Assembly: GCA_027490255.1 (NCBI GenBank)
Contig: JAIXYM010000080.1
Coordinates: forward strand, 1 to 64,000
Reading direction: 5' to 3'
From: Oxalobacteraceae bacterium
Lineage (GTDB): Bacteria; Pseudomonadota; Gammaproteobacteria; Burkholderiales; Burkholderiaceae_D
DNA: 64,000 nucleotides
In this document: piece by piece, positions 1-64,000 of the stretch
Layout of the letters: every line of letters starts with the position of its first letter
How positions within the stretch are numbered: position 1 is the stretch's first letter
Program-made: the position numbers and the translations under genes
Notes under the pieces: model-generated
What the model was told of the DNA's origin: nothing
Databases searched by the model: none
The model's input: only the letters and a program-made list of their open reading frames with translations

Positions 1-1986
1 CGCGAGCAAACCTTGTTGTCCGAAACGCCCTCATCGGTGGGTGTGATTAATCGCAATACGATTGATTTCAACCGGCCATCCCACCCCCAGCAATTGTTGG
101 GGCAAATTCCCGGCGTGGCCATCGCGGTCACCAACGGCGAGGGCCATACGACGGCGATACGCCAGGGTTTTACGACGAGTCCCATGTACCTGTTCCTGGA
201 GGATGGCATTCCAGTGCGCGCCACCGGCAATTTCAATCACAACGCATTGTATGAACTCAATCTACCTTCCGCGGGTGGGGTCGAGGTCGTCCGAGGTATT
301 GGCTCGGCGCTGTATGGCTCGGATGCGATCGGCGGTTTGGTGAATGTCTTGTCTCGCACGCCGCGCGAGACGGCCGGTGCGGATGTCTCAGTTGAAGTAG
401 GAAGTTTTGGTTGGGGGCGTGTGTTGGGTGGTATCGATAGTGGTCGACGCGGGCCCAATGCCCTGCGTGCCGATCTGAATCTAACGCACACCGACGGCTG
501 GCGTGACAGCACGGCCTATGATCGGCAAAGCGTGAATCTGCGCTGGGATCATGAGTACGACTCGCAGACTTTGGTAAAAACTATTCTGGGAGGTACGCAC
601 ATTGACCAGCAGACGGGTGCGAACTCGGCATTGCCTCTAAGTTTGTATTTGAATGATCCGACCGTGAATCTGCGCTCGGCTGCGTATCGCAAGGTTGACG
701 CATTGCGTTTATCGTCGGCTATAGAGAAAGATTTGGGGCAGGGTATGCAACTGAGCTTTACCCCATATTTTCGCGATAACCGTATGGATCTGAATGGGTC
801 ATTCAATTTTCCAACCAATGCGCGCATAGAAAATACGCAGGTGCAATCCTACGGCGTGATGACTAAATTTCGCCAGAACTTCAGTGACAAAATGCGCACG
901 CGTCTGATTGCCGGTCTCGATCTGGATTACAGTCCCAGCCAGAGGCGAGAAGACAGAATCACACTATTGACTGATACGGTGGCTGGACAGACCCGCTACT
1001 ACAACTACACTTTAGGTGCTCGCATCTATGACTATGAGGTGACCTACAAAAGTGCAGCGCCTTATTTGCATTTTGAGTTATCACCCACTGATGTTCTGCG
1101 ACTGACTGCAGGTCTGCGCTATGACTATGCAAGCATGTCGATGCAGAACAATCTGGGGCAGAATAGAACGGTGAACAGCTTTTATCAATTGGCCGATACT
1201 TCAGTGAATTTTTCGCGGCTATCGCCAAAGCTGGGACTGACGTGGGCGATGAGCGAGTCATCGCATATGTTTGCCTCGTACAACCAGGGTTTTCGCACGC
1301 CTTCTGAAAATCAGCTGTTCCGTTCTGGTGCCACAGCGCTTACCGCTGCAGCGGCGGCATCAGCACTCCGTCCTATACTGGCCGAGCAATTCGAGATCGG
1401 CGTGCGGGGTGAAGTACAACGCTGGTCTTATGAGCTGGTCGCATATCAGTTGAAAAAGCAGGATGATCTTCTCGCGCAGCGTGACAGCAGTGGCGTTCCA
1501 GTACAGACGAATAATGGTAGTACCGAACACCAAGGCGTGGAGTTCGGACTGGGAACTGAGATCGTCCCCAAGTTGCGGCTGGATCTTGCAGCGTCCTATG
1601 CAAAGCATCGCTATCGTCAGTGGATTGTTGAAACCCAAACTGCACGATTTAATTATTCGGGTAACGAGATAGAAAATTCGCCTCGACTTCTGGCCAACAT
1701 GCGCCTGACATGGCAACCCGTCAAAGGTACGCAGGCGCAGTTGGAGTGGGTAGAACTCGGTTCCTATTATTTGGAAGCGAGCAATCTTCAAGGTAAATAT
1801 GACGGTCATCGTTTGTTCAATGCGCGCATCAGCACGCAGCTTGATCAGCACTGGTCTTGCTTTGCCCGTCTGACGAATCTGACTGACAAGCGCTATGCCG
1901 ACAGCGCATCGTATGCATCAAGCATGGCCATGTATTCCCCCGGTCTGCCGCGTGCTGTTTATCTGGGAGTACAAAGAACGTGGTGA
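1..1986 (+). CDS. TonB-dependent outer-membrane receptor, 5'-truncated by window edge
   Basis: The open frame runs in from base 1, so the signal peptide and TonB box are missing. The visible part begins inside the plug domain (SSVGVINR, LLGQIPGV, VEVVRG, GSALYGSDAIGG are classic plug motifs) and continues into a long beta-barrel with alternating aromatic strands. It ends in the typical receptor tail, with a NLTDKRY motif followed by a last strand close to a C-terminal Trp. Such receptors import scarce ligands (siderophores, haem, cobalamin, metals, sugars) across the outer membrane using TonB energy. The substrate cannot be read from sequence. The stop overlaps the start of the next gene, so the three genes to 3600 are probably one transcript. 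Confidence 0.93.
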   Translation, partial: REQTLLSETPSSVGVINRNTIDFNRPSHPQQLLGQIPGVAIAVTNGEGHTTAIRQGFTTSPMYLFLEDGIPVRATGNFNHNALYELNLPSAGGVEVVRGIGSALYGSDAIGGLVNVLSRTPRETAGADVSVEVGSFGWGRVLGGIDSGRRGPNALRADLNLTHTDGWRDSTAYDRQSVNLRWDHEYDSQTLVKTILGGTHIDQQTGANSALPLSLYLNDPTVNLRSAAYRKVDALRLSSAIEKDLGQGMQLSFTPYFRDNRMDLNGSFNFPTNARIENTQVQSYGVMTKFRQNFSDKMRTRLIAGLDLDYSPSQRREDRITLLTDTVAGQTRYYNYTLGARIYDYEVTYKSAAPYLHFELSPTDVLRLTAGLRYDYASMSMQNNLGQNRTVNSFYQLADTSVNFSRLSPKLGLTWAMSESSHMFASYNQGFRTPSENQLFRSGATALTAAAAASALRPILAEQFEIGVRGEVQRWSYELVAYQLKKQDDLLAQRDSSGVPVQTNNGSTEHQGVEFGLGTEIVPKLRLDLAASYAKHRYRQWIVETQTARFNYSGNEIENSPRLLANMRLTWQPVKGTQAQLEWVELGSYYLEASNLQGKYDGHRLFNARISTQLDQHWSCFARLTNLTDKRYADSASYASSMAMYSPGLPRAVYLGVQRTW

Positions 1987-3146
1987 AAAAGCTGATTAAA
2001 AATTCATTGTTTTTTCTGCTGTGGCTCTCGCTGACAGCCACAGCCCAGCAGCACAAGCATCATGCAGCACTTGCCACGGGTGCTGCTTTCGCACCTGATG
2101 GCAGTGTCGTTGTTGTGGGTGTCGATACAGGAAAATTATTCATCCAACGTCAATTGGCAAACGGTGAGTGGGGTCAGCGCAGACTGCTGGAGATTGGTGG
2201 CGATGCTGTCGCAACGAATGGTGACAATCGACCCAAAATCGCATTTGGTCCGTCTTCCGAGCTTGTGATCAGCTACACACATCCTCTAGCGAAACCCTAC
2301 ACCGGTGAAATTCGAATGTTACGTTCCGATGATGGTGGGCAGAATTTTTCACTGCCATTTACCGTACATCAGGACCGACAGATCATTACCCACCGTTTCG
2401 ATGCAATACAGTTTGATGCGCGGGGAGATTTATACACTTTCTGGATCGATAAACGCGATGCAGAGCAGGCGAGGCAGGCCGCGCAAGGCAATGCATCCGC
2501 TTATGATGGCGCAGCAATTTATTACAACATTGCTTCTGATGGGGGACGTCGTGTTAGTGAAGATCGCAAGCTCGCAGATTACAGCTGCGAGTGTTGTCGT
2601 ATCTCGCTGATTGCTGAGCCATTGGAAGGTGTTGCTGCGCTCTGGCGGCATGTCTTTGCAGGGAGTATCCGCGACCACGCATTTGCGCGTGTCTCGCGCA
2701 CGCAAGCGTCGGCACTGGTTCGCGCCAGCCATGACGATTGGGTGATACGCGCCTGTCCTCATCACGGACCTGCCGTTGCGCGCGCTGCCGAGGGTGGCTA
2801 TCACGCCGTCTGGTTTGGCGATCGCAAAGGCCAGCAACGGGTGCGTTACGGCAGACTGGATGCCGATGGGCGTGCTACCGACAAGGTGCTGGAATTGCCT
2901 GATGTGCGCGCCGAGCATCCCGATATGGTCAGCAGCGGTCAACGGGTGGTGATTGCGTGGCGCAGCTTTGATGGCGTCAACACACAGGTTAGTGTCTGGA
3001 TATCCGAGGATGATGGACGTCATTTCACGCTGCGACGGCTGCAATCGTCAGCCCTGGACAATGACTATCCCAGACTGATCGAGAGTAAGGGCAAAATAGC
3101 GCTGGTATGGCGAACTGAGAAAGAAATTCATGTCACGCATTTTTAA
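1980..3146 (+). CDS. Secreted Asp-box (BNR/sialidase-like) beta-propeller protein with CxCC motif
   Basis: A protein of 388 aa starting at GTG 1980 (or GTG 1983), overlapping the receptor stop. Residues 1-22 look like a Sec signal peptide (Lys-rich start, LFFLLWLSL core, then ATAQQ). Two Asp-box motifs of the S-x-D-x-G-x-x-F type are visible: RSDDGGQNF near residue 115 and SEDDGRHF near 343, which point to a sialidase-fold propeller. I do not see a convincing sialidase catalytic set, so enzymatic sialidase activity is not claimed. A CECC cluster near residue 205 is unusual for an exported propeller and could bind metal or form disulfides. It probably acts in the periplasm with the adjacent receptor and thioredoxin-like protein. 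Confidence 0.8.
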   Translation: MVKKLIKNSLFFLLWLSLTATAQQHKHHAALATGAAFAPDGSVVVVGVDTGKLFIQRQLANGEWGQRRLLEIGGDAVATNGDNRPKIAFGPSSELVISYTHPLAKPYTGEIRMLRSDDGGQNFSLPFTVHQDRQIITHRFDAIQFDARGDLYTFWIDKRDAEQARQAAQGNASAYDGAAIYYNIASDGGRRVSEDRKLADYSCECCRISLIAEPLEGVAALWRHVFAGSIRDHAFARVSRTQASALVRASHDDWVIRACPHHGPAVARAAEGGYHAVWFGDRKGQQRVRYGRLDADGRATDKVLELPDVRAEHPDMVSSGQRVVIAWRSFDGVNTQVSVWISEDDGRHFTLRRLQSSALDNDYPRLIESKGKIALVWRTEKEIHVTHF

Positions 3147-3600
3147 ATATGTCATCAGCTTCTTGATGCTGCTGTGCTCGCAGGTCTTTGCTGCACCAAC
3201 GACAGTGGAGACCTTCGATAAATCGACTTGGCCCGTCCTGCTCAGTCAGCACCGACAGTCAGCGATGATTGTGTTTTCGTCAGTCAGCTGTACTCATTGT
3301 CCCGGTGCGATCGAGCGACTCGCCGCGCGTCGCGCCGTAAGCCAGTCGGCAACGCGTCTGTATGTTGTGCTGATGGACAGTGAGGATGACGTGGCTGCGC
3401 TGAGCAGTTCGCATCATCGTCTTGCGGATCGCTTGTTTGCGTTTCGCGGTCGTGTGCAGCCTATCCAGTACGCGGTGAATCCGGATTGGCGTGGGATGAC
3501 GCCCTATATCGCCTATGTTGATGGCAAGGGTGGAGCACGCTTTGTGCTGGGTGAGCCAGACGAAAAAACGCTGGCGATCTGGCTAAAAAGTAAAAAATGA
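3130..3600 (+). CDS. Exported thioredoxin-fold protein
   Basis: A 156-aa protein whose start lies inside the end of the preceding gene (17-bp overlap), implying translational coupling. An N-terminal signal peptide is clear (VISFLMLLCSQVFAA). The mature part has a thioredoxin-like CTHC motif after a hydrophobic strand (MIVFSS) and a candidate cis-Pro loop (MTPYIAY) near residue 128. This fits a periplasmic thiol-disulfide protein. A partner may be the CECC-containing propeller protein encoded just upstream. It is too divergent to assign to DsbA, TlpA or ResA. Confidence 0.72.
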   Translation: MSRIFKYVISFLMLLCSQVFAAPTTVETFDKSTWPVLLSQHRQSAMIVFSSVSCTHCPGAIERLAARRAVSQSATRLYVVLMDSEDDVAALSSSHHRLADRLFAFRGRVQPIQYAVNPDWRGMTPYIAYVDGKGGARFVLGEPDEKTLAIWLKSKK

Positions 3601-3611
3601 ACTTGAATAAA

Positions 3612-3637
3612 AAACGGATACCCGCAGGTATCCGTTT
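3612..3637. terminator. Bidirectional hairpin terminator between convergent genes
   Basis: An 11-bp perfect stem (3612-3622 with 3627-3637) closes a CGCA loop. It lies between convergent genes ending at 3600 and 3659. The minus-strand exit is T-rich (TTTATTC); the plus-strand exit has only a short T run, so efficiency may differ by direction. Confidence 0.75.
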
Positions 3638-3658
3638 CAGTAGTCTATTTCAACAGAG

Positions 3659-4714
3659 TTAATCGAAGACCGGCGATTCCACACCCAAAATTTTATGCAG
3701 CTTCGGCGAAGTCGTCGTGTACTGCATGTGAATTTTTTTCTCGGGGAAGATGTACGGTGCAGCACCAAAAGCCGCCAGTGCAGCTTCGTGAAAGCCCGAG
3801 AGAATCAGTTTTTTCTTGCCAGGGTAGACGTTGATATCACCCACCGCAAAAATACCGGGCACGTTGGTTTCAAATTTTTCCGTGTCGACTTTGAGCTGCT
3901 TGCGCTCAATGTCCAGCCCCCATTCGGCAATTGGGCCCAGCTTGGGCGACAGACCAAAGAAAACCAGCAAGTCATCCAATGGCAGACGTCGCGTGACGCC
4001 ATCAGCACCCGTGACCTTGATCTCGGTGAGCTTGTCGTCGCTGGATTCGAAGCCGGTCACCTGACCGATCACGAGTTGCATTTCGAATTGCTCGCAAAGC
4101 TCTTTCATTTTTGCGACAGAGGCTGGCGCCGCGCGGAACTCATCACGACGATGCAGAAGAATCACGGATTCTGCCTTACCCTGAAGGTTGAGTGCCCAGT
4201 CCAGCGCCGAATCACCGCCACCGCAAATGACGATATTGCGGCCAGCAAAGCGAGCCGGATCTTTCACGCGGTAGAACAACTGCGTGCCTTCGAAAGCCTC
4301 GATGCCATCGACCTTGATCGTGCGGGGCTGGAATGAGCCTACGCCGGCGGCGATGAAAATAGTTTTGGTGATGAAGCGGGTACCGATTGAGGTTTCCAGA
4401 TCAAAGCGGCCATCATCGCGTTTTTGTACCAGCGTGACTTCCTGACCCAGATGAAAGGTGGGCTCAAACGGTTCGATCTGCTTGAGTAAATTGTCGGTCA
4501 GCTCTTGCCCAGTGCAGACAGGTACTGCTGGTATGTCGTAAATCGGTTTGTCTGGATAAAGTTCAACGCACTGACCGCCGACGGCAGCGAGTGAATCGAT
4601 CACATGGGCTTTGATTTCCAGCAGGCCCAGCTCGAAGACCTGAAACAGGCCAACGGGTCCGGCACCGACAATCACGGCGTCGGTTTCAATGGGAGTTTTT
4701 ACAGAGGTGTTCAT
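3659..4714 (-). CDS. Ferredoxin/flavodoxin-NADP reductase, thioredoxin-reductase-like type
   Basis: A 351-aa FAD/NAD(P)H oxidoreductase of the compact TrxR-like ferredoxin-NADP reductase family. The FAD-binding GAGPVG is at residues 17-22, followed by the VGGQC and [13 protein letters not shown] stretch typical of this group. The NADP-binding GGGDSALDW and the C-terminal FAD site FAVGDI are present. The CxxC redox motif of true thioredoxin reductase is absent at the expected place, which favours ferredoxin reductase. The ATG at 4714 is preferred; an in-frame TTG at 4759 would add residues unlike the family. The seven-iron ferredoxin gene fdxA lies just upstream on the same strand, a likely redox partner. 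Confidence 0.92.
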
Positions 4715-4759
4715 TCGAGTCAGAGAAGTTGGATGCTTTAGAGCTAGATAACGTACCAA

Positions 4760-4777
4760 CCCCGGCCTAGGCCGGGG
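4760..4777 (-). repeat. 18-bp perfect palindrome between fdxA and the reductase gene
   Basis: CCCCGGCC-TA-GGCCGGGG is fully self-complementary and very GC-rich. It sits in the gap after fdxA (minus strand) and before the reductase start. There is no T run, so it may be a weak terminator or an RNA-stabilising hairpin that sets the ratio of the two proteins. Confidence 0.6.
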
Positions 4778-4821
4778 CTGAAGATGAATTACACGGCGCC
4801 CTTTTCAGGCATCCGGTGAGA

Positions 4822-5145
4822 TCAGCGTTCGAGATACTGCAATTTTTCCTTGGTGTCTTTCCACTCTTCGGCATCGGCGAGTGGCGCTTTAGACTTGGTG
4901 ATCGACGGCCATTTACGAGCCAGGTCGACATTAAGTTTGATGAACTGCTGTTGATCAGCCGGTACGTCTTCTTCAGCGTAGATCGCGTTGACTGGGCACT
5001 CGGCGACGCAAACTGCGCAGTCGATGCATTCATCGGGATCGATGGAGAGGAAATTAGGTCCCTCGCGGAAGCAATCCACAGGGCAGACATCTACGCAGTC
5101 CGTGTAACGGCAGCGGATGCATGATTCGGTCACGACGTGGGTCAT
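4822..5145 (-). CDS. fdxA: Seven-iron ferredoxin FdxA ([3Fe-4S][4Fe-4S])
   Basis: A 107-aa ferredoxin of the usual length for the Azotobacter FdI/FdxA family. The first cluster motif begins at Cys9 (CIRCRYTDC, then VCP) and the second is [11 protein letters not shown], giving the Cys pattern of a mixed 3Fe/4Fe protein. The conserved C-terminal tail (NVDLARKWP, then PLADAEEW) is present. It is a soluble low-potential electron carrier. The TrxR-like ferredoxin reductase follows on the same strand after about 107 bp, suggesting a working pair. Confidence 0.96.
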
Positions 5146-5485
5146 ACAACAGTCCTATCTGTGAATATTTTTAAAACAAAAGTGCAGAAAAACAGCCGGA
5201 AACACCCCGCAAAACCCGAGACCTTACCCGTAAGGCACGCCCCGGATGAAGGGGATTTTTCTGGCCGTCAAAGGCTCAAGCGCACCTTTTTGGCAAAGCG
5301 TTGTATTTTAAGACAAATTGTATGCCCTCACACGGTTCGCTTAGATGATTTTTGAATATGCAAATACGTTCCCGGCCCTTGGGCCGTGAATATTTTGGCA
5401 TCGTCGTCTGAAATAAAATCAAGCGCGCAGTTCGGCGTGGTGTTCTTTACCGGGATAAAATCGGCCGGCTACAAGAGGGGAATCC
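5146..5485. other. Intergenic region between divergent fdxA and lutC
   Basis: No gene is supported here. It must hold the promoters for fdxA (leftward) and lutC (rightward). The only clear structure is a short inverted repeat at 5222-5235 (CCTTAC-CC-GTAAGG), which could be an operator or a small hairpin. I found no promoter with good -35/-10 spacing. Confidence 0.5.
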
Positions 5486-6148
5486 ATGGACACATCCGCC
5501 GCACGACAGGCGATTTTCAGCCGCATTCGCAAAGCCCAGAACCGAGCACCCGAGCCAACGCCGGCGGAGCTTGCCCAAGTCAGCGACTATCTGGGTCACC
5601 ACGAGGCTGGCCCCAGACCCGATCTCGGCCATGATCTGGTCGAGCGTTTTCGTGCCCAAGCCTTACGGACTTCGCAGACCGTAGACGAGGTGGCAAATCT
5701 GGATGATGTGCCGGCAGCGGCTGCACGATACATCGATAGCATCGGTGTGGCTAAATCGGCAATCGCTTGGCAGTCGCTCACCACGCTGCCTTGGCAGGCA
5801 TCCGGTATCCGTGTGGATTTCCGGCCGCCAGTCGACAAAGATCTGGTCGGCATTACCGGCTGTTTTTGCGCTGTGGCCGAGACCGGTACCCTGATGCTGC
5901 TGTCTGGTGCGGACACTTTCGCATCGGCGGCGCTGCTTCCGGAAACCCATATTGCTATCGTGCCTTTGTCGCGTGTGGTGGGTTCTATCGAGGACGCGTT
6001 TGCGCTTGCCAAAAAAGAGCGCGGCGAGCTGCCGCGCGCGACCAATTTCATTTCCGGACCCTCACGTACCGGAGATATTGAGCAGACGATTGTGCTGGGT
6101 GCGCACGGCCCCTACCGGGTGCACGTGATTCTGGTGCGTGACGTCTAA
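5486..6148 (+). CDS. lutC: LUD-domain lactate utilization protein C
   Basis: A 220-aa LutC/YkgG-type protein. Family signatures include the N-terminal ARQAIFSRIRKA helix, the GITGCFCAVAETGTLML block and the ending SGPSRTGDIEQTIVLGAHGP, all typical of LUD domains. LutC works with LutA and LutB in an iron-sulfur complex oxidising L-lactate to pyruvate. Here lutC stands apart: lutA and lutB lie about 12 kb away at 17867-20016. A D-2-hydroxyacid reductase follows immediately. An SD-like GAGGGGAA lies just before the ATG. Confidence 0.92.
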   Translation: MDTSAARQAIFSRIRKAQNRAPEPTPAELAQVSDYLGHHEAGPRPDLGHDLVERFRAQALRTSQTVDEVANLDDVPAAAARYIDSIGVAKSAIAWQSLTTLPWQASGIRVDFRPPVDKDLVGITGCFCAVAETGTLMLLSGADTFASAALLPETHIAIVPLSRVVGSIEDAFALAKKERGELPRATNFISGPSRTGDIEQTIVLGAHGPYRVHVILVRDV

Positions 6149-6189
6149 GCATGATGTTTGATCGTGACGCCTGAGCATGACGTCTGAAT
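6137..6189 (+). repeat. Imperfect 26-bp tandem duplication at the lutC/reductase junction
   Basis: Two adjacent copies (6137-6162 and 6163-6189) share CGTGACG, AGCATGA and further bases with about four substitutions and one extra base. Copy 1 contains the last lutC codons and stop; copy 2 contains the ATG at 6177 of the next gene. A local duplication has therefore created the spacer and possibly the annotated start. Confidence 0.75.
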
Positions 6190-7181
6190 CAAGGGGAGCT
6201 CAACTGAAGCCGAAAATTCTCGTCACGCGCGCAGTATTTCAGCAAGTGATTGATCATCTGTCGCAATATTTTGATGTCGATTCAAACCAATCGGACGAAG
6301 TTTTTTCCGAAGCTGAGCTGATAAGGCGGTTGCAGGGGAAGGCGGGTGTCTATGCCAATCCTACCAACCTCATGTCGGCTGAGGTCATACGCAGCGCACC
6401 TGAGCTTCGCGCGATCAGCAACATGGCGGTGGGCTACAACAATATTGATGTCGCCGCTGCGACAGCCGCAGGCATCATGGTGACCAACACACCGGATGTG
6501 CTCAACGAGACCACCGCTGATTTTGGCTGGACCCTGCTGATGGCGACGGCGCGACGCGTGACGGAATCGGAGCATTATCTGCGCGCCGGGCTATGGAAAA
6601 AATGGAACTATGACAGTTTCATGGGTGTGGATGTGCATGGCAGCACCCTGGGTGTTATTGGCATGGGCCGCATCGGCCGGGCGGTTGCGCGACGTTCGAT
6701 GGGTTTCAATATGAAAGTCATCTACAACAACCGTTCGCGTCTGGCACCCGAGCTGGAAGCCGAAGCGAACAACGCGCGGCACGTGAGTCGCGAAGAGCTC
6801 TTGCGCAATGCCGACCATGTGGTGCTAGTGCTGCCCTACTCGACAGAGTCGCATCATCTGATCGGTGCAGCCGAGCTGGCGTTGATGAAGCCGACGGCAA
6901 CGCTGATCAATATCGCGCGTGGTGGTATTGTCGATGATGCTGCGCTGATTGAAGCGCTCAGCGCCGGGAAAATCGCTGCAGCGGGTCTGGATGTATTCGA
7001 AAATGAGCCAGCATTTAATCCCGGCTTTCTGAAGCTGAGTAATGTGGTGCTTACGCCTCACATCGGTAGCGCCTCTGGTTCGACGCGCCGCGCAATGGCG
7101 GACTGCGCTGCGGACAATTTGATTGCTGCGCTCTCCGGTCATCGTCCACCGAATTTGCTGAACCCAGAATCATTCAAATAA
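6177..7181 (+). CDS. D-isomer-specific 2-hydroxyacid dehydrogenase (glyoxylate/hydroxypyruvate reductase-like)
   Basis: A 334-aa protein with the two-domain D-2-hydroxyacid dehydrogenase layout. It has the catalytic-domain signature of the GhrB group (SNMAVGYNNIDV), a Rossmann glycine motif GMGRIGRAVA, the substrate Arg in NIARGG, the catalytic Glu region (DVFENEP) and catalytic His in LTPHIGS. It probably reduces glyoxylate, hydroxypyruvate or a 2-ketogluconate-type acid with NAD(P)H. The start is uncertain: ATG 6177 has no good SD and sits in a duplication, whereas a strong AAGGGGAG at 6191-6198 precedes codon CTG at 6205, which begins the conserved KPKILVTR region. Confidence 0.9.
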   Translation: MTSESRGAQLKPKILVTRAVFQQVIDHLSQYFDVDSNQSDEVFSEAELIRRLQGKAGVYANPTNLMSAEVIRSAPELRAISNMAVGYNNIDVAAATAAGIMVTNTPDVLNETTADFGWTLLMATARRVTESEHYLRAGLWKKWNYDSFMGVDVHGSTLGVIGMGRIGRAVARRSMGFNMKVIYNNRSRLAPELEAEANNARHVSREELLRNADHVVLVLPYSTESHHLIGAAELALMKPTATLINIARGGIVDDAALIEALSAGKIAAAGLDVFENEPAFNPGFLKLSNVVLTPHIGSASGSTRRAMADCAADNLIAALSGHRPPNLLNPESFK

Positions 7182-7214
7182 CAACCAACACGCTCGATAG
7201 GGCAGGAGATAACG

Positions 7215-7514
7215 ATGGCCGATTTCACGATTGTTCAGCAGCACAGCTTGTCAATGGAGGGAGCTCGCGCTGCCGCACAAAAAGTGGCTGACCAGATGGC
7301 GGTTGATTATGAAATGACGCACCAGTGGGTAGGTGACGTACTCGAGTTCAAGCGTAGCGGCTTTTCCGGGACGCTCGCGCTCTCGGAAGGTAGTGTTCAG
7401 CTTGAGGTCGTGCTTGGTTTCATGCTGCGCGGCTTCGCGAAAAAAATTGAAGAGCAAGTGAGCAAGAACATGAACAAAGTGTTCTGCGGCGACGCCGAGC
7501 AGGATGCCGCCTAA
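7215..7514 (+). CDS. Polyhydroxyalkanoic acid system family protein
   Basis: A 99-aa protein with the features of the PHA_gran_rgn family: MADFTIVQQHSL start, alternating strands and helices, LEVVLGFMLRGF centre and a charged C-terminal helix (KIEEQVSKNMNKVF). Members are found near PHA granule genes in beta- and gammaproteobacteria; their biochemical role is unclear. AGGAGAT lies upstream of the ATG. It follows the hydroxyacid reductase by 33 bp and may be cotranscribed. A phasin gene lies 3 kb away, supporting PHA storage in this organism. Confidence 0.85.
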   Translation: MADFTIVQQHSLSMEGARAAAQKVADQMAVDYEMTHQWVGDVLEFKRSGFSGTLALSEGSVQLEVVLGFMLRGFAKKIEEQVSKNMNKVFCGDAEQDAA

Positions 7515-7516
7515 AA

Positions 7517-7550
7517 GTGCGCAAGCGGGCCTGCCGGCCCGCTCTTGCAC
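7517..7550. terminator. Long GC-rich bidirectional hairpin
   Basis: AGCGGGCC-TGCC-GGCCCGCT forms a perfect core stem, extended by CAAG/CTTG and GTGC/GCAC with small bulges. It fills the gap between convergent genes ending at 7514 and 7554, so it can end transcription from both sides. Confidence 0.8.
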
Positions 7551-7553
7551 TGA

Positions 7554-7910
7554 TTAGACTTCCAGCAATTCCACATCAAAAATCAGAGTCGCATGGGGCG
7601 GAATCACGCCACCGGCACCGCGCGCGCCGTAGCCAAGCGCTGATGGGATGACCAGTCGGCGTTTGCCGCCGACCTTCATGCCTTGCACGCCCTGATCCCA
7701 GCCTTGAATGACTTGGCCGGCGCCGAGTGAGAACTCGAAGGGTTCATCACGATCTACGCTGGAATCAAATTTCTCTCCGGGGCTACCATCGTCGTTTTGC
7801 AGCCATCCTGTGTAGTGAACCGAGACAAACTGGCCCGCAGCCGCCTCGGCGCCATCGCCAACGGTCAGTTCTTCGTATTGCAGGCCGGAGGCCGTCATGA
7901 TCAGGGACAT
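7554..7910 (-). CDS. FKBP-type peptidyl-prolyl cis-trans isomerase
   Basis: A 118-aa single-domain FKBP. Family motifs include [32 protein letters not shown], the RRLVIP strand, [12 protein letters not shown] and LIFDVELL. The aromatic pocket residues for proline binding (Tyr, Asp, Phe, Trp) are all visible. No signal peptide, so it is likely a cytoplasmic folding helper. The ATG at 7910 is chosen because AGGAAAG lies just upstream; a TTG at 7937 would only add a short unconserved leader. Confidence 0.95.
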
Positions 7911-7985
7911 GATCTTTCCTTCATGGTTGGTCAACAAGAGTCCGGCATTCTAGCAGCCACGACCCTCTTATAATGCTGGACGACC

Positions 7986-8822
7986 ATGATGCCTCTTTTT
8001 ACCTCCCTCTTGCGCGCCATCGCCTCTCAGCTGCACTTCCGGATGCTGCTCCTGACACTATTGCCCTTGTTAATAGGGCTAGTGCTGTGGGGTCTGCTGC
8101 TGTGGCAAGGACTTCAGCCACTCATAGACCAGTTGCATCAGTGGTTCTCCGATTATTCGCTGTTCAGGGAAGTGGGTGAGCGGATGGATGCTTGGGGTCT
8201 GTCAGCGATCAGAACGCTGATGGTGCCATTGCTAGCGATGTGGCTTTTGCTACCGCTGATGATTCTGAGCGCATTGTTACTCGTTGTCTTGTTGTCCATG
8301 CCCGCTATCGCGCGCCATGTCGCGGTAAATTATTACCCTCAGCTCGTCATGCGCCACGGTGGTTCCTTTGCCGGCAGCTTGTGGATTTCCTTGTCATCGT
8401 TCACCGTGTTTCTGATCATCTGGCTAGTCACGTTGCCGCTGAACCTCGTACCTTTGTTTGCGCTGTGTATTCAGCCATTGCTCTGGGGTTGGTTGACCAG
8501 TCGGGTGATGGCCTATGATGCGCTGGCCGATTTTGCAGATGCTGATGAGCGCCGCGCGATATTGAATCGACAGCGTTGGCCTTTGCTGGCCATCGGCGTG
8601 GCGACGGGCAGTCTCGGTGCAATACCCGGTTTGTTATGGCTGGGTGGCGTGGTTTCGGTGATTCTGTTTCCGCTGCTGGCAGCGCTGGCGATTTGGCTTT
8701 ATCTGCTGGTTTTCGTGTTCAGCGGTTTGTGGTTCCAGCATTACTGCCTTGATGCGCTGGGCCGCTTGCGCAGCACGCCGATGAGTGCCGATGATCCTGG
8801 CCGCATCATCGATATCAACTAA
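7986..8822 (+). CDS. EI24-domain integral membrane protein
   Basis: A 278-aa protein with about six hydrophobic segments (near residues 20-42, 76-103, 130-165, 200-255). The overall layout, with LSMPAIARHVAVNYYP and LWGWLTSRVMAYDALADFA, matches the EI24/CysZ-like superfamily found in Burkholderiales. The role is unknown; CysZ relatives import sulfate, but nothing here ties this gene to sulfur metabolism. It starts with tandem ATG codons. The CinA-like gene follows after 20 bp, suggesting cotranscription. Confidence 0.82.
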   Translation: MMPLFTSLLRAIASQLHFRMLLLTLLPLLIGLVLWGLLLWQGLQPLIDQLHQWFSDYSLFREVGERMDAWGLSAIRTLMVPLLAMWLLLPLMILSALLLVVLLSMPAIARHVAVNYYPQLVMRHGGSFAGSLWISLSSFTVFLIIWLVTLPLNLVPLFALCIQPLLWGWLTSRVMAYDALADFADADERRAILNRQRWPLLAIGVATGSLGAIPGLLWLGGVVSVILFPLLAALAIWLYLLVFVFSGLWFQHYCLDALGRLRSTPMSADDPGRIIDIN

Positions 8823-8842
8823 TCTCTCTGAATGGGTAATGT

Positions 8843-9643
8843 ATGAGTTTTGGCATCATCATCATTGGCGACGAAATCCTGTCGGGTAAGCGTACCGACA
8901 AGCATCTGGCGAAGCTGATCGAGCTGTTGTCAGCGCGTGGCTTGAGTCTGTCGTGGGCTGAGTATGTGGGTGATGATCCTGCGCGCATTACCGAAACATT
9001 CAGGCGCACGATGGCCACGACGGATATTGTTTTTTCCTGCGGCGGCATAGGCGCTACGCCCGACGATCACACCCGACAATGTGCTGCAGCCGCGCTCGGT
9101 GTGCCGCTGGTACTGCATCCCGAGGCTAAGGAAAAAATTCGTGAACGAATTCGCGATATGTCACTGGAATCGGGTGTCGAGCCTGATTTCGATAAACCTG
9201 ACAATCTTCATCGTTTGAAGATGGGCGAATTTCCGCAAGGCGCGGAGATCATTCCGAATGCTTTCAATAAAATTCCGGGTTTCGCTTTGCGTAACGTTCA
9301 CGGTGGCGTGCATTATTTTCTGCCGGGTTTTCCGGTGATGGCTGAGCCGATGATGAACTGGGCGCTCGATACCCATCATGCTGACTTGTTTCATCAGTTT
9401 GCCTACACCGAAAAATCCGTGATCGTGCACGATGGTATCGAGTCCACACTAACACCGCTGATGGAAGCACTCGAAGCCGAATTTCCGGGTATTCGTGTGT
9501 TCAGTCTGCCTAGCGTTGGCGATGGCACGCGTCGCCGGCACATCGAATTGGGTGTCAAGGGTGATCCCGAGATCGTGGAAATAGCCTATGCGCGAATGCT
9601 GACCGGTCTGGATGCATTGAAGCAGGATTACAGCAGCAGCTGA
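8843..9643 (+). CDS. CinA-like molybdopterin-binding-fold protein
   Basis: A 266-aa protein of the competence/damage-inducible CinA N-terminal (MoCF-like) family. The diagnostic start GIIIIGDEILSGKR and the motif CGGIGATPDDHT match the family, as does the FPGIRVFSLPSVGDG segment. It lacks the C-terminal deamidase domain of full CinA. Related proteins act as ADP-ribose pyrophosphatases or nucleotide-binding enzymes; a precise activity cannot be assigned. It is probably in an operon with the EI24-domain gene. Confidence 0.88.
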   Translation: MSFGIIIIGDEILSGKRTDKHLAKLIELLSARGLSLSWAEYVGDDPARITETFRRTMATTDIVFSCGGIGATPDDHTRQCAAAALGVPLVLHPEAKEKIRERIRDMSLESGVEPDFDKPDNLHRLKMGEFPQGAEIIPNAFNKIPGFALRNVHGGVHYFLPGFPVMAEPMMNWALDTHHADLFHQFAYTEKSVIVHDGIESTLTPLMEALEAEFPGIRVFSLPSVGDGTRRRHIELGVKGDPEIVEIAYARMLTGLDALKQDYSSS

Positions 9644-9855
9644 AGCTGCCGGTTTGTTTCAGGCCGCTGCTGGTGTCCCTCGATCGAGTAACCCCTTCGT
9701 GCGTACATCATAGGTTTATAAATCCACCTTCATGTAAGGCCCATAATCGTTTTACTCGATAGCAGCTTGTTTGCCATCTTTCGGATTTGATTGACACCTT
9801 TCTGCAATGGTGTTCGCGTTCGAAAGGAGCGGGGTCGAAGAATTGTGAGCCAATT

Positions 9856-9872
9856 TGGTGCGGAACGCACCA
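9856..9872 (-). terminator. Small hairpin downstream of the 9882 membrane-protein gene
   Basis: TGGTGCG-GAA-CGCACCA gives a 7-bp stem with a three-base loop just past the stop of the minus-strand gene. There is no T run, so a terminator role is only possible. Confidence 0.35.
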
Positions 9873-9881
9873 TGGGTAGGA

Positions 9882-10424
9882 TCAGACGTGACCGCGAGTG
9901 CGACGAATGGTCGCTAGAATTATCTTCATCGCGTACAGAATGATCAGTGTCCCGACCAAATCGCCAATGAACATGGCGGTAAAACTAGTCAGCATTTCCG
10001 TGTGTACGTCTCTCAGCGTGTACCAAACCGAGTGCAGCAGAGCACTGACGAATGCATAAACGAGGCAGAGAAGCGCCAGTTTTGCTGCATTGAGTTTCTC
10101 CAGCGTTGCGGGCAAGCCATTGATTATTGCGAGTCTGTAAACCAGATACGGCGCACCCGCCGAGATGAAGGCTGATACCAGATTAGTAACTAAGCCCATG
10201 TCGCTATAGGTTTGGATGGAAATAATCAGGGAGGCAATCAGCAAACCGATCGCACCCTCTACGCCTAGCAGTAAGGTGCAGAGCAGACGAACGCCGGCGG
10301 GAAGAAAAATCCAGTTGGCGCCGCTATGCAGTTCGAGCGCATTGAATAGGATCATGTTCAGGTGGAAGCACCCGAAGTAGAGCGTGGCGGAGGTCAAAAC
10401 GGAAATCAGCTGCAATCTAAACAT
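9882..10424 (-). CDS. Multi-pass membrane protein, MASE1-like character
   Basis: A 180-aa hydrophobic protein with about five to six membrane segments and a basic C-terminus (TIRRTRGHV). The segment NWIFLPAGVRLLCTLLLGVEGAIGLL split over helices two and three resembles the N-terminal half of MASE1 sensory membrane domains, but no signalling output domain follows. It could be a stand-alone membrane sensor fragment or a small transporter-like protein. No neighbour gives a clear hint. A function is not assigned. Confidence 0.6.
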   Translation of the reverse strand: MFRLQLISVLTSATLYFGCFHLNMILFNALELHSGANWIFLPAGVRLLCTLLLGVEGAIGLLIASLIISIQTYSDMGLVTNLVSAFISAGAPYLVYRLAIINGLPATLEKLNAAKLALLCLVYAFVSALLHSVWYTLRDVHTEMLTSFTAMFIGDLVGTLIILYAMKIILATIRRTRGHV

Positions 10425-10573
10425 TTTCTGGACGAGCTGACAGGTTTTATTGTTGATTGAATGTGAAGCCGATTATAACGAAAGCCTATAGGGAAATTTC
10501 AAAATTCCTGGTGAATTTGTTTCCAAGTGTTACGTTGCTTTGCCGTGACGTCGAGCTGTAATTAGCGCTAACA

Positions 10574-10602
10574 GAAACGGCCTGATATGGGCAGGCCGTT
10601 TC
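10574..10602 (-). terminator. Hairpin downstream of phasin gene
   Basis: An 11-bp stem (GAAACGGCCTG with CAGGCCGTTTC) closes a seven-base loop about 20 bp past the phasin stop. The minus-strand exit has a short, interrupted T run, so termination may be partial. Confidence 0.6.
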
Positions 10603-10622
10603 TTCATGCTTCTTATCCAGAT

Positions 10623-11183
10623 TTATTTTTTTGTGCGACCACTCGATTTTGTCGCCATCGTGGTGAGCTGCGTGCTCGCGGCGCTGATGCCCGATTCGAG
10701 TTGCTCCATCGCGTCCTGGGTGGTTTGGTTGATCTGACCGTATCCGGACGCTGCATTGTCGATTGCAGCCTTCAGAAGATTGATCGAGCTTTGCGAACCT
10801 TCGGGCGCACTGGTGCCAAGCTTGTCGAGCATGGAAACGATCTCGCGACTGTTTTCGTTGACCTTGTCTTGCGTAATGCGCGCCAGCTGCCTATGGGTGC
10901 CTGAGGCTATGTTTGAAAGATGACGCACATAGGTGATGACGATATCCGTATGCGGTTGTAGTTGGCTGCTGCTGACATTCATGAAATCCTGTGGGTCTTT
11001 CGCGCCCATCAGTTGCTGCGCACTACCAACGGACATATCCATACTCGCCCGCACAGCCTTCAAATTCAGTCCCATGAGTTTTTCGACGGTCTCGATCATG
11101 GACTCAGCCATCGACGTGGCAAAGCTGATTTGGGATGAGAGGTGGGTGCGGGCAGTAGATGACAACAGGTCGGGCGAGATCAT
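10623..11183 (-). CDS. Phasin family protein (PHA granule surface)
   Basis: A 186-aa, almost wholly helical amphipathic protein. The segment around ETVEKLMGLNLKAVRASMD and the following SAQQLMGAKDPQDF are typical of betaproteobacterial phasins (TIGR01841 type), and the Ala/Ser/Gln-rich C-terminus ends in SSGRTKK. Phasins coat polyhydroxyalkanoate granules, controlling their size and access by enzymes. The gene stands alone with its own downstream hairpin. ACTCCTCAGG-type sequence on the plus strand gives a good GGAGT SD upstream of the ATG. Confidence 0.9.
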   Translation of the reverse strand: MISPDLLSSTARTHLSSQISFATSMAESMIETVEKLMGLNLKAVRASMDMSVGSAQQLMGAKDPQDFMNVSSSQLQPHTDIVITYVRHLSNIASGTHRQLARITQDKVNENSREIVSMLDKLGTSAPEGSQSSINLLKAAIDNAASGYGQINQTTQDAMEQLESGISAASTQLTTMATKSSGRTKK

Positions 11184-11433
11184 GAAAAATACTCCTGAGG
11201 GGTGAGATGAAATGACGATAGGCGTGCTGCATTGCAGCAGCGCTCATTCTTGCGGGGCGGGCTTGGGTGTGTCAAGCGGAATTATTGCGCTGCATCAGGA
11301 GAATTTCATTTCATGTGAAAAGCGTATCGCGGTATCCCATTCGACCACGCGAAAGCCTGACTGATCGTCTCGCACAGGGCGTAGCGGGGCTGCGTGCTAG
11401 ACTCGCCGGTCTTCAGTTTTACCGCAGCGAACC

Positions 11434-12345
11434 GTGAGAGCTTTTTACAGCGACCGCTTTGTACTCCCTCTGCCAGACGGCCATCGCTTCCCTATGCAAA
11501 AGTACCGGATGCTGCGGGATGCGGTCGACAGCGGCATGCCGACGGTTTGTCTTGAGGAAGCGCCGCATACAACGGATGGTGTTCTGGCACTGGCGCATCA
11601 TCCGCATTACATACACCGGGTGACGAGCGGCGCACTTTCCTCAAACGAGCAAAAGGCGATCGGCTTTCCCTGGTCACCTGAGATGGTCGAGAGGTCAAGG
11701 CGTTCTGCCGGAGCGACCATCGCAGCCTGTCGCGCGGCGATTACCGAGGGAACGGCGGTCAATCTTGCGGGTGGCACGCATCATGCGCATGCTGATCGTG
11801 GCGAAGGATTTTGCGTATTCAATGATGCGGCTATCGCTGCAAGATTGATGCAGGCCGAGCGCCGCGTATCGCGGGTTGCGATCGTTGATCTCGATGTTCA
11901 TCAGGGTAATGGCACTGCGTCGATACTTGCGAATGATGATTCGGTGTTTACCTTGTCAATGCACGGTGAGAAGAACTATCCGTTCGACAAGGCCGTTAGT
12001 GATCTGGATGTCGCATTGCCCGACGATACCGATGATGAAAGCTATCTTGAGCAGCTCGCATCTGCGCTGGCGCATATGTTTGCGCGTTTCGATCCGCAGC
12101 TAATTATTTATCTCGCCGGCGCAGACCCGCATGAAGGTGACCGGCTGGGTCGCTTGAAATTGTCCATGGAGGGGCTGGCGGCCCGCGATCGCATGGTGCT
12201 TGATGCGGCGCGGGCGCGAGGTTTACCGGTTGCGTTGGCGATGGCCGGTGGCTATGGCAGAAGCATCGATGACACCGTCGCTGTGCATAGTCAGACGGTC
12301 AGCATTGCGGCGAGCTATTGCAGTAGTCGTTTGGAGACTGCATGA
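11434..12345 (+). CDS. Histone deacetylase-family (acetoin utilization/acetylpolyamine amidohydrolase-like) protein
   Basis: A 303-aa zinc deacetylase homologue beginning with GTG at 11434. Motifs of the arginase/deacetylase fold are intact: [19 protein letters not shown] with the active-site His pair, DLDVHQGNG with zinc-binding Asp and His, and [14 protein letters not shown] carrying the third zinc Asp. The natural substrate in bacteria is usually unknown (acetylated small molecules or proteins). The stop overlaps the start of the downstream transporter by 4 bp, so the two are translationally coupled. Confidence 0.9.
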
Positions 12346-13235
12346 GTTCGACCGCTGCATCAGAGCGCGCCCCATGGATGGAAGCCAGCATGCCATTGCT
12401 GTTCGTACTTATATGGAGTACGGGTTTTATCGTCGCGAAATTCGGCTTGCCCTATGCGCCTGTGATGACGTTTTTGTTGTTGCGCTATGTGTGCGTATTG
12501 CTGATTCTGGTGCCCGCATTGCTGTTGGTGCGTGCGCCGTGGCCCCAAGGGCAGGTGACACACATTGCCATCGCTGGCGTGTTGGTGCAGGCCGGTTATT
12601 TGTCGGGGGTATGGACAGCCATCAAGCTGGGTATGCCGGCAGGTCTGGCTGCACTGATCGTGGGCTTGCAGCCTTTGCTGACGGCTTTTGGTGCGCGTTT
12701 TATTGGTGAACCCGTAAGCGGGCGGCAGTGGCTGGGGTTGATTCTTGGGCTTGCTGGTGTGGCGTTGGTGGTATCGAACAAGCTCACATCGACGGGTGGC
12801 TCCATCATCAACGTGACGCTGTGTTTCTTTGCGCTGTTATCGATTACGGCGGGCACGCTGTATCAAAAACGGTTTTGTCCGCGCTTCGATTTGCGGTCTG
12901 GTGCGGTGATTCAGTTCACTGCATCGGCGCTGATTACCTTACCCTTTGCGGTCATCCTTGAAAACCTCACGCCGGGTTTTGATTCAGTACAATGGACAGC
13001 AGATTTTATTGGGGCGCTGTGCTGGTCAGTTTTTGCTTTGTCGATTGGTGCGATCTTCCTGCTGTTCGCACTCATCAGAAAAAACGCAGCAACCCAGGTG
13101 TCTAGTTTGATGTACCTGACACCGCCGCTAACCGCCTTGATTGCTTGGGTGTTGTTTGACGAGACGCTGTCAATCACCGGTGCGCTCGGCATGCTGCTGG
13201 CGGTGGTTGGGGTTGCTTTCGTCGTCAGAAAATAA
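12342..13235 (+). CDS. EamA/DMT-family permease
   Basis: A 297-aa membrane protein with about ten hydrophobic segments arranged as two EamA repeats, as expected for the drug/metabolite transporter superfamily. Recognisable points are the N-terminal [18 protein letters not shown], a first-repeat end at [13 protein letters not shown] and the second-repeat end [13 protein letters not shown]. Substrate unknown; members export amino acids, metabolites or drugs. It overlaps the deacetylase-family gene by ATGA, so both probably serve one function, perhaps disposal of a modified metabolite (inference). Confidence 0.9.
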
Positions 13236-13291
13236 GCTCAGCGTCTTTTCAATAATCCCGAGAAGATGTATCGATAAAAAAATCTAAAAAT

Positions 13292-13341
13292 ATCATCCAA
13301 AAAAATCATCCAAAAAAACATCCAAAAAAACATCCAAAAAG
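13292..13341 (+). repeat. Tandem A-tract repeat, four 12-13 bp units
   Basis: Units read A(T)CATCCAAAAAA: 13292-13304, 13305-13317, 13318-13329 and 13330-13341, the last ending AAAAAG. The array ends 16 bp before the thioesterase start. Evenly spaced A-tracts can bend DNA or change length by slippage. Confidence 0.85.
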
Positions 13342-13357
13342 ATCATGAGAAAAAATT

Positions 13358-13810
13358 ATGCGAGATAGCGCTAAAAACAGAGCTTACTTCCGTCATTTTC
13401 ATCCGATCACCACGCGTTGGAGTGATAACGATGCTTACGGCCATGTGAATAATGTTGTTTACTATCACTGGTTTGATACGGTGGTAAATCAGTTCTTGAT
13501 TGTCAATGGCACGCTCGATATTCACGCGGGCGAAGCGATTGCGCTGGTGGTGGAGACGCACTGTAATTATTTTTCTTCGGTGTCTTTTCCGGATCCCGTC
13601 ACCGCTGGTTTGTGCGTCACGCGGCTTGGTGAATCCAGTGTGCGTTACGAAGTCGGGATATTTCGTGGCGATGAGGATGTGGCATCGGCGCAGGGACATT
13701 TTGTCCACGTGTATGTTGATAGCGCGACACGCAAGCCCACACCCATTCCCGGGCCAGCTCGCGCACTTCTGCAATCAATTCAGATTGAAACAACGAAAGC
13801 CCAAGCATGA
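13358..13810 (+). CDS. Acyl-CoA thioesterase, 4HBT hotdog family
   Basis: A 150-aa single hotdog domain. The motif WSDNDAYGHVNNVVYYHWFDT near residues 21-40 (split here as family hallmark DxDxxGHVNN) carries the catalytic Asp of 4-hydroxybenzoyl-CoA thioesterase-like enzymes, followed by a long helix and strands. It likely hydrolyses acyl-CoA to acid and CoA; chain-length preference is unknown. It overlaps the nitroreductase start by 4 bp. A tandem A-rich repeat lies directly upstream and may affect expression. Confidence 0.9.
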   Translation: MRDSAKNRAYFRHFHPITTRWSDNDAYGHVNNVVYYHWFDTVVNQFLIVNGTLDIHAGEAIALVVETHCNYFSSVSFPDPVTAGLCVTRLGESSVRYEVGIFRGDEDVASAQGHFVHVYVDSATRKPTPIPGPARALLQSIQIETTKAQA

Positions 13811-14502
13811 ACCAATCTACTCAACAACAGGCCGTCGATCAGGCAATTATCTCGCGTCGTTCGATACGCGCTTTCCTTCCAACTGACGTGCCGCGCGCAG
13901 AAATCGAAGCGTTGCTGGAAGTCGCTTCCCGCGCACCCTCAGGCTCGAATACGCAGCCATGGAAAGTATATGTGCTCACCGGCGCGATACGTCAGCGACT
14001 CTCCGATGCCATTCTGAAGGTCTACCTGAATCCGGAAGAGGCTGCATCGCACAAGGAAGAGTATGACTATTACCCTCGCGAATGGGTTGCGCCCTATGTG
14101 GATAGGCGACGCAAGGTTGGTTGGGATTTGTATGCCTTGCTAGGTCTGACCCGAGAGAACAAGGCCGGTATGCAGGCGCAACACGGTCGCAACTATGCTT
14201 TTTTCGATGCGCCGGTGGGTTTGATCTTTACCATCGATCGTGTGCTTGAGCAGGGCTCGTGGCTGGATTACGGTATGTTCCTGCAAAACATCATGGTTGC
14301 TGCACGAGCGCGTGGTTTGGACACCTGTCCGCAGGCGGCTTTTACGCAGTTTCACCGAGTGATCGCTGATACCTTGGGCTTGCCTGAAAACGAGCAGCTG
14401 GTTTGCGGCATGGCCTTGGGTTATGCGGACCACAGCAAAACAGAGAACACCCTCGTAACCGAGCGCGCTTCGATCTCTCAGTTTGCAAAATTCATGGAGT
14501 GA
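13807..14502 (+). CDS. Nitroreductase-family flavoprotein
   Basis: A 231-aa protein with the FMN nitroreductase fold. The FMN-binding start SRRSIRAFLP, SRAPSGSNTQPW and the later AARARGLDTCPQAAF are standard family motifs, as is the C-terminal CGMALGYAD. These enzymes reduce nitro compounds, quinones or enones using NAD(P)H; the physiological substrate is open. It is coupled by overlap to the thioesterase upstream and lies four bases before the next gene, whose SD (GGAG) is inside its end, so 13358-15574 is probably one operon. Confidence 0.93.
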   Translation: MNQSTQQQAVDQAIISRRSIRAFLPTDVPRAEIEALLEVASRAPSGSNTQPWKVYVLTGAIRQRLSDAILKVYLNPEEAASHKEEYDYYPREWVAPYVDRRRKVGWDLYALLGLTRENKAGMQAQHGRNYAFFDAPVGLIFTIDRVLEQGSWLDYGMFLQNIMVAARARGLDTCPQAAFTQFHRVIADTLGLPENEQLVCGMALGYADHSKTENTLVTERASISQFAKFME

Positions 14503-14506
14503 TTTC

Positions 14507-15574
14507 ATGAAAAGAATCGCAGTCATTGCCGGCGATGGCATTGGTACCGAAGTTATCCCCGAAGGCTTGCGCGTGCTGGACATGGCGGCCCGACGCTTTG
14601 ATGTGCCGCTGTCGTTTGATCATTTTGATTTTGCCAGTTGCGAATATTTTGCACGTCATGGGCAGATGATGCCGGATGACTGGAAGACGCAAATCGGTAG
14701 CCATGATGCGATTTACTTTGGTGCGGTGGGTTGGCCTGCGACGGTACCGGATCATGTTTCACTTTGGGGTTCTTTGCTGAAATTTCGTCGCGAGTTTGAT
14801 CAGTACGTTAATTTGCGTCCGTGTCGGCTGATGCCGGGCATTCCATCGCCACTCGCACATCGCAGGCCGGGTGATATTGATTTTTACGTTGTGCGAGAAA
14901 ACACCGAAGGTGAATATTCATCGGTCGGCGGCCGCATGTATGAGGGTACGCCACGAGAAACGGTCTATCAGCAAAGTGTTTTTTCACGCCATGGAACGGA
15001 TCGAATTCTGAAATATGCATTCGAGCTGGCACAGCGCAGACCAAAGAAGCATCTCACCTCGGCCACCAAGTCCAATGGCATTGCAATCACCATGCCTTAC
15101 TGGGACGAGCGTGTTGCAGCGATGGCGAGGCATTATCCCGATATCCATTGCGATAAATTTCACATCGATATCTTGTGTGCGCATTTTGTTCAGCATCCCG
15201 ACTGGTTCGATGTGGTGGTGGCTTCGAACTTGTTCGGCGACATCCTCTCCGACCTTGGTCCCGCCTGTACCGGCACGATTGCGATTGCGCCCTCAGCCAA
15301 TATCAACCCCGAAGGTACGTATCCGTCTTTGTTTGAGCCAGTGCATGGCTCAGCGCCCGACATCGCGGGCAAGGGTATTGCAAATCCGATTGGACAGATC
15401 TGGTGTGGTGCCATGATGCTGGAGCATTTCGGTTATGCAGAGGCGGGGCAGGCGATTGTGCGTGCGATTGAGCGCGTGCTGGAAGCGGGTCCCGCCCATG
15501 CGCCATTCACGCCCGATATGGGCGGGTGCGCCGGCACGGGAGACCTTGGCCGGGCCATCGCAGAAGCCTTGTAA
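14507..15574 (+). CDS. ttuC: Tartrate dehydrogenase/decarboxylase-like beta-decarboxylating dehydrogenase
   Basis: A 355-aa isocitrate/isopropylmalate dehydrogenase superfamily enzyme. ATG 14507 is chosen because GGAGTG precedes it and the family start MKRIAVIAGDGIG follows. The NAD-site and substrate motifs are visible: VNLRPCR, YVVRENTEGEYS, the Lys-containing SATKSNG, SDLGPA and EPVHGSAPDIAGKG. The length and the GPACTGTIAIAPSANINPE block match tartrate dehydrogenases (TtuC/YeaU) rather than LeuB. It probably oxidises D-malate or tartrate to keto acids with NAD. Exact substrate specificity cannot be decided by eye. Confidence 0.88.
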   Translation: MKRIAVIAGDGIGTEVIPEGLRVLDMAARRFDVPLSFDHFDFASCEYFARHGQMMPDDWKTQIGSHDAIYFGAVGWPATVPDHVSLWGSLLKFRREFDQYVNLRPCRLMPGIPSPLAHRRPGDIDFYVVRENTEGEYSSVGGRMYEGTPRETVYQQSVFSRHGTDRILKYAFELAQRRPKKHLTSATKSNGIAITMPYWDERVAAMARHYPDIHCDKFHIDILCAHFVQHPDWFDVVVASNLFGDILSDLGPACTGTIAIAPSANINPEGTYPSLFEPVHGSAPDIAGKGIANPIGQIWCGAMMLEHFGYAEAGQAIVRAIERVLEAGPAHAPFTPDMGGCAGTGDLGRAIAEAL

Positions 15575-15737
15575 ATTTTGAAATTTACAAAAAAATAATA
15601 AGCGAAGATATCAATATGAATATCACAATTGATTGATAAACCTGTTTAATTAGCTGCCCTAAGCCCTTAATTCTCTTGCAGATTTGCATTGATTTGCTAC
15701 ACTACAGTCAAATTTTGCAACATTGCATGGAGTTGGG

Positions 15738-16808
15738 ATGCGACGCTTTTTTCTTGGCAATTTGATTTTCACTCTGACAGCAGTGCTGATTCTTCCTGCA
15801 GCATGGAGTGCACCAAATCGTGGCGAGCAGCGTCCGGTTGTCAAAAAAGCTAATCGTGTTGCGGATGCGGGCAAGCGCTCGCGCAAGCTCGAATTAAAGG
15901 CGCGCGCAGGTAAGCCAGCGGTACTTGCAGGTAAGCGCAAGAGCAGTTTTCAACGCGTTGCGTATGCGCCGTCACTCGCTGCTCCGCATTCAACGACGGC
16001 GGGAGATCTCGCTGGTCTGGGCCTGACACGTGATCCTCTGGACCTCAGCGCCAATGTCGCCTTAGTTATTGATCAGAGTTCGTCAGAGACACTGTTTGAC
16101 AAAAATTCTCACGTCGCTTTGCCCATCGCCTCTATCACTAAGCTGATGACTAGCCTCGTTGTGGTTGAGGCAAACCAGAATCTGGATGAGATTCTCACCG
16201 TGAGCGAGGAAGATGTTGATCGCAAGCGTTACAGTCATTCTCGCTTGCGCATTGGTTCCCAGTTGACTCGCGCGAACATGCTGCATATTGCGCTGATGAG
16301 CTCTGAAAATCGCGCCGCCGCAACGCTCGGCAGACATTACCCCGGTGGCCTCCCTGCCTTCATTGCGGCGATGAATGCCAAAGCAGTCGAGTTGGGTATG
16401 ACGAATTCGCGTTTTGCCGACCCAACGGGCCTGTCCAGCGCGAATGTTTCCAGCGCTCGAGACCTCGCACGTTTGGTTGTCGCTGCTTATCAGCATCCAC
16501 TGATCCGTGAGTATTCGACGGATAGCCATTACGCTGTAGAGCCGGGTGGGCCCACCCTCGAATATCGCAATTCCAATGGGCTGATTGAAAACCCTGAATG
16601 GGCGATCGGCTTGCAGAAGACGGGCTATATTGCCGAGGCAGGCCGCTGTTTGGTCATGCAGGTGAATGTCGCGGGACGCCCCGTTGTTATGGTATTCCTC
16701 GACTCAAAAACCAAGCAGTCACGACTGGCCGATGCCGATCGTATCCGCAAGTGGCTCGAAAACCGTGCGGCCTCAGCAATGAGCCAGCGTCAGGCAAACC
16801 GAAGCTGA
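15738..16808 (+). CDS. pbpG: D-alanyl-D-alanine endopeptidase, PBP7 type
   Basis: A 356-aa low-molecular-weight penicillin-binding protein. A signal peptide covers residues 1-25 and is followed by a basic, low-complexity linker to about residue 75. The serine peptidase S11 triad is intact: SITK (Ser132, Lys135), SEN (Ser189-Asn191) and KTG in QKTGYIAEAG. The compact C-terminus without the extra beta domain of PBP5 fits PBP7. It trims peptide cross-links in the periplasm. ATG 15738 is preferred over an in-frame TTG 15 bases earlier because GGAG lies between them. Confidence 0.9.
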   Translation: MRRFFLGNLIFTLTAVLILPAAWSAPNRGEQRPVVKKANRVADAGKRSRKLELKARAGKPAVLAGKRKSSFQRVAYAPSLAAPHSTTAGDLAGLGLTRDPLDLSANVALVIDQSSSETLFDKNSHVALPIASITKLMTSLVVVEANQNLDEILTVSEEDVDRKRYSHSRLRIGSQLTRANMLHIALMSSENRAAATLGRHYPGGLPAFIAAMNAKAVELGMTNSRFADPTGLSSANVSSARDLARLVVAAYQHPLIREYSTDSHYAVEPGGPTLEYRNSNGLIENPEWAIGLQKTGYIAEAGRCLVMQVNVAGRPVVMVFLDSKTKQSRLADADRIRKWLENRAASAMSQRQANRS

Positions 16809-16813
16809 TTGCT

Positions 16814-16860
16814 CTGGACATAAAAAAAAGCGAACTGCGGTTCGCTTTTTTTATGTCCAG
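16814..16860. terminator. Strong bidirectional terminator
   Basis: A nearly perfect inverted repeat with 21-22 nt arms and a TGCG loop. The GCGAAC/GTTCGC core is flanked by A8 and T7 runs, so it works in both directions: after pbpG (plus) and after the iclR-type gene (minus). Confidence 0.95.
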
Positions 16861-16890
16861 TTTTCGCTAACCTCCAGGTTTCTATCAGTC

Positions 16891-17679
16891 TCAGACGCTC
16901 TCCATCGCGTGGAAACCCAATACGTTGGAGATATCGTTAGCGGTAGCAATCAGGTCATCTAGCCATTCGTCCTTGAGCCTATCAGCAGGTGCAGAAATGG
17001 ACAGGCCTGCGATCAGTCGTCCTGCATCATCGCGAATACCGGCCGCCATGCAGCGCACGCCTAACTCGAGTTCTTCGTTGTCGCGGGCGTAGCCGCGCGA
17101 CCGCACCAGCGACAATTCGCGCTCGAGCTTGCTCAGTTCCGTGATCGAATTCTTGTTGTGACCAGCCAGACCGGTACGCGTTGCATAACTCCGCACTAGT
17201 TTCGGATCATCGACCGACAAAAACAGCTTGCCGGTGGAGGTCAGGTGTAAAGGCCCCCGGCCGCCGATGGCGCGAACCACTTGCATGCCTGAACGCTCGG
17301 AGAACGCACGGTCGATATAGACAATTTCATCGCCCTGCCGCACGGACAGGTTCACGGTTTGCTGGGTCTTTCGATGCAGCGACTGCATGAAGGGTAGGGC
17401 TGCTTCGCGGACATTGAGCCGGCTTTTGACGATATTGCCCAGTTCGAGCAGTCGCATACCCAAGCGGTACGCGCCGGGTTCAGTGCGGTCAACGAAGCGT
17501 TTGGCCACCATGTCGTTGAGTATGCGATGGGCGGTCGATGGGTGTAGACCGGTGGCCAGCGCGAGTTCTTTGAGGCTGACTGGGTCGGGGTAGCCGGCTA
17601 GGGCGTCCAGCAGGCTAATCATGCGCTCGATGACTTGGATGGAGGTTTTGTCAGAAGCAGGTGCGGCGTCAGGTTTCAT
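16891..17679 (-). CDS. IclR-family transcriptional regulator
   Basis: A 262-aa regulator with an N-terminal winged helix (residues 15-75: SIQVIERMISLLDAL, SLKELALATGLHPSTAHRIL) and a C-terminal effector domain ending near NDISNVLGF. ATG 17679 is used; a longer start at 17730 would add a non-family leader. IclR proteins sense small carbon acids. It is divergent from lutAB (187-bp gap), so control of lactate use is the natural guess, by inference from position only. Confidence 0.93.
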   Translation of the reverse strand: MKPDAAPASDKTSIQVIERMISLLDALAGYPDPVSLKELALATGLHPSTAHRILNDMVAKRFVDRTEPGAYRLGMRLLELGNIVKSRLNVREAALPFMQSLHRKTQQTVNLSVRQGDEIVYIDRAFSERSGMQVVRAIGGRGPLHLTSTGKLFLSVDDPKLVRSYATRTGLAGHNKNSITELSKLERELSLVRSRGYARDNEELELGVRCMAAGIRDDAGRLIAGLSISAPADRLKDEWLDDLIATANDISNVLGFHAMESV

Positions 17680-17866
17680 GGCGGTACGGGCGGTACGTTG
17701 GTGCAATGCAATATTTAGTTTATACCACAATGCGAAAAGCGATCACAAGCGGCTGGCGCAAAGATTTACCGCTGAGGCGCAAATATATTTCATCCCGGAA
17801 GAAGCGGTCGCAAAAGGTACAAACGCCGGATAATGCGCTGTCTGAAAGTGCAAACGTGGGGAAAAA

Positions 17867-18604
17867 ATGCGTGTTGGATTGCTGGTGACCTGTCTGGTCG
17901 ATGTCATGCGCCCGGAGATTGGCTTCTCTGCGCTCAAGTTGCTGGAGAGCGCTGGTTGCGAGGTGATCGTGCCCGAGCAGCAAACCTGTTGCGGCCAGCC
18001 TGCGTATAGTTCGGGCAACCGTGAGGCAGCCCGCGAGCTGGCGAAAAAATTCATCGAAGAGTTCGAAGGCTTTGACTACATCGTCATTCCTTCAGGCTCG
18101 TGTGGCGGTACGGTCAAGACGCATTACGACGACATACTGAGCGATCAACCTGAACTGCTGGCGCTGTACCAGAAGATCAAACCGCGTGTTTTTGAGCTGA
18201 CTGATTTTCTGGTGAATGTCATTCACCTCGATAAACTGCCAGCGCTCACGCAATCCAGCTTCAAGGGCAGTATCACTTATCACGATTCCTGCTGTGGCTT
18301 GCGCGAACTGGGTGTCCAGGCGCAGCCGCGTGAACTGCTCGCCAAGCGCGAGGGCGTGCAACTGACAGAAATGAATCAGGCACGGAACTGCTGCGGTTTT
18401 GGCGGTACCTTTGCAGTGAAGTATGGTGATATTTCTGCTGCGATTGTTGACGACAAATGCGACAACATTCAAGCCAGCGGTGCCGATGCAGTGGTACTCG
18501 GTGATCTCGGTTGCATGCTGAATATTGAAGGACGCTTGCGCCGCAAGGGGGATCACAAGACCCGTGTGCTGCACGTTGCCGAAGTTCTTTCAGGAGACGC
18601 ATGA
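17867..18604 (+). CDS. lutA: Lactate utilization Fe-S oxidoreductase subunit A
   Basis: A 245-aa protein with paired cysteine-rich (CCG) domains: CCGQPAYSSG near residue 41, HDSCCGLRELG and CCGFGGTF in the second half. These bind the noncubane or 4Fe clusters of LutA/GlpC/heterodisulfide-reductase relatives. The start RVGLLVTCLVD is typical for LutA. With LutB and LutC it oxidises L-lactate to pyruvate. GGGGAAAA lies just before the ATG. Its stop overlaps the lutB start (ATGATG), so translation is coupled. Confidence 0.95.
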   Translation: MRVGLLVTCLVDVMRPEIGFSALKLLESAGCEVIVPEQQTCCGQPAYSSGNREAARELAKKFIEEFEGFDYIVIPSGSCGGTVKTHYDDILSDQPELLALYQKIKPRVFELTDFLVNVIHLDKLPALTQSSFKGSITYHDSCCGLRELGVQAQPRELLAKREGVQLTEMNQARNCCGFGGTFAVKYGDISAAIVDDKCDNIQASGADAVVLGDLGCMLNIEGRLRRKGDHKTRVLHVAEVLSGDA

Positions 18605-20016
18605 TGCAAATCCAGTCGATGCATTTCAAAGCGCGTGCTGGCCAAAAGCTGGCAGACGAGCGTCTGCAGCAGACACTGAAAAAATTCTCGACTAAGTTCG
18701 TCGGTGCACGTGCGAGTGCCATCACCGAGCTAGACGATTTTGAAGCCACACGAGATGCTGCTGTCGAGCGACGCATGCGCGCGATCGAGAATTTGGATGT
18801 CTGGCTTGCGACCTTCGAGAAAGAAGCCACGCGCCGTGGTGCGACCGTGCTTTATGCAGAAACCGCAGAACAAGCTTCAAAGCTGGTGGTCGAGATCGCT
18901 AAAAAGCATGACGTTAAAAAAGTCATCAAATCCAAGTCCATGGTGTCGGAAGAGATGGCGCTTAACAAAGCACTGGAAGCTGCCGGTGTGACGCCTGTCG
19001 AAACCGATCTTGGTGAGTACATTCTTCAGATTAATGACAACGAGCCGCCGTCGCACATCATTGCGCCGGTGATTCACAAGGACAAGGAAGAAGTTGCTGA
19101 CTTGTTCGCCAAAGTGCACAACAAGCCCCGGCTGACCGATATTCACGAGATGACGCGCGAGGCACGCGAAGTATTGCGGCCCCATTTTTTGTCTGCGGAC
19201 ATGGGGGTCACCGGTGGCAATTTCATCGTCGCCGAATCGGGCTCCGTGGCGGTCGTGACCAACGAAGGCAACGAAGGCATGTGCACCATCATGCCGCCTA
19301 AGGTGCATGTCGTCGTGACTGGCATAGAAAAAGTATTGCCGACGCTGTCCGATCTGGCCACCGTCATGCGATTGCTCCCGCGTTCTGCCACTGGGCAGTC
19401 GATATCAAACTATTTCTCGCTGCTGACCGGGCCGCGCGCCAGTGATGAACAGGATGGCCCCGAGCATATGTATTTTGTGCTGGTGGATGCGGGCCGGACG
19501 GGTTTGATTGGGACTGAATTTCAGGAGATGCTGCGTTGTATACGCTGTGGTGCCTGTATGAACCATTGCCCCGTTTACAGCAAAATCGGTGGCCATGCGT
19601 ATGGCTGGGTGTATCCGGGACCGATGGGTAGTGTTCTCACGCCGTCTTATATTGGGGTCGACAAAGCAATGGATCTGCCGCAGGCTTCGACTCTGTGCGG
19701 TGAATGCCATGTCGTCTGTCCCGTAAAAATTCCTTTGCCGGATTTACTGCGTAAGCTCCGGGAAAAGCAGTTCGAAAAAGGTCTGCGTCCCGGCTTCGAA
19801 TACCTGGCTTTCGGAATCTGGTCTTTTGTTGCGCAACGTCCGGCGCTCTACCGTATTGCTATGCGTGTGGCAGCGCGCGCGCTCAGCGCGATGGGCGGTA
19901 CTCGTCGAATGATCAGCAAGCTGCCAATGGCTGGTGGATGGACCGATTATCGTGATATGCCTGCTCCCTCTGGAAAAACCTTCCGGGAACTTTATCGTGA
20001 ACGCAAAAGATCTTGA
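18601..20016 (+). CDS. lutB: Lactate utilization iron-sulfur protein B
   Basis: A 471-aa LutB. The N-terminal LUD-type part includes SKSMVSEEMALN and DLGEYILQ, followed by GGNFIVAESGSVAVVTNEGN. The C-terminal part carries two ferredoxin motifs, CIRCGACMNHCP and CGECHVVCPVKIP, each for a 4Fe-4S cluster. It transfers electrons within the lactate oxidase complex. Start is ATG 18601 or the next ATG 18604. It is coupled to lutA and directly followed by dgkA (3-bp gap). The third subunit gene lutC is separate at 5486. Confidence 0.96.
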   Translation: MMQIQSMHFKARAGQKLADERLQQTLKKFSTKFVGARASAITELDDFEATRDAAVERRMRAIENLDVWLATFEKEATRRGATVLYAETAEQASKLVVEIAKKHDVKKVIKSKSMVSEEMALNKALEAAGVTPVETDLGEYILQINDNEPPSHIIAPVIHKDKEEVADLFAKVHNKPRLTDIHEMTREAREVLRPHFLSADMGVTGGNFIVAESGSVAVVTNEGNEGMCTIMPPKVHVVVTGIEKVLPTLSDLATVMRLLPRSATGQSISNYFSLLTGPRASDEQDGPEHMYFVLVDAGRTGLIGTEFQEMLRCIRCGACMNHCPVYSKIGGHAYGWVYPGPMGSVLTPSYIGVDKAMDLPQASTLCGECHVVCPVKIPLPDLLRKLREKQFEKGLRPGFEYLAFGIWSFVAQRPALYRIAMRVAARALSAMGGTRRMISKLPMAGGWTDYRDMPAPSGKTFRELYRERKRS

Positions 20017-20019
20017 TCA

Positions 20020-20418
20020 ATGACGAACCGCGAATCGCCTGTTAGCCAGTACAAAAGCAAGTCTGGCCTCAAACGGATTTTTTCTGCCTTCTTTAATTCA
20101 ATGAATGGCTTTCGTACGGCATGGCGTTTCGAGCACGCTTTCCGTCAGGAGTTGGTTGTCGCCATACCGGGCATCATAGTGGCTGTACTGCTGCCGGTGA
20201 CTGTGCTAGAACGCGTTGCTTTGATCGCCGTATTGGTTCTGATGTTAATCACCGAGTTGGTAAATTCCGCTATCGAGGCGGTGGTCGATCGTATCTCGCT
20301 TGATCACCACGAGCTCTCTAAAAATGCCAAGGATCTGGGCAGCGCCGCCGTCATGCTGGCAGTGATTCTGGCTGTGCTGACCTGGGCCGCGATCCTTGGC
20401 GCGTTGTGGACGCGCTGA
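20020..20418 (+). CDS. dgkA: Diacylglycerol kinase
   Basis: A 132-aa small integral membrane kinase with three membrane helices. The hallmark segments are FNSMNGFRTAWRFEHAFRQE in the N-terminal amphipathic region and ITELVNSAIEAVVDR with catalytic Glu, followed by AKDLGSAAVM. It phosphorylates diacylglycerol, recycling the by-product of membrane-derived glucan synthesis. Slightly longer than E. coli DgkA because of an extra N-terminal tail. Three bases after lutB, so cotranscribed although functionally unrelated. Confidence 0.95.
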   Translation: MTNRESPVSQYKSKSGLKRIFSAFFNSMNGFRTAWRFEHAFRQELVVAIPGIIVAVLLPVTVLERVALIAVLVLMLITELVNSAIEAVVDRISLDHHELSKNAKDLGSAAVMLAVILAVLTWAAILGALWTR

Positions 20419-20452
20419 CTGCGCAATTCACAACGCAGCTACGTGCGTGACG

Positions 20453-21496
20453 TTACTGTCCGGGATTCATGAACTCTGCATGAATTTCATTCACTGCCTT
20501 GACCACGTCATCGGATAGCTTGATTGAATACGCATCGATGTCATACGCTAACTGCTCGATGCTGGTCGCCCCGATGATGGTAGAAGCAATGAACCATCTT
20601 GTATAGCACCAGGCCAGCGCTAGCTGGGTCGCTGTCATGCCATGATCTTTCGCTAAGTGCATATAACGCCGTGTGGCATCGACAACGCGTGGTCGCAGGT
20701 AGCGCGGACTCCAGTTCGGTGGGAAATGAGTCAATCGTCCAGCGGATTGTGGATTGTCGATGTACTTGCCAGTGAGCTGACCAAAGGCCAGCGGACTATA
20801 GGCCAGCATGCCAACGTTCTCTCGGTGGCAGGTTTCATCCAGGCCGCTCTCGAAACTACGGTTGGCCAGATGGTAGCCATTTTGTATTGATACGATGCGG
20901 GGTAGTCCCATGGTTTGGGACAAATGCACAAACTGTGACACGCCCCAAGCGCTCTCGTTGGAGACGCCAATATGGCGGATCTTGCCTTCCTTAATGAGCG
21001 CTTGCAAAACAGCGAGCGTTTCTTCGATCGCCACACATTCACGATCATGCGCAGGATTGAAGAATAATTGTCCAAAGACCGGTACGTTGCGGCTGGGCCA
21101 GTGCAGTTGGTAGAGATCGATGTAATCCGTCTGCAGACGTTTCAGACTGCTTTCGACAGCGGCGCGAATATTGGCTGCATCAAAATTGCTTTGCCCGTTG
21201 CGTATCCAGGTCATGGCTTTTGAAGGCCCAGCAATTTTGGTGGCCAGAATAATGTCTTTGCGACGCCCGGTTTTTTTTATCCAAGTGCCGATGATGCTTT
21301 CAGTGGCACCTTGTGTCTCTGCCCGTGGCATGACCGGATAGAGCTCTGCGGTATCAATGAAATTAATGCCACGCTCAAGCGCGTAGTCGAGCTGACTGTG
21401 GCCTTCGGCTTCGGTGTTCTGTTCACCAAAGGTCATCGTACCAAGGCATATTTTTGATACCTGCAGATCGCTATGCCCCAAATTTATTTTTTCCAT
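20453..21496 (-). CDS. Aldo/keto reductase, Tas-like
   Basis: A 347-aa NADPH-dependent aldo/keto reductase. The family tetrad is visible: Asp and Tyr in FIDTAELYP, Lys in LATKIAGP and His in LYQLHWPSR. The start MEKINLGHSDLQVSKICLG and the long loop MPRAETQGATE are characteristic of the Tas/YghZ-like group. Start 21496 is chosen; an upstream in-frame start would add about 25 unlikely residues. Substrate unknown. It is last in a minus-strand run aat-bpt-pyrD-AKR with short gaps. Confidence 0.92.
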   Translation of the reverse strand: MEKINLGHSDLQVSKICLGTMTFGEQNTEAEGHSQLDYALERGINFIDTAELYPVMPRAETQGATESIIGTWIKKTGRRKDIILATKIAGPSKAMTWIRNGQSNFDAANIRAAVESSLKRLQTDYIDLYQLHWPSRNVPVFGQLFFNPAHDRECVAIEETLAVLQALIKEGKIRHIGVSNESAWGVSQFVHLSQTMGLPRIVSIQNGYHLANRSFESGLDETCHRENVGMLAYSPLAFGQLTGKYIDNPQSAGRLTHFPPNWSPRYLRPRVVDATRRYMHLAKDHGMTATQLALAWCYTRWFIASTIIGATSIEQLAYDIDAYSIKLSDDVVKAVNEIHAEFMNPGQ

Positions 21497-21540
21497 GCTT
21501 GTCTCCGTCTGTTTATTTTTATGAAGTTTTTTTGATGTCA

Positions 21541-22584
21541 TCAATGGATGCTGGCGCACGCGGAAGCGCATTCGATGACCAGTTCGGGTCCGCGATAAAT
21601 CAGCCCGGTATAGAGTTGGATCAGACTGGCACCCGCGGCCATTTTTTCACTGGCATCCGCACCACTGAGAATGCCGCCCACGCCAATGATGGGAATTTCA
21701 CCTTGTAAGACCTGATGCAGCGAGCGAATTACGCGCGTCGACAGATCGCGAACGGGCGCACCCGACAAGCCTCCAGTTTCATTCGCATGAGTCAAACCTT
21801 GTACCGCATCACGCGTGATGGTGGTGTTGGTGGCGATGACACCATCAATGCGGTTCCGTAGCAAGGCGCTTGCGATAGTGTCGATCTGCTCATCATCCAG
21901 ATCCGGTGCAATTTTCAGCACCAGTGGAACGTAGCGTCCGTGTTTATCGGCCAGCCGCGACTGCGCCATTTTGAGCGCGGAGAGCAGTGCATCGATTTCG
22001 GAGGCCTGTTGTAGTTGACGCAAATTTTTTGTATTGGGTGATGAGATATTCACCGTGACATAAGCGGCGTAGGGATAGACTTTATTTAGGCAATACAGAT
22101 AATCGTCAGTCGCACGCTCTATCGGCGTATCTGCATTTTTACCGATGTTCAGGCCAAGAATCCCCCGTTCCTCCTGATAGAAGCGCGAGGCCTGCACGTT
22201 ACGCACGAAGGCATCGACGCCGCCGTTGTTGAATCCCATACGATTGATCAACGCCTGCGCCTCGGGCAGACGGAACATGCGTGGTTTTGGATTGCCGGGT
22301 TGGGCGCGCGGTGTGACAGTACCAATCTCAATAAAGCCGAAACCCAGCGCGGCTAGTCCGTCGATGTAAGCGCCATCCTTGTCCAGCCCGGCGGCAAGCC
22401 CCACCGGGTTGGGAAAAGTCAAACCCATCACTGTGCGCGGATCCGGCGCTGGTTGAGGCAGTAGATTGGTCAATCCAGCCGATGCGGCAAAACGCAAAGC
22501 GGGCAGTGTCAGGTCGTGAGCTTTCTCGGGGGCGAGCGAGAAAAGGAGCGGGCGAGCAAGCGAGTAAAGAAGTTTGTTTGACAC
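21541..22584 (-). CDS. pyrD: Dihydroorotate dehydrogenase (quinone), class 2
   Basis: A 347-aa enzyme starting with GTG. The class 2 N-terminal membrane-associated helices ([20 protein letters not shown]) come first, then the FMN barrel: [45 protein letters not shown] and the C-terminal [11 protein letters not shown]. The catalytic Ser of class 2 is in the NISSPNT region. It oxidises dihydroorotate to orotate in pyrimidine synthesis, passing electrons to ubiquinone at the inner membrane. It follows bpt by about 50 bp. Confidence 0.97.
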
Positions 22585-22634
22585 GATCGGCGGGCGTTAT
22601 GAGAAGGCCCGAGGATTGTACCTCTGCGCCAGAT

Positions 22635-23366
22635 TTATTCGGCGGGCAGCGATTCCCAGTTTCCGTGGCGCAGAGCTTCGATAGGACTGAAATTGACTTT
22701 GTAGGCCATTTTCGCGCTCTCTTCGATCCAGTAGCCGAGATAAACATAGGGTATGCCGAGCTGCCTGGCCTGCTCGATTTGCCACAGGACGTTGTAGGTA
22801 CCTAGGCTGGATTTGGGCAAGTCCGGATCAAAGAAGGTGTAAACCGATGACAGACCATCGTCGAGCACATCGATGATGCTCACCATCCGAAGTTCGCCAT
22901 TGGGTTCACGGAACTCCACCAGCCGGGTGTTGACTTTGCTTTGCAAAAGAAACTGCGCGTACTGGTCGCGACTATCCTGATCCATTCCTCCACCCGAATG
23001 ACGCACCGACTGGTAACGCAGATAGAGTTCATAGTGCTCATGCACATAGGCCAGCCGAGATACCCACGTCGACAGATGCTGATGCTGTTTCCATGAGCGG
23101 CGCTGGCTGCGGCTGGGGATAAAGTCCGCTACACGCACGCGCACTGGGGTGCATGCCTGGCAGCCATCACAGTAGGGGCGGTAGGTAAAAATGCCACTGC
23201 GTCGAAAACCGTTTTTCACCAGTTCGGAGTAAACGTCCGCGTTGATCAGATGCGAAGGTGTTGCTACTTGAGAGCGCGCCTGTCGGTCATCAAGGTAGCT
23301 GCACGGATAGGGCGCCGTCGCATAAAACTGCAGCGTCGAAAAGGGCAGGTCCTTGAGATGTGTCAT
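22635..23366 (-). CDS. bpt: Aspartate/glutamate leucyltransferase
   Basis: A 243-aa protein homologous to eukaryotic arginyl-transferase but of the bacterial Bpt length. The N-terminal [10 protein letters not shown], the Cys cluster [13 protein letters not shown] and the C-terminal [11 protein letters not shown] are standard. Bpt adds Leu from leucyl-tRNA to proteins starting with Asp or Glu, making them N-degrons for ClpS/ClpAP. It is encoded next to aat, which modifies Lys/Arg N-termini, so the whole leucylation branch of the bacterial N-degron pathway is in one run. Confidence 0.96.
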
Positions 23367-23439
23367 TCGGTGGAGTGGCGGTCTGCAACCATAAGCAGGA
23401 ATTTACACTGATCGTACCGAAAAGCGCAAAGCTTTGCTT

Positions 23440-24174
23440 TCATGCTGGCTCATAGAACATCAGTCTGGGTACCCAATGGGTGATCGCCGGCTGTGCAATA
23501 GCCGATTTCATGTGGGAAATGAATGTGGTGCGCGGCATAGTCCGCCCCCCCAGAGAGGCCAGATGGTTCGTCTCTTGTTGGCAATCGATCAATTCGACAT
23601 CCTGGTCGCGCAGGAATTCAACCAGGTAGGCCAGCGCTGTCTTGGATGCATCGGTTGTTCTGGCAAACATTGACTCCCCATAGAACATGCGTCCGATGCA
23701 GATGCCATAGGCACCACCTACCAAATCATTATCCAGCCACAGCTCCGATGAATGGGCATACCCCAGCGCATGTAGCTGACAGTAGCCCGCGACGATCTCT
23801 TCCGAAATCCAGGTGCCCGAGGATCGCTCACGCGGAGCCGCGCAGGCCCGGATCACTGACTCAAAGGCGGTATCGAAGCGCACCTGCCAGCGGCCACCCG
23901 TGCGCATGCTCTGATCCACTTTCCTCAGGGTTTTGCGCAAGCTGTCTGAAATCTTGAACTCTGCGGTAGGTAGCACCATGCGCGGATCGGTACTCCACCA
24001 AAGCACCGGCTGGTTCTCTGAAAACCAGGGAAAAATGCCGTTTCGGTAGGCATCCAATAGCCGCGATGCTGACAGTTCGGCGCCCGCCGCCAGCAATCCA
24101 GGCGCCCCCTCTGCCTCGGTCAGAGCCTCGCTGACATCCGGAAAAGGTGTGTCTTTCTCGAGCCAGGGGATCAT
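23440..24174 (-). CDS. aat: Leucyl/phenylalanyl-tRNA-protein transferase
   Basis: A 244-aa Aat enzyme. Conserved motifs: [73 protein letters not shown] and the ELIDCQQ segment (each visible in order). It transfers Leu or Phe to N-terminal Arg/Lys, feeding ClpS/ClpAP. ATG 24174 has GGTGAGG upstream; an in-frame TTG at 24186 is less likely. First gene of the minus-strand run to 20453. Confidence 0.96.
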
Positions 24175-24361
24175 TCGCCTCACCAAGATAGATGAATATT
24201 TGCACTTATTCGGTGCGATTTATCGTGATGCATATTTCCGTTTATAAAAATTTGTTTATATTCAATGACTTAAAACATTGCTAGGAGGGCACCAAAGAGG
24301 AACGGATATTGCTACCAAGCAGTCTCGCTGGCTTATTTATGCACATAAACAGGGAGTTGTC

Positions 24362-25564
24362 ATGGATTCATTCCGCAGCGGCGCGGATACGTTGTTCATT
24401 CTGCTTGGCGCCATCATGATTCTGGCGATGCATGCCGGATTTGCATTCCTCGAACTTGGCACGGTACGCAAGAAAAACCAGGTCAATGCGCTGGTGAAAA
24501 TATTAGTCGATTTCGCCGTATCAACCATTGCTTATTTCTTCGTCGGGTACAGCATTGCCTACGGCGTTAACTTCTTCAGCAGCGCCGAGGTACTGGCCCA
24601 GAAGAGCGGTTTTGAATTGGTGAAGTTTTTCTTTCTGCTGACATTTGCCGCTGCGATACCGGCCATCATCTCCGGTGGTATTGCCGAGCGCGCACGTTTT
24701 CATCCGCAGTTGGCGGCCACTGCGCTGATGGTCGGGCTGATCTATCCGATCTTTGAAGGGATTGCCTGGAATCAGCGCTTCGGCATACAGGCATGGCTGG
24801 AGGCCAGTTACGGCGCCGCCTTTCATGACTTTGCTGGTTCGGTGGTGGTCCATGCCGTTGGCGGCTGGGCAGCGTTGCCGGCCGTGCTTCTGCTGGGGTC
24901 TCGCCGTGGACGCTATTCCAAAGATGGCAGCATTTCTGCCCACCCACCTTCTAGCATTCCATTTCTGGCACTCGGGGCCTGGATACTGGCCGTGGGCTGG
25001 TTCGGCTTCAATGTCATGAGCGCTCAAACTCTGGACAAGATGAATGGACTGGTCGCGATGAATTCGCTCATGGCGATGGTGGGCGGTACGCTGGTCGCGG
25101 TTGTCATTGGCAAAAACGATCCAGGCTTTGCTTATAACGGACCACTGGCCGGACTCGTCGCTATTTGCGCTGGCTCCGATCTGATGCATCCACTCGGCGC
25201 ACTGGCCACCGGAGGTATCGCCGGCGCCATCTTTGTCTGGTTGTTTACGCTCACTCAAAACCGCTGGAAAATTGACGATGTACTCGGCGTTTGGCCTTTG
25301 CATGGCTTGTGTGGTGCATGGGGCGGTATCGCGGCAGGCATTTTTGGCGCACAAGCGGTTGGTGGTTTGGGTGGTGTATCGCTGATGTCTCAGTTAATAG
25401 GCACAGCGTTAGGTGTAGCTATTGCAGTGGTGGGGGGGGTGCTGGTCTATGGTCTTTTGAAAATCACCGTAGGAATACGGCTTGATCCTGAAGAGGAGTA
25501 CGAAGGTGCTGACCTCTCGGTGCATAAAATCTCGTCGACAGCAGAGCGCGAAACCAGCTGGTAA
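24362..25564 (+). CDS. amt: Ammonium transporter (Amt family)
   Basis: A 400-aa membrane protein with about eleven helices. Typical Amt motifs: LGAIMILAMHAGFAFLELG, RKKNQVN, the pore region with conserved His (FHDFAGSVVVHAVGG and the later WPLHGLCGAWGG twin-His partner) and the GGIAERA loop. It conducts ammonium across the inner membrane. ATG 24362 is chosen for the GGGAG just upstream. No glnK gene lies beside it, unlike many glnK-amtB operons, and I found no good sigma-54 site upstream. Confidence 0.95.
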   Translation: MDSFRSGADTLFILLGAIMILAMHAGFAFLELGTVRKKNQVNALVKILVDFAVSTIAYFFVGYSIAYGVNFFSSAEVLAQKSGFELVKFFFLLTFAAAIPAIISGGIAERARFHPQLAATALMVGLIYPIFEGIAWNQRFGIQAWLEASYGAAFHDFAGSVVVHAVGGWAALPAVLLLGSRRGRYSKDGSISAHPPSSIPFLALGAWILAVGWFGFNVMSAQTLDKMNGLVAMNSLMAMVGGTLVAVVIGKNDPGFAYNGPLAGLVAICAGSDLMHPLGALATGGIAGAIFVWLFTLTQNRWKIDDVLGVWPLHGLCGAWGGIAAGIFGAQAVGGLGGVSLMSQLIGTALGVAIAVVGGVLVYGLLKITVGIRLDPEEEYEGADLSVHKISSTAERETSW

Positions 25565-25567
25565 TAC

Positions 25568-26140
25568 TCAGCTACTGATACGCATGCCCGGCGCAATGTC
25601 GAGTGCATGCACACCAAACGACTGACCGTCGCGTGATGCGGCGAGGTCTGCAAAAAACCGCTTCAGTGTATGCGTGACCGTGGGGAAAGCAAGATCGCCC
25701 CACGGTATTTCCTGCTCTTTGAACAACCGCACTTCCAGACTTTCAACGCCTGCGGCGAAATCAAGATCGCACAAGCGCGCGCGATAGAACAGATGTACTT
25801 GATGAACATGCGCGACGTTGAGCAAGCTGAACAGATCTAGCAATTCGATTCGTGCGCCGGCTTCTTCCAGCGTTTCGCGTGCTGCTGCCTCAGCGGTTGT
25901 CTCACCGTTTTCCATGAAGCCTGCCGGCAGTGTCCAGTAACCCCTGCGTGGCTCGATTGCGCGACGGCAGAGCAAAACCTGCGCACTGTCGCCCGCATCC
26001 CATAGCGGTATGCTGCCGACGACCATCTTGGGATTTTGATAGTGGATTTCGCTACAGCTCTCGCAAACATAACGAGACCGAGTGTCATCAGGCGGAATCC
26101 TGAGTGAGACGACGTGACCGCAGCTGGGACAGAAATTCAT
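25568..26140 (-). CDS. NUDIX hydrolase with N-terminal zinc ribbon
   Basis: A 190-aa protein. Residues 4-31 form a zinc ribbon (CPSCG and CESCS). The Nudix box is complete: GFMENGETTAEAAARETLEEAG (shown here as family pattern Gx5Ex7REUxEEx), preceded by RRGYWTLPA. The layout resembles NudC-like NADH pyrophosphatases and ADP-ribose pyrophosphatases, but it is shorter than NudC and the substrate is uncertain. It is convergent with amt, with only 3 bp between stops and no terminator in the gap. Confidence 0.92.
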   Translation of the reverse strand: MNFCPSCGHVVSLRIPPDDTRSRYVCESCSEIHYQNPKMVVGSIPLWDAGDSAQVLLCRRAIEPRRGYWTLPAGFMENGETTAEAAARETLEEAGARIELLDLFSLLNVAHVHQVHLFYRARLCDLDFAAGVESLEVRLFKEQEIPWGDLAFPTVTHTLKRFFADLAASRDGQSFGVHALDIAPGMRISS

Positions 26141-26228
26141 TCGGTAGCAGGTAGTGAGAAATGCCAGAGCAGATCTCGATTCAAGGTGTGTGCCGAGTTT
26201 AACATTCGCTGCGACGATAGAAGTTAGT

Positions 26229-26257
26229 TTGCATTAGCCGCAGATAGTCTGTATAGT
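26229..26257 (+). promoter_or_regulatory. Candidate sigma-70 promoter of tRNA-fMet
   Basis: TTGCAT at 26229-26234 and TATAGT at 26252-26257 with a 17-bp spacer. Transcription would begin a few bases before the mature tRNA 5' end at 26271. Confidence 0.6.
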
Positions 26258-26270
26258 CCCATCCTTCAGA

Positions 26271-26347
26271 CGCGGGGTGGAGCAGTCTGGCAGCTCGTCG
26301 GGCTCATAACCCGAAGGTCACAGGTTCAAATCCTGTCCCCGCAACCA
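26271..26347 (+). tRNA. Initiator tRNA-Met (anticodon CAT), 3' CCA encoded
   Basis: A 77-nt cloverleaf. The acceptor starts with C and ends ...CCCCGCA-ACCA, giving the unpaired C1/A72 that marks bacterial initiator tRNA. The anticodon stem has the three consecutive G-C pairs (CGGG-CTCATAA-CCCG) needed for P-site entry. The T arm CAGGTTCAAATCCTG is standard. The gene has its own promoter and terminator. It lies a few kb upstream of the rimP-nusA-infB operon. Confidence 0.97.
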
Positions 26348-26368
26348 AACATCGTATCAAATCACAAC

Positions 26369-26397
26369 AAGCCCCTGATCTTCAGGGGCTTTTGTTT
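26369..26397 (+). terminator. Intrinsic terminator of the tRNA gene
   Basis: AAGCCCCTGA-TCT-TCAGGGGCTT stem followed by TTGTTTTT, about 20 bp after the tRNA. Confidence 0.93.
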
Positions 26398-26449
26398 TTC
26401 TTTCGTTGACGCGTTATGGCATCGTGGCTCAGCGAAAAGAACTCTTGCT

Positions 26450-26923
26450 TCAGCGCTTCTTGAACTTCAGTTTTTCCATCAGGTCATAGGCGTCCGAAAG
26501 TTCATTGCCTGAATCGCCTTTTTCAAAATCGCATGTCATGCTGAAGGGCTTTTTGATGCCGTCGACGGTCAGCTGCACCGAGATACCCTGGGGCGTGGAA
26601 AGACTGTATTCGACCTTACCGCTTGTAAAGACCACGCCTTTCATCCACTGCGAGCTGCTGGGTCCGAATTGTTCAAAGAAAATTTTAGGCTTGGGAGATT
26701 TTTCGTTAGGCAGCGTGATCTCCACTTTTTCTGGCGTGCCGAATTTGTAGAGGATCTGTTTTTGGTCGGTCTTAGATTGACAGAGTGACACTGATTTTTT
26801 GGAGTCCTCCAGCTGGCAGCTGAACAGTGATTTTTCGTCGGGTGAGCAAAGCGATGCTGCGTTGACCGAAAGGCTTGCCATAAGAATAATCCCGGCAAAA
26901 ATAGACGTTTTGATGACTTGCAT
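26450..26923 (-). CDS. Secreted protein of unknown function
   Basis: A 157-aa protein with a clear signal peptide (SIFAGIILMASLSVNAA). The mature part is small, basic and strand-rich, with four or more Cys residues early (LCSPDEKSLFSCQLEDSKK, then LCQSK) and one near the end (MTCDF), so disulfides are likely. I do not recognise a family. It is monocistronic and transcribed towards the tRNA-fMet terminator. Its start has a GAGAACC-like weak SD on the minus strand. Confidence 0.75.
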   Translation of the reverse strand: MQVIKTSIFAGIILMASLSVNAASLCSPDEKSLFSCQLEDSKKSVSLCQSKTDQKQILYKFGTPEKVEITLPNEKSPKPKIFFEQFGPSSSQWMKGVVFTSGKVEYSLSTPQGISVQLTVDGIKKPFSMTCDFEKGDSGNELSDAYDLMEKLKFKKR

Positions 26924-27334
26924 TGTGGTTCTCCAGTCTTTGAAAAATAGTCTGCCTCGATATATTAGCCTCTGTGGGCCACAGGTCCCGCAAGCTGCCT
27001 ACGCGCAAGCGGGGCAGCGATTTCGGCAGCCTTCATTGGTGCACTGGCGTGCACCGTAGCCCGCCGGAACCCTCACGATTGAGGCAATGACAATCGGTTC
27101 GAAGTGCCCTATAATGCGCCCCATCGCTGGGACCAGCGTGGCGTGATCCGGCGCCCTGTCGAATTCCCAAGCCTTACACCGGTCAAGACCGCAGCAGTCG
27201 CCCCAAGAAAAATTCTACAACCGCGGGCGCTGATTGCCAGCAACAAAACCCATGCCTTACCCGTTTCAGTCTGGCTGACGCGGGCTTAGGATTGAGCTTC
27301 TCACTGCAACCAACTCGTATTGTACGAATCGTAG
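26924..27334. other. Intergenic region holding the scpB promoter and a long leader
   Basis: No protein gene is supported. It contains a small inverted repeat at 26972-26984 (CTGTGG-G-CCACAG), a good promoter at 27087-27115 and about 210 nt of untranslated leader before scpB. The leader starts with hairpin CGCTGG-GA-CCAGCG (27125-27138) and ends near TCGTA-TTG-TACGA (27316-27328 region). Confidence 0.6.
27087..27115 (+). promoter_or_regulatory. Sigma-70 promoter upstream of scpB
   Basis: ATGACA (27087-27092) and a consensus TATAAT (27110-27115) with a 17-bp spacer. The expected start is near 27122, leaving a leader of about 210 nt before the scpB ATG. Confidence 0.75.
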
Positions 27335-28183
27335 ATGAATACCGTTGAGGCGAAAAAAGTCCTCGAGACTGCACTGTTGTGCACGCACGAGGCATTGTCG
27401 ATCAATGAGCTGAAAAAGCTTTTTGCTGGTCATCCGGATAATCCTGATGAGGCGGAGTCCCTCCCTGACACCGATACCATCAAGGCCATGCTGGAAGAAC
27501 TCGTTCAGGATTGGGAGGGGCGTGGCGTCGAACTGGTCAACCTGTCAACGGGCTGGCGGTTTCAGAGCTGCCCTGACATGAAGGTTTACCTCGACAGGCT
27601 GAACCCCGAGAAACCACCGAAATATACGCGGGCCACGCTTGAGACACTCGCCATCATCGCCTACCGCCAGCCAGTAACGCGTGGCGATATCGAAGAGATT
27701 CGTGGTGTGGCCGTGAACTCGCAGACGATCAAATTGCTTGAGGATCGTGGTTGGGTCGATGTGATTGGTCATCGTGATGTGCCTGGACGTCCTGCGCTAC
27801 TGGCCACCACGAAACAATTTCTGGATGATTTGGGTTTGTCCTCATTGGAGCAGTTGCCGCCACTGCAGCAAGTAGGTGCTGACGTATTGCCAGAGGATGC
27901 GGCGGCCGCGGTTCAAGCAATGGAGCAGAACCTCCAGGCATCACTGGATCAGGCAGCGATTGATTTTTCCGAGCCGTCGATGGACGAGACTCCGCAGTCG
28001 GTAACACTGGCTCGCGGCGATCAGCAGGACAACGACCAAGACGTATCGCAAGAAGGAGCGCAAGAGGAAGCGCAAGAACAAGCGCAAGAGGGGAGTGAGG
28101 TATCGCTCCCGGATGAGCACGATGACAATGCTCCCACCGAATCAACACCAGATACACACGATGACCGCACCCGACCCGAATGA
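27335..28183 (+). CDS. scpB: Segregation and condensation protein B
   Basis: A 282-aa ScpB. The two winged-helix domains cover residues 1-170, with motifs [30 protein letters not shown] and [12 protein letters not shown]. ScpB dimers bind ScpA in the Smc-ScpAB condensin that folds and separates chromosomes. The C-terminal 100 residues are an acidic, Gln/Glu-rich disordered tail, including an [11 protein letters not shown] repeat, longer than in many homologues. No scpA is adjacent. It overlaps the rluB start by 23 bp. Confidence 0.94.
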
Positions 28184-29714
28184 CCCTCAGTCGCCGCCTC
28201 AGAGCGGTGATGCAGCAGAAAACACCGGTGACACGACCGCCGGTAATGATGCGCCTTCAAGAGACAAGGCGAGACAGGACAAGAAAAATCCTCGCCGTGG
28301 TGTCCGCGGTCCGCGTGCCTTGCGACGCTCGCGAGGACCCGACAAAGACGGCGAATCAGGAAAGCCAGGTGCACCTCCTGATCGAACCAGCGCCAACATG
28401 GCCGTCCGCGAACCGCAGCGTGGCAAACCAGGCCCGCGCCAGAAACCTCAGCACACCAATCAACGCCACGGTCAGCGCAATGCAGGAGCAGACGCTGATG
28501 CAATTTTCAGTTTTGTTACCTCGGATGACTACGATCGAGTCGCCGCTGGCGAGGAAGCACTCACTACTGCCAAACACGGTACTCGGCATCAGAAGCCAGC
28601 ACGTCGCGACCTGACTGCTGATGATGATGCGCCCAAGCTGCATAAAGTACTGGCCGAGGCTGGTCTGGGTTCTCGCCGCGATATGGAAGAACTGATCATT
28701 GCAGGCAGGGTATCCGTCAACGGTGAGCCTGCGCATATCGGTCAACGCATACTGCCGGCTGATCAGGTCAGAATCAACGGCAAACTCGTACAACGTAAAG
28801 TCAGCACTCGTCCTCCGCGCGTGCTGGTCTATCACAAGCCTTCGGGCGAAATCGTCAGCACCAGTGATCCCGAGGGCCGCGCTACTGTTTTTGATCGATT
28901 GCCCACTATGAAGGTCGGCAAATGGCTGGCTGTTGGTCGCCTCGATTTCAATACGGAAGGTTTGCTTCTCTTTACCACTTCAGGTGATCTGGCCAACAAG
29001 CTCATGCATCCACGCTACGGCATCGAGCGGGAATATGCAGTCCGCACGCTCGGGGAACTAGAAGAAGGCATGCGGCAGAAATTGCTCTCGGGCGTCGAGC
29101 TTGATGATGGCCTTGCACAGTTCAACAAGATTGTTGATGGTGGTGGAGATGGCGCAAATCGCTGGTATCGCGTCACGATTTCCGAGGGCCGCAATCGCGA
29201 GGTGCGTCGGATGTTCGAATCGATCGGGTTGACCGTTTCGCGTCTGATCCGAACACGTTACGGCTCGCTCACTTTGCCCAGCAATCTCAAGCGTGGCCGA
29301 TGGGAAGAGATGGATGAGCATGCGGTACGTGCACTGATGGCGGCCAATGGCCTTCAAAAGCCGGCGGGCCGCACGCAGGACACTCGCGGTGGCCCCGGCA
29401 AAGGAAAATTTGGTGGGCCGCCGAATCGCAATGGCAATAACGGCAACTTCAACGGCAATGTGAACGGCAACGGCAATGCCAATACGAACGGTAATGCCTA
29501 CGGCAATAACGCTGGTCGGAGTGCGCCGCGTTCTCGTCAGCCTGATCCTTTGCAGACAGCGCTCGGATTCCCGACCGCGCCACAAGGCGGCCGTGGCCAG
29601 CGCAGCGGTCAGGGTGACCCAAGGCGCCGCAGCGGGCAAGCAGCGACCGGCAGTTCATGGACATCGGATCGCTATGGCACGGGTGCACCGCAAAAGCGTC
29701 GTTCGCGCGGTTAA
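28161..29714 (+). CDS. rluB: 23S rRNA pseudouridine synthase RluB
   Basis: A 517-aa protein. A basic disordered N-terminus (to about residue 150) precedes an S4 domain ([21 protein letters not shown]) and the pseudouridine synthase domain with catalytic Asp in [12 protein letters not shown] and the RsuA-family [13 protein letters not shown]. The C-terminus is basic with an unusual Asn-Gly-rich repeat (about 29430-29515). RluB modifies U2605 of 23S rRNA. ATG 28161 is chosen, inside the end of scpB; an in-frame ATG at 28095 would overlap scpB further. Confidence 0.92.
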
Positions 29715-29801
29715 GCGTCTTGCTCGACAGAGTCTCGGAATCTGCGGTGCCGGTTTGGGCAAATGATCTTAATTTGATAATTCTGTTCATTGCCTTGTGC
29801 G

Positions 29802-29830
29802 TTGCGGTGAGATGCCTTATCGCCTATAAT
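29802..29830 (+). promoter_or_regulatory. Sigma-70 promoter of the rimP-nusA-infB operon
   Basis: TTGCGG (29802-29807), 17-bp spacer, consensus TATAAT (29825-29830). Start predicted near 29837, giving a leader of about 150 nt before rimP. Confidence 0.8.
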
Positions 29831-29919
29831 CAGGGACTTAACAAAGCTTCCGGCGGTCGGGCAGCGAGATGCAAGTCGTCTCTCACCCATTACAGGCAGT
29901 TCAGGGAGCACAAAGAAAG

Positions 29920-29945
29920 ATGGGCAGATGCCCATTTTTTTTTTT
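29920..29945 (+). terminator. Intrinsic terminator inside the rimP leader (possible attenuator)
   Basis: ATGGGC-AGAT-GCCCAT makes a 6-bp GC-rich stem followed at once by eleven T residues (29935-29945). It lies downstream of the operon promoter and 40 nt before the rimP start, so transcription must read through it to express the operon. Upstream CCCAT at 29886-29890 could pair with the left arm as a weak antiterminator. Confidence 0.8.
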
Positions 29946-29985
29946 CTGAAAAAGTTGATGTTGTGCTTGTGCGAGGGGTCATTCT

Positions 29986-30459
29986 TTGTTGTTCGCGTTG
30001 ATTGAAAAGACAGTCACCGGCATGGGATACGAGCTGGTCGATTTTGAACAGGCCGCACGCGGGCTGCTGCGCGTCTATATCGACGTCATGCCCGAAGAGA
30101 ACCGTGCAGTGACCGTGGAAGATTGCGAGAAAGTTACGCATCAGTTGCTGCATGTACTGACGGTCGAGAACGCGAGCTATGAGCGTCTCGAGGTCTCGTC
30201 GCCCGGACTAGATCGTCCGCTGAAGAAGTTGTCGGATTACAGTCGTTTTGCAGGGCATGAGGCGGTCGTCAAATTAAGGATGGCAACGCCGGGTGGCGGT
30301 AACCGCAAGTCCTTTGAAGGCATCTTGCATGAGCCAAAGGGCGAGACGCTCAGACTTGAATTTGAAGGAAATGAAGGGCCGGCGATGCTGGAGTTTTCGC
30401 TGGCGGAAGTGGACAAGGCACGCTTAGTGCCCATAGTGGATTTCAGGAGCCGTAAATGA
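29986..30459 (+). CDS. rimP: Ribosome maturation factor RimP
   Basis: A 157-aa RimP of usual length. Conserved parts are the N-terminal [22 protein letters not shown], the [10 protein letters not shown] helix, [14 protein letters not shown] and a C-terminal SH3-like barrel with [15 protein letters not shown]. It helps 30S subunit assembly. The start is TTG at 29986: GAGGGG at 29973-29978 lies seven bases upstream, and no ATG is available in the conserved region. It overlaps nusA by 4 bp. Confidence 0.93.
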
Positions 30460-32015
30460 GTCGCGAAATTTTGTTGCTGGTCGATGCGCTGGCGCGCGAG
30501 AAGAATGTCGACAAGGATGTCGTCTTCGGAGCGCTTGAGCATGCACTGGCCCAAGCTACCAAGAAACGCTACGAAGGCGAGGTCGATATTCGCGTTGCCA
30601 TCGATCGCGAGACTGGCGAGTTCGAATCGTTCCGTCGTTGGCATGTTGTACCCGACGAAGCCGGTCTGCAGATGCCCGATCAGGAAATTCTGCTCTTCGA
30701 AGCCAAAGAACAAATTGAAGATATCGAGGTCGATGATTTCATCGAAGAACCGATTGAATCTGTGGAGTTCGGTCGCCGTTTTGCCCAAGACACCAAACAA
30801 GTCGTCCTGCAGCGCATTCGCGATGCCGAGCGCGAGCAGATTCTCGCCGACTTCCTTGAGCGCGGCGACGTGCTTGTCACCGGCACCATCAAGCGCATGG
30901 AGCGCGGTGATGCGATCGTTGAGTCCGGCAAGATCGAAGCTCGTTTGCCGCGCGATCAGATGATCCCCAAAGAGAATTTGCGCATAGGCGACCGAGTACG
31001 TGCTTACATTTTGCGTATTGATCGCAATGCACGCGGTCCTCAGGTCATCCTGTCGCGCACGGCACCTGAATTCATCATGAAGCTTTTCGAGCTCGAAGTT
31101 CCCGAGATCGAGCAGGGACTGCTTCAGATCAAATCCGCCGCCCGTGACTCGGGTGTGCGCGCCAAGATTGCCGTCTTCACCAGCGACAAACGCATTGATC
31201 CTATCGGTACCTGTGTTGGTATGCGCGGTTCACGAGTACAGAGTGTGACCGGCGAACTGGGCGGCGAGCGTGTGGACATCGTGCTTTGGTCGGATGATCC
31301 CGCGCAATTTGTCATTGGCGCACTGGCACCCGCCAACGTCTCATCGATCGTGGTGGACGAAGACAAGCATGCAATGGATGTTGTGGTCGACGAAGAAAAC
31401 CTGGCGATTGCGATTGGTCGCGGTGGTCAAAACGTTCGTTTGGCCAGCGAGCTGACAGGCTGGCAGATCAACATCATGACCGCTGAAGAGTCGGCTGATA
31501 AGGCAGCCTCGGAGACTGCGGTGATTCGCGGTCTGTTCATGGAAAAACTCGATGTTGACGAGGAAGTTGCTGACATTCTTGCGCAAGAAGGTTTTTCTAC
31601 GCTTGAAGAAATCGCTTATGTACCCATCACCGAAATGCTGGAAATAGAAGCGTTCGACGAAGACACCGTGAATGAACTGCGCAACCGTGCGCGCGATGCG
31701 CTCGTCACCGAAGCGATCGCCTCCGAGGAAGGCCTCGAGGGCATGGAAGATGCGCTGATCAATCTCGAGGGTATGGATCGGGTCACTGCAGGCAAGCTCG
31801 GTCTCGCCGGCGTGAAAACTCTGGATGCATTTTCCGGTCTGGCATACGACGAATTCGGTGCGATTCTGGCTCTGTCTGCAGATCGTGCTCGTCAGTTGAT
31901 TGAACACGAGTTCAGCGATGTGACGGACGATGAGATGAAACTGATTGACGCGAAATATGATGACCGTGCGAAGGCCCTGCAGGCCTACGTCTGGAGCCTC
32001 GTTGAGAGTAAGTAA
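30456..32015 (+). CDS. nusA: Transcription termination/antitermination factor NusA
   Basis: A 519-aa NusA. In order: N-terminal RNA-polymerase-binding domain ([17 protein letters not shown]), S1 domain around residues 135-200 ([16 protein letters not shown]), KH domains ([14 protein letters not shown] and [12 protein letters not shown]) and two acidic C-terminal repeats as in Escherichia coli-type NusA. It controls pausing, termination and antitermination. It may feed back on its own operon through the terminator in the leader (inference from known nusA autoregulation in E. coli). Confidence 0.98.
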
Positions 32016-32066
32016 GCTCCCCGGACATGAAACCTTCGCAAAAGCATCACTAGAAAAGAGGACTGA

Positions 32067-34787
32067 ATGGCAAGTAACAATGTCGCCCAATTTGCCACCG
32101 AGCTGAAAATGCCCGCTGACTTGCTGCTCAAGCAGCTCAAGGATGCTGGCGTCGACAAAAGCTCGGTTGAAGACACGCTGTCTAAGGAAGACAAGGACAA
32201 GCTGCTCGGGCATTTGCGCAAAGTTCACGGTGCTGCAGCCGATGGCGAAAAGAAAAAAATCACGCTGACCCGCAAAGAAACGACCGAAATCAAGCAGGCC
32301 GATTCCAGTGGCAAGTCACGCACCATTCAGGTCGAAGTTCGCAAGAAGCGTACTTTCGTCAAACGCGACGATGCGCCTGTTGCGCAGGAACCAGAAGCAC
32401 CCAAAGCTCCCATCATTGACGAAGCCGAGCAGGCACGGCGTGACGAGGAAGCTCGCCGTCAGGCAGAGCTGATCGCAAGACAAGAAGCCGATCTGCGTGA
32501 GAAGCAGGAGCGACTCGCCAAACTCGAAGCGCAGAGAGAAGCTGAAAAGGCGGCGGATGCAGCACTCGCTCAGGCGCAGCAACAGCAAATCACTGCCGAA
32601 CCAAATGCGGAAGCCCAACAGCTGCTGAAAGAAGCAAGCGAGCGCGCAAGCGCCACCGAAGAAGCGCGCAAAGCGGTGGCTGACGAAGTTGCGCAAATCA
32701 AGATGATGATGAGTACCCCGCGCAAGGTCATCAAGGCACCCGAACCCGTTGCGCCCGCAGCTCGTGCAGAAGGTACTTTGCATCGCCCCGCCGATAAAAA
32801 GCCTAGCGAGAAAAAAGACGACAAGAAGCCGGGTGAGAAGAAATCCATCAAGTCCGCCAATGTTTCGTCGACCTGGCAGGACGATGCAAAGAAACGTAGC
32901 CCCGGCGGTCTCAAGACGCGTGGACCCAGCGGTGGTGGTGGTCGTGATGGTTGGCGCGCAGGTCCCCGCGGCCGTCGCAACACCAGCAATGAAGATCGCG
33001 AAACCAACTTCCAGCAACCGACCGAAGCCGTCGTTCGTGAAGTGCATGTACCGGAAACAATTACGGTCGCTGAGCTGGCACACAAAATGGCCGTCAAGGC
33101 CTCCGAGGTCATCAAGCAACTGATGAAACTGGGTCAGATGGTCACCATCAATCAGGTACTGGATCAGGAAACTGCCATGATCCTGGTCGAAGAAATGGGC
33201 CATATTGCACACGCTGCCAAACTCGATGATCCCGAAGCGCTGCTCGAAGTGGGTACCGAGAACGTCGACGCTGAACTTCTGCCGCGTGCTCCGGTTGTGA
33301 CCGTCATGGGCCACGTCGATCACGGCAAGACCTCGCTGCTTGATTACATCCGACGTGCGAAGGTAGCGTCCGGTGAGGCGGGTGGTATTACTCAGCACAT
33401 TGGCGCCTACCACGTTGAAACGCCGCGCGGCATGATCACCTTCCTCGATACTCCGGGTCACGAGGCGTTTACCGCCATGCGTGCCCGTGGTGCAAAGGCG
33501 ACCGATATCGTCATTCTGGTGGTGGCTGCCGATGACGGCGTGATGCCGCAGACCAAAGAAGCGATTGCACACGCAAAAGCGGCTGGCGTGCCGCTTGTGG
33601 TGGCGGTTAACAAGATCGACAAACCGGGTGCTAACCCTGATCGCGTCAAGCAAGAGCTCGTCGCCGAACAGGTGGTGCCTGAAGAATACGGTGGCGAATC
33701 TCCGTTCATCTCGGTGTCCGCAAAAACCGGCGAGGGTATTGATACCTTGCTTGAGAACGTGTTGTTGCAGGCTGAAGTTCTTGAACTCAAAGCTGCTGTC
33801 GATGCGCCTGCCAAAGGTTTGGTGATCGAAGCGAAACTCGACAAGGGCCGTGGTCCGGTTGCAACCATCATGGTGCAATCTGGCACGCTAAGACGTGGCG
33901 ATATCGTACTCGCAGGATCGTCATACGGTCGTGTCCGCGCCATGCTGGATGAAAACGGCAAATCAATTACCGAAGCAGGGCCTTCGATTCCAGTTGAAAT
34001 TCAAGGTCTGACCGAAGTGCCGGCGGCCGGTGAAGAAGCTATGGTGCTGACCGACGAGCGCAAGGCGCGTGAAATCGCCTTGTTCAGACAAGGCAAGTAC
34101 CGCGATGTGAAGCTCGCCAAACAGCAGGCCGCTAAACTCGAAAACATGTTCGAACAGATGGCCGAAGGCGAAGTCAAGAATCTCGCCCTCATCATCAAAT
34201 CCGATGTGCAGGGTTCGCAGGAAGCTCTGGTCAGCTCCATGCAAAAACTCTCCACCAGCGAAGTACGCGTGCAGGTGGTGCATGCAGCGGTGGGCGGTAT
34301 CAGCGAATCCGATGTCAATCTGGCGCTGGCCTCCAAGGCTGTCATCATCGGTTTCAATGTGCGTGCAGATGCATCGGCACGCAAGTTGGCGGAATCCAGC
34401 GGCATCGATATTCGTTACTACAACATCATTTACGACGCGATTGACGAAATCAAGGCAGCCATGGGTGGCATGCTGTCGCCAGAGAAGCGCGAAAATTCGC
34501 TGGGTCTGGTCGAGATCCGTCAGGTCTTCATGGTCAGCAAAGTCGGCGCCATTGCTGGTTGCTATGTGCTCGAGGGCATGGTCAAGCGTGGCGCGCATGT
34601 GCGTCTGTTGCGCGACAACGTCGTGCTCTGGACTGGCGAACTTGATTCACTCAAACGCTTCAAGGATGACGTGAAGGAAGTGAAATCCGGTTTCGAGTGT
34701 GGTTTGTCACTGAAGAACTACAACGACATCAAAGAAGGCGACCAGCTCGAAGTGTTCGAAGTCCAGGAAGTCGCGCGTACGCTCTGA
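32067..34787 (+). CDS. infB: Translation initiation factor IF-2
   Basis: A 906-aa IF-2. N-terminal IF2_N domain ([20 protein letters not shown]), then a long charged Ala/Glu/Lys-rich linker (residues 60-320), a second IF2_N ([22 protein letters not shown]) and the GTPase: [31 protein letters not shown]. Domains II-IV follow to the conserved end [14 protein letters not shown]. It delivers initiator tRNA to the 30S subunit. GAAAAGAGGA lies upstream of the ATG. It follows nusA by about 50 bp. Confidence 0.98.
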
Positions 34788-34806
34788 TTCATTAAAGATG
34801 AAGTCG

Positions 34807-34948
34807 CTGGATCCCGGCCTCTGCCGGGAGCGAGTGGGGGACTCGGGTCGCATGCGATCCGCCCACGTAGCATTCATCACATGCAGGTGATGACGATTTT
34901 GAGACCAGCAGTTCTTCAAACGTCATCCCGGCGCAGGCCGGGATCCAG
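34807..34948. repeat. Inverted pair of REP-like GC palindromes between infB and rbfA
   Basis: Two 23-bp copies in opposite orientation, 34807-34829 and 34926-34948, agree at 21 of 23 positions (CTGGATCCCGGCCT..GCCGGGA). Each copy is itself a hairpin (CCCGGC/GCCGGG). The 96-bp centre is unrelated to coding sequence. In reverse, the right copy encodes the WIPACAGMT reading seen for dispersed repeats in many proteobacterial genomes, so this is probably a multicopy REP/MITE-like element. Confidence 0.8.
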
Positions 34949-34983
34949 TGTCTTTGAACCTCATCTTTGAACTCCATCCATCC

Positions 34984-35373
34984 ATGGCCAAGCACAGCAA
35001 ATCCATCCCCGGCCGAGGCCAGCGCGTCGCAGACCAAATCCAGCGCGATCTCGCAGAACTGATCGCCATGGAGCTCAAAGATCCACGTGTCGGAATGATC
35101 ACGCTGACTGAAGTTCAGCTCACCCCAGACTACGCGCATGCGAAGATTTTTTTCACCACGCTCGTTGATGATCCGGCTGCTGTGCAAAACACACTTAAAG
35201 GCCTTCAGACTGCTTCCGGCTTTTTGCGTAATCAGTTGGGTAAGCGATTGAGTATTCATACGCTGCCTGAACTGCATTTCGTGCACGACATCTCCACCTC
35301 GCGTGGCGCCGCCTTGTCAAAACTGATCGACGAGGCCAATGCCACCCGCGCAAAAGATGCAGACGAGCAGTAA
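34984..35373 (+). CDS. rbfA: Ribosome-binding factor A
   Basis: A 129-aa RbfA. KH-type fold with [14 protein letters not shown], the conserved [28 protein letters not shown] region (split in two halves) and [15 protein letters not shown]. It assists late 30S maturation. ATG 34984 gives the family start but has no clear SD: the 15 bases before it read CTCCATCCATCC-like. The repeat element lies 36 bp upstream, so the original translation signals may have been displaced. Confidence 0.94.
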
Positions 35374-35401
35374 ATTGCACATCTCCGCGTAATTCCCATT
35401 C

Positions 35402-36358
35402 ATGAGCCAGCCAGCCAAGCGCAAACGCGTCCCTGTTCACGGGGTGCTTCTGCTCGACAAGCCTGAAGGCATTTCCAGTGCACAGGCGCTGGCCAAGGCC
35501 AAGTGGTTGTTGAATGCTGAAAAAGCCGGGCACACCGGAACGCTCGATCCCTTTGCGACAGGCCTTTTGCCACTGTGCTTTGGTGAAGCGACCAAATTTT
35601 CCAGCGATCTGCTCGACGCCGATAAAACATACGAGGCGACGATTCGTCTGGGCGTAACAACGACGACCGGTGATCCTGAAGGGGAAGTGCTCGAGACGCG
35701 CGAAGTAGATGTGCAACGGGCTCAGATCGAGTCGGTTTTAGATAAATTTCGTGGTCCTATCGATCAGATACCCCCGATGTATTCCGCTTTGAAACGCGAC
35801 GGCAAACCGCTGTACGCGTATGCGCGCGAAGGCAAGACGCTCGAGCGCGAAGCCAGATCTGTCATCATTCATGAGCTTGCGCTCGTTTCATTTGCCGCTC
35901 CTGATATTCGGATCCGTGTCCGTTGCAGCAAAGGGACCTATATTCGGGTACTAGGCGAAGACATTGGTCACGTGTTAGGAACGGGTGCGCACCTGATATC
36001 GCTGCGACGTGTTGGTGTGGGAAATTTATTGATAGCCGATGCAATGACTATCGATGCACTGGCCGCTTTGTCCGAGACTGAAAGGAAGAGCAGTCTTCTT
36101 CCTGCCGACAGCCTGCTATCCGAATTAATTCCCGTAGTACTGCCGCCAGAGCTAGCTAGTCGATTCATGCAGGGCCAACGTCTGGTGCTAGGTAAGGAAG
36201 GTCTCGACTTTCCCTCGGGTGGTTTTGAGCGAGTGAAGGTATTAGATGCCACGAAAATGCTGCTCGGGGTAGCAAGCTTATCTGCTGAGGGAATGTTGCA
36301 GCCCGAGCGGCTAGTTTCTGCGAAGGACGTCACAGAAAATCTATTTGATTTTAACTAA
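35402..36358 (+). CDS. truB: tRNA pseudouridine-55 synthase
   Basis: A 318-aa TruB. Catalytic Asp49 is in GHTGTLDPFATGLL; other motifs are HGVLLLDKPEGISS, KTYEATIRLG, QIPPMYSALKRDGKPLY and the GTYIRVLGEDIG strand. A short PUA-like C-terminal part follows. It makes pseudouridine 55 in nearly all tRNAs. It follows rbfA by about 28 bp. The last third uses more A/T-ending codons than the first, next to the AT-rich gene beyond it. Confidence 0.96.
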   Translation: MSQPAKRKRVPVHGVLLLDKPEGISSAQALAKAKWLLNAEKAGHTGTLDPFATGLLPLCFGEATKFSSDLLDADKTYEATIRLGVTTTTGDPEGEVLETREVDVQRAQIESVLDKFRGPIDQIPPMYSALKRDGKPLYAYAREGKTLEREARSVIIHELALVSFAAPDIRIRVRCSKGTYIRVLGEDIGHVLGTGAHLISLRRVGVGNLLIADAMTIDALAALSETERKSSLLPADSLLSELIPVVLPPELASRFMQGQRLVLGKEGLDFPSGGFERVKVLDATKMLLGVASLSAEGMLQPERLVSAKDVTENLFDFN

Positions 36359-36373
36359 TAATAAAATTCATAT

Positions 36374-37363
36374 TTATTGCGATGAACCGGATGCGATTTC
36401 ATTCAACCCTCTTGAAAAATACCCTATTGTTTCCAAAACTTTCGGCTGATCTTCTGCATTTAAAAGGCGACAGAACTGCGCATTCAATTCATCATTGGAG
36501 CTTGCAACCGCATCTGCCATAAAAACAGTTAGGCCTGCGAATGTCAGAATTGAAGGACTTAATTTTTTAATATCATTCAAAATGTGCACGCCTTGACTAA
36601 TGGCATAAACATCACCGCGTGTTAAATTATCAATCGCAATGTCACATTGATCTATAAACATCGATTGCACGGCTGCCCATTGCTTTGAGTCCGTAATATT
36701 GTGAAAGAAATCAGTCTGTTTACTAGAGATCAATGTTTTTAATTCAATTTGGGTCATTGGACCTTTGATTTCCTTTAACTCGTCTGCAAAATCGCGGACA
36801 AAATCGGAAACCCTGTTCTGATACAAAGGTTGCATATACAACTTAAACTGGCGTTTTTCCACGGAATCATTTCTGAGAATGTCTCTCAAGGGTTCCTTCG
36901 TTGCAAGTAAATTTTGCACATGATTTTTTATCTTCTCAGGCATTCCGCGATTGAGCGTTTCCTGTGCTTCTTTTTTTGCCGCAATCGCCGACTTTATCTC
37001 GTAGGCTAATTTCTGTGCATTGCCTAATTTGTGCTTATCAGGAAGGTGTCTTTTAATTTCGTTGGTGACCTCCACGCCGCTATCTTTCAACATGCGGGTT
37101 ATTTCCTTGTTCGCCTCTTGCCGCGCCTGGCCGGCCACGCTATCGATCCTGTCCAGCAGTCGGTTGAAAATGTTGCTTTCAGATTTTTTTACTATCTGAT
37201 AACCCGGTATAGTCGCTTCAGCGTTATTGAACCCCCATTTAATCCAGCGAGATGTTTCCTTAGCAGGTTGATTGATATTCCCTTTAATCTCAGGCGCTGT
37301 GATTTGTTTGATGAATTCGTCAAGACGACGTTCAGGCGACCGATTTGCGTCTAATTTGCTCAT
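36374..37363 (-). CDS. Orphan AT-rich gene, unknown function
   Basis: A 329-aa protein on the opposite strand to its neighbours. ATG 37363 is preferred because AAGGAA lies nine bases upstream; a longer TTG start at 37438 is possible. It has no signal peptide or membrane helix. It is rich in Lys, Glu, Asn, Ile and Gln and looks mainly helical, with a long charged stretch near residues 80-160 (RQEANKEITRML, AIAAKKEAQETLN). Base composition is visibly more AT-rich than truB or typA, which suggests transfer. I recognise no domain. A secreted effector-like or regulatory role is possible but unsupported. Confidence 0.7.
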   Translation of the reverse strand: MSKLDANRSPERRLDEFIKQITAPEIKGNINQPAKETSRWIKWGFNNAEATIPGYQIVKKSESNIFNRLLDRIDSVAGQARQEANKEITRMLKDSGVEVTNEIKRHLPDKHKLGNAQKLAYEIKSAIAAKKEAQETLNRGMPEKIKNHVQNLLATKEPLRDILRNDSVEKRQFKLYMQPLYQNRVSDFVRDFADELKEIKGPMTQIELKTLISSKQTDFFHNITDSKQWAAVQSMFIDQCDIAIDNLTRGDVYAISQGVHILNDIKKLSPSILTFAGLTVFMADAVASSNDELNAQFCRLLNAEDQPKVLETIGYFSRGLNEIASGSSQ

Positions 37364-37601
37364 GGGTTTAAATTCCTTAGGTGAGGGCGGATCATCTTCA
37401 GGTCTCCTACTTGGCAGAAAGTTTGGCTTTAGCCGCAACCAATGCTTTTTGTGTAACTTTTCGGATAATTTTGTTCCTCACAAATGTTTTGTCGTTTCGA
37501 GCGCAATGTTTTTGCAACTCATTGAAAATGCAAGGAATTTCTCGAAATTGACATAATTCAGTGTTAAAATCTTGGGTTTTCCTGCTTCGGCCTATCTCCC
37601 C

Positions 37602-39437
37602 ATGTCAAACACCGACCGCGCTTTGCGCAACATCGCCATCATTGCCCACGTTGACCACGGCAAAACCACGCTGGTTGACCAGCTGCTGCGGCAGTCCGGT
37701 ACCTTCCGCGAAAACCAGCAGGTAGATACCCGCGTGATGGATTCCAACGACCTTGAAAAAGAGCGTGGCATCACCATCCTCGCGAAAAATTGCGCGGTGG
37801 AATACAAGGGCACGCATATCAATATCGTCGACACCCCCGGCCACGCCGACTTTGGCGGTGAGGTGGAGCGAGTGCTCTCGATGGTCGACTCCGTGTTGCT
37901 GCTGGTGGATGCCGTCGAAGGCCCGATGCCCCAGACCCGTTTCGTGACCCGCAAGGCGCTGGCGCTGGGCTTGAAGCCCATCGTTGTCGTCAACAAGATC
38001 GATCGTCCCGGTGCGCGTCCGGAGTGGGTGATCAACGCGACCTTTGAATTGTTCGACAAGCTCGGCGCTACCGAAGAGCAGCTCGATTTCCCTGTGGTCT
38101 TTGCTTCCGCACTGAATGGTTATGCCAGCCTTGATTCCGATGTGCGTGAAGGCGACATGACGCCGCTGTTTGATGCTGTGTTGCGCCACGTCCCCGTGCG
38201 TGATGATGATCCTGACGGTCCTCTCCAGCTGCAAATTTCCTCGCTTGATTATTCATCCTATGTCGGCAAGATCGGTATCGGTCGTATCAGCCGCGGCCGT
38301 GTCAAAGCGTTGCAGGATGTTGTGATCATGAACGGACCAGAAGGCACGCCGGTCAAGGCGCGCATCAATCAGGTACTGAAATTCAAAGGTCTGGAGCGCG
38401 AAATTGCTGCTGAAGCTTGGGCGGGCGACATCGTACTGATTAACGGTATTGAAGAACTGGGCATTGGCACCACCGTGTGTGCTGTTGATACCCCCGATGC
38501 GTTGCCGATGCTGACCGTCGATGAGCCAACACTGACCATGAACTTCATGGTCAACACCTCGCCGCTGGCTGGTCGTGAAGGCAAGTTCGTCACTAGCCGT
38601 CAGCTGCGTGAGCGTCTTGATCGTGAGCTCAAGGCGAATGTGGCATTGCGTGTGGCACCCACCGATGACGACACTATTTTTGAAGTGTCTGGTCGCGGCG
38701 AACTCCACCTGACGATTTTGCTGGAAAACATGCGCCGTGAAGGTTACGAGCTAGCTGTCTCGCGTCCGCGCGTTGTGTTCAAGATGGTCGATGGTGAGCG
38801 GCAGGAGCCTTTTGAGAATCTGAGCGTTGATGTGGAAGAGGCGCATCAGGGCGGTGTGATGGAAGAACTGGGTCGCCGCCGTGGTGATCTGCAGGACATG
38901 CAACCGGACGGCAAAGGGCGTGTGCGACTGGAATACCGTATGCCAGCGCGCGGCCTGATTGGCTTTCAGGGCGAATTCATGACACTGACTCGCGGTACCG
39001 GCTTGATGAGCCATGTGTTTGACGCTTATGGCCCTGTGGATCCTAACAAAGGTGAACTCGCCGGCCGTCGCAATGGTGTGCTCATCTCGCAAGATGACGG
39101 CGCTGCTGTTGCATATGCACTCTGGAAATTACAGGAGCGTGGCCGCATGTTCGTCAGTCACAATGACCCGGTGTATGAGGGCATGATCATCGGCATTCAT
39201 TCGCGCGAAAACGATCTGGTCGTCAACCCGATCAAGGGTAAGCAGCTGACCAACGTACGAGCTTCTGGCACCGATGAAGCAGTGAGACTGGTACCGCCCA
39301 TTGATTTGACTCTCGAGTATGCAGTCGAGTTTATCGATGACGATGAGCTGGTCGAGATCACGCCAAAGAGCATTCGTCTGCGCAAACGCTTCCTGAAGGA
39401 GCATGAGCGTAAGAAGGCTTCAAGAGAAGCAGCTTAA
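37602..39437 (+). CDS. typA: Ribosome-associated GTPase TypA/BipA
   Basis: A 611-aa translational GTPase. G motifs: [10 protein letters not shown], the RGITILAKN switch, [14 protein letters not shown] and [13 protein letters not shown]-like domains III and V follow ([22 protein letters not shown] in two parts), then the BipA C-terminal domain ending [15 protein letters not shown]. It supports ribosome assembly and stress growth. Start ATG 37602; the upstream CTATCTCCCC has no SD. It would normally follow truB; the orphan gene at 36374 separates them. Confidence 0.97.
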
Positions 39438-39456
39438 TCTCTTTTGTATCTTGTTA

Positions 39457-39482
39457 AAAAAGCGCCTTCGGGCGCTTTTTTT
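39457..39482 (+). terminator. Intrinsic terminator after typA
   Basis: AAAAAGCGCC-TTCG-GGCGCTTTTT with a TTCG tetraloop and a run of seven T. The flanking A run lets it work on the minus strand too, for the convergent aminotransferase gene. Confidence 0.95.
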
Positions 39483-40797
39483 AATGCGTTGTTTTAAGGA
39501 CGTCGCTGAGCGCTCCGAACAGTGCGCTGATCTGCGCCTCGTCGATGATCAGTGGTGGTGACAGCGCAATGATGTCGCCGGTAGTTCTGATCAGGACATT
39601 TTTCTCCCAGAAGCAGCGCTCGAAAACTTCGTAAGCGCGTGCCGTTGGCTTACCAGGCCGAGGCTCAAGTTCGATGGCACAGACCAATCCAATGTTACGA
39701 ATGTCTTTTACGTGCGGAAGGCCGCGCAGTGCGTGCGCAGCATTTTCAAATGCAGGTGACATAGAAGCCGCACGCTCGAACAGAGCTTCCTCACGATAAA
39801 CATCTAGTGCGACGATGGCTGCGGCACTGGCCAGCGGATGACCGCTGTAGGTGTAGCCGTGATAGAACTCAATGATGTTCTCTGGTGCGCGCGACATGAA
39901 TTCGTCGTAGATCGCTTGCTTCGCTATGACTGCACCCATCGGCACCGCTGCATTCGTCAAACCTTTGGCACAGCAGATGATGTCGGGGATGACGTCAAAA
40001 TAATTCGCTGCAAACGCCGTTCCTATTCGACCAAATCCAGTAATGACTTCATCAAAGATCAGCAGGATGCCGTACTTGTCACATACCGCACGCAGTTTGT
40101 TCAGATAGCCTTTGGGTGGAATGATCACACCGGTCGAGCCCTGCACTGGTTCGACAATCAGTGCAGCTATCGTGGCAGGGTCGTGCAGTGCTAGCAGACG
40201 CTGCTCGAACTCATCAGCGATCTCGGCACCGTGTTCCGGTACGCCACGCGCAAAAGCATTGCGTTTGATGTCGAGTGGATGACGCAGATGATCCACGCCG
40301 GACAGAGCGGGGCCGAAGTGCTTGCGGTTGCCAGCGATGCCGCCGACGGCGATCCCGCCGAAACCCACGCCGTGATAGCCACGTTCACGTCCAATCAGCT
40401 TGGTGCGCAACCCGTCGCCGCGCATGCGGTGATACGCCAGCGCCATCTTCAGTGCGGTATCGACCGCCTCTGAGCCGCTATTACAGAAGAAAACACGATT
40501 CAGATCAGCCGGTGCCATGGCGGCCAAGCTGCTGGCAGCCTCGAAAGCTTTTACATGCCCCATCTGGAATGGCGTGCCGAAATCCATGGTCTGGGCTTGC
40601 TCGACAATGGCTTGGGTGATTTTAGGATGGGCGTGGCCAGCATTCACACACCACAAGCCGGCTGTCCCATCGAGAATTTGGCGTCCGTCTTCGGCGGTGT
40701 AGTACATGCCCTTGGCAGCCTTCAGTAGGCGTGGGCGAGATTTGAACTGACGATTGGCCGTAAACGGCATCCAGTAGTGAGAAGTATCGAGGCTCAT
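39481..40797 (-). CDS. Omega-aminotransferase (beta-alanine/pyruvate type)
   Basis: A 438-aa class III PLP aminotransferase. The N-terminus HYWMPFTANRQFK, LWCVNAGH, FFCNSGSEAVDTALKMA, the Glu/Asp site IFDEVITGFGR and the PLP Lys in CCAKGLTNAAVPMGAV are typical of beta-alanine-pyruvate aminotransferases. It moves an amino group from beta-alanine or another omega-amine to pyruvate. Exact amine range is uncertain. Its stop lies inside the shared terminator with typA. Confidence 0.9.
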   Translation of the reverse strand: MSLDTSHYWMPFTANRQFKSRPRLLKAAKGMYYTAEDGRQILDGTAGLWCVNAGHAHPKITQAIVEQAQTMDFGTPFQMGHVKAFEAASSLAAMAPADLNRVFFCNSGSEAVDTALKMALAYHRMRGDGLRTKLIGRERGYHGVGFGGIAVGGIAGNRKHFGPALSGVDHLRHPLDIKRNAFARGVPEHGAEIADEFEQRLLALHDPATIAALIVEPVQGSTGVIIPPKGYLNKLRAVCDKYGILLIFDEVITGFGRIGTAFAANYFDVIPDIICCAKGLTNAAVPMGAVIAKQAIYDEFMSRAPENIIEFYHGYTYSGHPLASAAAIVALDVYREEALFERAASMSPAFENAAHALRGLPHVKDIRNIGLVCAIELEPRPGKPTARAYEVFERCFWEKNVLIRTTGDIIALSPPLIIDEAQISALFGALSDVLKTTH

Positions 40798-40895
40798 GGT
40801 CAGAATGATTTCAGATTGATACCAAGTGATTATCGAAAAGTGTCCCGAGCCGTTACTTTACTGTATGACACGAGGGCTGGGTCAGAGTCGGTAAA

Positions 40896-41915
40896 ATGCG
40901 GGCTTTCGAATTAAGTTTGCTCCGCGTGAAAGATAAAAATCACTTACCCGCTCGACGTCTATCGGTCGCACCGATGATGGACTGGACCGATCGCCATTGC
41001 CGCATGTTCCATCGGCAGATTACGCGTCACACTTGGCTCTATACAGAGATGGTCACGACCGGGGCGATCATTCACGGTGATAGGGCACGTCATCTTGATT
41101 TCAGTGATGAGGAACACCCGGTGGCGCTGCAGCTGGGCGGCAGCGAGCCTGATGATCTTGCCCAGTGCGCGAAACTCGGAGAGCAATGGGGGTATGACGA
41201 GATCAACCTCAATTGCGGCTGTCCCTCGGAGCGCGTCCAGCGCGGTGCGTTCGGCGCCTGCTTGATGGCCGAGCCTGCGCTGGTAGCTGATTGTGTGAAG
41301 GCCATGCGCGACGCTGTAGGTATTGACGTCACTGTCAAGCATCGTATCGGCATCAATGATGTAGACAGTTATGGTTTCGTACGCGACTTCGTTGGTCATG
41401 TGGCTGATGCAGGATGCAAAACTTTTATCGTGCATGCACGTAATGCGATTCTTAGCGGATTGTCACCCAAAGAAAATCGCGAAATTCCACCGCTGCGTTA
41501 TGACTATGCCTACCAGCTGAAAAAAGATTTTCCGCAACTGGAAATCATCATCAATGGCGGAATCCGAACGCTAGCTGAGATTGATAGTCATCTGGCTCGG
41601 GTGGATGGTGTAATGCTCGGTCGTGAGGCTTATCACAACCCCTACCTCATGGCCGATTTTGATTCACGTTATTACGGTGAATCCGGGCACGCGCGCACGC
41701 GTGTGCAGATAATCAATGCGATGCTGCCGTATATTCGTGCTCAGCTTGCCTTGGGTGGGCCGAGGCTCAACAGTATCACCCGCCATATGCTGGGATTGAT
41801 GACCGGTTTGCCCGGTGCGCGCCGTTTTCGTCAAAATCTGTCTGACGCAAAGCAGCTGGCGAGCGGCGATGCAGATGTATTGCTGCGTGCAGCGGAAGCG
41901 GTCAGTATGCCTTGA
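40896..41915 (+). CDS. dusA: tRNA-dihydrouridine(20/20a) synthase
   Basis: A 339-aa DusA. The FMN barrel begins LSVAPMMDWTDRHCRMFHR; catalytic Cys lies in NLNCGCPSERVQRGAFGACLM (shown in halves here), followed by TVKHRIGIND, FIVHARNA and NGGIRTL. It reduces uridine 20/20a in the tRNA D-loop using NADPH. The exact start is not fixed: ATG 40896 gives a short extra leader, and GTG 40928 is possible. The 3' end overlaps the convergent activator gene by 14 bp. Confidence 0.95.
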   Translation: MRAFELSLLRVKDKNHLPARRLSVAPMMDWTDRHCRMFHRQITRHTWLYTEMVTTGAIIHGDRARHLDFSDEEHPVALQLGGSEPDDLAQCAKLGEQWGYDEINLNCGCPSERVQRGAFGACLMAEPALVADCVKAMRDAVGIDVTVKHRIGINDVDSYGFVRDFVGHVADAGCKTFIVHARNAILSGLSPKENREIPPLRYDYAYQLKKDFPQLEIIINGGIRTLAEIDSHLARVDGVMLGREAYHNPYLMADFDSRYYGESGHARTRVQIINAMLPYIRAQLALGGPRLNSITRHMLGLMTGLPGARRFRQNLSDAKQLASGDADVLLRAAEAVSMP

Positions 41916-42849
41916 GGCGGTTGTACAGAGTTTTAAGGCTAATGCCCAAAGTTTCGGCCGTCAGACGCTTGTTGCCCCGGTAATGATGCAGTGTCGCTAG
42001 AATGATTTCTTTCTGTACATCGGCTAATGCGGTACCGATCGTGAAATCAAGAATGCCATCAATCACCCGCGCTATTTTTTTACCAGCCACGGTTGGAATT
42101 TCCAATGTCAGTACGTCCGCAGAGAGAATAAAAGCGCGATGCACCAGATTTTTCAATTCGCGCACATTGCCTGGCCAGCGATGGCTGTGTAGTTGCTTCA
42201 GAGCCGATCTTGAAAATCGCTTACTAGTAGCAGCGTCCCGATTCAGTTCTTCTAAAAAATGATTTGCCAGTAATTCCGTATCATTGCCACGCTCACGCAA
42301 TGGAGGAACACGGATGGGAAATACCGCTAACCGGTACATCAAATCCTGCCGCAGGCTACCTGTCTGTACAGCATCTTTTAGTGAGCGATTAGTCGCTGCA
42401 ATCAATCGAACATTCACCTGAACGGCATCGCTGCCGCCGACACGATAAAAATTGCCGCACTCCAGAACGCGGAGTATTTTGACTTGCAGATCAGGCGGCA
42501 TTTCGGTGATCTCATCAAGAAAGAGCGTGCCGCCTGATGCGTGCTCAAAGTAACCTGCCTGCATTCTCAAAGCCCCAGTGAAGCTGCCTTTCTCGTGCCC
42601 AAACAAAGCCGCTTCAATCAAGTGATCCGGAATCGCGCCACAGTTGACTGCAACAAATTGCTTGTCGGTGCGCTGACCTGAAAAATGGATGGCCTGGGCA
42701 ATAAGCTCTTTGCCCGTGCCGCTCTCTCCCTCGAGAAATACCGTTGCCTCCGTTGCCGAGACTCGTTCAATCTGGCGATACAAAGACAGCATCGCTTGTG
42801 AGCTACCGTAGAGTGGGCCGAGGTGCATCGCAGAGCTTGATTGCGCCAT
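41902..42849 (-). CDS. Sigma-54 activator lacking a sensory domain
   Basis: A 315-aa AAA+ enhancer-binding protein. Only about 12 residues precede the ATPase domain. Walker A is GESGTGKE, the sigma-54 contact loop is GSFTGA (Ser for the usual Ala), Walker B is GGTLFLDEI and the Arg fingers region follows. The C-terminus is a Fis-type helix-turn-helix ([20 protein letters not shown]) that ends the protein. With no receiver or PAS domain, it resembles PspF-style activators held by a separate partner. It is a close paralogue of the protein at 43516 and divergent from it. Confidence 0.93.
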   Translation of the reverse strand: MAQSSSAMHLGPLYGSSQAMLSLYRQIERVSATEATVFLEGESGTGKELIAQAIHFSGQRTDKQFVAVNCGAIPDHLIEAALFGHEKGSFTGALRMQAGYFEHASGGTLFLDEITEMPPDLQVKILRVLECGNFYRVGGSDAVQVNVRLIAATNRSLKDAVQTGSLRQDLMYRLAVFPIRVPPLRERGNDTELLANHFLEELNRDAATSKRFSRSALKQLHSHRWPGNVRELKNLVHRAFILSADVLTLEIPTVAGKKIARVIDGILDFTIGTALADVQKEIILATLHHYRGNKRLTAETLGISLKTLYNRLKAY

Positions 42850-43079
42850 TGCAGACCATAAAAGTTAAAAGCTATCAATCTGCACGAGCGCACACAAAAA
42901 ACACTGTCTGATATCAAACGAAGGATGTCAGTGGTGCCTTTACTTTTATTGAGCTGTCTTGATCTATATCGATCTGCTATGCCGCTGCGCAGAAGACTGC
43001 CCTGAGTGTTGAAACTTATGCACGATGGCCAAGTCAAGAAGATAGGTAACGACTTTACCGTGAGTTGAAAGGAATAGGA

Positions 43080-43478
43080 ATGAATCTGAAATTGCATAGT
43101 TCAAAATTACTTGTCTTGTCGGGCTTGATGGCTATCAGTCTTGCTGCCTGCAATCGCGGCGGTGGCAGTGGTGGCACGGAGCAAGCAGGTCCCGGTACCA
43201 CAGCGCCACCAGCACAGTCGGCGCCAGAGGCAACGCCATCGACACCATCAACGCCACCACCAGCGGACAAGGACACCAAACCCGGCACGACGACAACACC
43301 ACCTTCAGGCGGTAGTTCTGGTAGCAGTTCAAGCGGTACATCAGCCGCACCTAGCGGTATGCCAGGCAGTGGCTTGGGTGAAAGAGGTTCATTTGGTGGT
43401 CTGGGCTCTGCCTCTGGCACGTCGGGCGGTACCTCATCGGACAGTATGGGTGGCAGCTCCAGGGGTGGGTCGCGTTGA
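43080..43478 (+). CDS. Small Gly/Ser/Pro/Thr-rich lipoprotein
   Basis: A 132-aa protein with a lipoprotein signal: hydrophobic LLVLSGLMAIS then lipobox LAAC with Cys24. The mature part is low complexity: GGGSGG, a Pro/Thr/Ser section, then Ser/Gly-rich repeats to the end (GGSSRGGSR). No domain. It has AGGAATAGGA before ATG 43080 and lies between two divergent sigma-54 activator genes. It could be a surface linker protein or the envelope partner of the activators; both are inference. Confidence 0.75.
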   Translation: MNLKLHSSKLLVLSGLMAISLAACNRGGGSGGTEQAGPGTTAPPAQSAPEATPSTPSTPPPADKDTKPGTTTTPPSGGSSGSSSSGTSAAPSGMPGSGLGERGSFGGLGSASGTSGGTSSDSMGGSSRGGSR

Positions 43479-43515
43479 AAAGTCTGAGTGCCGCGCATAG
43501 ATATCTCAGGGTTCT

Positions 43516-44955
43516 ATGCCGCACGTGTTGATTGTTGATGAGGACCTCGTTTCCAGCAATTTTTTGCGGGAGGTGGCGCGCGAAGAAGGTCTGAGTAGTG
43601 TCGTAGTGACGAGTCTCAGACTGGCCTCGATACAAATCACATTACAGCGACCTGACATCATTTTTACGGCTCAGCATCTTGGCGATGGCTCTGGTCTCGG
43701 CCTACTCGATTGCAGCGGGGAATCTAGCAGGATGAGGGTGATTTTGATGATGGCTGATCCCAATGTAGATGCTGTCATTAATGCTTGGCGTCTAGGCGCG
43801 ATGGACTATCTGACCAAGCCGCTGGATCTGCATCGTGTCCGACGATGGCTGCGTGAATTGCCGGTCGCCGCAAAGGACGCTAGCCGACAAGTGGGTTTCA
43901 CACGATTGATGGGGGACTCAGCCGCGATGCAAACACTGTCTGAGCACATCGGCCGTGTGGCACCTACCGAGGCGACTGTATTTTTGCTCGGAGAGAGTGG
44001 TACTGGTAAAGAGTTGGTTGCGCAAAAAATTCATGCGCAAAGCCCTCGTCATCATCAGCCTTTCCTTCCCATCAATTGCGGTGCGATTTCACCGCAACTC
44101 ATCGAAAGTGAAATTTTTGGTCATGAGAAGGGCAGCTTTACTGGCGCTGATCGTCAGCATAAAGGTTACTTTGAGCGGGCTTGTGGCGGTACGCTGTTTC
44201 TCGATGAAGTTGTCGAAATGCCGGTGAACTTGCAGGTCAAGCTGCTACGCGTTCTGGAGACCGGTACATTCATGCGCATTGGTAGCCATCAGACGCTGAG
44301 CGCCGACGTACGAATCATCGCCGCAACGAACCGTGATCCTGAGAGTGCTATCGCCGAAGGTCGGCTCAGACTGGACCTATTTCATCGGCTGAATGTTTTT
44401 CCTCTCCGAATTCCTCCTTTGCGTGATCGCGAGTACGATATTGAATTACTGGCGCGTCATTTTCTTTCTGAACTTAATTCGATTCATGGCACTGCCAAGA
44501 CGTTACCTGAATCTGCTATCGGTGTTCTTCGCTCACACTATTGGCCGGGTAATGTACGCGAGCTACGTAACTTCGTTCATCGCACCTATATTCTTTCGGA
44601 TCAGGTAATCGATGTTCAGATGCTCGAGCCTTTACCCGCCTCTTGCCACGCGAGCGAGCTCACCATGTCCATACCTGTTGGTACATCGTTAGCCGATGTT
44701 GATCGTAAGCTGATTTTTGCAACGATGGCGCTGTGTGGTGGTGTAAAAAAACGTGCGGCTGATTTGCTGGGAATCAGCCTCAAGACGCTATACAACCGTC
44801 TTGAAGAGTATGGTCGTCATGAAAGAAAATCTGACGATCCTGCATACATATCTACAGAGAATCTTCACACTACCGTCGCCGGATTTCGACCCTTGCCTTC
44901 TCAATTAACTGGTGATCATGGATCACGAGCCCTTTACGGACTCGGGCATGTTTGA
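43516..44955 (+). CDS. NtrC-type sigma-54 activator with a degenerate receiver domain
   Basis: A 479-aa protein: receiver-like domain (residues 1-115), AAA+ domain (about 130-365) and Fis-type HTH (near 405-435), then a 40-residue tail. The receiver keeps the acidic pair (Asp8, Glu9) and Lys101, but the phospho-acceptor position is Ala52 (codon GCT at 43669) and the switch Thr is Met79, so normal phosphorylation is not expected. The ATPase has [14 protein letters not shown] and a GGTLFLDE Walker B. No histidine kinase gene is adjacent. The gene follows the small lipoprotein by 37 bp. Confidence 0.93.
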
Positions 44956-45030
44956 TGCTTGATCTCAGAGATCGCGTGAAGATTACCAATGGTATTTTTT
45001 GACGTGCTTAAAATTTTTTTACGTAGCGCG

Positions 45031-45086
45031 ACTAAATGTCAACTCATGCAGTTCAAATTATGCAGTTCAACTTACGCACTTCAACT
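45031..45086 (+). repeat. Four 14-bp tandem repeats before a membrane-protein gene
   Basis: Units at 45031, 45045, 45059 and 45073, each ending TCAACT or TCAAAT; units 2 and 3 are nearly identical (TGCAGTTCAA core). The array ends 19 bp before the ATG at 45105, with the SD AAGGAG between. Confidence 0.8.
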
Positions 45087-45104
45087 CAGCAAGGAGACCT
45101 AACC

Positions 45105-45953
45105 ATGGCACCCATTCACATTGAGAGTAGCTCGGGTTTTCCGAGCGAAACAGTGACTTCCCAAGAAAATACTCTGCGGCGTCCATTGTTTCCGGTGATT
45201 CGCTGGGGCGCAGTCTTGGCCGGTGTGGCGGTGGGCGTTTCGGTGCAGCTCGTACTGACCTTGCTGGGTATTGCTAGCGGCCTGTCACTGAGCAGCCTCT
45301 CTGCCATTGAAGGCCCTGCGACAGGCGCACTGGTTTGGGCTGGTTTGTCGATGCTGATTGCAGCTTTGATTGGTACCTATGTGGCCGGTCGCATGTCAGG
45401 GCTAAAACGAAAAACGGATGGCGTACTACATGGTGTGGTCACTTGGGCTGTCACTACATTGCTTTTTGTTTTTCTCGCCACGTCAGCGGGTGGTTCATTG
45501 CTGTCGGGCTTGTTCTCTAGTCTGAATCCTGGCGTGCCAGGTGCGCAGGGCAGCAGTATTACCAACTTGATCAATCGTCAGATGGGTACGAATATGAGTC
45601 CTGAATCACTGAGCACACTGCAAGCGCATATCAGCGCTGGTCGTCGTGATCAGGCCATCAATCAGATGAGTAGCGCGATGGGTGTGCAGCGCGATCGTGC
45701 TGCCGGCATCGTGGATCAAGCGTTGATTTTGTCTGGATCACCCGAGCAGGCATCTCCCGCAGGGCGTGAAGCGGCTAACCGTGCGATCCAGCGCGCAGGT
45801 AACGCTGCCTGGATTGCCTTTGGTGCCGTCGCGCTGGCCTTCGCGCTGAGTCTGCTGGGTGGTGCGCTCGGCGCGATGGGTGCGCGAAGAATCACTTGGA
45901 CCGAGACCACAGAAGGCACAACGATGAAGCGAACCGAGTCGGGAATATTGTAA
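45105..45953 (+). CDS. Four-helix membrane protein of unknown function
   Basis: A 282-aa protein with membrane segments near residues 30-55, 68-95, 107-130 and 235-265. The helices are Gly/Ala-rich with small-residue spacing (GALVWAGLSMLIAAL, LLGGALGAMGAR), suggesting tight packing. Between helices 3 and 4 is a soluble, Gln/Ser/Arg-rich segment (residues 135-225). AAGGAGACC gives a good SD for ATG 45105. It lies in the sigma-54/YqjD locus and may belong to the same envelope response. No family is recognised with certainty. Confidence 0.8.
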   Translation: MAPIHIESSSGFPSETVTSQENTLRRPLFPVIRWGAVLAGVAVGVSVQLVLTLLGIASGLSLSSLSAIEGPATGALVWAGLSMLIAALIGTYVAGRMSGLKRKTDGVLHGVVTWAVTTLLFVFLATSAGGSLLSGLFSSLNPGVPGAQGSSITNLINRQMGTNMSPESLSTLQAHISAGRRDQAINQMSSAMGVQRDRAAGIVDQALILSGSPEQASPAGREAANRAIQRAGNAAWIAFGAVALAFALSLLGGALGAMGARRITWTETTEGTTMKRTESGIL

Positions 45954-46028
45954 ACGGATGATGACCTGTCAATGTCACAGCCATAAGCATGATAGCGCTG
46001 TTAAGAACGCAGGCGATGGAGAGGATTT

Positions 46029-46325
46029 ATGCTGACGACATCGAATGACAAGGCACATCTGAACGGAAATAGTGTGAGAAAGCGCTTCAACTGTATGACG
46101 GCTGAGCAATCTTCGGCGACTGATTTGCTGCGCGCCTGTCCAGTGGTTACGGCCACCGGGCAGGCGATTGGACGGGTGCGTTCAGTTTTGGTGGATGCTC
46201 GTAGTCGTCAGCTTCGCTTTGTGAATGTGAATTCCAATAACAGCAAGGCTACGGTCACTATTCCTTGGCAAGCGCTTTACTTTGACTCTGATTTGGCAAG
46301 ACTGGTCTATTTCACCTTCAGTTGA
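46029..46325 (+). CDS. PRC-barrel-like small protein
   Basis: A 98-aa protein. After about 30 polar residues, the segment LLRACPVVTATGQAIGRVRSVLVD reads as the first strands of a PRC-barrel (in family proteins: variable start, then G-x-x-I-G-x-V-x-x-V-L-V-D), and VTIPWQALYF fits its last strand. PRC-barrels are small RNA- or membrane-associated beta domains. GGAGAGGA precedes the ATG. It is probably in a unit with the membrane protein upstream. Confidence 0.7.
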   Translation: MLTTSNDKAHLNGNSVRKRFNCMTAEQSSATDLLRACPVVTATGQAIGRVRSVLVDARSRQLRFVNVNSNNSKATVTIPWQALYFDSDLARLVYFTFS

Positions 46326-46414
46326 TTGATGGCGTGTCTACTTCGTCATCCCTAGCTGCATTAGATTTTTCAGATCTGATTGTTTTTCGTATCAGATCAA
46401 TAGGGTGTCATGAG

Positions 46415-46744
46415 ATGCGATCTCAGATTACATGGCGAAGATCGATCACGCTACCAATGACCTTGTTGATCGCAGCGCTCTTGTCAGGTTTCGGTATGCC
46501 TACTGCGCGAATGCCTGTCGTCAGCAAAGCAATGAAAAGCGCCTTACACCAAGCTGTTTTTCGTTTCGACACCCGAATTGTATTTTCCTGCGAAGAATTT
46601 GTACGCGAAACGGTAGGTCGGCCCTTGGTGAATATCAATATTGAATTTCAATGGGAACGCATAAAGACTGATTCGCACGTAAGTCGCTCCTTAGTTTATG
46701 CGTCCCCTGAATGTCTAGTGCAGGCGGGACTGATGGTGCTTTGA
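46415..46744 (+). CDS. Possible small secreted protein
   Basis: A 109-aa reading frame with a signal-like N-terminus (RRSITLPMTLLIAALLSGFG) and two Cys in the mature part. No domain is recognised. The start is uncertain (ATG 46415 or 46460) and the SD is weak (TAGGGTG). It runs into the 3' end of the entericidin-like gene on the other strand without overlap. Confidence 0.4.
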   Translation: MRSQITWRRSITLPMTLLIAALLSGFGMPTARMPVVSKAMKSALHQAVFRFDTRIVFSCEEFVRETVGRPLVNINIEFQWERIKTDSHVSRSLVYASPECLVQAGLMVL

Positions 46745-46752
46745 AGTCGCCC

Positions 46753-46923
46753 TTACTTTCCTTGTTGTGGTGTTGACTCCGGCTTGGGCTTGGCCGCGTC
46801 CTGCACGCGCTCTCCGCCGCGTTCGACGTCTTTCCCGAATCCTCGCATTGTGTTGCAGCCAGAAATACTCAAGCCACTAATGATTGAAGCAGTCAGGCTT
46901 AACAATGTGATGAACTTACGCAT
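46753..46923 (-). CDS. Entericidin-like small lipoprotein
   Basis: A 56-aa protein. Signal and lipobox: FITLLSLTASIISGLSISGC with Cys23; then the entericidin pattern NTMRGFGKDVERGGERVQDAA and a Pro/Gln tail. Entericidin A/B are tiny lipoproteins tied to stationary-phase stress in enteric bacteria. GGAAGGAA upstream supports ATG 46923. It overlaps the end of the YqjK-like gene by 8 bp and is the last gene of a four-gene operon. Confidence 0.9.
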   Translation of the reverse strand: MRKFITLLSLTASIISGLSISGCNTMRGFGKDVERGGERVQDAAKPKPESTPQQGK

Positions 46924-47374
46924 AAGGTTTCCTTCCGTGGGGGTGAGTTTGATTGGTTGTCGGACGGCGCATCCAACGCCATGCATTGCCGACCATACTG
47001 GCGGTCGTTTGCATTTGCCGTGGATCCCTGAGTAAAAGCATCATCGTGCCTGCGATAGATTTCAGGATGCCAGTGTGTTTGCCTGTTGTAGTCGCCCGCG
47101 TGACGGCCTTGGAGCGATGTTGGCTGCGTCGGATCAAGCGTGGCCCCAGCCATACCAGCAGCGTAACGCCTGCGGCCACCTGCAAGGGGTGATCCAGCAA
47201 CCACTTCCCGAATTGATTGTGATGCGGCGGCCTAGCTAGACCGATGGCTTGTCTGTCGGTACTTGCTTTTTGCTGCTCCTTGCCCTCGCTGCTTAGCATT
47301 CGACGATAAAGGCTGCGTCTTGCTTCGATCTCTTCCAGCAGTGCACGACGTTCTTCCTCAAGCGATATTTTCAT
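46916..47374 (-). CDS. YqjK-like protein
   Basis: A 152-aa protein. The N-terminus is a charged helix (SLEEERRALLEEIEARRSLYRRML) matching YqjK-type proteins, followed by a polar linker and one hydrophobic segment (LQVAAGVTLLVWLGPRLI near residue 68). A basic tail follows. Position between yqjE-like and entericidin-like genes, with 4- and 8-bp overlaps, fits the conserved yqjD-yqjE-yqjK order. Function unknown. Confidence 0.8.
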   Translation of the reverse strand: MKISLEEERRALLEEIEARRSLYRRMLSSEGKEQQKASTDRQAIGLARPPHHNQFGKWLLDHPLQVAAGVTLLVWLGPRLIRRSQHRSKAVTRATTTGKHTGILKSIAGTMMLLLRDPRQMQTTASMVGNAWRWMRRPTTNQTHPHGRKPYA

Positions 47375-47739
47375 AAGCTTTCCCTGACTAATGCCACGTC
47401 ACGTTTGATTTCATCCCGCAAGGTCATCATGCCCGTCCCGCGGCCAGCATGCTGTCGGGCCAGTGAGATACCTGCGCCTGCAGTGGCTGCGTAGAGACCC
47501 ACCACCAGCCATGCTGCTGTATTGCGGTAGTCGCTATCCCAAAAAGTCACAATGATTGCAATACCAGAAAAGAGCAGCATGAAAAAAACAGACATCGATG
47601 CCAGTACGTAACCTGCCAGTTGCGCACCAAACTCCCGCCCCTGAAGTTTCATTTCAATCTGCAGAAGCGCAAGGTAGTCACCTAATCTGTCCATAGCAAT
47701 GACAGAGAGTTGTTTTGATTTTTGTAGTGCTTTCAGCAT
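47371..47739 (-). CDS. YqjE-like phage-holin-family membrane protein
   Basis: A 122-aa protein with two membrane helices (about 48-70 and 77-97) and a helical amphipathic N-terminus (YLALLQIEMKLQGREFGAQL), as in YqjE/holin III superfamily proteins. ATG 47739 is chosen for the GGAGAAGC just upstream. It follows the YqjD-like gene by 44 bp and overlaps the YqjK-like gene by 4 bp. Confidence 0.88.
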   Translation of the reverse strand: MLKALQKSKQLSVIAMDRLGDYLALLQIEMKLQGREFGAQLAGYVLASMSVFFMLLFSGIAIIVTFWDSDYRNTAAWLVVGLYAATAGAGISLARQHAGRGTGMMTLRDEIKRDVALVRESL

Positions 47740-47783
47740 TAGCTTCTCCAAGCTCTGGTTGAGTGTCCTGAGCAATCTGGCTG

Positions 47784-48140
47784 TTAATCACGGCGAAGGA
47801 AGACGCCGATCAGCATTCCCATGCCTGCCGCCACTAACACGGATTGCAAGGGACGTTCCCGAACATAGCCCGCCGTCACGTCGCGTCCCAGACTCAATTG
47901 CCGGGTGGCTTGCTCTGCGATGCTCTTGGCAGCATGTCGCATTGAAGAAAAACTTGTCATGATGCGATCACGGGCTTCGCGTAATTCGCTCTCGCTTAGC
48001 GTTGAAGCGTGCAACATCAAAGCATCAAGATCATTTTTTAGATTGGATAACTCTTCCCGTAGACCTGAAGCCTGACAGGTGCGGATATCTGGACGCCTAC
48101 CTGAAGTGTCAGTTGATCTGTTCGGGATTTCGGTTTCCAT
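47784..48140 (-). CDS. ElaB/YqjD-family membrane-anchored protein
   Basis: A 118-aa DUF883 protein. The helical region LREELSNLKNDLDALML is followed by a C-terminal anchor in the canonical form VRERPLQSVLVAAGMGMLIGVFLRR. In E. coli, YqjD and ElaB bind ribosomes and dock them at the inner membrane in stationary phase under RpoS control. Here the gene heads a sigma-54-type operon: GGAGAG precedes ATG 48140, and a consensus sigma-54 promoter lies about 80 bp upstream. Confidence 0.92.
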   Translation of the reverse strand: METEIPNRSTDTSGRRPDIRTCQASGLREELSNLKNDLDALMLHASTLSESELREARDRIMTSFSSMRHAAKSIAEQATRQLSLGRDVTAGYVRERPLQSVLVAAGMGMLIGVFLRRD

Positions 48141-48534
48141 GAATCTCTCCATTCAGTTAGGGTGCGCTGGCATGCCAGTTGATGTATCGGCCGACCGAAG
48201 TCAGTCAAAAGATAACTTTGCAAGCTACGTGCCAGAACCGAGGTCTGCTCAGACTGCGCTGTTACGCGACGCCGTTTCTAGGTCATGGAAAAATTTACGT
48301 GTAAGCGATGGATAAATCGGTATGGATAGCCAAGCTCGATATCCGGATATGGACCGGACCGGCACGTTCCCGGGTTGCAGACCTAGGGCGGGTACTGCCG
48401 ATCGTTTCTTTGACGTAGTCGTCAGCCAGGCGGCGCGCTACCAATGAGGCTCATGCTAAGATTGCTGCCGCTAAAGCGGCGTCATAACCCGCTACCGTTT
48501 TCATGTTGAAATCAATAACTATAAGGAGATGATT
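48141..48534. other. Control region between the yqjD-like operon and the binding-protein gene
   Basis: No gene. It holds the sigma-54 promoter at 48219-48234, a 12-bp perfect palindrome ATATCCGGATAT at 48339-48350 (about 135 bp upstream of the sigma-54 start, a normal enhancer distance) and a small hairpin GCCGC-TAAA-GCGGC at 48467-48480. No sigma-70 promoter for the rightward gene stands out. Confidence 0.65.
48219..48234 (-). promoter_or_regulatory. Sigma-54 promoter of the yqjD-like operon
   Basis: On the minus strand the site reads TGGCACG-TAGC-TTGCA, with GG and GC exactly ten bases apart. It matches the -24/-12 consensus at all conserved positions. Predicted start near 48209, leaving about 70 nt before the ATG at 48140. 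Confidence 0.88.
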
Positions 48535-49770
48535 TTGAAACTCAGGAATCCTACCCGTGCACTCGTCGCCGTATCGGCACTGGCTTCGGTGTTTACGCTG
48601 ACCTCATGCCAGAAGGCTGACAACGCCAGCAGCAGCAACGATGGTGATACCGTAAAGATTGGTTTTATCACCGATATGTCCGGTGTTTATGCTGACGTCG
48701 ATGGTCCGGCAGGTGCAGAAGCCATCAAGATGGCGATAGCGGATTTTGGTGACAAGGTCAACGGCAAGAAAATTGAATTCGTTTCGGCAGACCATCAAAA
48801 CAAAGCAGACATCGCAGCCAGCAAGGCGCGCGAGTGGTTCGACCAGCAAGGTGTGGATCTGCTGATTGGTGGTACCAACTCTGCAACCAGCCTGGCCATG
48901 GCCAAGGTAGCTGCGGAAAAGAAAAAGCCTTTCATTGCTATCGGTGCCGGTACATCGCGCCTGACAAATGAAGAATGCACCCCTTACACCATCCACTATG
49001 CGTATGACACCGCGGCCGTGGCACGCGGTACTTCTGGTGCGCTGGTTCAGCAAGGTCAGAAGGATTGGTTCTTCCTGACGGCAGATTATGTGTTTGGCAT
49101 GTCACTGGAAAAAGATGCGTCGGACGTCGTGACTAAAAGTGGTGGTCGGGTAATGGGTTCGGTGCGCCATCCGCTCGCGGCATCAGACTTCTCATCATTT
49201 TTGCTTCAGGCTGAAAAATCCAAAGCACAGGTGCTGGGACTGGCTAATGCAGGTGGTGATACGGTCAATTCGATCAAGGCCGCTGCGGAATTCGGTATCA
49301 ATAAAAAAATGAAGCTCGCCGGTTTGCTGATGTTCGTCAATGATGTGCATGCGCTGGGACTGGATCTCACGCAGGGCATGTATCTGACCGATGGATGGTA
49401 TTGGGATACCAACGAAGAAACCCGTGCCTGGTCGAAGAAGTTCATGGATAAAAACAAAAAAGCGCCTTCCATGCTGCATGCGGCCGATTACTCAGCAACG
49501 ACGTTCTACCTGAATGCGGTCAAGGCGCTCGGCAATGAAGATGGCGACAAGGTGATGGAAAAATTGAAGTCAACTCCGATCAATGATTTCTTTACCAAGA
49601 ACGGTATCGTGCGTCCCGATGGTCGCATGGTGCATGACATGACACTCATGCAGGTGAAATCACCCGCTGAATCCAAGTATGCGTGGGATTATTACAAGCC
49701 AGTTCAAGTGATTCCGGGCGAGAAGGCGTTCATGACCAAAGAAGAGACCAAGTGCGCGCTTTGGAAATAA
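48535..49770 (+). CDS. ABC-type branched-chain amino acid/amide substrate-binding lipoprotein
   Basis: A 411-aa type 1 periplasmic binding protein of the Leu/amide family (VKIGFITDMSGVYADVDGP, GTNSATSLAMA, DYVFGMSLEKDA, LNAVKALG). The signal ends in lipobox LTSC with Cys25. Start is set at TTG 48535 because AAGGAG (48523-48528) lies six bases before it; the ATG at 48529 abuts the SD and is unlikely. No permease or ATPase genes are adjacent, so it is an orphan. A strong terminator follows. Confidence 0.93.
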   Translation: MKLRNPTRALVAVSALASVFTLTSCQKADNASSSNDGDTVKIGFITDMSGVYADVDGPAGAEAIKMAIADFGDKVNGKKIEFVSADHQNKADIAASKAREWFDQQGVDLLIGGTNSATSLAMAKVAAEKKKPFIAIGAGTSRLTNEECTPYTIHYAYDTAAVARGTSGALVQQGQKDWFFLTADYVFGMSLEKDASDVVTKSGGRVMGSVRHPLAASDFSSFLLQAEKSKAQVLGLANAGGDTVNSIKAAAEFGINKKMKLAGLLMFVNDVHALGLDLTQGMYLTDGWYWDTNEETRAWSKKFMDKNKKAPSMLHAADYSATTFYLNAVKALGNEDGDKVMEKLKSTPINDFFTKNGIVRPDGRMVHDMTLMQVKSPAESKYAWDYYKPVQVIPGEKAFMTKEETKCALWK

Positions 49771-49789
49771 TTCCTTGCTGATTTAATCA

Positions 49790-49818
49790 ATGGCGCAGCT
49801 CTCTGCGCCATTTTTTTT
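49790..49818 (+). terminator. Intrinsic terminator of the binding-protein gene
   Basis: TGGCGCAG-CTCT-CTGCGCCA stem followed by eight T. Confidence 0.95.
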
Positions 49819-49853
49819 GACACTTTTGAACATAGACTTGCTTAGATCTGATC

Positions 49854-50336
49854 ATGAAGAAAATACTTTTTCTATTACTGATGCCGGTTCTGGTAACCGC
49901 CGGAGAGTTGCCCAGTGGCTTTGACGGGTTGCGCTGGACAGAGTCACTTGCGGCGATGCCCGGAGCCAAGAAGTTGGCGGAGACACCTCTCTACAAATGC
50001 TATCGCAGTGGTGAAGGGGTGGCGCAGTTAGGCGATACCACAGTCACCAATCTGCGCCTGTGCTTTGCTGATGACCGATTCTATTTTGTGCAAATGGAGT
50101 TCGGCGGAGATAAAGATTTTGCCGCGCTGCTGGCTTATGCAAAAAAACAGTGGGGAGAGCCCAAGCCTGTTCAGCGCTCATCCGAGGCCTATGCGTGGGG
50201 TGGTGGGGAAGAAAAAATTTATGTTGAGCTTGAATTCAGCAAGCTCGATGATCGTGGGACTCTCGCCTATGTGTATCTGCCGATCTTCCGCGAAACGCAG
50301 GAAGCTGGTCGGCGCGAACGAAAATCTTCCCCGTAA
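49854..50336 (+). CDS. Small secreted protein of unknown function
   Basis: A 160-aa protein with a short signal peptide (KKILFLLLMPVLVTAG). The mature part begins GFDGLRWTESLAAMPG, a form seen in exported proteins of Proteobacteria that start with a G-x-x-W-G/T repeat-like region, and ends in a basic tail (GRRERKSS). It may hold one disulfide (Cys49, Cys69). No function can be given. Own transcription unit after a terminator. Confidence 0.72.
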   Translation: MKKILFLLLMPVLVTAGELPSGFDGLRWTESLAAMPGAKKLAETPLYKCYRSGEGVAQLGDTTVTNLRLCFADDRFYFVQMEFGGDKDFAALLAYAKKQWGEPKPVQRSSEAYAWGGGEEKIYVELEFSKLDDRGTLAYVYLPIFRETQEAGRRERKSSP

Positions 50337-50409
50337 GCAACATTTCATTTCACTCGATTGCTTGTAATCCGTAGGTTCTAAGCCAACAAAAAGTTTCCTC
50401 GAGGGAATT

Positions 50410-50437
50410 TTGATTTTCCTCAAACATCTTGCATAAT
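50410..50437 (+). promoter_or_regulatory. Candidate sigma-70 promoter of the GGDEF-EAL gene
   Basis: TTGATT (50410-50415), 16-bp spacer, CATAAT (50432-50437). It lies 68 bp before the ATG at 50505. An imperfect palindrome TTTCCTCGAGGGAA is just upstream. Confidence 0.5.
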
Positions 50438-50504
50438 CGAAACATTAGGGGCGGTGATTCATTTCGCCGATTAACGCACTATTACAAGCCACCTCTTGTT
50501 TTCG

Positions 50505-53174
50505 ATGAACGATTCATTCATCTATTCCGATTCTCAGATCCGATACGCCAATCGGCGTATCGCGCTCGTCTGGAGCTTCGCCTGTGTGCTGCTGGTCGCT
50601 GCATTGTTTGGTGCAGTGTGGCTAAAGATCGATATAGACAGGACACAGCTGATTCGACAGGCTGAAAGTGAGGCCGCGGCGCGTGCCGAAAGTTATGCCG
50701 AGCAAGTTCTGCACAGCGTCTCACAAATCGATCAGTTGTCGATGTCCATCAAGTACCAGTGGGAGCACAAGCCCAGCGTTCTAGATTTGGAAGATCAGTT
50801 TCGTCGTGGTGTCTACCAAGATGCTCTTTATCCAGTTGCCATTGATGCTCGAGGCTATGCCGTCAGCAGTACGCGTAATCTGGCACGTGGTACTTACATG
50901 GGTGATCTCCCTTTCTTCAAAGTCAATCGTGATCAATCTAAGTCGCAGCTTCATATCTTGCCGCCTTCACCCGGACGGGGTGGATTTCAGGGCAAACAAA
51001 TCGTTCGTTTTAGTCGAAGCTTTGAGAAGTCCGATGGTAGCTTTGATGGTGTTGTGCTGATTGCTGCGGAGCCCGACTATTTGGCTAGCTTTCATAATGC
51101 TGCATCGCTGATGCCCGGAGACTTTATCTCGGTGCGCTTTATGCAGGGTCCTTTACTTGTATCCAAGGGTGGTGTGGGTGCAACGTATGCGTTTTATGCT
51201 CGTGAGCCTGTGTTTTTGGAAGATCACGGTATTCGTGAGGAATCAGAACTCGCTTTTATAGATGGTCAGGCCAGACTCGTCAGTTGGAAAAAGATTGAGG
51301 GCTATCCCTTAATTAGTGTAGCGGCGATAAACAAGGCCAATATATTCAAACCCTATGCCTCAACCCAGCGGACATATATCGTTATTGCTGGCATAGTCAG
51401 CTTGCTACTGATTGGCTTTGCTGCGTCGGGTGCGATGGACCAAATTCGTAATACGGCCCGCCGGCGACATGAGGCGCAGGTACAGTCAACTTTTCGCTTG
51501 GCGGTGGATGGTGCTCGTGAAGCCTTCTATATGGTCAGCCCTAGCTATCGTGATGACGGCGAGATCGATAAGTTATTTATCGAAGACTGTAATGAGCGTG
51601 CTGCAAAATTATCAGGCTACCTCCGCACTGATTTGATCGGTAAATGCTGTATCGAAATTTATCAGGGCAAAGATTTGGATTTCTTGCGGAAATTCTTTCG
51701 GCGCGTTCAGGTGGAGGAGTTCATCGAAGATGAGTTTTATGTGCCCCAGGGTAAGCGGCACAGGGCAGGATGGTTTCATCGGCGCGCTGTCCTCTCGGGC
51801 AGAGACATCGCGATTACGATACGGGATATATCCGAAGCTCGGCAACAGGCTATGGAGCTTGCCAGAATGGCCAAGACGGATACGCTCACTGGCCTGCCGA
51901 ATCGTCATTGGCTAAATGATGCGCTGCCTGTCATGCTGGAGCGAGCACATGAGGCTGGTCAGCGACTTGCGCTGATCGCGATTGATTTGGATGATTTTAA
52001 AAATATCAATGATGCTTTAGGTCACCGAACCGGCGATTTGGTGTTGACCTCGGTTGCCAAGGCCATGCGCGATGCTATCTCTTCAAAATATCATCTGGCG
52101 CGTATCGGTGGCGATGAGTTTATTGTCGTTCTTGATGATCTGATCGATGGTGATGGTAGCGTAGAGGCGCAGATACTGATGGCGTCAATCGCCCAGTCGG
52201 CAGTTGGAACTGGCTGGGAAAAATTTCCCTTAAGGGCATCGATAGGCATCAGTGTTCATCCATGCGATGGGAAGGATGTCCAAGTCCTGATGCAGGCGGC
52301 AGATATCGCGATGTATGAAGCCAAGTCACAAGGAAAATCTCAATATCGCCACTACGACGAAAAATACGCTCAAAAAATCAGAGACCGAGCACAGATTGAA
52401 CGCGAACTCCAGCGGGCGATTCAAAATGATGAATTTTTGATGTTTTATCAGCCGCGAGCCAATGCGCGGACCGGTCAGTTTTCCAGTATGGAGGCGCTGA
52501 TACGTTGGCAGCATCCAGAGCGCGGTCTAGTATCACCGGCAGAGTTCATTGCCGTTGCAGAGCAGACTCGGCTGGTGATTCCTTTGGGTGAATTGGTTGT
52601 CCGTAAAGTATGTGCGCAGATGGCTGCCTGGAGATCTCAGGGCGTTAGCATGAAACGTGTCTCGGTGAATGTGTCGGCGCTTCAGTTGCGTGACGAGTCT
52701 TTGCGTTTGATGCTCAGTGCTTGCATGAAAGAGCATGACTTACATTCATCACTGATCGCCATCGAGCTGACAGAATCTAGCGTGCTGGATGAAGCAGGTA
52801 CAGCCATCAAGGAGCTGCACAAGCTTCGTGACTTGGGAATTCAATTGCAGATTGATGATTTTGGTACAGGCTATTCTTCACTATCGCAATTGCAGAGTCT
52901 CAACATTGACGTGATCAAGATCGACCAGTCTTTTGTACGAAAGCTGGGTAAGGATTATCAGAGCGAGACTTTGTGCGAGACCATCGTTTCGATAGGTCGC
53001 AGCCTTGATATTACCGTTGTGGCTGAAGGCGTGGAAACGGCAGAGCAACTGCGCAAGTTGCAGTCGATGGGTTGCGATGAAATTCAGGGATATCTACTCT
53101 CCAAGCCGGTACCGCCCGAAGAGATTCCCGAACTTATGCGACGTCCATTTTTTGAAGAAGCAGGCCAAGCCTAA
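50505..53174 (+). CDS. Membrane-bound GGDEF-EAL cyclic di-GMP enzyme with extracytoplasmic sensor
   Basis: An 889-aa protein. Membrane helix near residues 22-42, a periplasmic sensor of about 240 residues (Cache-like), second helix near 290-310, a PAS-like region (about 325-440), GGDEF and EAL. The cyclase signature GGDEF is intact (ARIGGDEFIVV); the inhibitory RxxD site before it is missing. The EAL side is also intact: EALIRW, NVSALQL, ELTES, IDDFGTGYSS, KIDQSFV, AEGVET. Both activities are therefore possible. The SD for ATG 50505 is poor. Confidence 0.94.
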   Translation: MNDSFIYSDSQIRYANRRIALVWSFACVLLVAALFGAVWLKIDIDRTQLIRQAESEAAARAESYAEQVLHSVSQIDQLSMSIKYQWEHKPSVLDLEDQFRRGVYQDALYPVAIDARGYAVSSTRNLARGTYMGDLPFFKVNRDQSKSQLHILPPSPGRGGFQGKQIVRFSRSFEKSDGSFDGVVLIAAEPDYLASFHNAASLMPGDFISVRFMQGPLLVSKGGVGATYAFYAREPVFLEDHGIREESELAFIDGQARLVSWKKIEGYPLISVAAINKANIFKPYASTQRTYIVIAGIVSLLLIGFAASGAMDQIRNTARRRHEAQVQSTFRLAVDGAREAFYMVSPSYRDDGEIDKLFIEDCNERAAKLSGYLRTDLIGKCCIEIYQGKDLDFLRKFFRRVQVEEFIEDEFYVPQGKRHRAGWFHRRAVLSGRDIAITIRDISEARQQAMELARMAKTDTLTGLPNRHWLNDALPVMLERAHEAGQRLALIAIDLDDFKNINDALGHRTGDLVLTSVAKAMRDAISSKYHLARIGGDEFIVVLDDLIDGDGSVEAQILMASIAQSAVGTGWEKFPLRASIGISVHPCDGKDVQVLMQAADIAMYEAKSQGKSQYRHYDEKYAQKIRDRAQIERELQRAIQNDEFLMFYQPRANARTGQFSSMEALIRWQHPERGLVSPAEFIAVAEQTRLVIPLGELVVRKVCAQMAAWRSQGVSMKRVSVNVSALQLRDESLRLMLSACMKEHDLHSSLIAIELTESSVLDEAGTAIKELHKLRDLGIQLQIDDFGTGYSSLSQLQSLNIDVIKIDQSFVRKLGKDYQSETLCETIVSIGRSLDITVVAEGVETAEQLRKLQSMGCDEIQGYLLSKPVPPEEIPELMRRPFFEEAGQA

Positions 53175-53197
53175 AAAAATTTAGACGTTATTCTCAG

Positions 53198-54253
53198 TCA
53201 CGAGAACAGCTGTCTCAGTTTGTACATGTCCGGCTGATGTATCACGCCCTTCTCGGTAATAAGTGCCGTCACCAGCTCGGCGGGCGTTACGTCAAACGAA
53301 GGATTTCTGACCATCACACCAGCGGCTGCCCACTGACAATCACGGTAGCCTGTCACTTCCAGCGGCGAGCGCTCTTCAATCGGAATATCTTCGCCACGAG
53401 CGATCTTCATGTCGATGGTCGACAGCGGGCAGGCGACATAAAACGGAATGCCGTGTCGGTGTGCCAGCACTGCCACCATGTAGGTACCTATCTTGTTGGC
53501 GACATCGCCATTGGCTGCAACGCGATCAGTTCCGACGATCACTGCGTCGACTTCACCGCGAGCCATCATGTGACCGGCCATGTTGTCGGTGATGAGTGTG
53601 ACGGGAATTTTTTCCTGCACCATTTCCCATGCTGTCAGACGCGCTCCCTGCAGGAAGGGACGGGTTTCATCGGCGATGACAGAAATGCGTTTGCCCGAAG
53701 CGACCGCGGAGCGAATCACGCCCAGTGCGGTACCGTGCCCGGCAGTGGCTAGCGCACCCGCGTTGCAATGGGTCAGGACACGCGCACCATCGGACAAGAG
53801 TGCTGCGCCAGCGGCGCCCATGGCGAGATTGATATCCACATCTTCGCTATGGATGGCTTTCGCCTCTTTGAGTAATTCATCGGACAAAGTTACTGCATCG
53901 GCCGTGCCATGCTGTTGCCAGCACACGTGCATGCGATTCAGCGCCCAGAACAGATTGACCGCTGTAGGGCGACTCTCGGCCAGTACCTCAAAGCCCTGTT
54001 GCAGACGCTGATCAAATTCGGCACGCGGCAAATTACGTAGTTGCAAAGCTTCCAGCGCCACACCATAGGCGGCTGCCACACCGATGGCGGGCGCACCTCG
54101 CACCACCATGGTTCGAATACCTTCGGCGACACCCTGCGCACTGTCGTAAGACAGATACTCAAACACTGCGGGTAGACGGGTCTGGTCGATCATTTCCAGC
54201 CACTGCTTGCCAGATTCGTTCATCCAGCGCAGTGTGACCACGGCTTGCGTCAT
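53198..54253 (-). CDS. mtnA: Methylthioribose-1-phosphate isomerase
   Basis: A 351-aa MtnA (eIF2B-like fold). Motifs: RGAPAIGVAAAYG, LTHCNAGALATAG with the catalytic Cys, VIADETRPFLQGARLTAWE (in parts), the catalytic Asp in GTDRVAANGDVANKIGTY. It converts 5-methylthioribose-1-phosphate, and probably 5-deoxyribose-1-phosphate, to the ribulose form. ATG 54253 has AAGGGGA upstream and abuts the apt stop. Last gene of the mtnP-aldolase-apt-mtnA operon. Confidence 0.95.
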   Translation of the reverse strand: MTQAVVTLRWMNESGKQWLEMIDQTRLPAVFEYLSYDSAQGVAEGIRTMVVRGAPAIGVAAAYGVALEALQLRNLPRAEFDQRLQQGFEVLAESRPTAVNLFWALNRMHVCWQQHGTADAVTLSDELLKEAKAIHSEDVDINLAMGAAGAALLSDGARVLTHCNAGALATAGHGTALGVIRSAVASGKRISVIADETRPFLQGARLTAWEMVQEKIPVTLITDNMAGHMMARGEVDAVIVGTDRVAANGDVANKIGTYMVAVLAHRHGIPFYVACPLSTIDMKIARGEDIPIEERSPLEVTGYRDCQWAAAGVMVRNPSFDVTPAELVTALITEKGVIHQPDMYKLRQLFS

Positions 54254-54254
54254 G

Positions 54255-54782
54255 CTAGTCCCCTTCGAATTCGCATAGAGCAAAAACGGGGAGTCCCATT
54301 TTTTCAAGTCGCTGTCTGCCACCGATATCGGGCAGATCGACGAGAAACGCACACTCAACTATTGAGCCGCCTATTTTTTGTACCAATGTCACAGCGGCCT
54401 CGGCGGTGCCACCCGTGGCGAGCAGATCATCAATGATCAGAACACGCTCGCCTGAGGTAATCGCGTCGTCATGAATTTCAATGCGATCGGTGCCATATTC
54501 CAACGCATAGTCATGCCCCGTTGTTTTACCTGGCAGCTTGCCCGGTTTGCGAACCGGGATAAAGCCTATGCCTAATGCATAAGCGAGTGGCGCTGCAAAC
54601 ATGAAACCACGTGATTCGATGCCCACAATTTTATCGATAGATTGACCACGATAACGTTCGATCAGGCTGTCGATGCAGGCTTTGAAACCGGCAGGATCTT
54701 TCAGCAAGGTTGTGATGTCACGGAACTGAATGCCCGGTTTGGGATAGTCGGGAATAGTGCGTATGAATTGGGTGAAGTCCAT
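54255..54782 (-). CDS. apt: Adenine phosphoribosyltransferase
   Basis: A 175-aa Apt. Family motifs: IPDYPKPGIQFRDITTLL, GIESRGFMFAAPLA, RKPGKLPG and the PRPP loop VLIIDDLLATGGTAEA. It makes AMP from adenine and PRPP. In this operon it would reuse the adenine that MtnP releases from methylthioadenosine or deoxyadenosine. It has 1-bp and 3-bp gaps to its neighbours, so cotranscription is near certain. Confidence 0.97.
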   Translation of the reverse strand: MDFTQFIRTIPDYPKPGIQFRDITTLLKDPAGFKACIDSLIERYRGQSIDKIVGIESRGFMFAAPLAYALGIGFIPVRKPGKLPGKTTGHDYALEYGTDRIEIHDDAITSGERVLIIDDLLATGGTAEAAVTLVQKIGGSIVECAFLVDLPDIGGRQRLEKMGLPVFALCEFEGD

Positions 54783-54785
54783 AAT

Positions 54786-55454
54786 TTATTCAGATGAGTT
54801 GGCATGTTTGCCATAGGTTTTAAAACGATCAATCACTTGTCGCATTTCTTGTGCAGATAGCAGCACGGGCTCGCCGTTCTGGCGTGCGATCAGATATTGC
54901 TGACACAGTGATTCGACTTCGGTGGCCACGGCCATGGCTTCATCCAGATCTCTGCCCAGCGCAATCAGACCGTGATTAGCCAGCAGACAGGCCTTGCGAT
55001 CAATGAGGGCTTCCACTGCATAGGCTGACAAGGTATCTGTGCCAAACAGCGTGTAGGGCGCGCAGCGTACCGAGTCTCCGCCAGCAATGGCGATCATGTA
55101 GTGAAACGGTGGCAGGTCTTCACGCAGGCAGGCCAGCGCCGTTGCGTAGGGCGAATGCGTATGGACGATGGCGTTGATATCAGGACGCCGCTGCAATATA
55201 TCGCGATGAAAATGCCACTCGCTAGACGGCTTGCCATGACCAACCACGGTGCCATCAAAACGCATCGCGACAACACCGGTTTCGGTCATGGCATCAACCG
55301 AAACACCTGAAGGCGTCACCAGAAAGTGATCTTCCTCCCGGCAGCTGATATTGCCCGTGGTACCGCGATTGAGTCCACTGACTTCAAGTCGTCTACAGGC
55401 CGCCAGTATTTGCCTGCGCAGTCCGGCACTGTTGTTCATTGCAGTGTTACTCAC
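54786..55454 (-). CDS. Class II aldolase, methylthioribulose/deoxyribulose-phosphate type
   Basis: A 222-aa zinc aldolase of the fuculose-phosphate family. Visible motifs: NRGTTGNISCR, VTPSGVSVD, SSEWHFHRD with catalytic Glu, VHTHSPYATALAC with zinc His and ANHGLIALG with the third His. The mtnP/apt/mtnA context points to cleavage of 5-methylthioribulose-1-phosphate or 5-deoxyribulose-1-phosphate to DHAP plus an aldehyde, as Ald2 does in the DHAP shunt. The dehydratase MtnB is a related fold and cannot be excluded, but no mtnC/mtnD follows. Start GTG 55454 (GTGA overlap) or ATG 55439. Confidence 0.85.
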   Translation of the reverse strand: MSNTAMNNSAGLRRQILAACRRLEVSGLNRGTTGNISCREEDHFLVTPSGVSVDAMTETGVVAMRFDGTVVGHGKPSSEWHFHRDILQRRPDINAIVHTHSPYATALACLREDLPPFHYMIAIAGGDSVRCAPYTLFGTDTLSAYAVEALIDRKACLLANHGLIALGRDLDEAMAVATEVESLCQQYLIARQNGEPVLLSAQEMRQVIDRFKTYGKHANSSE

Positions 55455-56338
55455 GATGTCAGCATTCGACCCGCCACTGCGGAGAGCTTTTCCAGCATCG
55501 CGGGGTCGCGTGCTTCCGGAGCAGTGATGAGCGCATGTTGCAGCGCGCTACGGCAACTGCATGTGGCAGCATGTGTATCTGTTTTGAGATGGGGTACGAC
55601 TTGTTTGACCAGCGCGCGACCTTTGTTGGCATTTGCAATCAACACGCCCACGATCTGCTCGACCGTGACGTGATCATGATCCGGATGCCAACAATCATAA
55701 TCCGTCACCATCGAGACGCTGGCATAGCATAGCTCTGCTTCACGAGCGAGTTTGGCTTCAGGCATATTAGTCATGCCGATGACATCGCAACCCCACTGCC
55801 GGTACAGATTTGATTCTGCCAGGCTCGAGAATTGCGGACCTTCCATCGCCAGATAGGTGCCGCCACGAACCGCCTCGATACCCGCTTCGGATGCACTTTG
55901 CTGCAACCAGTCACCCAGACGTGAGCACACCGGATGGGCGACAGACACATGAGCGACCATACCTTTGCCGAAAAAAGATTTTTCGCGTGCGAAGGTGCGG
56001 TCAATAAACTGATCAACGATCACAAAGGTACCGGGCGCGAGGGATTCTTTCAGTGAGCCCACGGCCGATAGAGAGATCACATCCGTGACACCCAGACGCT
56101 TGAGCGCATCGATATTGGCGCGGTAGTTCACTTCGGAGGGTGGAATCTTGTGGCCGCGACCGTGGCGCGGTAAAAAGGCCATGGGCTGGCCAAAAAGCTC
56201 ACCGATCAGTATCTCGTCTGAGGGCTCGCCAAACGGCGAGCTCACACTCACCCACTGACGATTTTCCATGCCGTCGATGTCATAAATGCCACTGCCACCG
56301 ATGACGCCAATCACGTTTTCTTGCGCGTTGCTGTGCAT
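55451..56338 (-). CDS. mtnP: S-methyl-5'-thioadenosine phosphorylase
   Basis: A 295-aa purine nucleoside phosphorylase-type enzyme. Motifs: IGVIGGSGIYDIDG, PRHGRGHKIPPSEVNYRAN (in parts), AVGSLKE, GTYLAMEGPQFSS, GMTNMPEAKLAREAELCYA and the ATDYDCW-like VTDYDCWH. It splits methylthioadenosine (and likely 5'-deoxyadenosine) with phosphate to adenine and the sugar-1-phosphate. It heads the four-gene operon and overlaps the aldolase by 4 bp. Confidence 0.95.
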   Translation of the reverse strand: MHSNAQENVIGVIGGSGIYDIDGMENRQWVSVSSPFGEPSDEILIGELFGQPMAFLPRHGRGHKIPPSEVNYRANIDALKRLGVTDVISLSAVGSLKESLAPGTFVIVDQFIDRTFAREKSFFGKGMVAHVSVAHPVCSRLGDWLQQSASEAGIEAVRGGTYLAMEGPQFSSLAESNLYRQWGCDVIGMTNMPEAKLAREAELCYASVSMVTDYDCWHPDHDHVTVEQIVGVLIANANKGRALVKQVVPHLKTDTHAATCSCRSALQHALITAPEARDPAMLEKLSAVAGRMLTS

Positions 56339-56529
56339 GAATTCTGCTCTGCTGTTTAGGTAAAAGAATTAATGTACCAAAGAAAGCTGCATACCCTCTG
56401 AAAGTACGTGCAGATACGCATTGTCACTTTTATCCCCAGGCCTCGATTGAAAAGCCGACACGCCAGACCGCTGGCATTGTGCTTCTCCTGCTACACTCCG
56501 CGCACTTCTCGACCCACATTGACTCTCTC

Positions 56530-57774
56530 ATGAAAAGCATCACCCCTGTAGCCGATACACACCCCGAGATTCATTGGGCAGAGAACGGCGAAACGCTGAA
56601 TGCCGAGTGGCGCTCCGAGAGTGGCATGTCGCCTCCGCGTCGTGTGGTGATTGCTGACGATACGATGACGGCCGATACAGCCTATCGCCTCGCTTGTGAG
56701 GGGACGGGCATGCTGTGGCGGGGTGATTTTCAGAACGCACGTCAGCTGCTGCAGGCATTGGCGCGACGCGTTGACCGGCCATCCCGCAAATCGGCTAAGG
56801 CTGCCAAAGCCACTCAAGCCACTAAAGCGACTAGTGCTGCCGATGCGGCAAAGCCTGACCTTGCCAACGAGATTGCGATGCCTGATGCTTTTCACCGGCA
56901 TCGTCTTTCGCAGTCGCAACGAGCACGCGCGCTGGGTATGGTCCTCATACCCTTTGATCAGGGCCACAGCGTACCCCTGCGGCGTGCACCCGATGTGAAG
57001 CAAGCCTGCACCGAAGCTTACGGTGATGCTGAGCGTCCCTATGTGACTTCGTTGCGGGAGCTGCTTGGCATCGTAGGCGCGCATGAGTGGCGCAAAAAAG
57101 GGGTGCTCATCGCTGCATCAGAGGGGCTGGAGGCATTCCGCATTCATCCGCACTATGGTGTATTCGCGCCGGTCCGTACGGACTATGTACCGCTGGTGGC
57201 TCAGGCACCATTGCCCGAGGCGCTCAATGCAGAATCTTTGGCCTTCGATGTAGGTACGGGCACCGGCGTACTCGCGGTGATACTCGCTAAACGCGGTATC
57301 GCGCGAGTCATCGCTACGGAAAACAATCCTCGCGCGGTCCTTTGTGCCAAAGAAAATCTGCAAAGACTCGGTCTGCAAAACCAGGTGGAGGTGGTCGATA
57401 CAGACCTGTTTCCGGAGGGACGCGCAGCGTTGATCGTCTGTAATCCCCCCTGGGTGCCGGCACGACCCAGCTCAGCGCTAGAGCATGCGATTTTCGATCC
57501 CGACAGCCGGATGTTGCGCGGATTTCTAGAGGGTTTGTCGTCTCATCTTTTGCCCGGTGGCGAAGGCTGGCTGGTCTTGTCCGATTTCGCCGAGCATTTG
57601 CACTTGCGCAGCCGTCAGCAGCTACTCGACATGATTGAAAGCGCCGGCTTGCGTGTGCTGGGAAAAATTGACGCGAAGCCCACGCACGCCAAAGTGGCTG
57701 ATGTCAGTGATGCCCTGCACACTGCTCGGGCGGCAGAGGTGATTTCTTTGTGGCGTTTGGCAGTGACACCGTAA
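56530..57774 (+). CDS. Class I SAM-dependent methyltransferase with N-terminal domain
   Basis: A 414-aa protein. The first 180 residues are poorly conserved and hold a low-complexity Lys/Ala/Thr linker (AKAAKATQATKATSAADAAK). The catalytic domain has the SAM motif AFDVGTGTGVLAVILAKRG and the NPPW motif in VCNPPWVP, as in N6-adenine or glutamine methyltransferases (RlmG/RsmC/PrmC-like). The target, RNA or protein, cannot be told. ATG 56530 is chosen; upstream frame is probably untranslated. It is divergent from mtnP. Confidence 0.85.
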   Translation: MKSITPVADTHPEIHWAENGETLNAEWRSESGMSPPRRVVIADDTMTADTAYRLACEGTGMLWRGDFQNARQLLQALARRVDRPSRKSAKAAKATQATKATSAADAAKPDLANEIAMPDAFHRHRLSQSQRARALGMVLIPFDQGHSVPLRRAPDVKQACTEAYGDAERPYVTSLRELLGIVGAHEWRKKGVLIAASEGLEAFRIHPHYGVFAPVRTDYVPLVAQAPLPEALNAESLAFDVGTGTGVLAVILAKRGIARVIATENNPRAVLCAKENLQRLGLQNQVEVVDTDLFPEGRAALIVCNPPWVPARPSSALEHAIFDPDSRMLRGFLEGLSSHLLPGGEGWLVLSDFAEHLHLRSRQQLLDMIESAGLRVLGKIDAKPTHAKVADVSDALHTARAAEVISLWRLAVTP

Positions 57775-57783
57775 GTCAACGGT

Positions 57784-58170
57784 TCAAACTTGCTGAACCA
57801 TGCCCGGATATTGCGAGAGTAGGGGATCCACGGTGACCAACGGCATACCCTCCGAAAGAGATTGCGCGATCAGTAGCCGGTCAAAGGGGTCTTTGTGAAC
57901 GAGTGGGAGCGCTTGTACACCCGCCGCATGTTCGCTGGAAATGGCAATTTCTTGGTAGCCGTTATCGATTAATCCTCGCCGTATCAGCCGTGAATCGGCC
58001 TTGAAATCTTCTCTGCCGAGGCTGCTTTTGATGGCGATTTCCCAAATGCTGGCGGCGCTAAAATAAAGCACATTGTCAGGATTTTCAATCAATTCCCTGG
58101 CCGATTTTGAAAGGCGTTCGGGCTGTCCTGCCGCCCACAGCAAGAGATGCGTATCGAGCAGGAATTTCAT
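57784..58170 (-). CDS. PIN-domain toxin (VapC family)
   Basis: A 128-aa PIN nuclease. The acidic residues are present: Asp6 in LLDTHLLLW, Glu in ASIWEIAIK, Asp in DPFDRLLIAQ and Asp in VTVDPLL. PIN toxins cut tRNA or mRNA. It shares one base with the antitoxin gene upstream (58170), the usual coupled layout. The signature KFLLDTHLLLWA matches the Phd-linked PIN subgroup. Confidence 0.94.
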   Translation of the reverse strand: MKFLLDTHLLLWAAGQPERLSKSARELIENPDNVLYFSAASIWEIAIKSSLGREDFKADSRLIRRGLIDNGYQEIAISSEHAAGVQALPLVHKDPFDRLLIAQSLSEGMPLVTVDPLLSQYPGMVQQV

Positions 58171-58412
58171 CAGCTACCCTTGAACAGTTTCTCTATTTCA
58201 TCCTCGCCCATACGGTCGAAGTCTTGTGGGACGTCAATCTGCCCCGTCAAAAACCCCAGCCGTTTTACTTGCCCGCCAGACGGACTATCGAGGGGAATGA
58301 CCTTGACCATAGGCTTTCCCGACTTTGCGATGATGAAGGGTTCTCCAGCCGCCGCCCGCTCGACTAAGCGCGAGAGGTGCGTTTTGGCATCGTGAATGTT
58401 GACTGTTTCCAT
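58170..58412 (-). CDS. Phd/YefM-family antitoxin
   Basis: An 80-aa antitoxin. The start METVNIHDAKTHLSRLVERA is the Phd DNA-binding fold, followed by GEPFIIAKSGKPMVKVIPL. The C-terminal half (DVPQDFDRMGEDEIEKLF) should bind and block the toxin. The pair probably represses its own promoter. Located between a methyltransferase gene and tRNA-His, a common spot for gained modules. Confidence 0.94.
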   Translation of the reverse strand: METVNIHDAKTHLSRLVERAAAGEPFIIAKSGKPMVKVIPLDSPSGGQVKRLGFLTGQIDVPQDFDRMGEDEIEKLFKGS

Positions 58413-58552
58413 ACCACCGCCCGTAATGAACTAAGTCTTGTTAGTCTAGGTTGGTATCCTTGAAAAGTCAAAGATCACGCTAACCAGGCTTGAAGATCGC
58501 GGGTAATGCCGGGGTCATGGCCGGTAATTGCGGTTGAGCGACCGGAAACAAA

Positions 58553-58573
58553 AAGCCCGGCATCGCCGGGCTT
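58553..58573 (-). terminator. Intrinsic terminator of tRNA-His
   Basis: On the minus strand AAGCCCGGC-GAT-GCCGGGCTT is followed by TTTGTTT, about 18 bp beyond the tRNA 3' end. Confidence 0.93.
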
Positions 58574-58590
58574 GAAGTCATTGAAATTTT

Positions 58591-58667
58591 TGGGGTGACC
58601 GATGGGGCTCGAACCCACGACAACAGGAATCACAATCCTGGACTCTACCAACTGAGCTACGGCCACC
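58591..58667 (-). tRNA. tRNA-His (anticodon GTG), 3' CCA encoded
   Basis: A 77-nt minus-strand cloverleaf including the extra 5' G(-1) pairing with C73, the identity mark of tRNA-His. Anticodon loop TTGTGAT; acceptor GTGGCCG with CGGTCAC; T arm GTGGGTTCGAGCCCC. CCA is encoded. A TATAAT-like -10 lies at 58711-58716 (minus strand), with a poor -35. Confidence 0.97.
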
Positions 58668-58745
58668 ACTGAGACAACGTCATTCCGGTCAACGCCGAAA
58701 CAAGAGCGCAATTATACAAAATTCCAGCCATGAAGGGCGACCTTC

Positions 58746-58795
58746 GGCATACAAACGCCATACAAACGGCATGCAAACAGCATACAAACGGCATA
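58746..58795 (+). repeat. 11-bp tandem repeat, about 4.5 copies
   Basis: Units of GGCATACAAAC with single-base variants begin at 58746, 58757, 58768 and 58779, with a partial fifth at 58790. The array lies between the murI stop and the tRNA-His promoter region. Confidence 0.9.
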
Positions 58796-58812
58796 TTGCG
58801 CCTAATTTGCCT

Positions 58813-59637
58813 TCAGTCCATTTGGCTAGCGACCTCGTCGACCGGCGGATTGAGATCAAGCAGCGCCCGAAATGCAGTCACGAGCGCCGTCCGGCTGCCG
58901 GTGGTGTAGGCACTCAACGTTCCCTGAGGTGGCGCATCAGCACGCAGCAGGCCGTGCTGGTTTAGCAAACGCTCGAGTTGCCGTGCGACCGGCTCACCTG
59001 TATCGACCAGATGCACCGAACCATCGACTGATGCTGCGACGTTGGTAATCAGCGGCTCGACAAACGGGTAATGAGTGCAGCCGAGCACCAGCGTGTCGGC
59101 CTTTTGAGCGAGCAATGGCGCCACATAGCGTTGTACCAGTGCGGCAGTATCACGCGATCGCAGTTCGCCTTTTTCGATCTGGTCCGCGAGTCCATTGCAG
59201 GCCTGCGCAATGAAAGTCACACCTGTGGCAGTAGAAGTCTGCTGCTGCAGTTTCTGAAATTTGTCACTGGCGAGCGTGCCTGCGGTGGCGAGTACACCCA
59301 CCACACCGGATCGCGTCAGCGCTGCAGCCGGCTTGAGTCCCGGCTCTACACCCACCACTTGAAGATCTGGATAACGTTCGCGCAAAGCAGCGATCGCCGC
59401 AGCCGTTGCGGTGTTGCAGGCCACTACCATTGCCTTGATATTGAACCGGAGCAGAAATGCGGCGATCCCCAATGCACGCTCGACTATGACGGATTCCGGT
59501 TTTTCACCATAGGGCGCGAAACCGGAATCTGCAAAGTAGAGCAGTTCTTCATTAGGTAGTAGCGTGCGCACATGGCGCAGTACCGACAAGCCGCCTATGC
59601 CTGAGTCAAAGATGCCAATAGGCGCCGTGTTGGACAT
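58813..59637 (-). CDS. murI: Glutamate racemase
   Basis: A 274-aa MurI. Both catalytic Cys are present: VACNTATAAA and LGCTHYPF; the start IGIFDSGIGGLSVL and FADSGFAPYG are conserved. It makes D-glutamate for peptidoglycan. ATG 59637 is used; TTG 59664 would overlap the fumarase stop. It follows fumarase by 19 bp and is likely cotranscribed. Confidence 0.97.
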   Translation of the reverse strand: MSNTAPIGIFDSGIGGLSVLRHVRTLLPNEELLYFADSGFAPYGEKPESVIVERALGIAAFLLRFNIKAMVVACNTATAAAIAALRERYPDLQVVGVEPGLKPAAALTRSGVVGVLATAGTLASDKFQKLQQQTSTATGVTFIAQACNGLADQIEKGELRSRDTAALVQRYVAPLLAQKADTLVLGCTHYPFVEPLITNVAASVDGSVHLVDTGEPVARQLERLLNQHGLLRADAPPQGTLSAYTTGSRTALVTAFRALLDLNPPVDEVASQMD

Positions 59638-59656
59638 GAGACCGTAGGCCAGGGTC

Positions 59657-61192
59657 TTATCCAACGCTGACCGGAATCTTGCCTATCGTGGCCGCAATAC
59701 GTTCCTGCCATTCTTTGGGGCCGGTGTTGTGCACCGACGTACCGTTCGAATCGACGGCCACGGTGACCGGCATATCAGTGACGTCGAATTCGTAAATCGC
59801 TTCCATACCCAGATCGGCAAACCCAATCACCTTGGCGCTCTTGATCGCTTTGGAGACCAGATAGGCAGCGCCACCCACAGCCATCAGATAAGCCGACTTG
59901 TGATTCTTGATCGATTCAATCGCAACCGGGCCACGCTCGGCTTTGCCGATCATCGCGATCAGACCAGTTTTCTCGAGCATCATGTCGGTGAACTTGTCCA
60001 TGCGTGTTGCCGTAGTTGGTCCCGCAGGGCCCACTGCTTCATCGCGCACAGGATCCACTGGACCCACGTAATAGATCACGCGGTTTTTGAAATCGACCGG
60101 CAGACTTTCGCCTTTGGCGAGCATGTCCTGAATTCGCTTGTGTGCAGCATCGCGACCTGTGAGCATCTTGCCATTCAGGAGCAAGGTCTGGCCCGGTGTC
60201 CATGATGCAACCTCAGCAGCAGTAAGTGTGTTGAGATCAATGCGTTTTGATTTGTGCGTATCGGGCGTCCAGTGCACCTCGGGCCACTCGGATAACGAGG
60301 GCGGCTCGATGTAAGCCGGACCCGAACCATCCAGCACAAAATGCGCGTGGCGGGTTGCCGCACAGTTTGGAATCATCGCAACAGGTTTGGACGCAGCGTG
60401 TGTTGCATGCATCATGATCTTGACATCCAGCACGGTAGTTAGGCCGCCCAGACCTTGTGCGCCTATGCCTAGCGCGTTTACTTTTTCATAGAGCTCGATA
60501 CGTAATTCTTCCAACTTGTTTTTCGGGCCGTGTGCGAGCAAGTCGCTCATGTCGATATCGCCCATCAGCGATTGCTTGGCCATCAGCATTGCATGCTCTG
60601 CCGTGCCGCCAATGCCTATGCCCAGCATGCCGGGCGGGCACCAGCCGGCACCCATGGTGGGTACAGTTTTGAGCACCCAGTCCACCACTGAATCCGATGG
60701 GTTGAGCATGACGAACTTGGATTTGTTTTCCGAGCCGCCGCCTTTGGCAGCTACCTGAACATCGACTGTGTTACCCGGTACCAGTTCCATATGCACGACG
60801 GCCGGCGTATTGTCTTTCGTGTTCTTGCGTTCAAACTGCGGGTCATCCACTACCGAGGCGCGCAGCTTGTTATCGGCAAAGTTGTAGCCACGGCGCACGC
60901 CCTCATTGATAGCGTCCGTAATTGAGCCGGGAAAACCTTCGAAGCGCACATCCATACCGATTTTTAGGAAGACATTCACAATCCCGGTGTCTTGGCATAT
61001 AGGACGTTTTCCCTCGGCGCACATGCGAGAGTTAGTCAGAATTTGTGCGATCGCATCTTTGGCAGCAGGACTTTGCTCGCGTTCATAGGCGCGTGCAAGG
61101 TGACGAATGTAATCCACCGGATGGTAGTAGCTGATGAACTGCAAGGCCGCGGCAACGGATTCGATCAGATCTTCTTGCTTGATGATGGTCAT
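59657..61192 (-). CDS. fumA: Fumarate hydratase, class I (iron-sulfur)
   Basis: A 511-aa class I fumarase. Cluster Cys residues lie in ICQDTGI, NCAATRH and GAGWCPPG; other motifs are AKGGGSENKSKF and VGPAGPTTATRMDKF. The C-terminal beta domain (YYVGPVDPVRDEAVGP, GTSVHNTGPKEW) is fused on. It interconverts fumarate and malate in the citric acid cycle. The 4Fe cluster makes it oxygen sensitive. Which class I name (fumA/fumB) applies is arbitrary. Confidence 0.97.
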   Translation of the reverse strand: MTIIKQEDLIESVAAALQFISYYHPVDYIRHLARAYEREQSPAAKDAIAQILTNSRMCAEGKRPICQDTGIVNVFLKIGMDVRFEGFPGSITDAINEGVRRGYNFADNKLRASVVDDPQFERKNTKDNTPAVVHMELVPGNTVDVQVAAKGGGSENKSKFVMLNPSDSVVDWVLKTVPTMGAGWCPPGMLGIGIGGTAEHAMLMAKQSLMGDIDMSDLLAHGPKNKLEELRIELYEKVNALGIGAQGLGGLTTVLDVKIMMHATHAASKPVAMIPNCAATRHAHFVLDGSGPAYIEPPSLSEWPEVHWTPDTHKSKRIDLNTLTAAEVASWTPGQTLLLNGKMLTGRDAAHKRIQDMLAKGESLPVDFKNRVIYYVGPVDPVRDEAVGPAGPTTATRMDKFTDMMLEKTGLIAMIGKAERGPVAIESIKNHKSAYLMAVGGAAYLVSKAIKSAKVIGFADLGMEAIYEFDVTDMPVTVAVDSNGTSVHNTGPKEWQERIAATIGKIPVSVG

Positions 61193-61236
61193 GACGTTCG
61201 TACTTTAAAAAATGAAACGGTATGCGAGATAAAAGG

Positions 61237-61270
61237 TGCGATATTCAAGATGCGATATTCAAGATGCGAG
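61237..61270 (+). repeat. 14-bp tandem repeat upstream of fumarase
   Basis: TGCGATATTCAAGA occurs twice in tandem (61237-61250, 61251-61264) followed by TGCGAG. A related TATGCGAGAT lies at 61221-61230. It sits in the fumarase leader/promoter region. Confidence 0.85.
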
Positions 61271-61286
61271 ATACCTAATACGAGCA

Positions 61287-61895
61287 TCAGTGCTTGCCCT
61301 GACTCTCATGCAATGTCGCTGACATGATGCGGTCAGCATAGGCAATGGCAAGGGCGGAGAGAAGGAAGACAAGATGGATCACTGTCTGCGCGACCAGCGT
61401 CTTGGTCTCGTGTGCGCTGGCATTAATAAATGATTTCAGTAGATGAATCGATGAAATGCCAATAATCGCAGTCGCGAGTTTTACTTTTAATACCGAGGCA
61501 TTGACATGTGACAACCACTCCGGTTGATCAGGATGATTTTCCAGGTGCATGCGCGAAACAAAAGTCTCATATCCACCCACGATCACCATAATCAGTAGGT
61601 TGGAGATCATCACCACGTCAATCAGTCCGAGTACAACCAGCATGATCGTGGTCTCGGTTAGTCGCGATTGCGGCGCTGCGCCGTCAACGCTGGTAGCGCT
61701 CAGAATATGGCTGAGCGCCGTGCCGTTACCCATCAGCGCACTCACCAGATCGACCAGCTCGACCCAGAAGTGGTAAACGTAGACGATCTGCGCCAGAATC
61801 AACCCCATGTACAGGGGCAGTTGCAGCCACCGTGTCATGAATATGAAATTGGCAAGCGAGGAGATTTTTTGCGGAGATTTTTGCTCGGAAGTCAT
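61287..61895 (-). CDS. UPF0114/YqhA-like membrane protein
   Basis: A 202-aa protein of the TIGR00645 family with four membrane helices (about 20-45, 85-110, 135-160, 170-190). Family motifs: TRWLQLPLYMGL, LGLIDVVMISNLLIMVIVGGYE and LKVKLATAIIGISSIHLLK. Function unknown; relatives are inner-membrane proteins. ATG 61895 is chosen because the conserved region begins there. It precedes fumarase on the same strand after about 95 bp. Confidence 0.92.
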   Translation of the reverse strand: MTSEQKSPQKISSLANFIFMTRWLQLPLYMGLILAQIVYVYHFWVELVDLVSALMGNGTALSHILSATSVDGAAPQSRLTETTIMLVVLGLIDVVMISNLLIMVIVGGYETFVSRMHLENHPDQPEWLSHVNASVLKVKLATAIIGISSIHLLKSFINASAHETKTLVAQTVIHLVFLLSALAIAYADRIMSATLHESQGKH

Positions 61896-62085
61896 GGTGG
61901 AATCAGAGGTTTTGGGTATTTTGCGTGGGAACAATGCGAACCAGCATTTTACACGCGGGCCACCTTTGACTGCCGGGTATCTGAGGCGCCCAGACCGGGC
62001 AGGCGCCGGGCGCAAATACTGTGTAAGCCCTGAGTAAGCGTACCCGCTTATCTTGGCCGCAAACAATGAATATGCAGGAGACCTT

Positions 62086-64000
62086 ATGTCCGAGATCGAA
62101 TCCCTGATGCATGAGCATCGGATTTTTCAACCGCCAGAGAGTTTTGTGAAAAATGCAGCTGTCTCTGGCATGGACGCTTATCACGCCCTGTGCGCCGAAG
62201 CCGACAAGGACTACGAAGGCTTCTGGGGCCGTCTGGCTCGAGAGAACCTCGAATGGCACAAGCCCTTTGCCACCGTACTGGACGAATCCCAGGCGCCGTT
62301 TTACAAGTGGTTCGAAGATGGTCAGCTCAATGTTTCTTACAACTGCCTCGATCGCAATCTGAACAATGGTAATGCCGATCGCGTTGCCATCATTTTCGAG
62401 GCTGACGATGGCACTGTCACTCGCCTCACGTATCGTGAACTCCACCAGAAAGTCTGCAAGCTCGCCAATGGCCTGAAATCACTGGGCATCAAAAAAGGTG
62501 ATCGCGTCATCATCTACATGCCGATGTCAGTCGAAGGCGTTGCTGCGATGCAGGCTTGCGCACGGATTGGTGCGACGCACTCGGTTGTTTTCGGCGGCTT
62601 CTCGGCCAAGTCCTTGCAAGAACGTATTATCGATGCCGGTGCGGTTGCTGTTATCACGGCCGATGAGCAGGTACGCGGTGGCAAGCAGCTGCCACTCAAG
62701 GCAATTGTCGATGAAGCACTGAGTCTGGGTGGCTGTGAAGCGATCAAAAGTGTCGTGGTGTACCAGCGCACTAAAGTCAATATCGCCATGGTGGGCGGTC
62801 GCGACCTGTGGTTACATGAACTGATGGACAAACAGTCCGAGCAATGCGAGCCAGAGTGGGTAAGCGCAGAGCATCCACTGTTCATTCTGTACACATCCGG
62901 ATCGACGGGCAAACCCAAAGGCGTTCAGCATTCCTCAGGCGGCTATTTGCTGTGGGCCGCGCTGACCATGAAATGGACCTTTGACATCAAGCCCAGCGAT
63001 ATCTTCTGGTGCACCGCCGACATTGGCTGGGTGACGGGGCATAGCTACATCGCCTATGGCCCGCTCGCAGTAGGCGCTACACAAATCGTATTCGAAGGTG
63101 TGCCGACCTACCCGAATGCAGGCCGTTTCTGGGACATGATTGCGCGTCACAAAGCCACGATCTTCTACACGGCACCGACCGCGATTCGCTCGCTGATCAA
63201 AGCGTCTGATGCGGATGCGAAAGTGCATCCTCAGCATTTTGATTTGTCATCGCTTCGTTTGCTGGGCTCAGTGGGCGAGCCCATTAATCCTGAAGCTTGG
63301 ATGTGGTACTACAAAAATGTCGGTGACAATCGCTGTCCCATCGTCGACACTTTCTGGCAGACGGAGACGGGTGGTCACATGATCTCTCCCTTGCCGGGTG
63401 CGACACCGATGGTGCCGGGTTCGTGCACGCTTCCACTGCCGGGCATCATGACCGCGATTGTTGATGAGGCTGGTAACGACATGCCGAATGGCCATGGTGG
63501 CATTCTCGTGGTGAAGCGGCCGTGGCCTTCGATGATTCGCACAATCTGGAATGATCCGGAGCGTTTCAAGACCAGCTACTTCCCTACGGAGCTCGGCGGC
63601 ACGCTGTATCTCGCTGGCGATGGTGCCATTCGCGATGAGAAGTCGGCTTACTTCACCATCACGGGTCGCATCGACGATGTGCTGAACGTCTCTGGTCACC
63701 GCATGGGCACGATGGAAATTGAATCCGCGCTGGTCGCCAACCATCTGGTGGCCGAAGCTGCCGTGGTGGGCAAGCCTGATCCAACGACGGGCGAGTCTAT
63801 TTGTGCGTTTGTGGTGTTGAAAGGTGCGCGCCCAACCGGCGAAGATGCAAAAGCTATGGCCAAGGAATTGCGCGACTGGGTCGGCAAGGAAATCGGTCCG
63901 ATTGCCAAGCCAAAGGAAATACGTTTTGGGGATAATCTGCCCAAGACGCGTTCGGGCAAGATCATGCGGCGACTCTTGCGCGTGCTGGCCAAGGGCGAGG
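62086..64000 (+). CDS. acsA: Acetyl-CoA synthetase, 3'-truncated by window edge
   Basis: 638 codons are visible from ATG 62086 (GCAGGAG upstream); the stop lies beyond the window. Motifs: [12 protein letters not shown] (AMP-binding P-loop), [37 protein letters not shown] and, near the end, [10 protein letters not shown] with the Lys acetylated to switch off Acs. The enzyme makes acetyl-CoA from acetate and ATP. Only about 15-25 residues should be missing. Confidence 0.97.

Follow-up and report, generated by a model that had tools for sequence, protein, structure and literature searches.

A conserved sigma-54-type promoter and a candidate activator site upstream of a DUF883 operon in the Oxalobacteraceae

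In Escherichia coli, YqjD and ElaB are under RpoS control (PMC6389858), and in Pseudomonas aeruginosa, the homologues PA1323 and PA3040 belong to the sigma-22 regulon (PMC13159725). Among sigma-54 activators, CbrB of Pseudomonas is a response regulator that barely depends on phosphorylation (PMC6296734), and VnfA1 and VnfA3 of Azotobacter vinelandii are related proteins that act on, and co-activate, the same promoters (PMC9542535). The literature searched, which was largely open-access, yielded no description of a DUF883 gene under sigma-54 control.

The locus described here is located in the window, i.e. the whole 64-kb stretch of Oxalobacteraceae DNA that was analysed, and consists of a four-gene operon on the minus strand, the intergenic region preceding it, and a divergently oriented gene. 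The features are as follows.

46753-46923, minus strand: entericidin-like small lipoprotein gene, last gene of the operon (PF08085, 35.2 bits, cut-off 23.3)
46916-47374, minus strand: operon gene 3, 152 aa, without Pfam or NCBIfam hit
47371-47739, minus strand: operon gene 2, PF07332 holin-superfamily protein (34 bits, cut-off 28.4)
47784-48140, minus strand: operon gene 1, DUF883 (YqjD/ElaB-like) protein (PF19029, 25.8 bits; PF05957, 18 bits)
48167-48178, no strand: another perfect 12-bp palindrome, CTGGCATGCCAG, within the DUF883 5' leader
48219-48234, minus strand: predicted sigma-54 -24/-12 promoter element, TGGCACGTAGCTTGCA, with a predicted start near 48208
48287-48305, minus strand: proposed enhancer (upstream activator site, UAS), CTTACACGTAAATTTTTCC, a conserved block in the genus alignment
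48304 to 48295, minus strand: core dyad of the candidate UAS, TTACACGTAA, with its centre some 91 bp before the predicted start
48339-48350, no strand: perfect palindrome, ATATCCGGATAT, judged to lie outside the switch
48529-49770, plus strand: periplasmic-binding-protein gene in divergent orientation, considered separate from the switch

A DUF883-like gene followed by a PF07332 gene is also the order in E. coli, and the window resembles the YqjD locus in this respect and in the hydrophobic C-terminus of the DUF883-like protein (judged by eye). The PF07332 gene is taken here to occupy the YqjE slot, and the 152-aa gene, from its place in the gene order, presumably the YqjK slot. Operon genes 3 and 4 each overlap the preceding gene, and the ATG of the DUF883 gene at 48140 is preceded by GGAGAG and lies 94 bp past the first base of the promoter site. 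With 18 bits for PF05957 (cut-off 25.4, E 0.003) and 25.8 bits for PF19029 (cut-off 27, E 8e-6), the DUF883 protein falls short of both Pfam thresholds and is regarded as a divergent relative of YqjD/ElaB. The term "YqjD-type" used in the earlier note is therefore a loose label. The low DUF883 scores, the added entericidin gene and the sigma-54-type promoter set the locus apart from that of E. coli YqjD.

The proposed promoter, TGGCACG-N4-TTGCA at 48234 to 48219 on the minus strand, contains the GG-N10-GC core of sigma-54 promoters. Nowhere else in the 64-kb window is TGGCACGNNNNTTGC matched exactly; with two mismatches permitted, the pattern occurred 31 times against 31.5 expected, which is chance level. 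When the genome to which the window belongs (3.09 Mb in 166 contigs) was scanned, 24 matches to TGGCACNNNNNTTGC were obtained against 3 for the backwards control, and 9 matches to TGGCAYRNNNNTTGCW against 1. Of the eight TGGCAYRNNNNTTGCW sites elsewhere, those with Pfam-named genes behind them precede FHIPEP (FlhA-family), flagellin, PEP_mutase-family and sigma-54 activator genes; the remaining ones precede a 129-aa gene and two unidentified ORFs, and one lies within a TonB-receptor gene. The PEP_mutase-family gene was read by us as prpB-like, and the 129-aa gene, which has no Pfam hit, as flgB. On the basis of these counts and of the genes behind the sites, matches of TGGCAYRNNNNTTGCW quality are often real in this genome. 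The genome encodes one sigma-54 (RpoN) as well as activators with a GAFTGA-type loop (GSFTGA in the EBP1 and EBP2 proteins introduced below). The distance from promoter to ATG, -91 to -94, is preserved in genomes G017, G018, G005 and G012 of the same genus. The minus-strand sigma-54 site claimed in the earlier note is thus exact, unique as an exact match in the window and conserved in relatives, and its interpretation as a conserved sigma-54-type promoter of the DUF883 operon is supported by the sequence comparisons.

Sigma-54 sites were scored with weights that were set in advance and not fitted to data. Between 40001 and 54000 of the window, a score of at least 14 was reached solely by the DUF883 site and by a second sigma-54-like site on the minus strand at 53895-53909 (TGGCACGGCCGATGCA, score 16.3). 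As judged from alignments, no sigma-54 site stands in front of the neighbouring TM305, PRC and lipoprotein genes. The gap between the EBP2 and lipoprotein genes (42850-43080) carries blocks that are strongly conserved in five genomes; within the window, none of its sequence reaches a sigma-54 score of 14. Elsewhere in the same genome, on the flagellin contig (L123), a gene behind the sigma-54-like site TGGCACACGGATTGCT is itself a sigma-54 activator according to Pfam; an assignment of this gene as a pilus ATPase was rejected.

The conserved block CTTACACGTAAATTTTTCC emerged when upstream regions from five genomes of the genus were aligned. Its distance to the promoter is exactly 71 bp in G000, G017, G018, G005 and G012 (with 4 mismatches in G012), whereas G011 has 60 bp and G016 has 73 bp; for the upstream region of G019, the best match to the block was no better than in shuffled sequences. 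Further copies with up to two mismatches were searched for in the window's own genome and none were found, and with three mismatches 32 sites were obtained against 17 for the backwards control. A strict pattern combining the UAS and the promoter occurred in 5 of 392 family genomes, always at the DUF883 operon and within the genus, and 0 times for the control.

Close DUF883 homologues were detected in 62 of the 392 family genomes, representing 16 of 44 genera. At 46 further close DUF883 loci, a sigma-54 site of score at least 13 was present in 28 cases and of score at least 16 in 21. These loci belong to 45 genomes (G102 contributes two); the site of G160 (score 13.5) lies in seemingly coding DNA and was held to be spurious and counted as absent, which gives 26 genomes with and 19 without the promoter. 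Generic DUF883 genes served as background: 0 of 28 resolved loci reached a score of 14 and one scored 13.0, so that at the threshold of 13 applied to the 46 loci the background could be 1 in 28. Two of the 30 generic loci were unresolved, and about four of the 28 (L218, L226, L227 and L244) have doubtful starts. Thus, the same promoter wiring is, by sequence comparison, a recurrent feature of related genera; the cultured Noviherbaspirillum autotrophicum TSA66 is one of the relatives that share it.

An expectation-maximization (EM) motif search on 35 promoters yielded a 20-mer (consensus with flank, TTGCAAnaaTTACATGCAAnnnTGTaCAAAA) with a likelihood of 264.6, compared with 70-73 for three shuffled sets. 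According to our alignment, the motif is present in 30 of the 35 promoters and missing from five. With leave-one-out scoring, 29 of the 30 carriers were at or above the random 95% level, and the match of L251 fell at a different place. The eight other sigma-54-like sites of the window's genome had family-motif scores equal to background. Palindromic EM motifs, W12 and W16, performed better than shuffles in a different register and were set aside. When the model was built without the genus of the window, the sites of that genus scored -13.3 to 3.1, with a random 95% level of 4.0, and the best position was the expected one in five of its six genomes, that of the window being 9 bp off. Because these scores are low and the place is mostly the expected one, the block of the window and the family motif are considered only likely to be the same site.

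Motif-to-promoter distances range from 70 to 146 bp and are grouped at one helix phase, as a looping activator needs. For 19 distinct spacings the resultant was 0.60 (P 0.0005, related genomes not being independent); five of the distances, from the genus of the window, were set manually using the TTTAC core and had been placed otherwise by EM. With the six genomes of that genus left out, 16 distinct EM-placed spacings gave a resultant of 0.56 (P 0.005, or 0.002 against drawn spacings), and the phasing signal peaked at periods of 10.5-11 bp. The family therefore has an upstream element that is both conserved and helically phased, as expected of a sigma-54 system; its link to the element in the genus of the window is weak when the scoring model comes from other genera only.

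Two candidate activators are encoded 3-6 kb from the promoter.

41902-42849, minus strand: EBP2, receiver-less sigma-54 activator with AAA+ domain (GSFTGA) and Fis HTH
43516-44955, plus strand: EBP1, sigma-54 activator with receiver, AAA+ domain (GSFTGA) and Fis HTH; residue 52 is Ala

EBP1 is above the Pfam cut-off for Response_reg (42.2 bits), Sigma54_activat (227.9 bits) and HTH_8 (48.3 bits) and has the receiver, AAA+ and Fis HTH arrangement of NtrC-type regulators without their phospho-acceptor Asp. In an alignment of 78 EBP1 proteins (73 of 80 named loci and 5 others), the acceptor position is D in 67, A in 6, S in 3 and E in 2; the window has A52, and the 11 proteins with Ala, Ser or Glu are mostly from its own genus. 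As the receiver is still recognised but lacks the Asp, the signal is probably taken in another way, and CbrB may be viewed as a functional parallel to such a protein. The CbrB subsites TGTTAC/GTAACA resemble the TTAC/GTAA half-sites of the window, whereas CbrB, which responds to carbon limitation, behaves as a monomer and its subsites are not palindromic (PMC6296734). An 11-residue HTH stretch is identical in EBP1 and EBP2, and the predicted pair, whose recognition helices are near-identical, may act together. The VnfA1/VnfA3 pair controls nitrogenases, whereas co-action of EBP1 and EBP2 would concern the present operon.

The gene order dusC-EBP2-EBP1 is common to six Noviherbaspirillum, one Herbaspirillum and one Herminiimonas loci, among others of the 80. 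Near EBP1 in other genera, sigma-54-like sites were also observed before CsbD, DUF3309, PRC-barrel and SDR genes (L070:11446-11567, L139:19085, L141:6947 and L136:6787); the names of these genes are our reading, except for PRC. No UAS was recognised by eye before the SDR, PRC and CsbD promoters of other genera.

Presence of the promoter was compared with the form of EBP1 in 60 of the 62 genomes; G003 and G009 were left out of the classification on account of short upstream DNA (125 bp in G003), and L144 and L151, being the same sites as L257 (G089) and L256 (G070), were each counted once. Among genomes with full-length EBP1, the promoter was present in 32 and absent in 3 (G006, G013 and G060); among those without, it was present in 4 and absent in 21, of which 7 have a receiver-less EBP1 and 14 have no EBP1 at E 1e-115. 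Fisher's exact test gave P 2e-9 with related genomes counted without tree correction, and P 8e-9 when G012 and G248, whose EBP1 genes are cut by contig ends and were counted as full-length, were omitted. After grouping by genus and EBP1 form, the promoter was found in 10 of 11 versus 2 of 7 groups (P 0.013, also without tree correction). In one of the 32 genomes, G026, the sigma-54 site (L065:6795, minus strand) stands before a DUF1328-like small gene and the DUF883 gene is next. Of the exceptions, G006, G013 and G060 also have EBP2, G060 has a DUF883 protein of only 40% identity, and the four promoter carriers without EBP1 at E 1e-115 are G082, G108, G130 and G097. In G082, G108 and G097, a related protein without receiver falls on the EBP2 side in the tree; such a protein is also present in G058, G065, G209 and G239 (the last outside the tree), where the promoter site is absent.

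Receiver-less EBP1 proteins form two separate tree branches: the first belongs to g54, where it neighbours the full-length EBP1 of L138, and the second lies within g1. In the stretches fetched from both branches, EBP2 was not found beside EBP1 (the contig of G010 ends there), and the DUF883 promoter was absent (only 125 bp of upstream DNA being available for G003). Judging from the tree, these absences are probably losses. The joint absence of receiver, EBP2 and promoter provides the strongest hint of a role for EBP1 and EBP2 at the DUF883 promoter. Loss of GAFTGA was considered as a general cause of promoter loss and rejected, GSFTGA being present in all eight receiver-less EBP1 proteins read. 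As a separate observation, two of three EBP2-side activators of g46 (L295 and L297) have GSFTGS instead of GSFTGA. No sigma-54 site of score 13 was found at DUF883 in the seven g46 genomes scanned.

Taken as a whole, the comparisons establish the promoter element, the upstream block, the phased family motif, the co-occurrence with full-length EBP1 and the missing Asp. From these we infer, with a probability of roughly 70%, that the four-gene operon is read by sigma-54 polymerase and driven by an EBP1/EBP2-type activator at 48305-48287. Sigma-54 RNA polymerase would transcribe the operon from 48140 to 46753 using the element at 48234-48219, with a putative start near 48208. Bound about 91 bp upstream, at 48305-48287, and on a set helix face, an activator oligomer would contact the closed complex and open it with ATP; the EBP1 and EBP2 products are the most likely activators. 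In the lineage of the window, phosphorylation at the usual Asp could not switch EBP1, and the input would therefore probably come from EBP2, from expression level or from another partner. These predictions extend to the signal and to the operon's role for the cell.

It is possible, albeit improbable, that the promoter is real and the block is bound by another protein, such as a sigma-54 activator encoded elsewhere or an accessory factor like IHF, while EBP1 and EBP2 serve other genes. Six proteins of the genome match EBP1 with E values no higher than 1e-60, EBP1 and EBP2 included, so other activators exist. Moreover, sigma-54-like sites precede SDR, PRC-barrel, CsbD and DUF3309-like genes at EBP1-linked loci of Noviherbaspirillum, Herbaspirillum and G052, and G006 and G013 retain both EBP1 and EBP2 without a promoter at DUF883. 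Against this stand the occurrence of the promoter in 32 of 35 genomes with full-length EBP1 and the two branches in which receiver and promoter are jointly missing, both of which favour control of the DUF883 operon by EBP1 and EBP2.

A fortuitous promoter match, with sigma-70 or sigma-S RNA polymerase transcribing the operon, is considered very unlikely. The RpoS dependence of E. coli YqjD and ElaB (PMC6389858) would fit such a case, as would the retention of the DUF883 gene without a sigma-54 site in G006, G013 and the receiver-less lineages. However, the site is conserved in the genus and at 28 of the 46 further family loci, and a scan of 46600-48640 for sigma-70-like sites returned none on the minus strand.

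An enhancer role had been ascribed in the earlier note to the palindrome ATATCCGGATAT. The palindrome is exact at 48339-48350, is present as a single exact copy in the genome and lies at the distance described there, about 136 bp upstream of the predicted start, which is plausible for an enhancer. With two mismatches permitted, four matches were found in the window where 1.1 were expected, a count attained in 3 of 100 shuffles and thus somewhat above that of shuffled windows; genome-wide, there were seven further one-mismatch copies against 0 for the backwards control, a rough estimate from base counts being 6-7. Perfect 12-bp palindromes are nevertheless at chance frequency in the window (16, simulated mean 19.7, range 10-28), and ATATCCGGATAT is not conserved even in the closest relatives: it is broken in G017 (ATATCCAGATAT), whose DUF883 protein is 96% identical, reads ATACCCAGATAT in G005 and has 3 to 6 mismatches in the remaining 17 of 19 other upstream regions scanned. 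As conservation is absent, ATATCCGGATAT was rejected as an enhancer, a role it is most unlikely to have, and the block at 48305 to 48287 is the better candidate. Of the pair of sites that the earlier note proposed to look for in relatives, the promoter precedes DUF883 in other genera and the palindrome is not conserved. The second palindrome, CTGGCATGCCAG in the DUF883 leader, is exact in G017 and has one mismatch in G005.

It is equally implausible that the block serves the divergent gene at 48529-49770 in place of the DUF883 operon, since, although it lies inside the shared intergenic region, in G016, where both block and promoter are retained, no such gene was found next to DUF883, and G006 and G013 retain the gene without block and promoter.

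On a wider scale, there may be an Oxalobacteraceae-wide sigma-54 regulon for small envelope and stress proteins, run by EBP1 and EBP2, with EBP1 uncoupled from phosphorylation in the lineage of the window. This reading is tentative, somewhat short of an even chance, and as a part of it the regulon would span the DUF883-holin-YqjK-slot-entericidin operon here and PRC-barrel, CsbD, DUF3309 and SDR genes elsewhere. Sigma-54 promoters are silent without an ATP-driven activator, and a sharp on/off switch would therefore be possible. The branches that lack the receiver, the partner activator and the promoter make it easy to compare relatives that have the wiring with relatives that do not, and the degenerate receiver of EBP1 turns its input into a testable question. 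As the earlier note anticipated, a sigma-54-type promoter is a different wiring from the RpoS control reported for E. coli (PMC6389858). If the regulon reading is true, sigma-54 would here control a gene family that is otherwise known to be under RpoS or sigma-22, and would do the work of sigma-S or ECF factors elsewhere.
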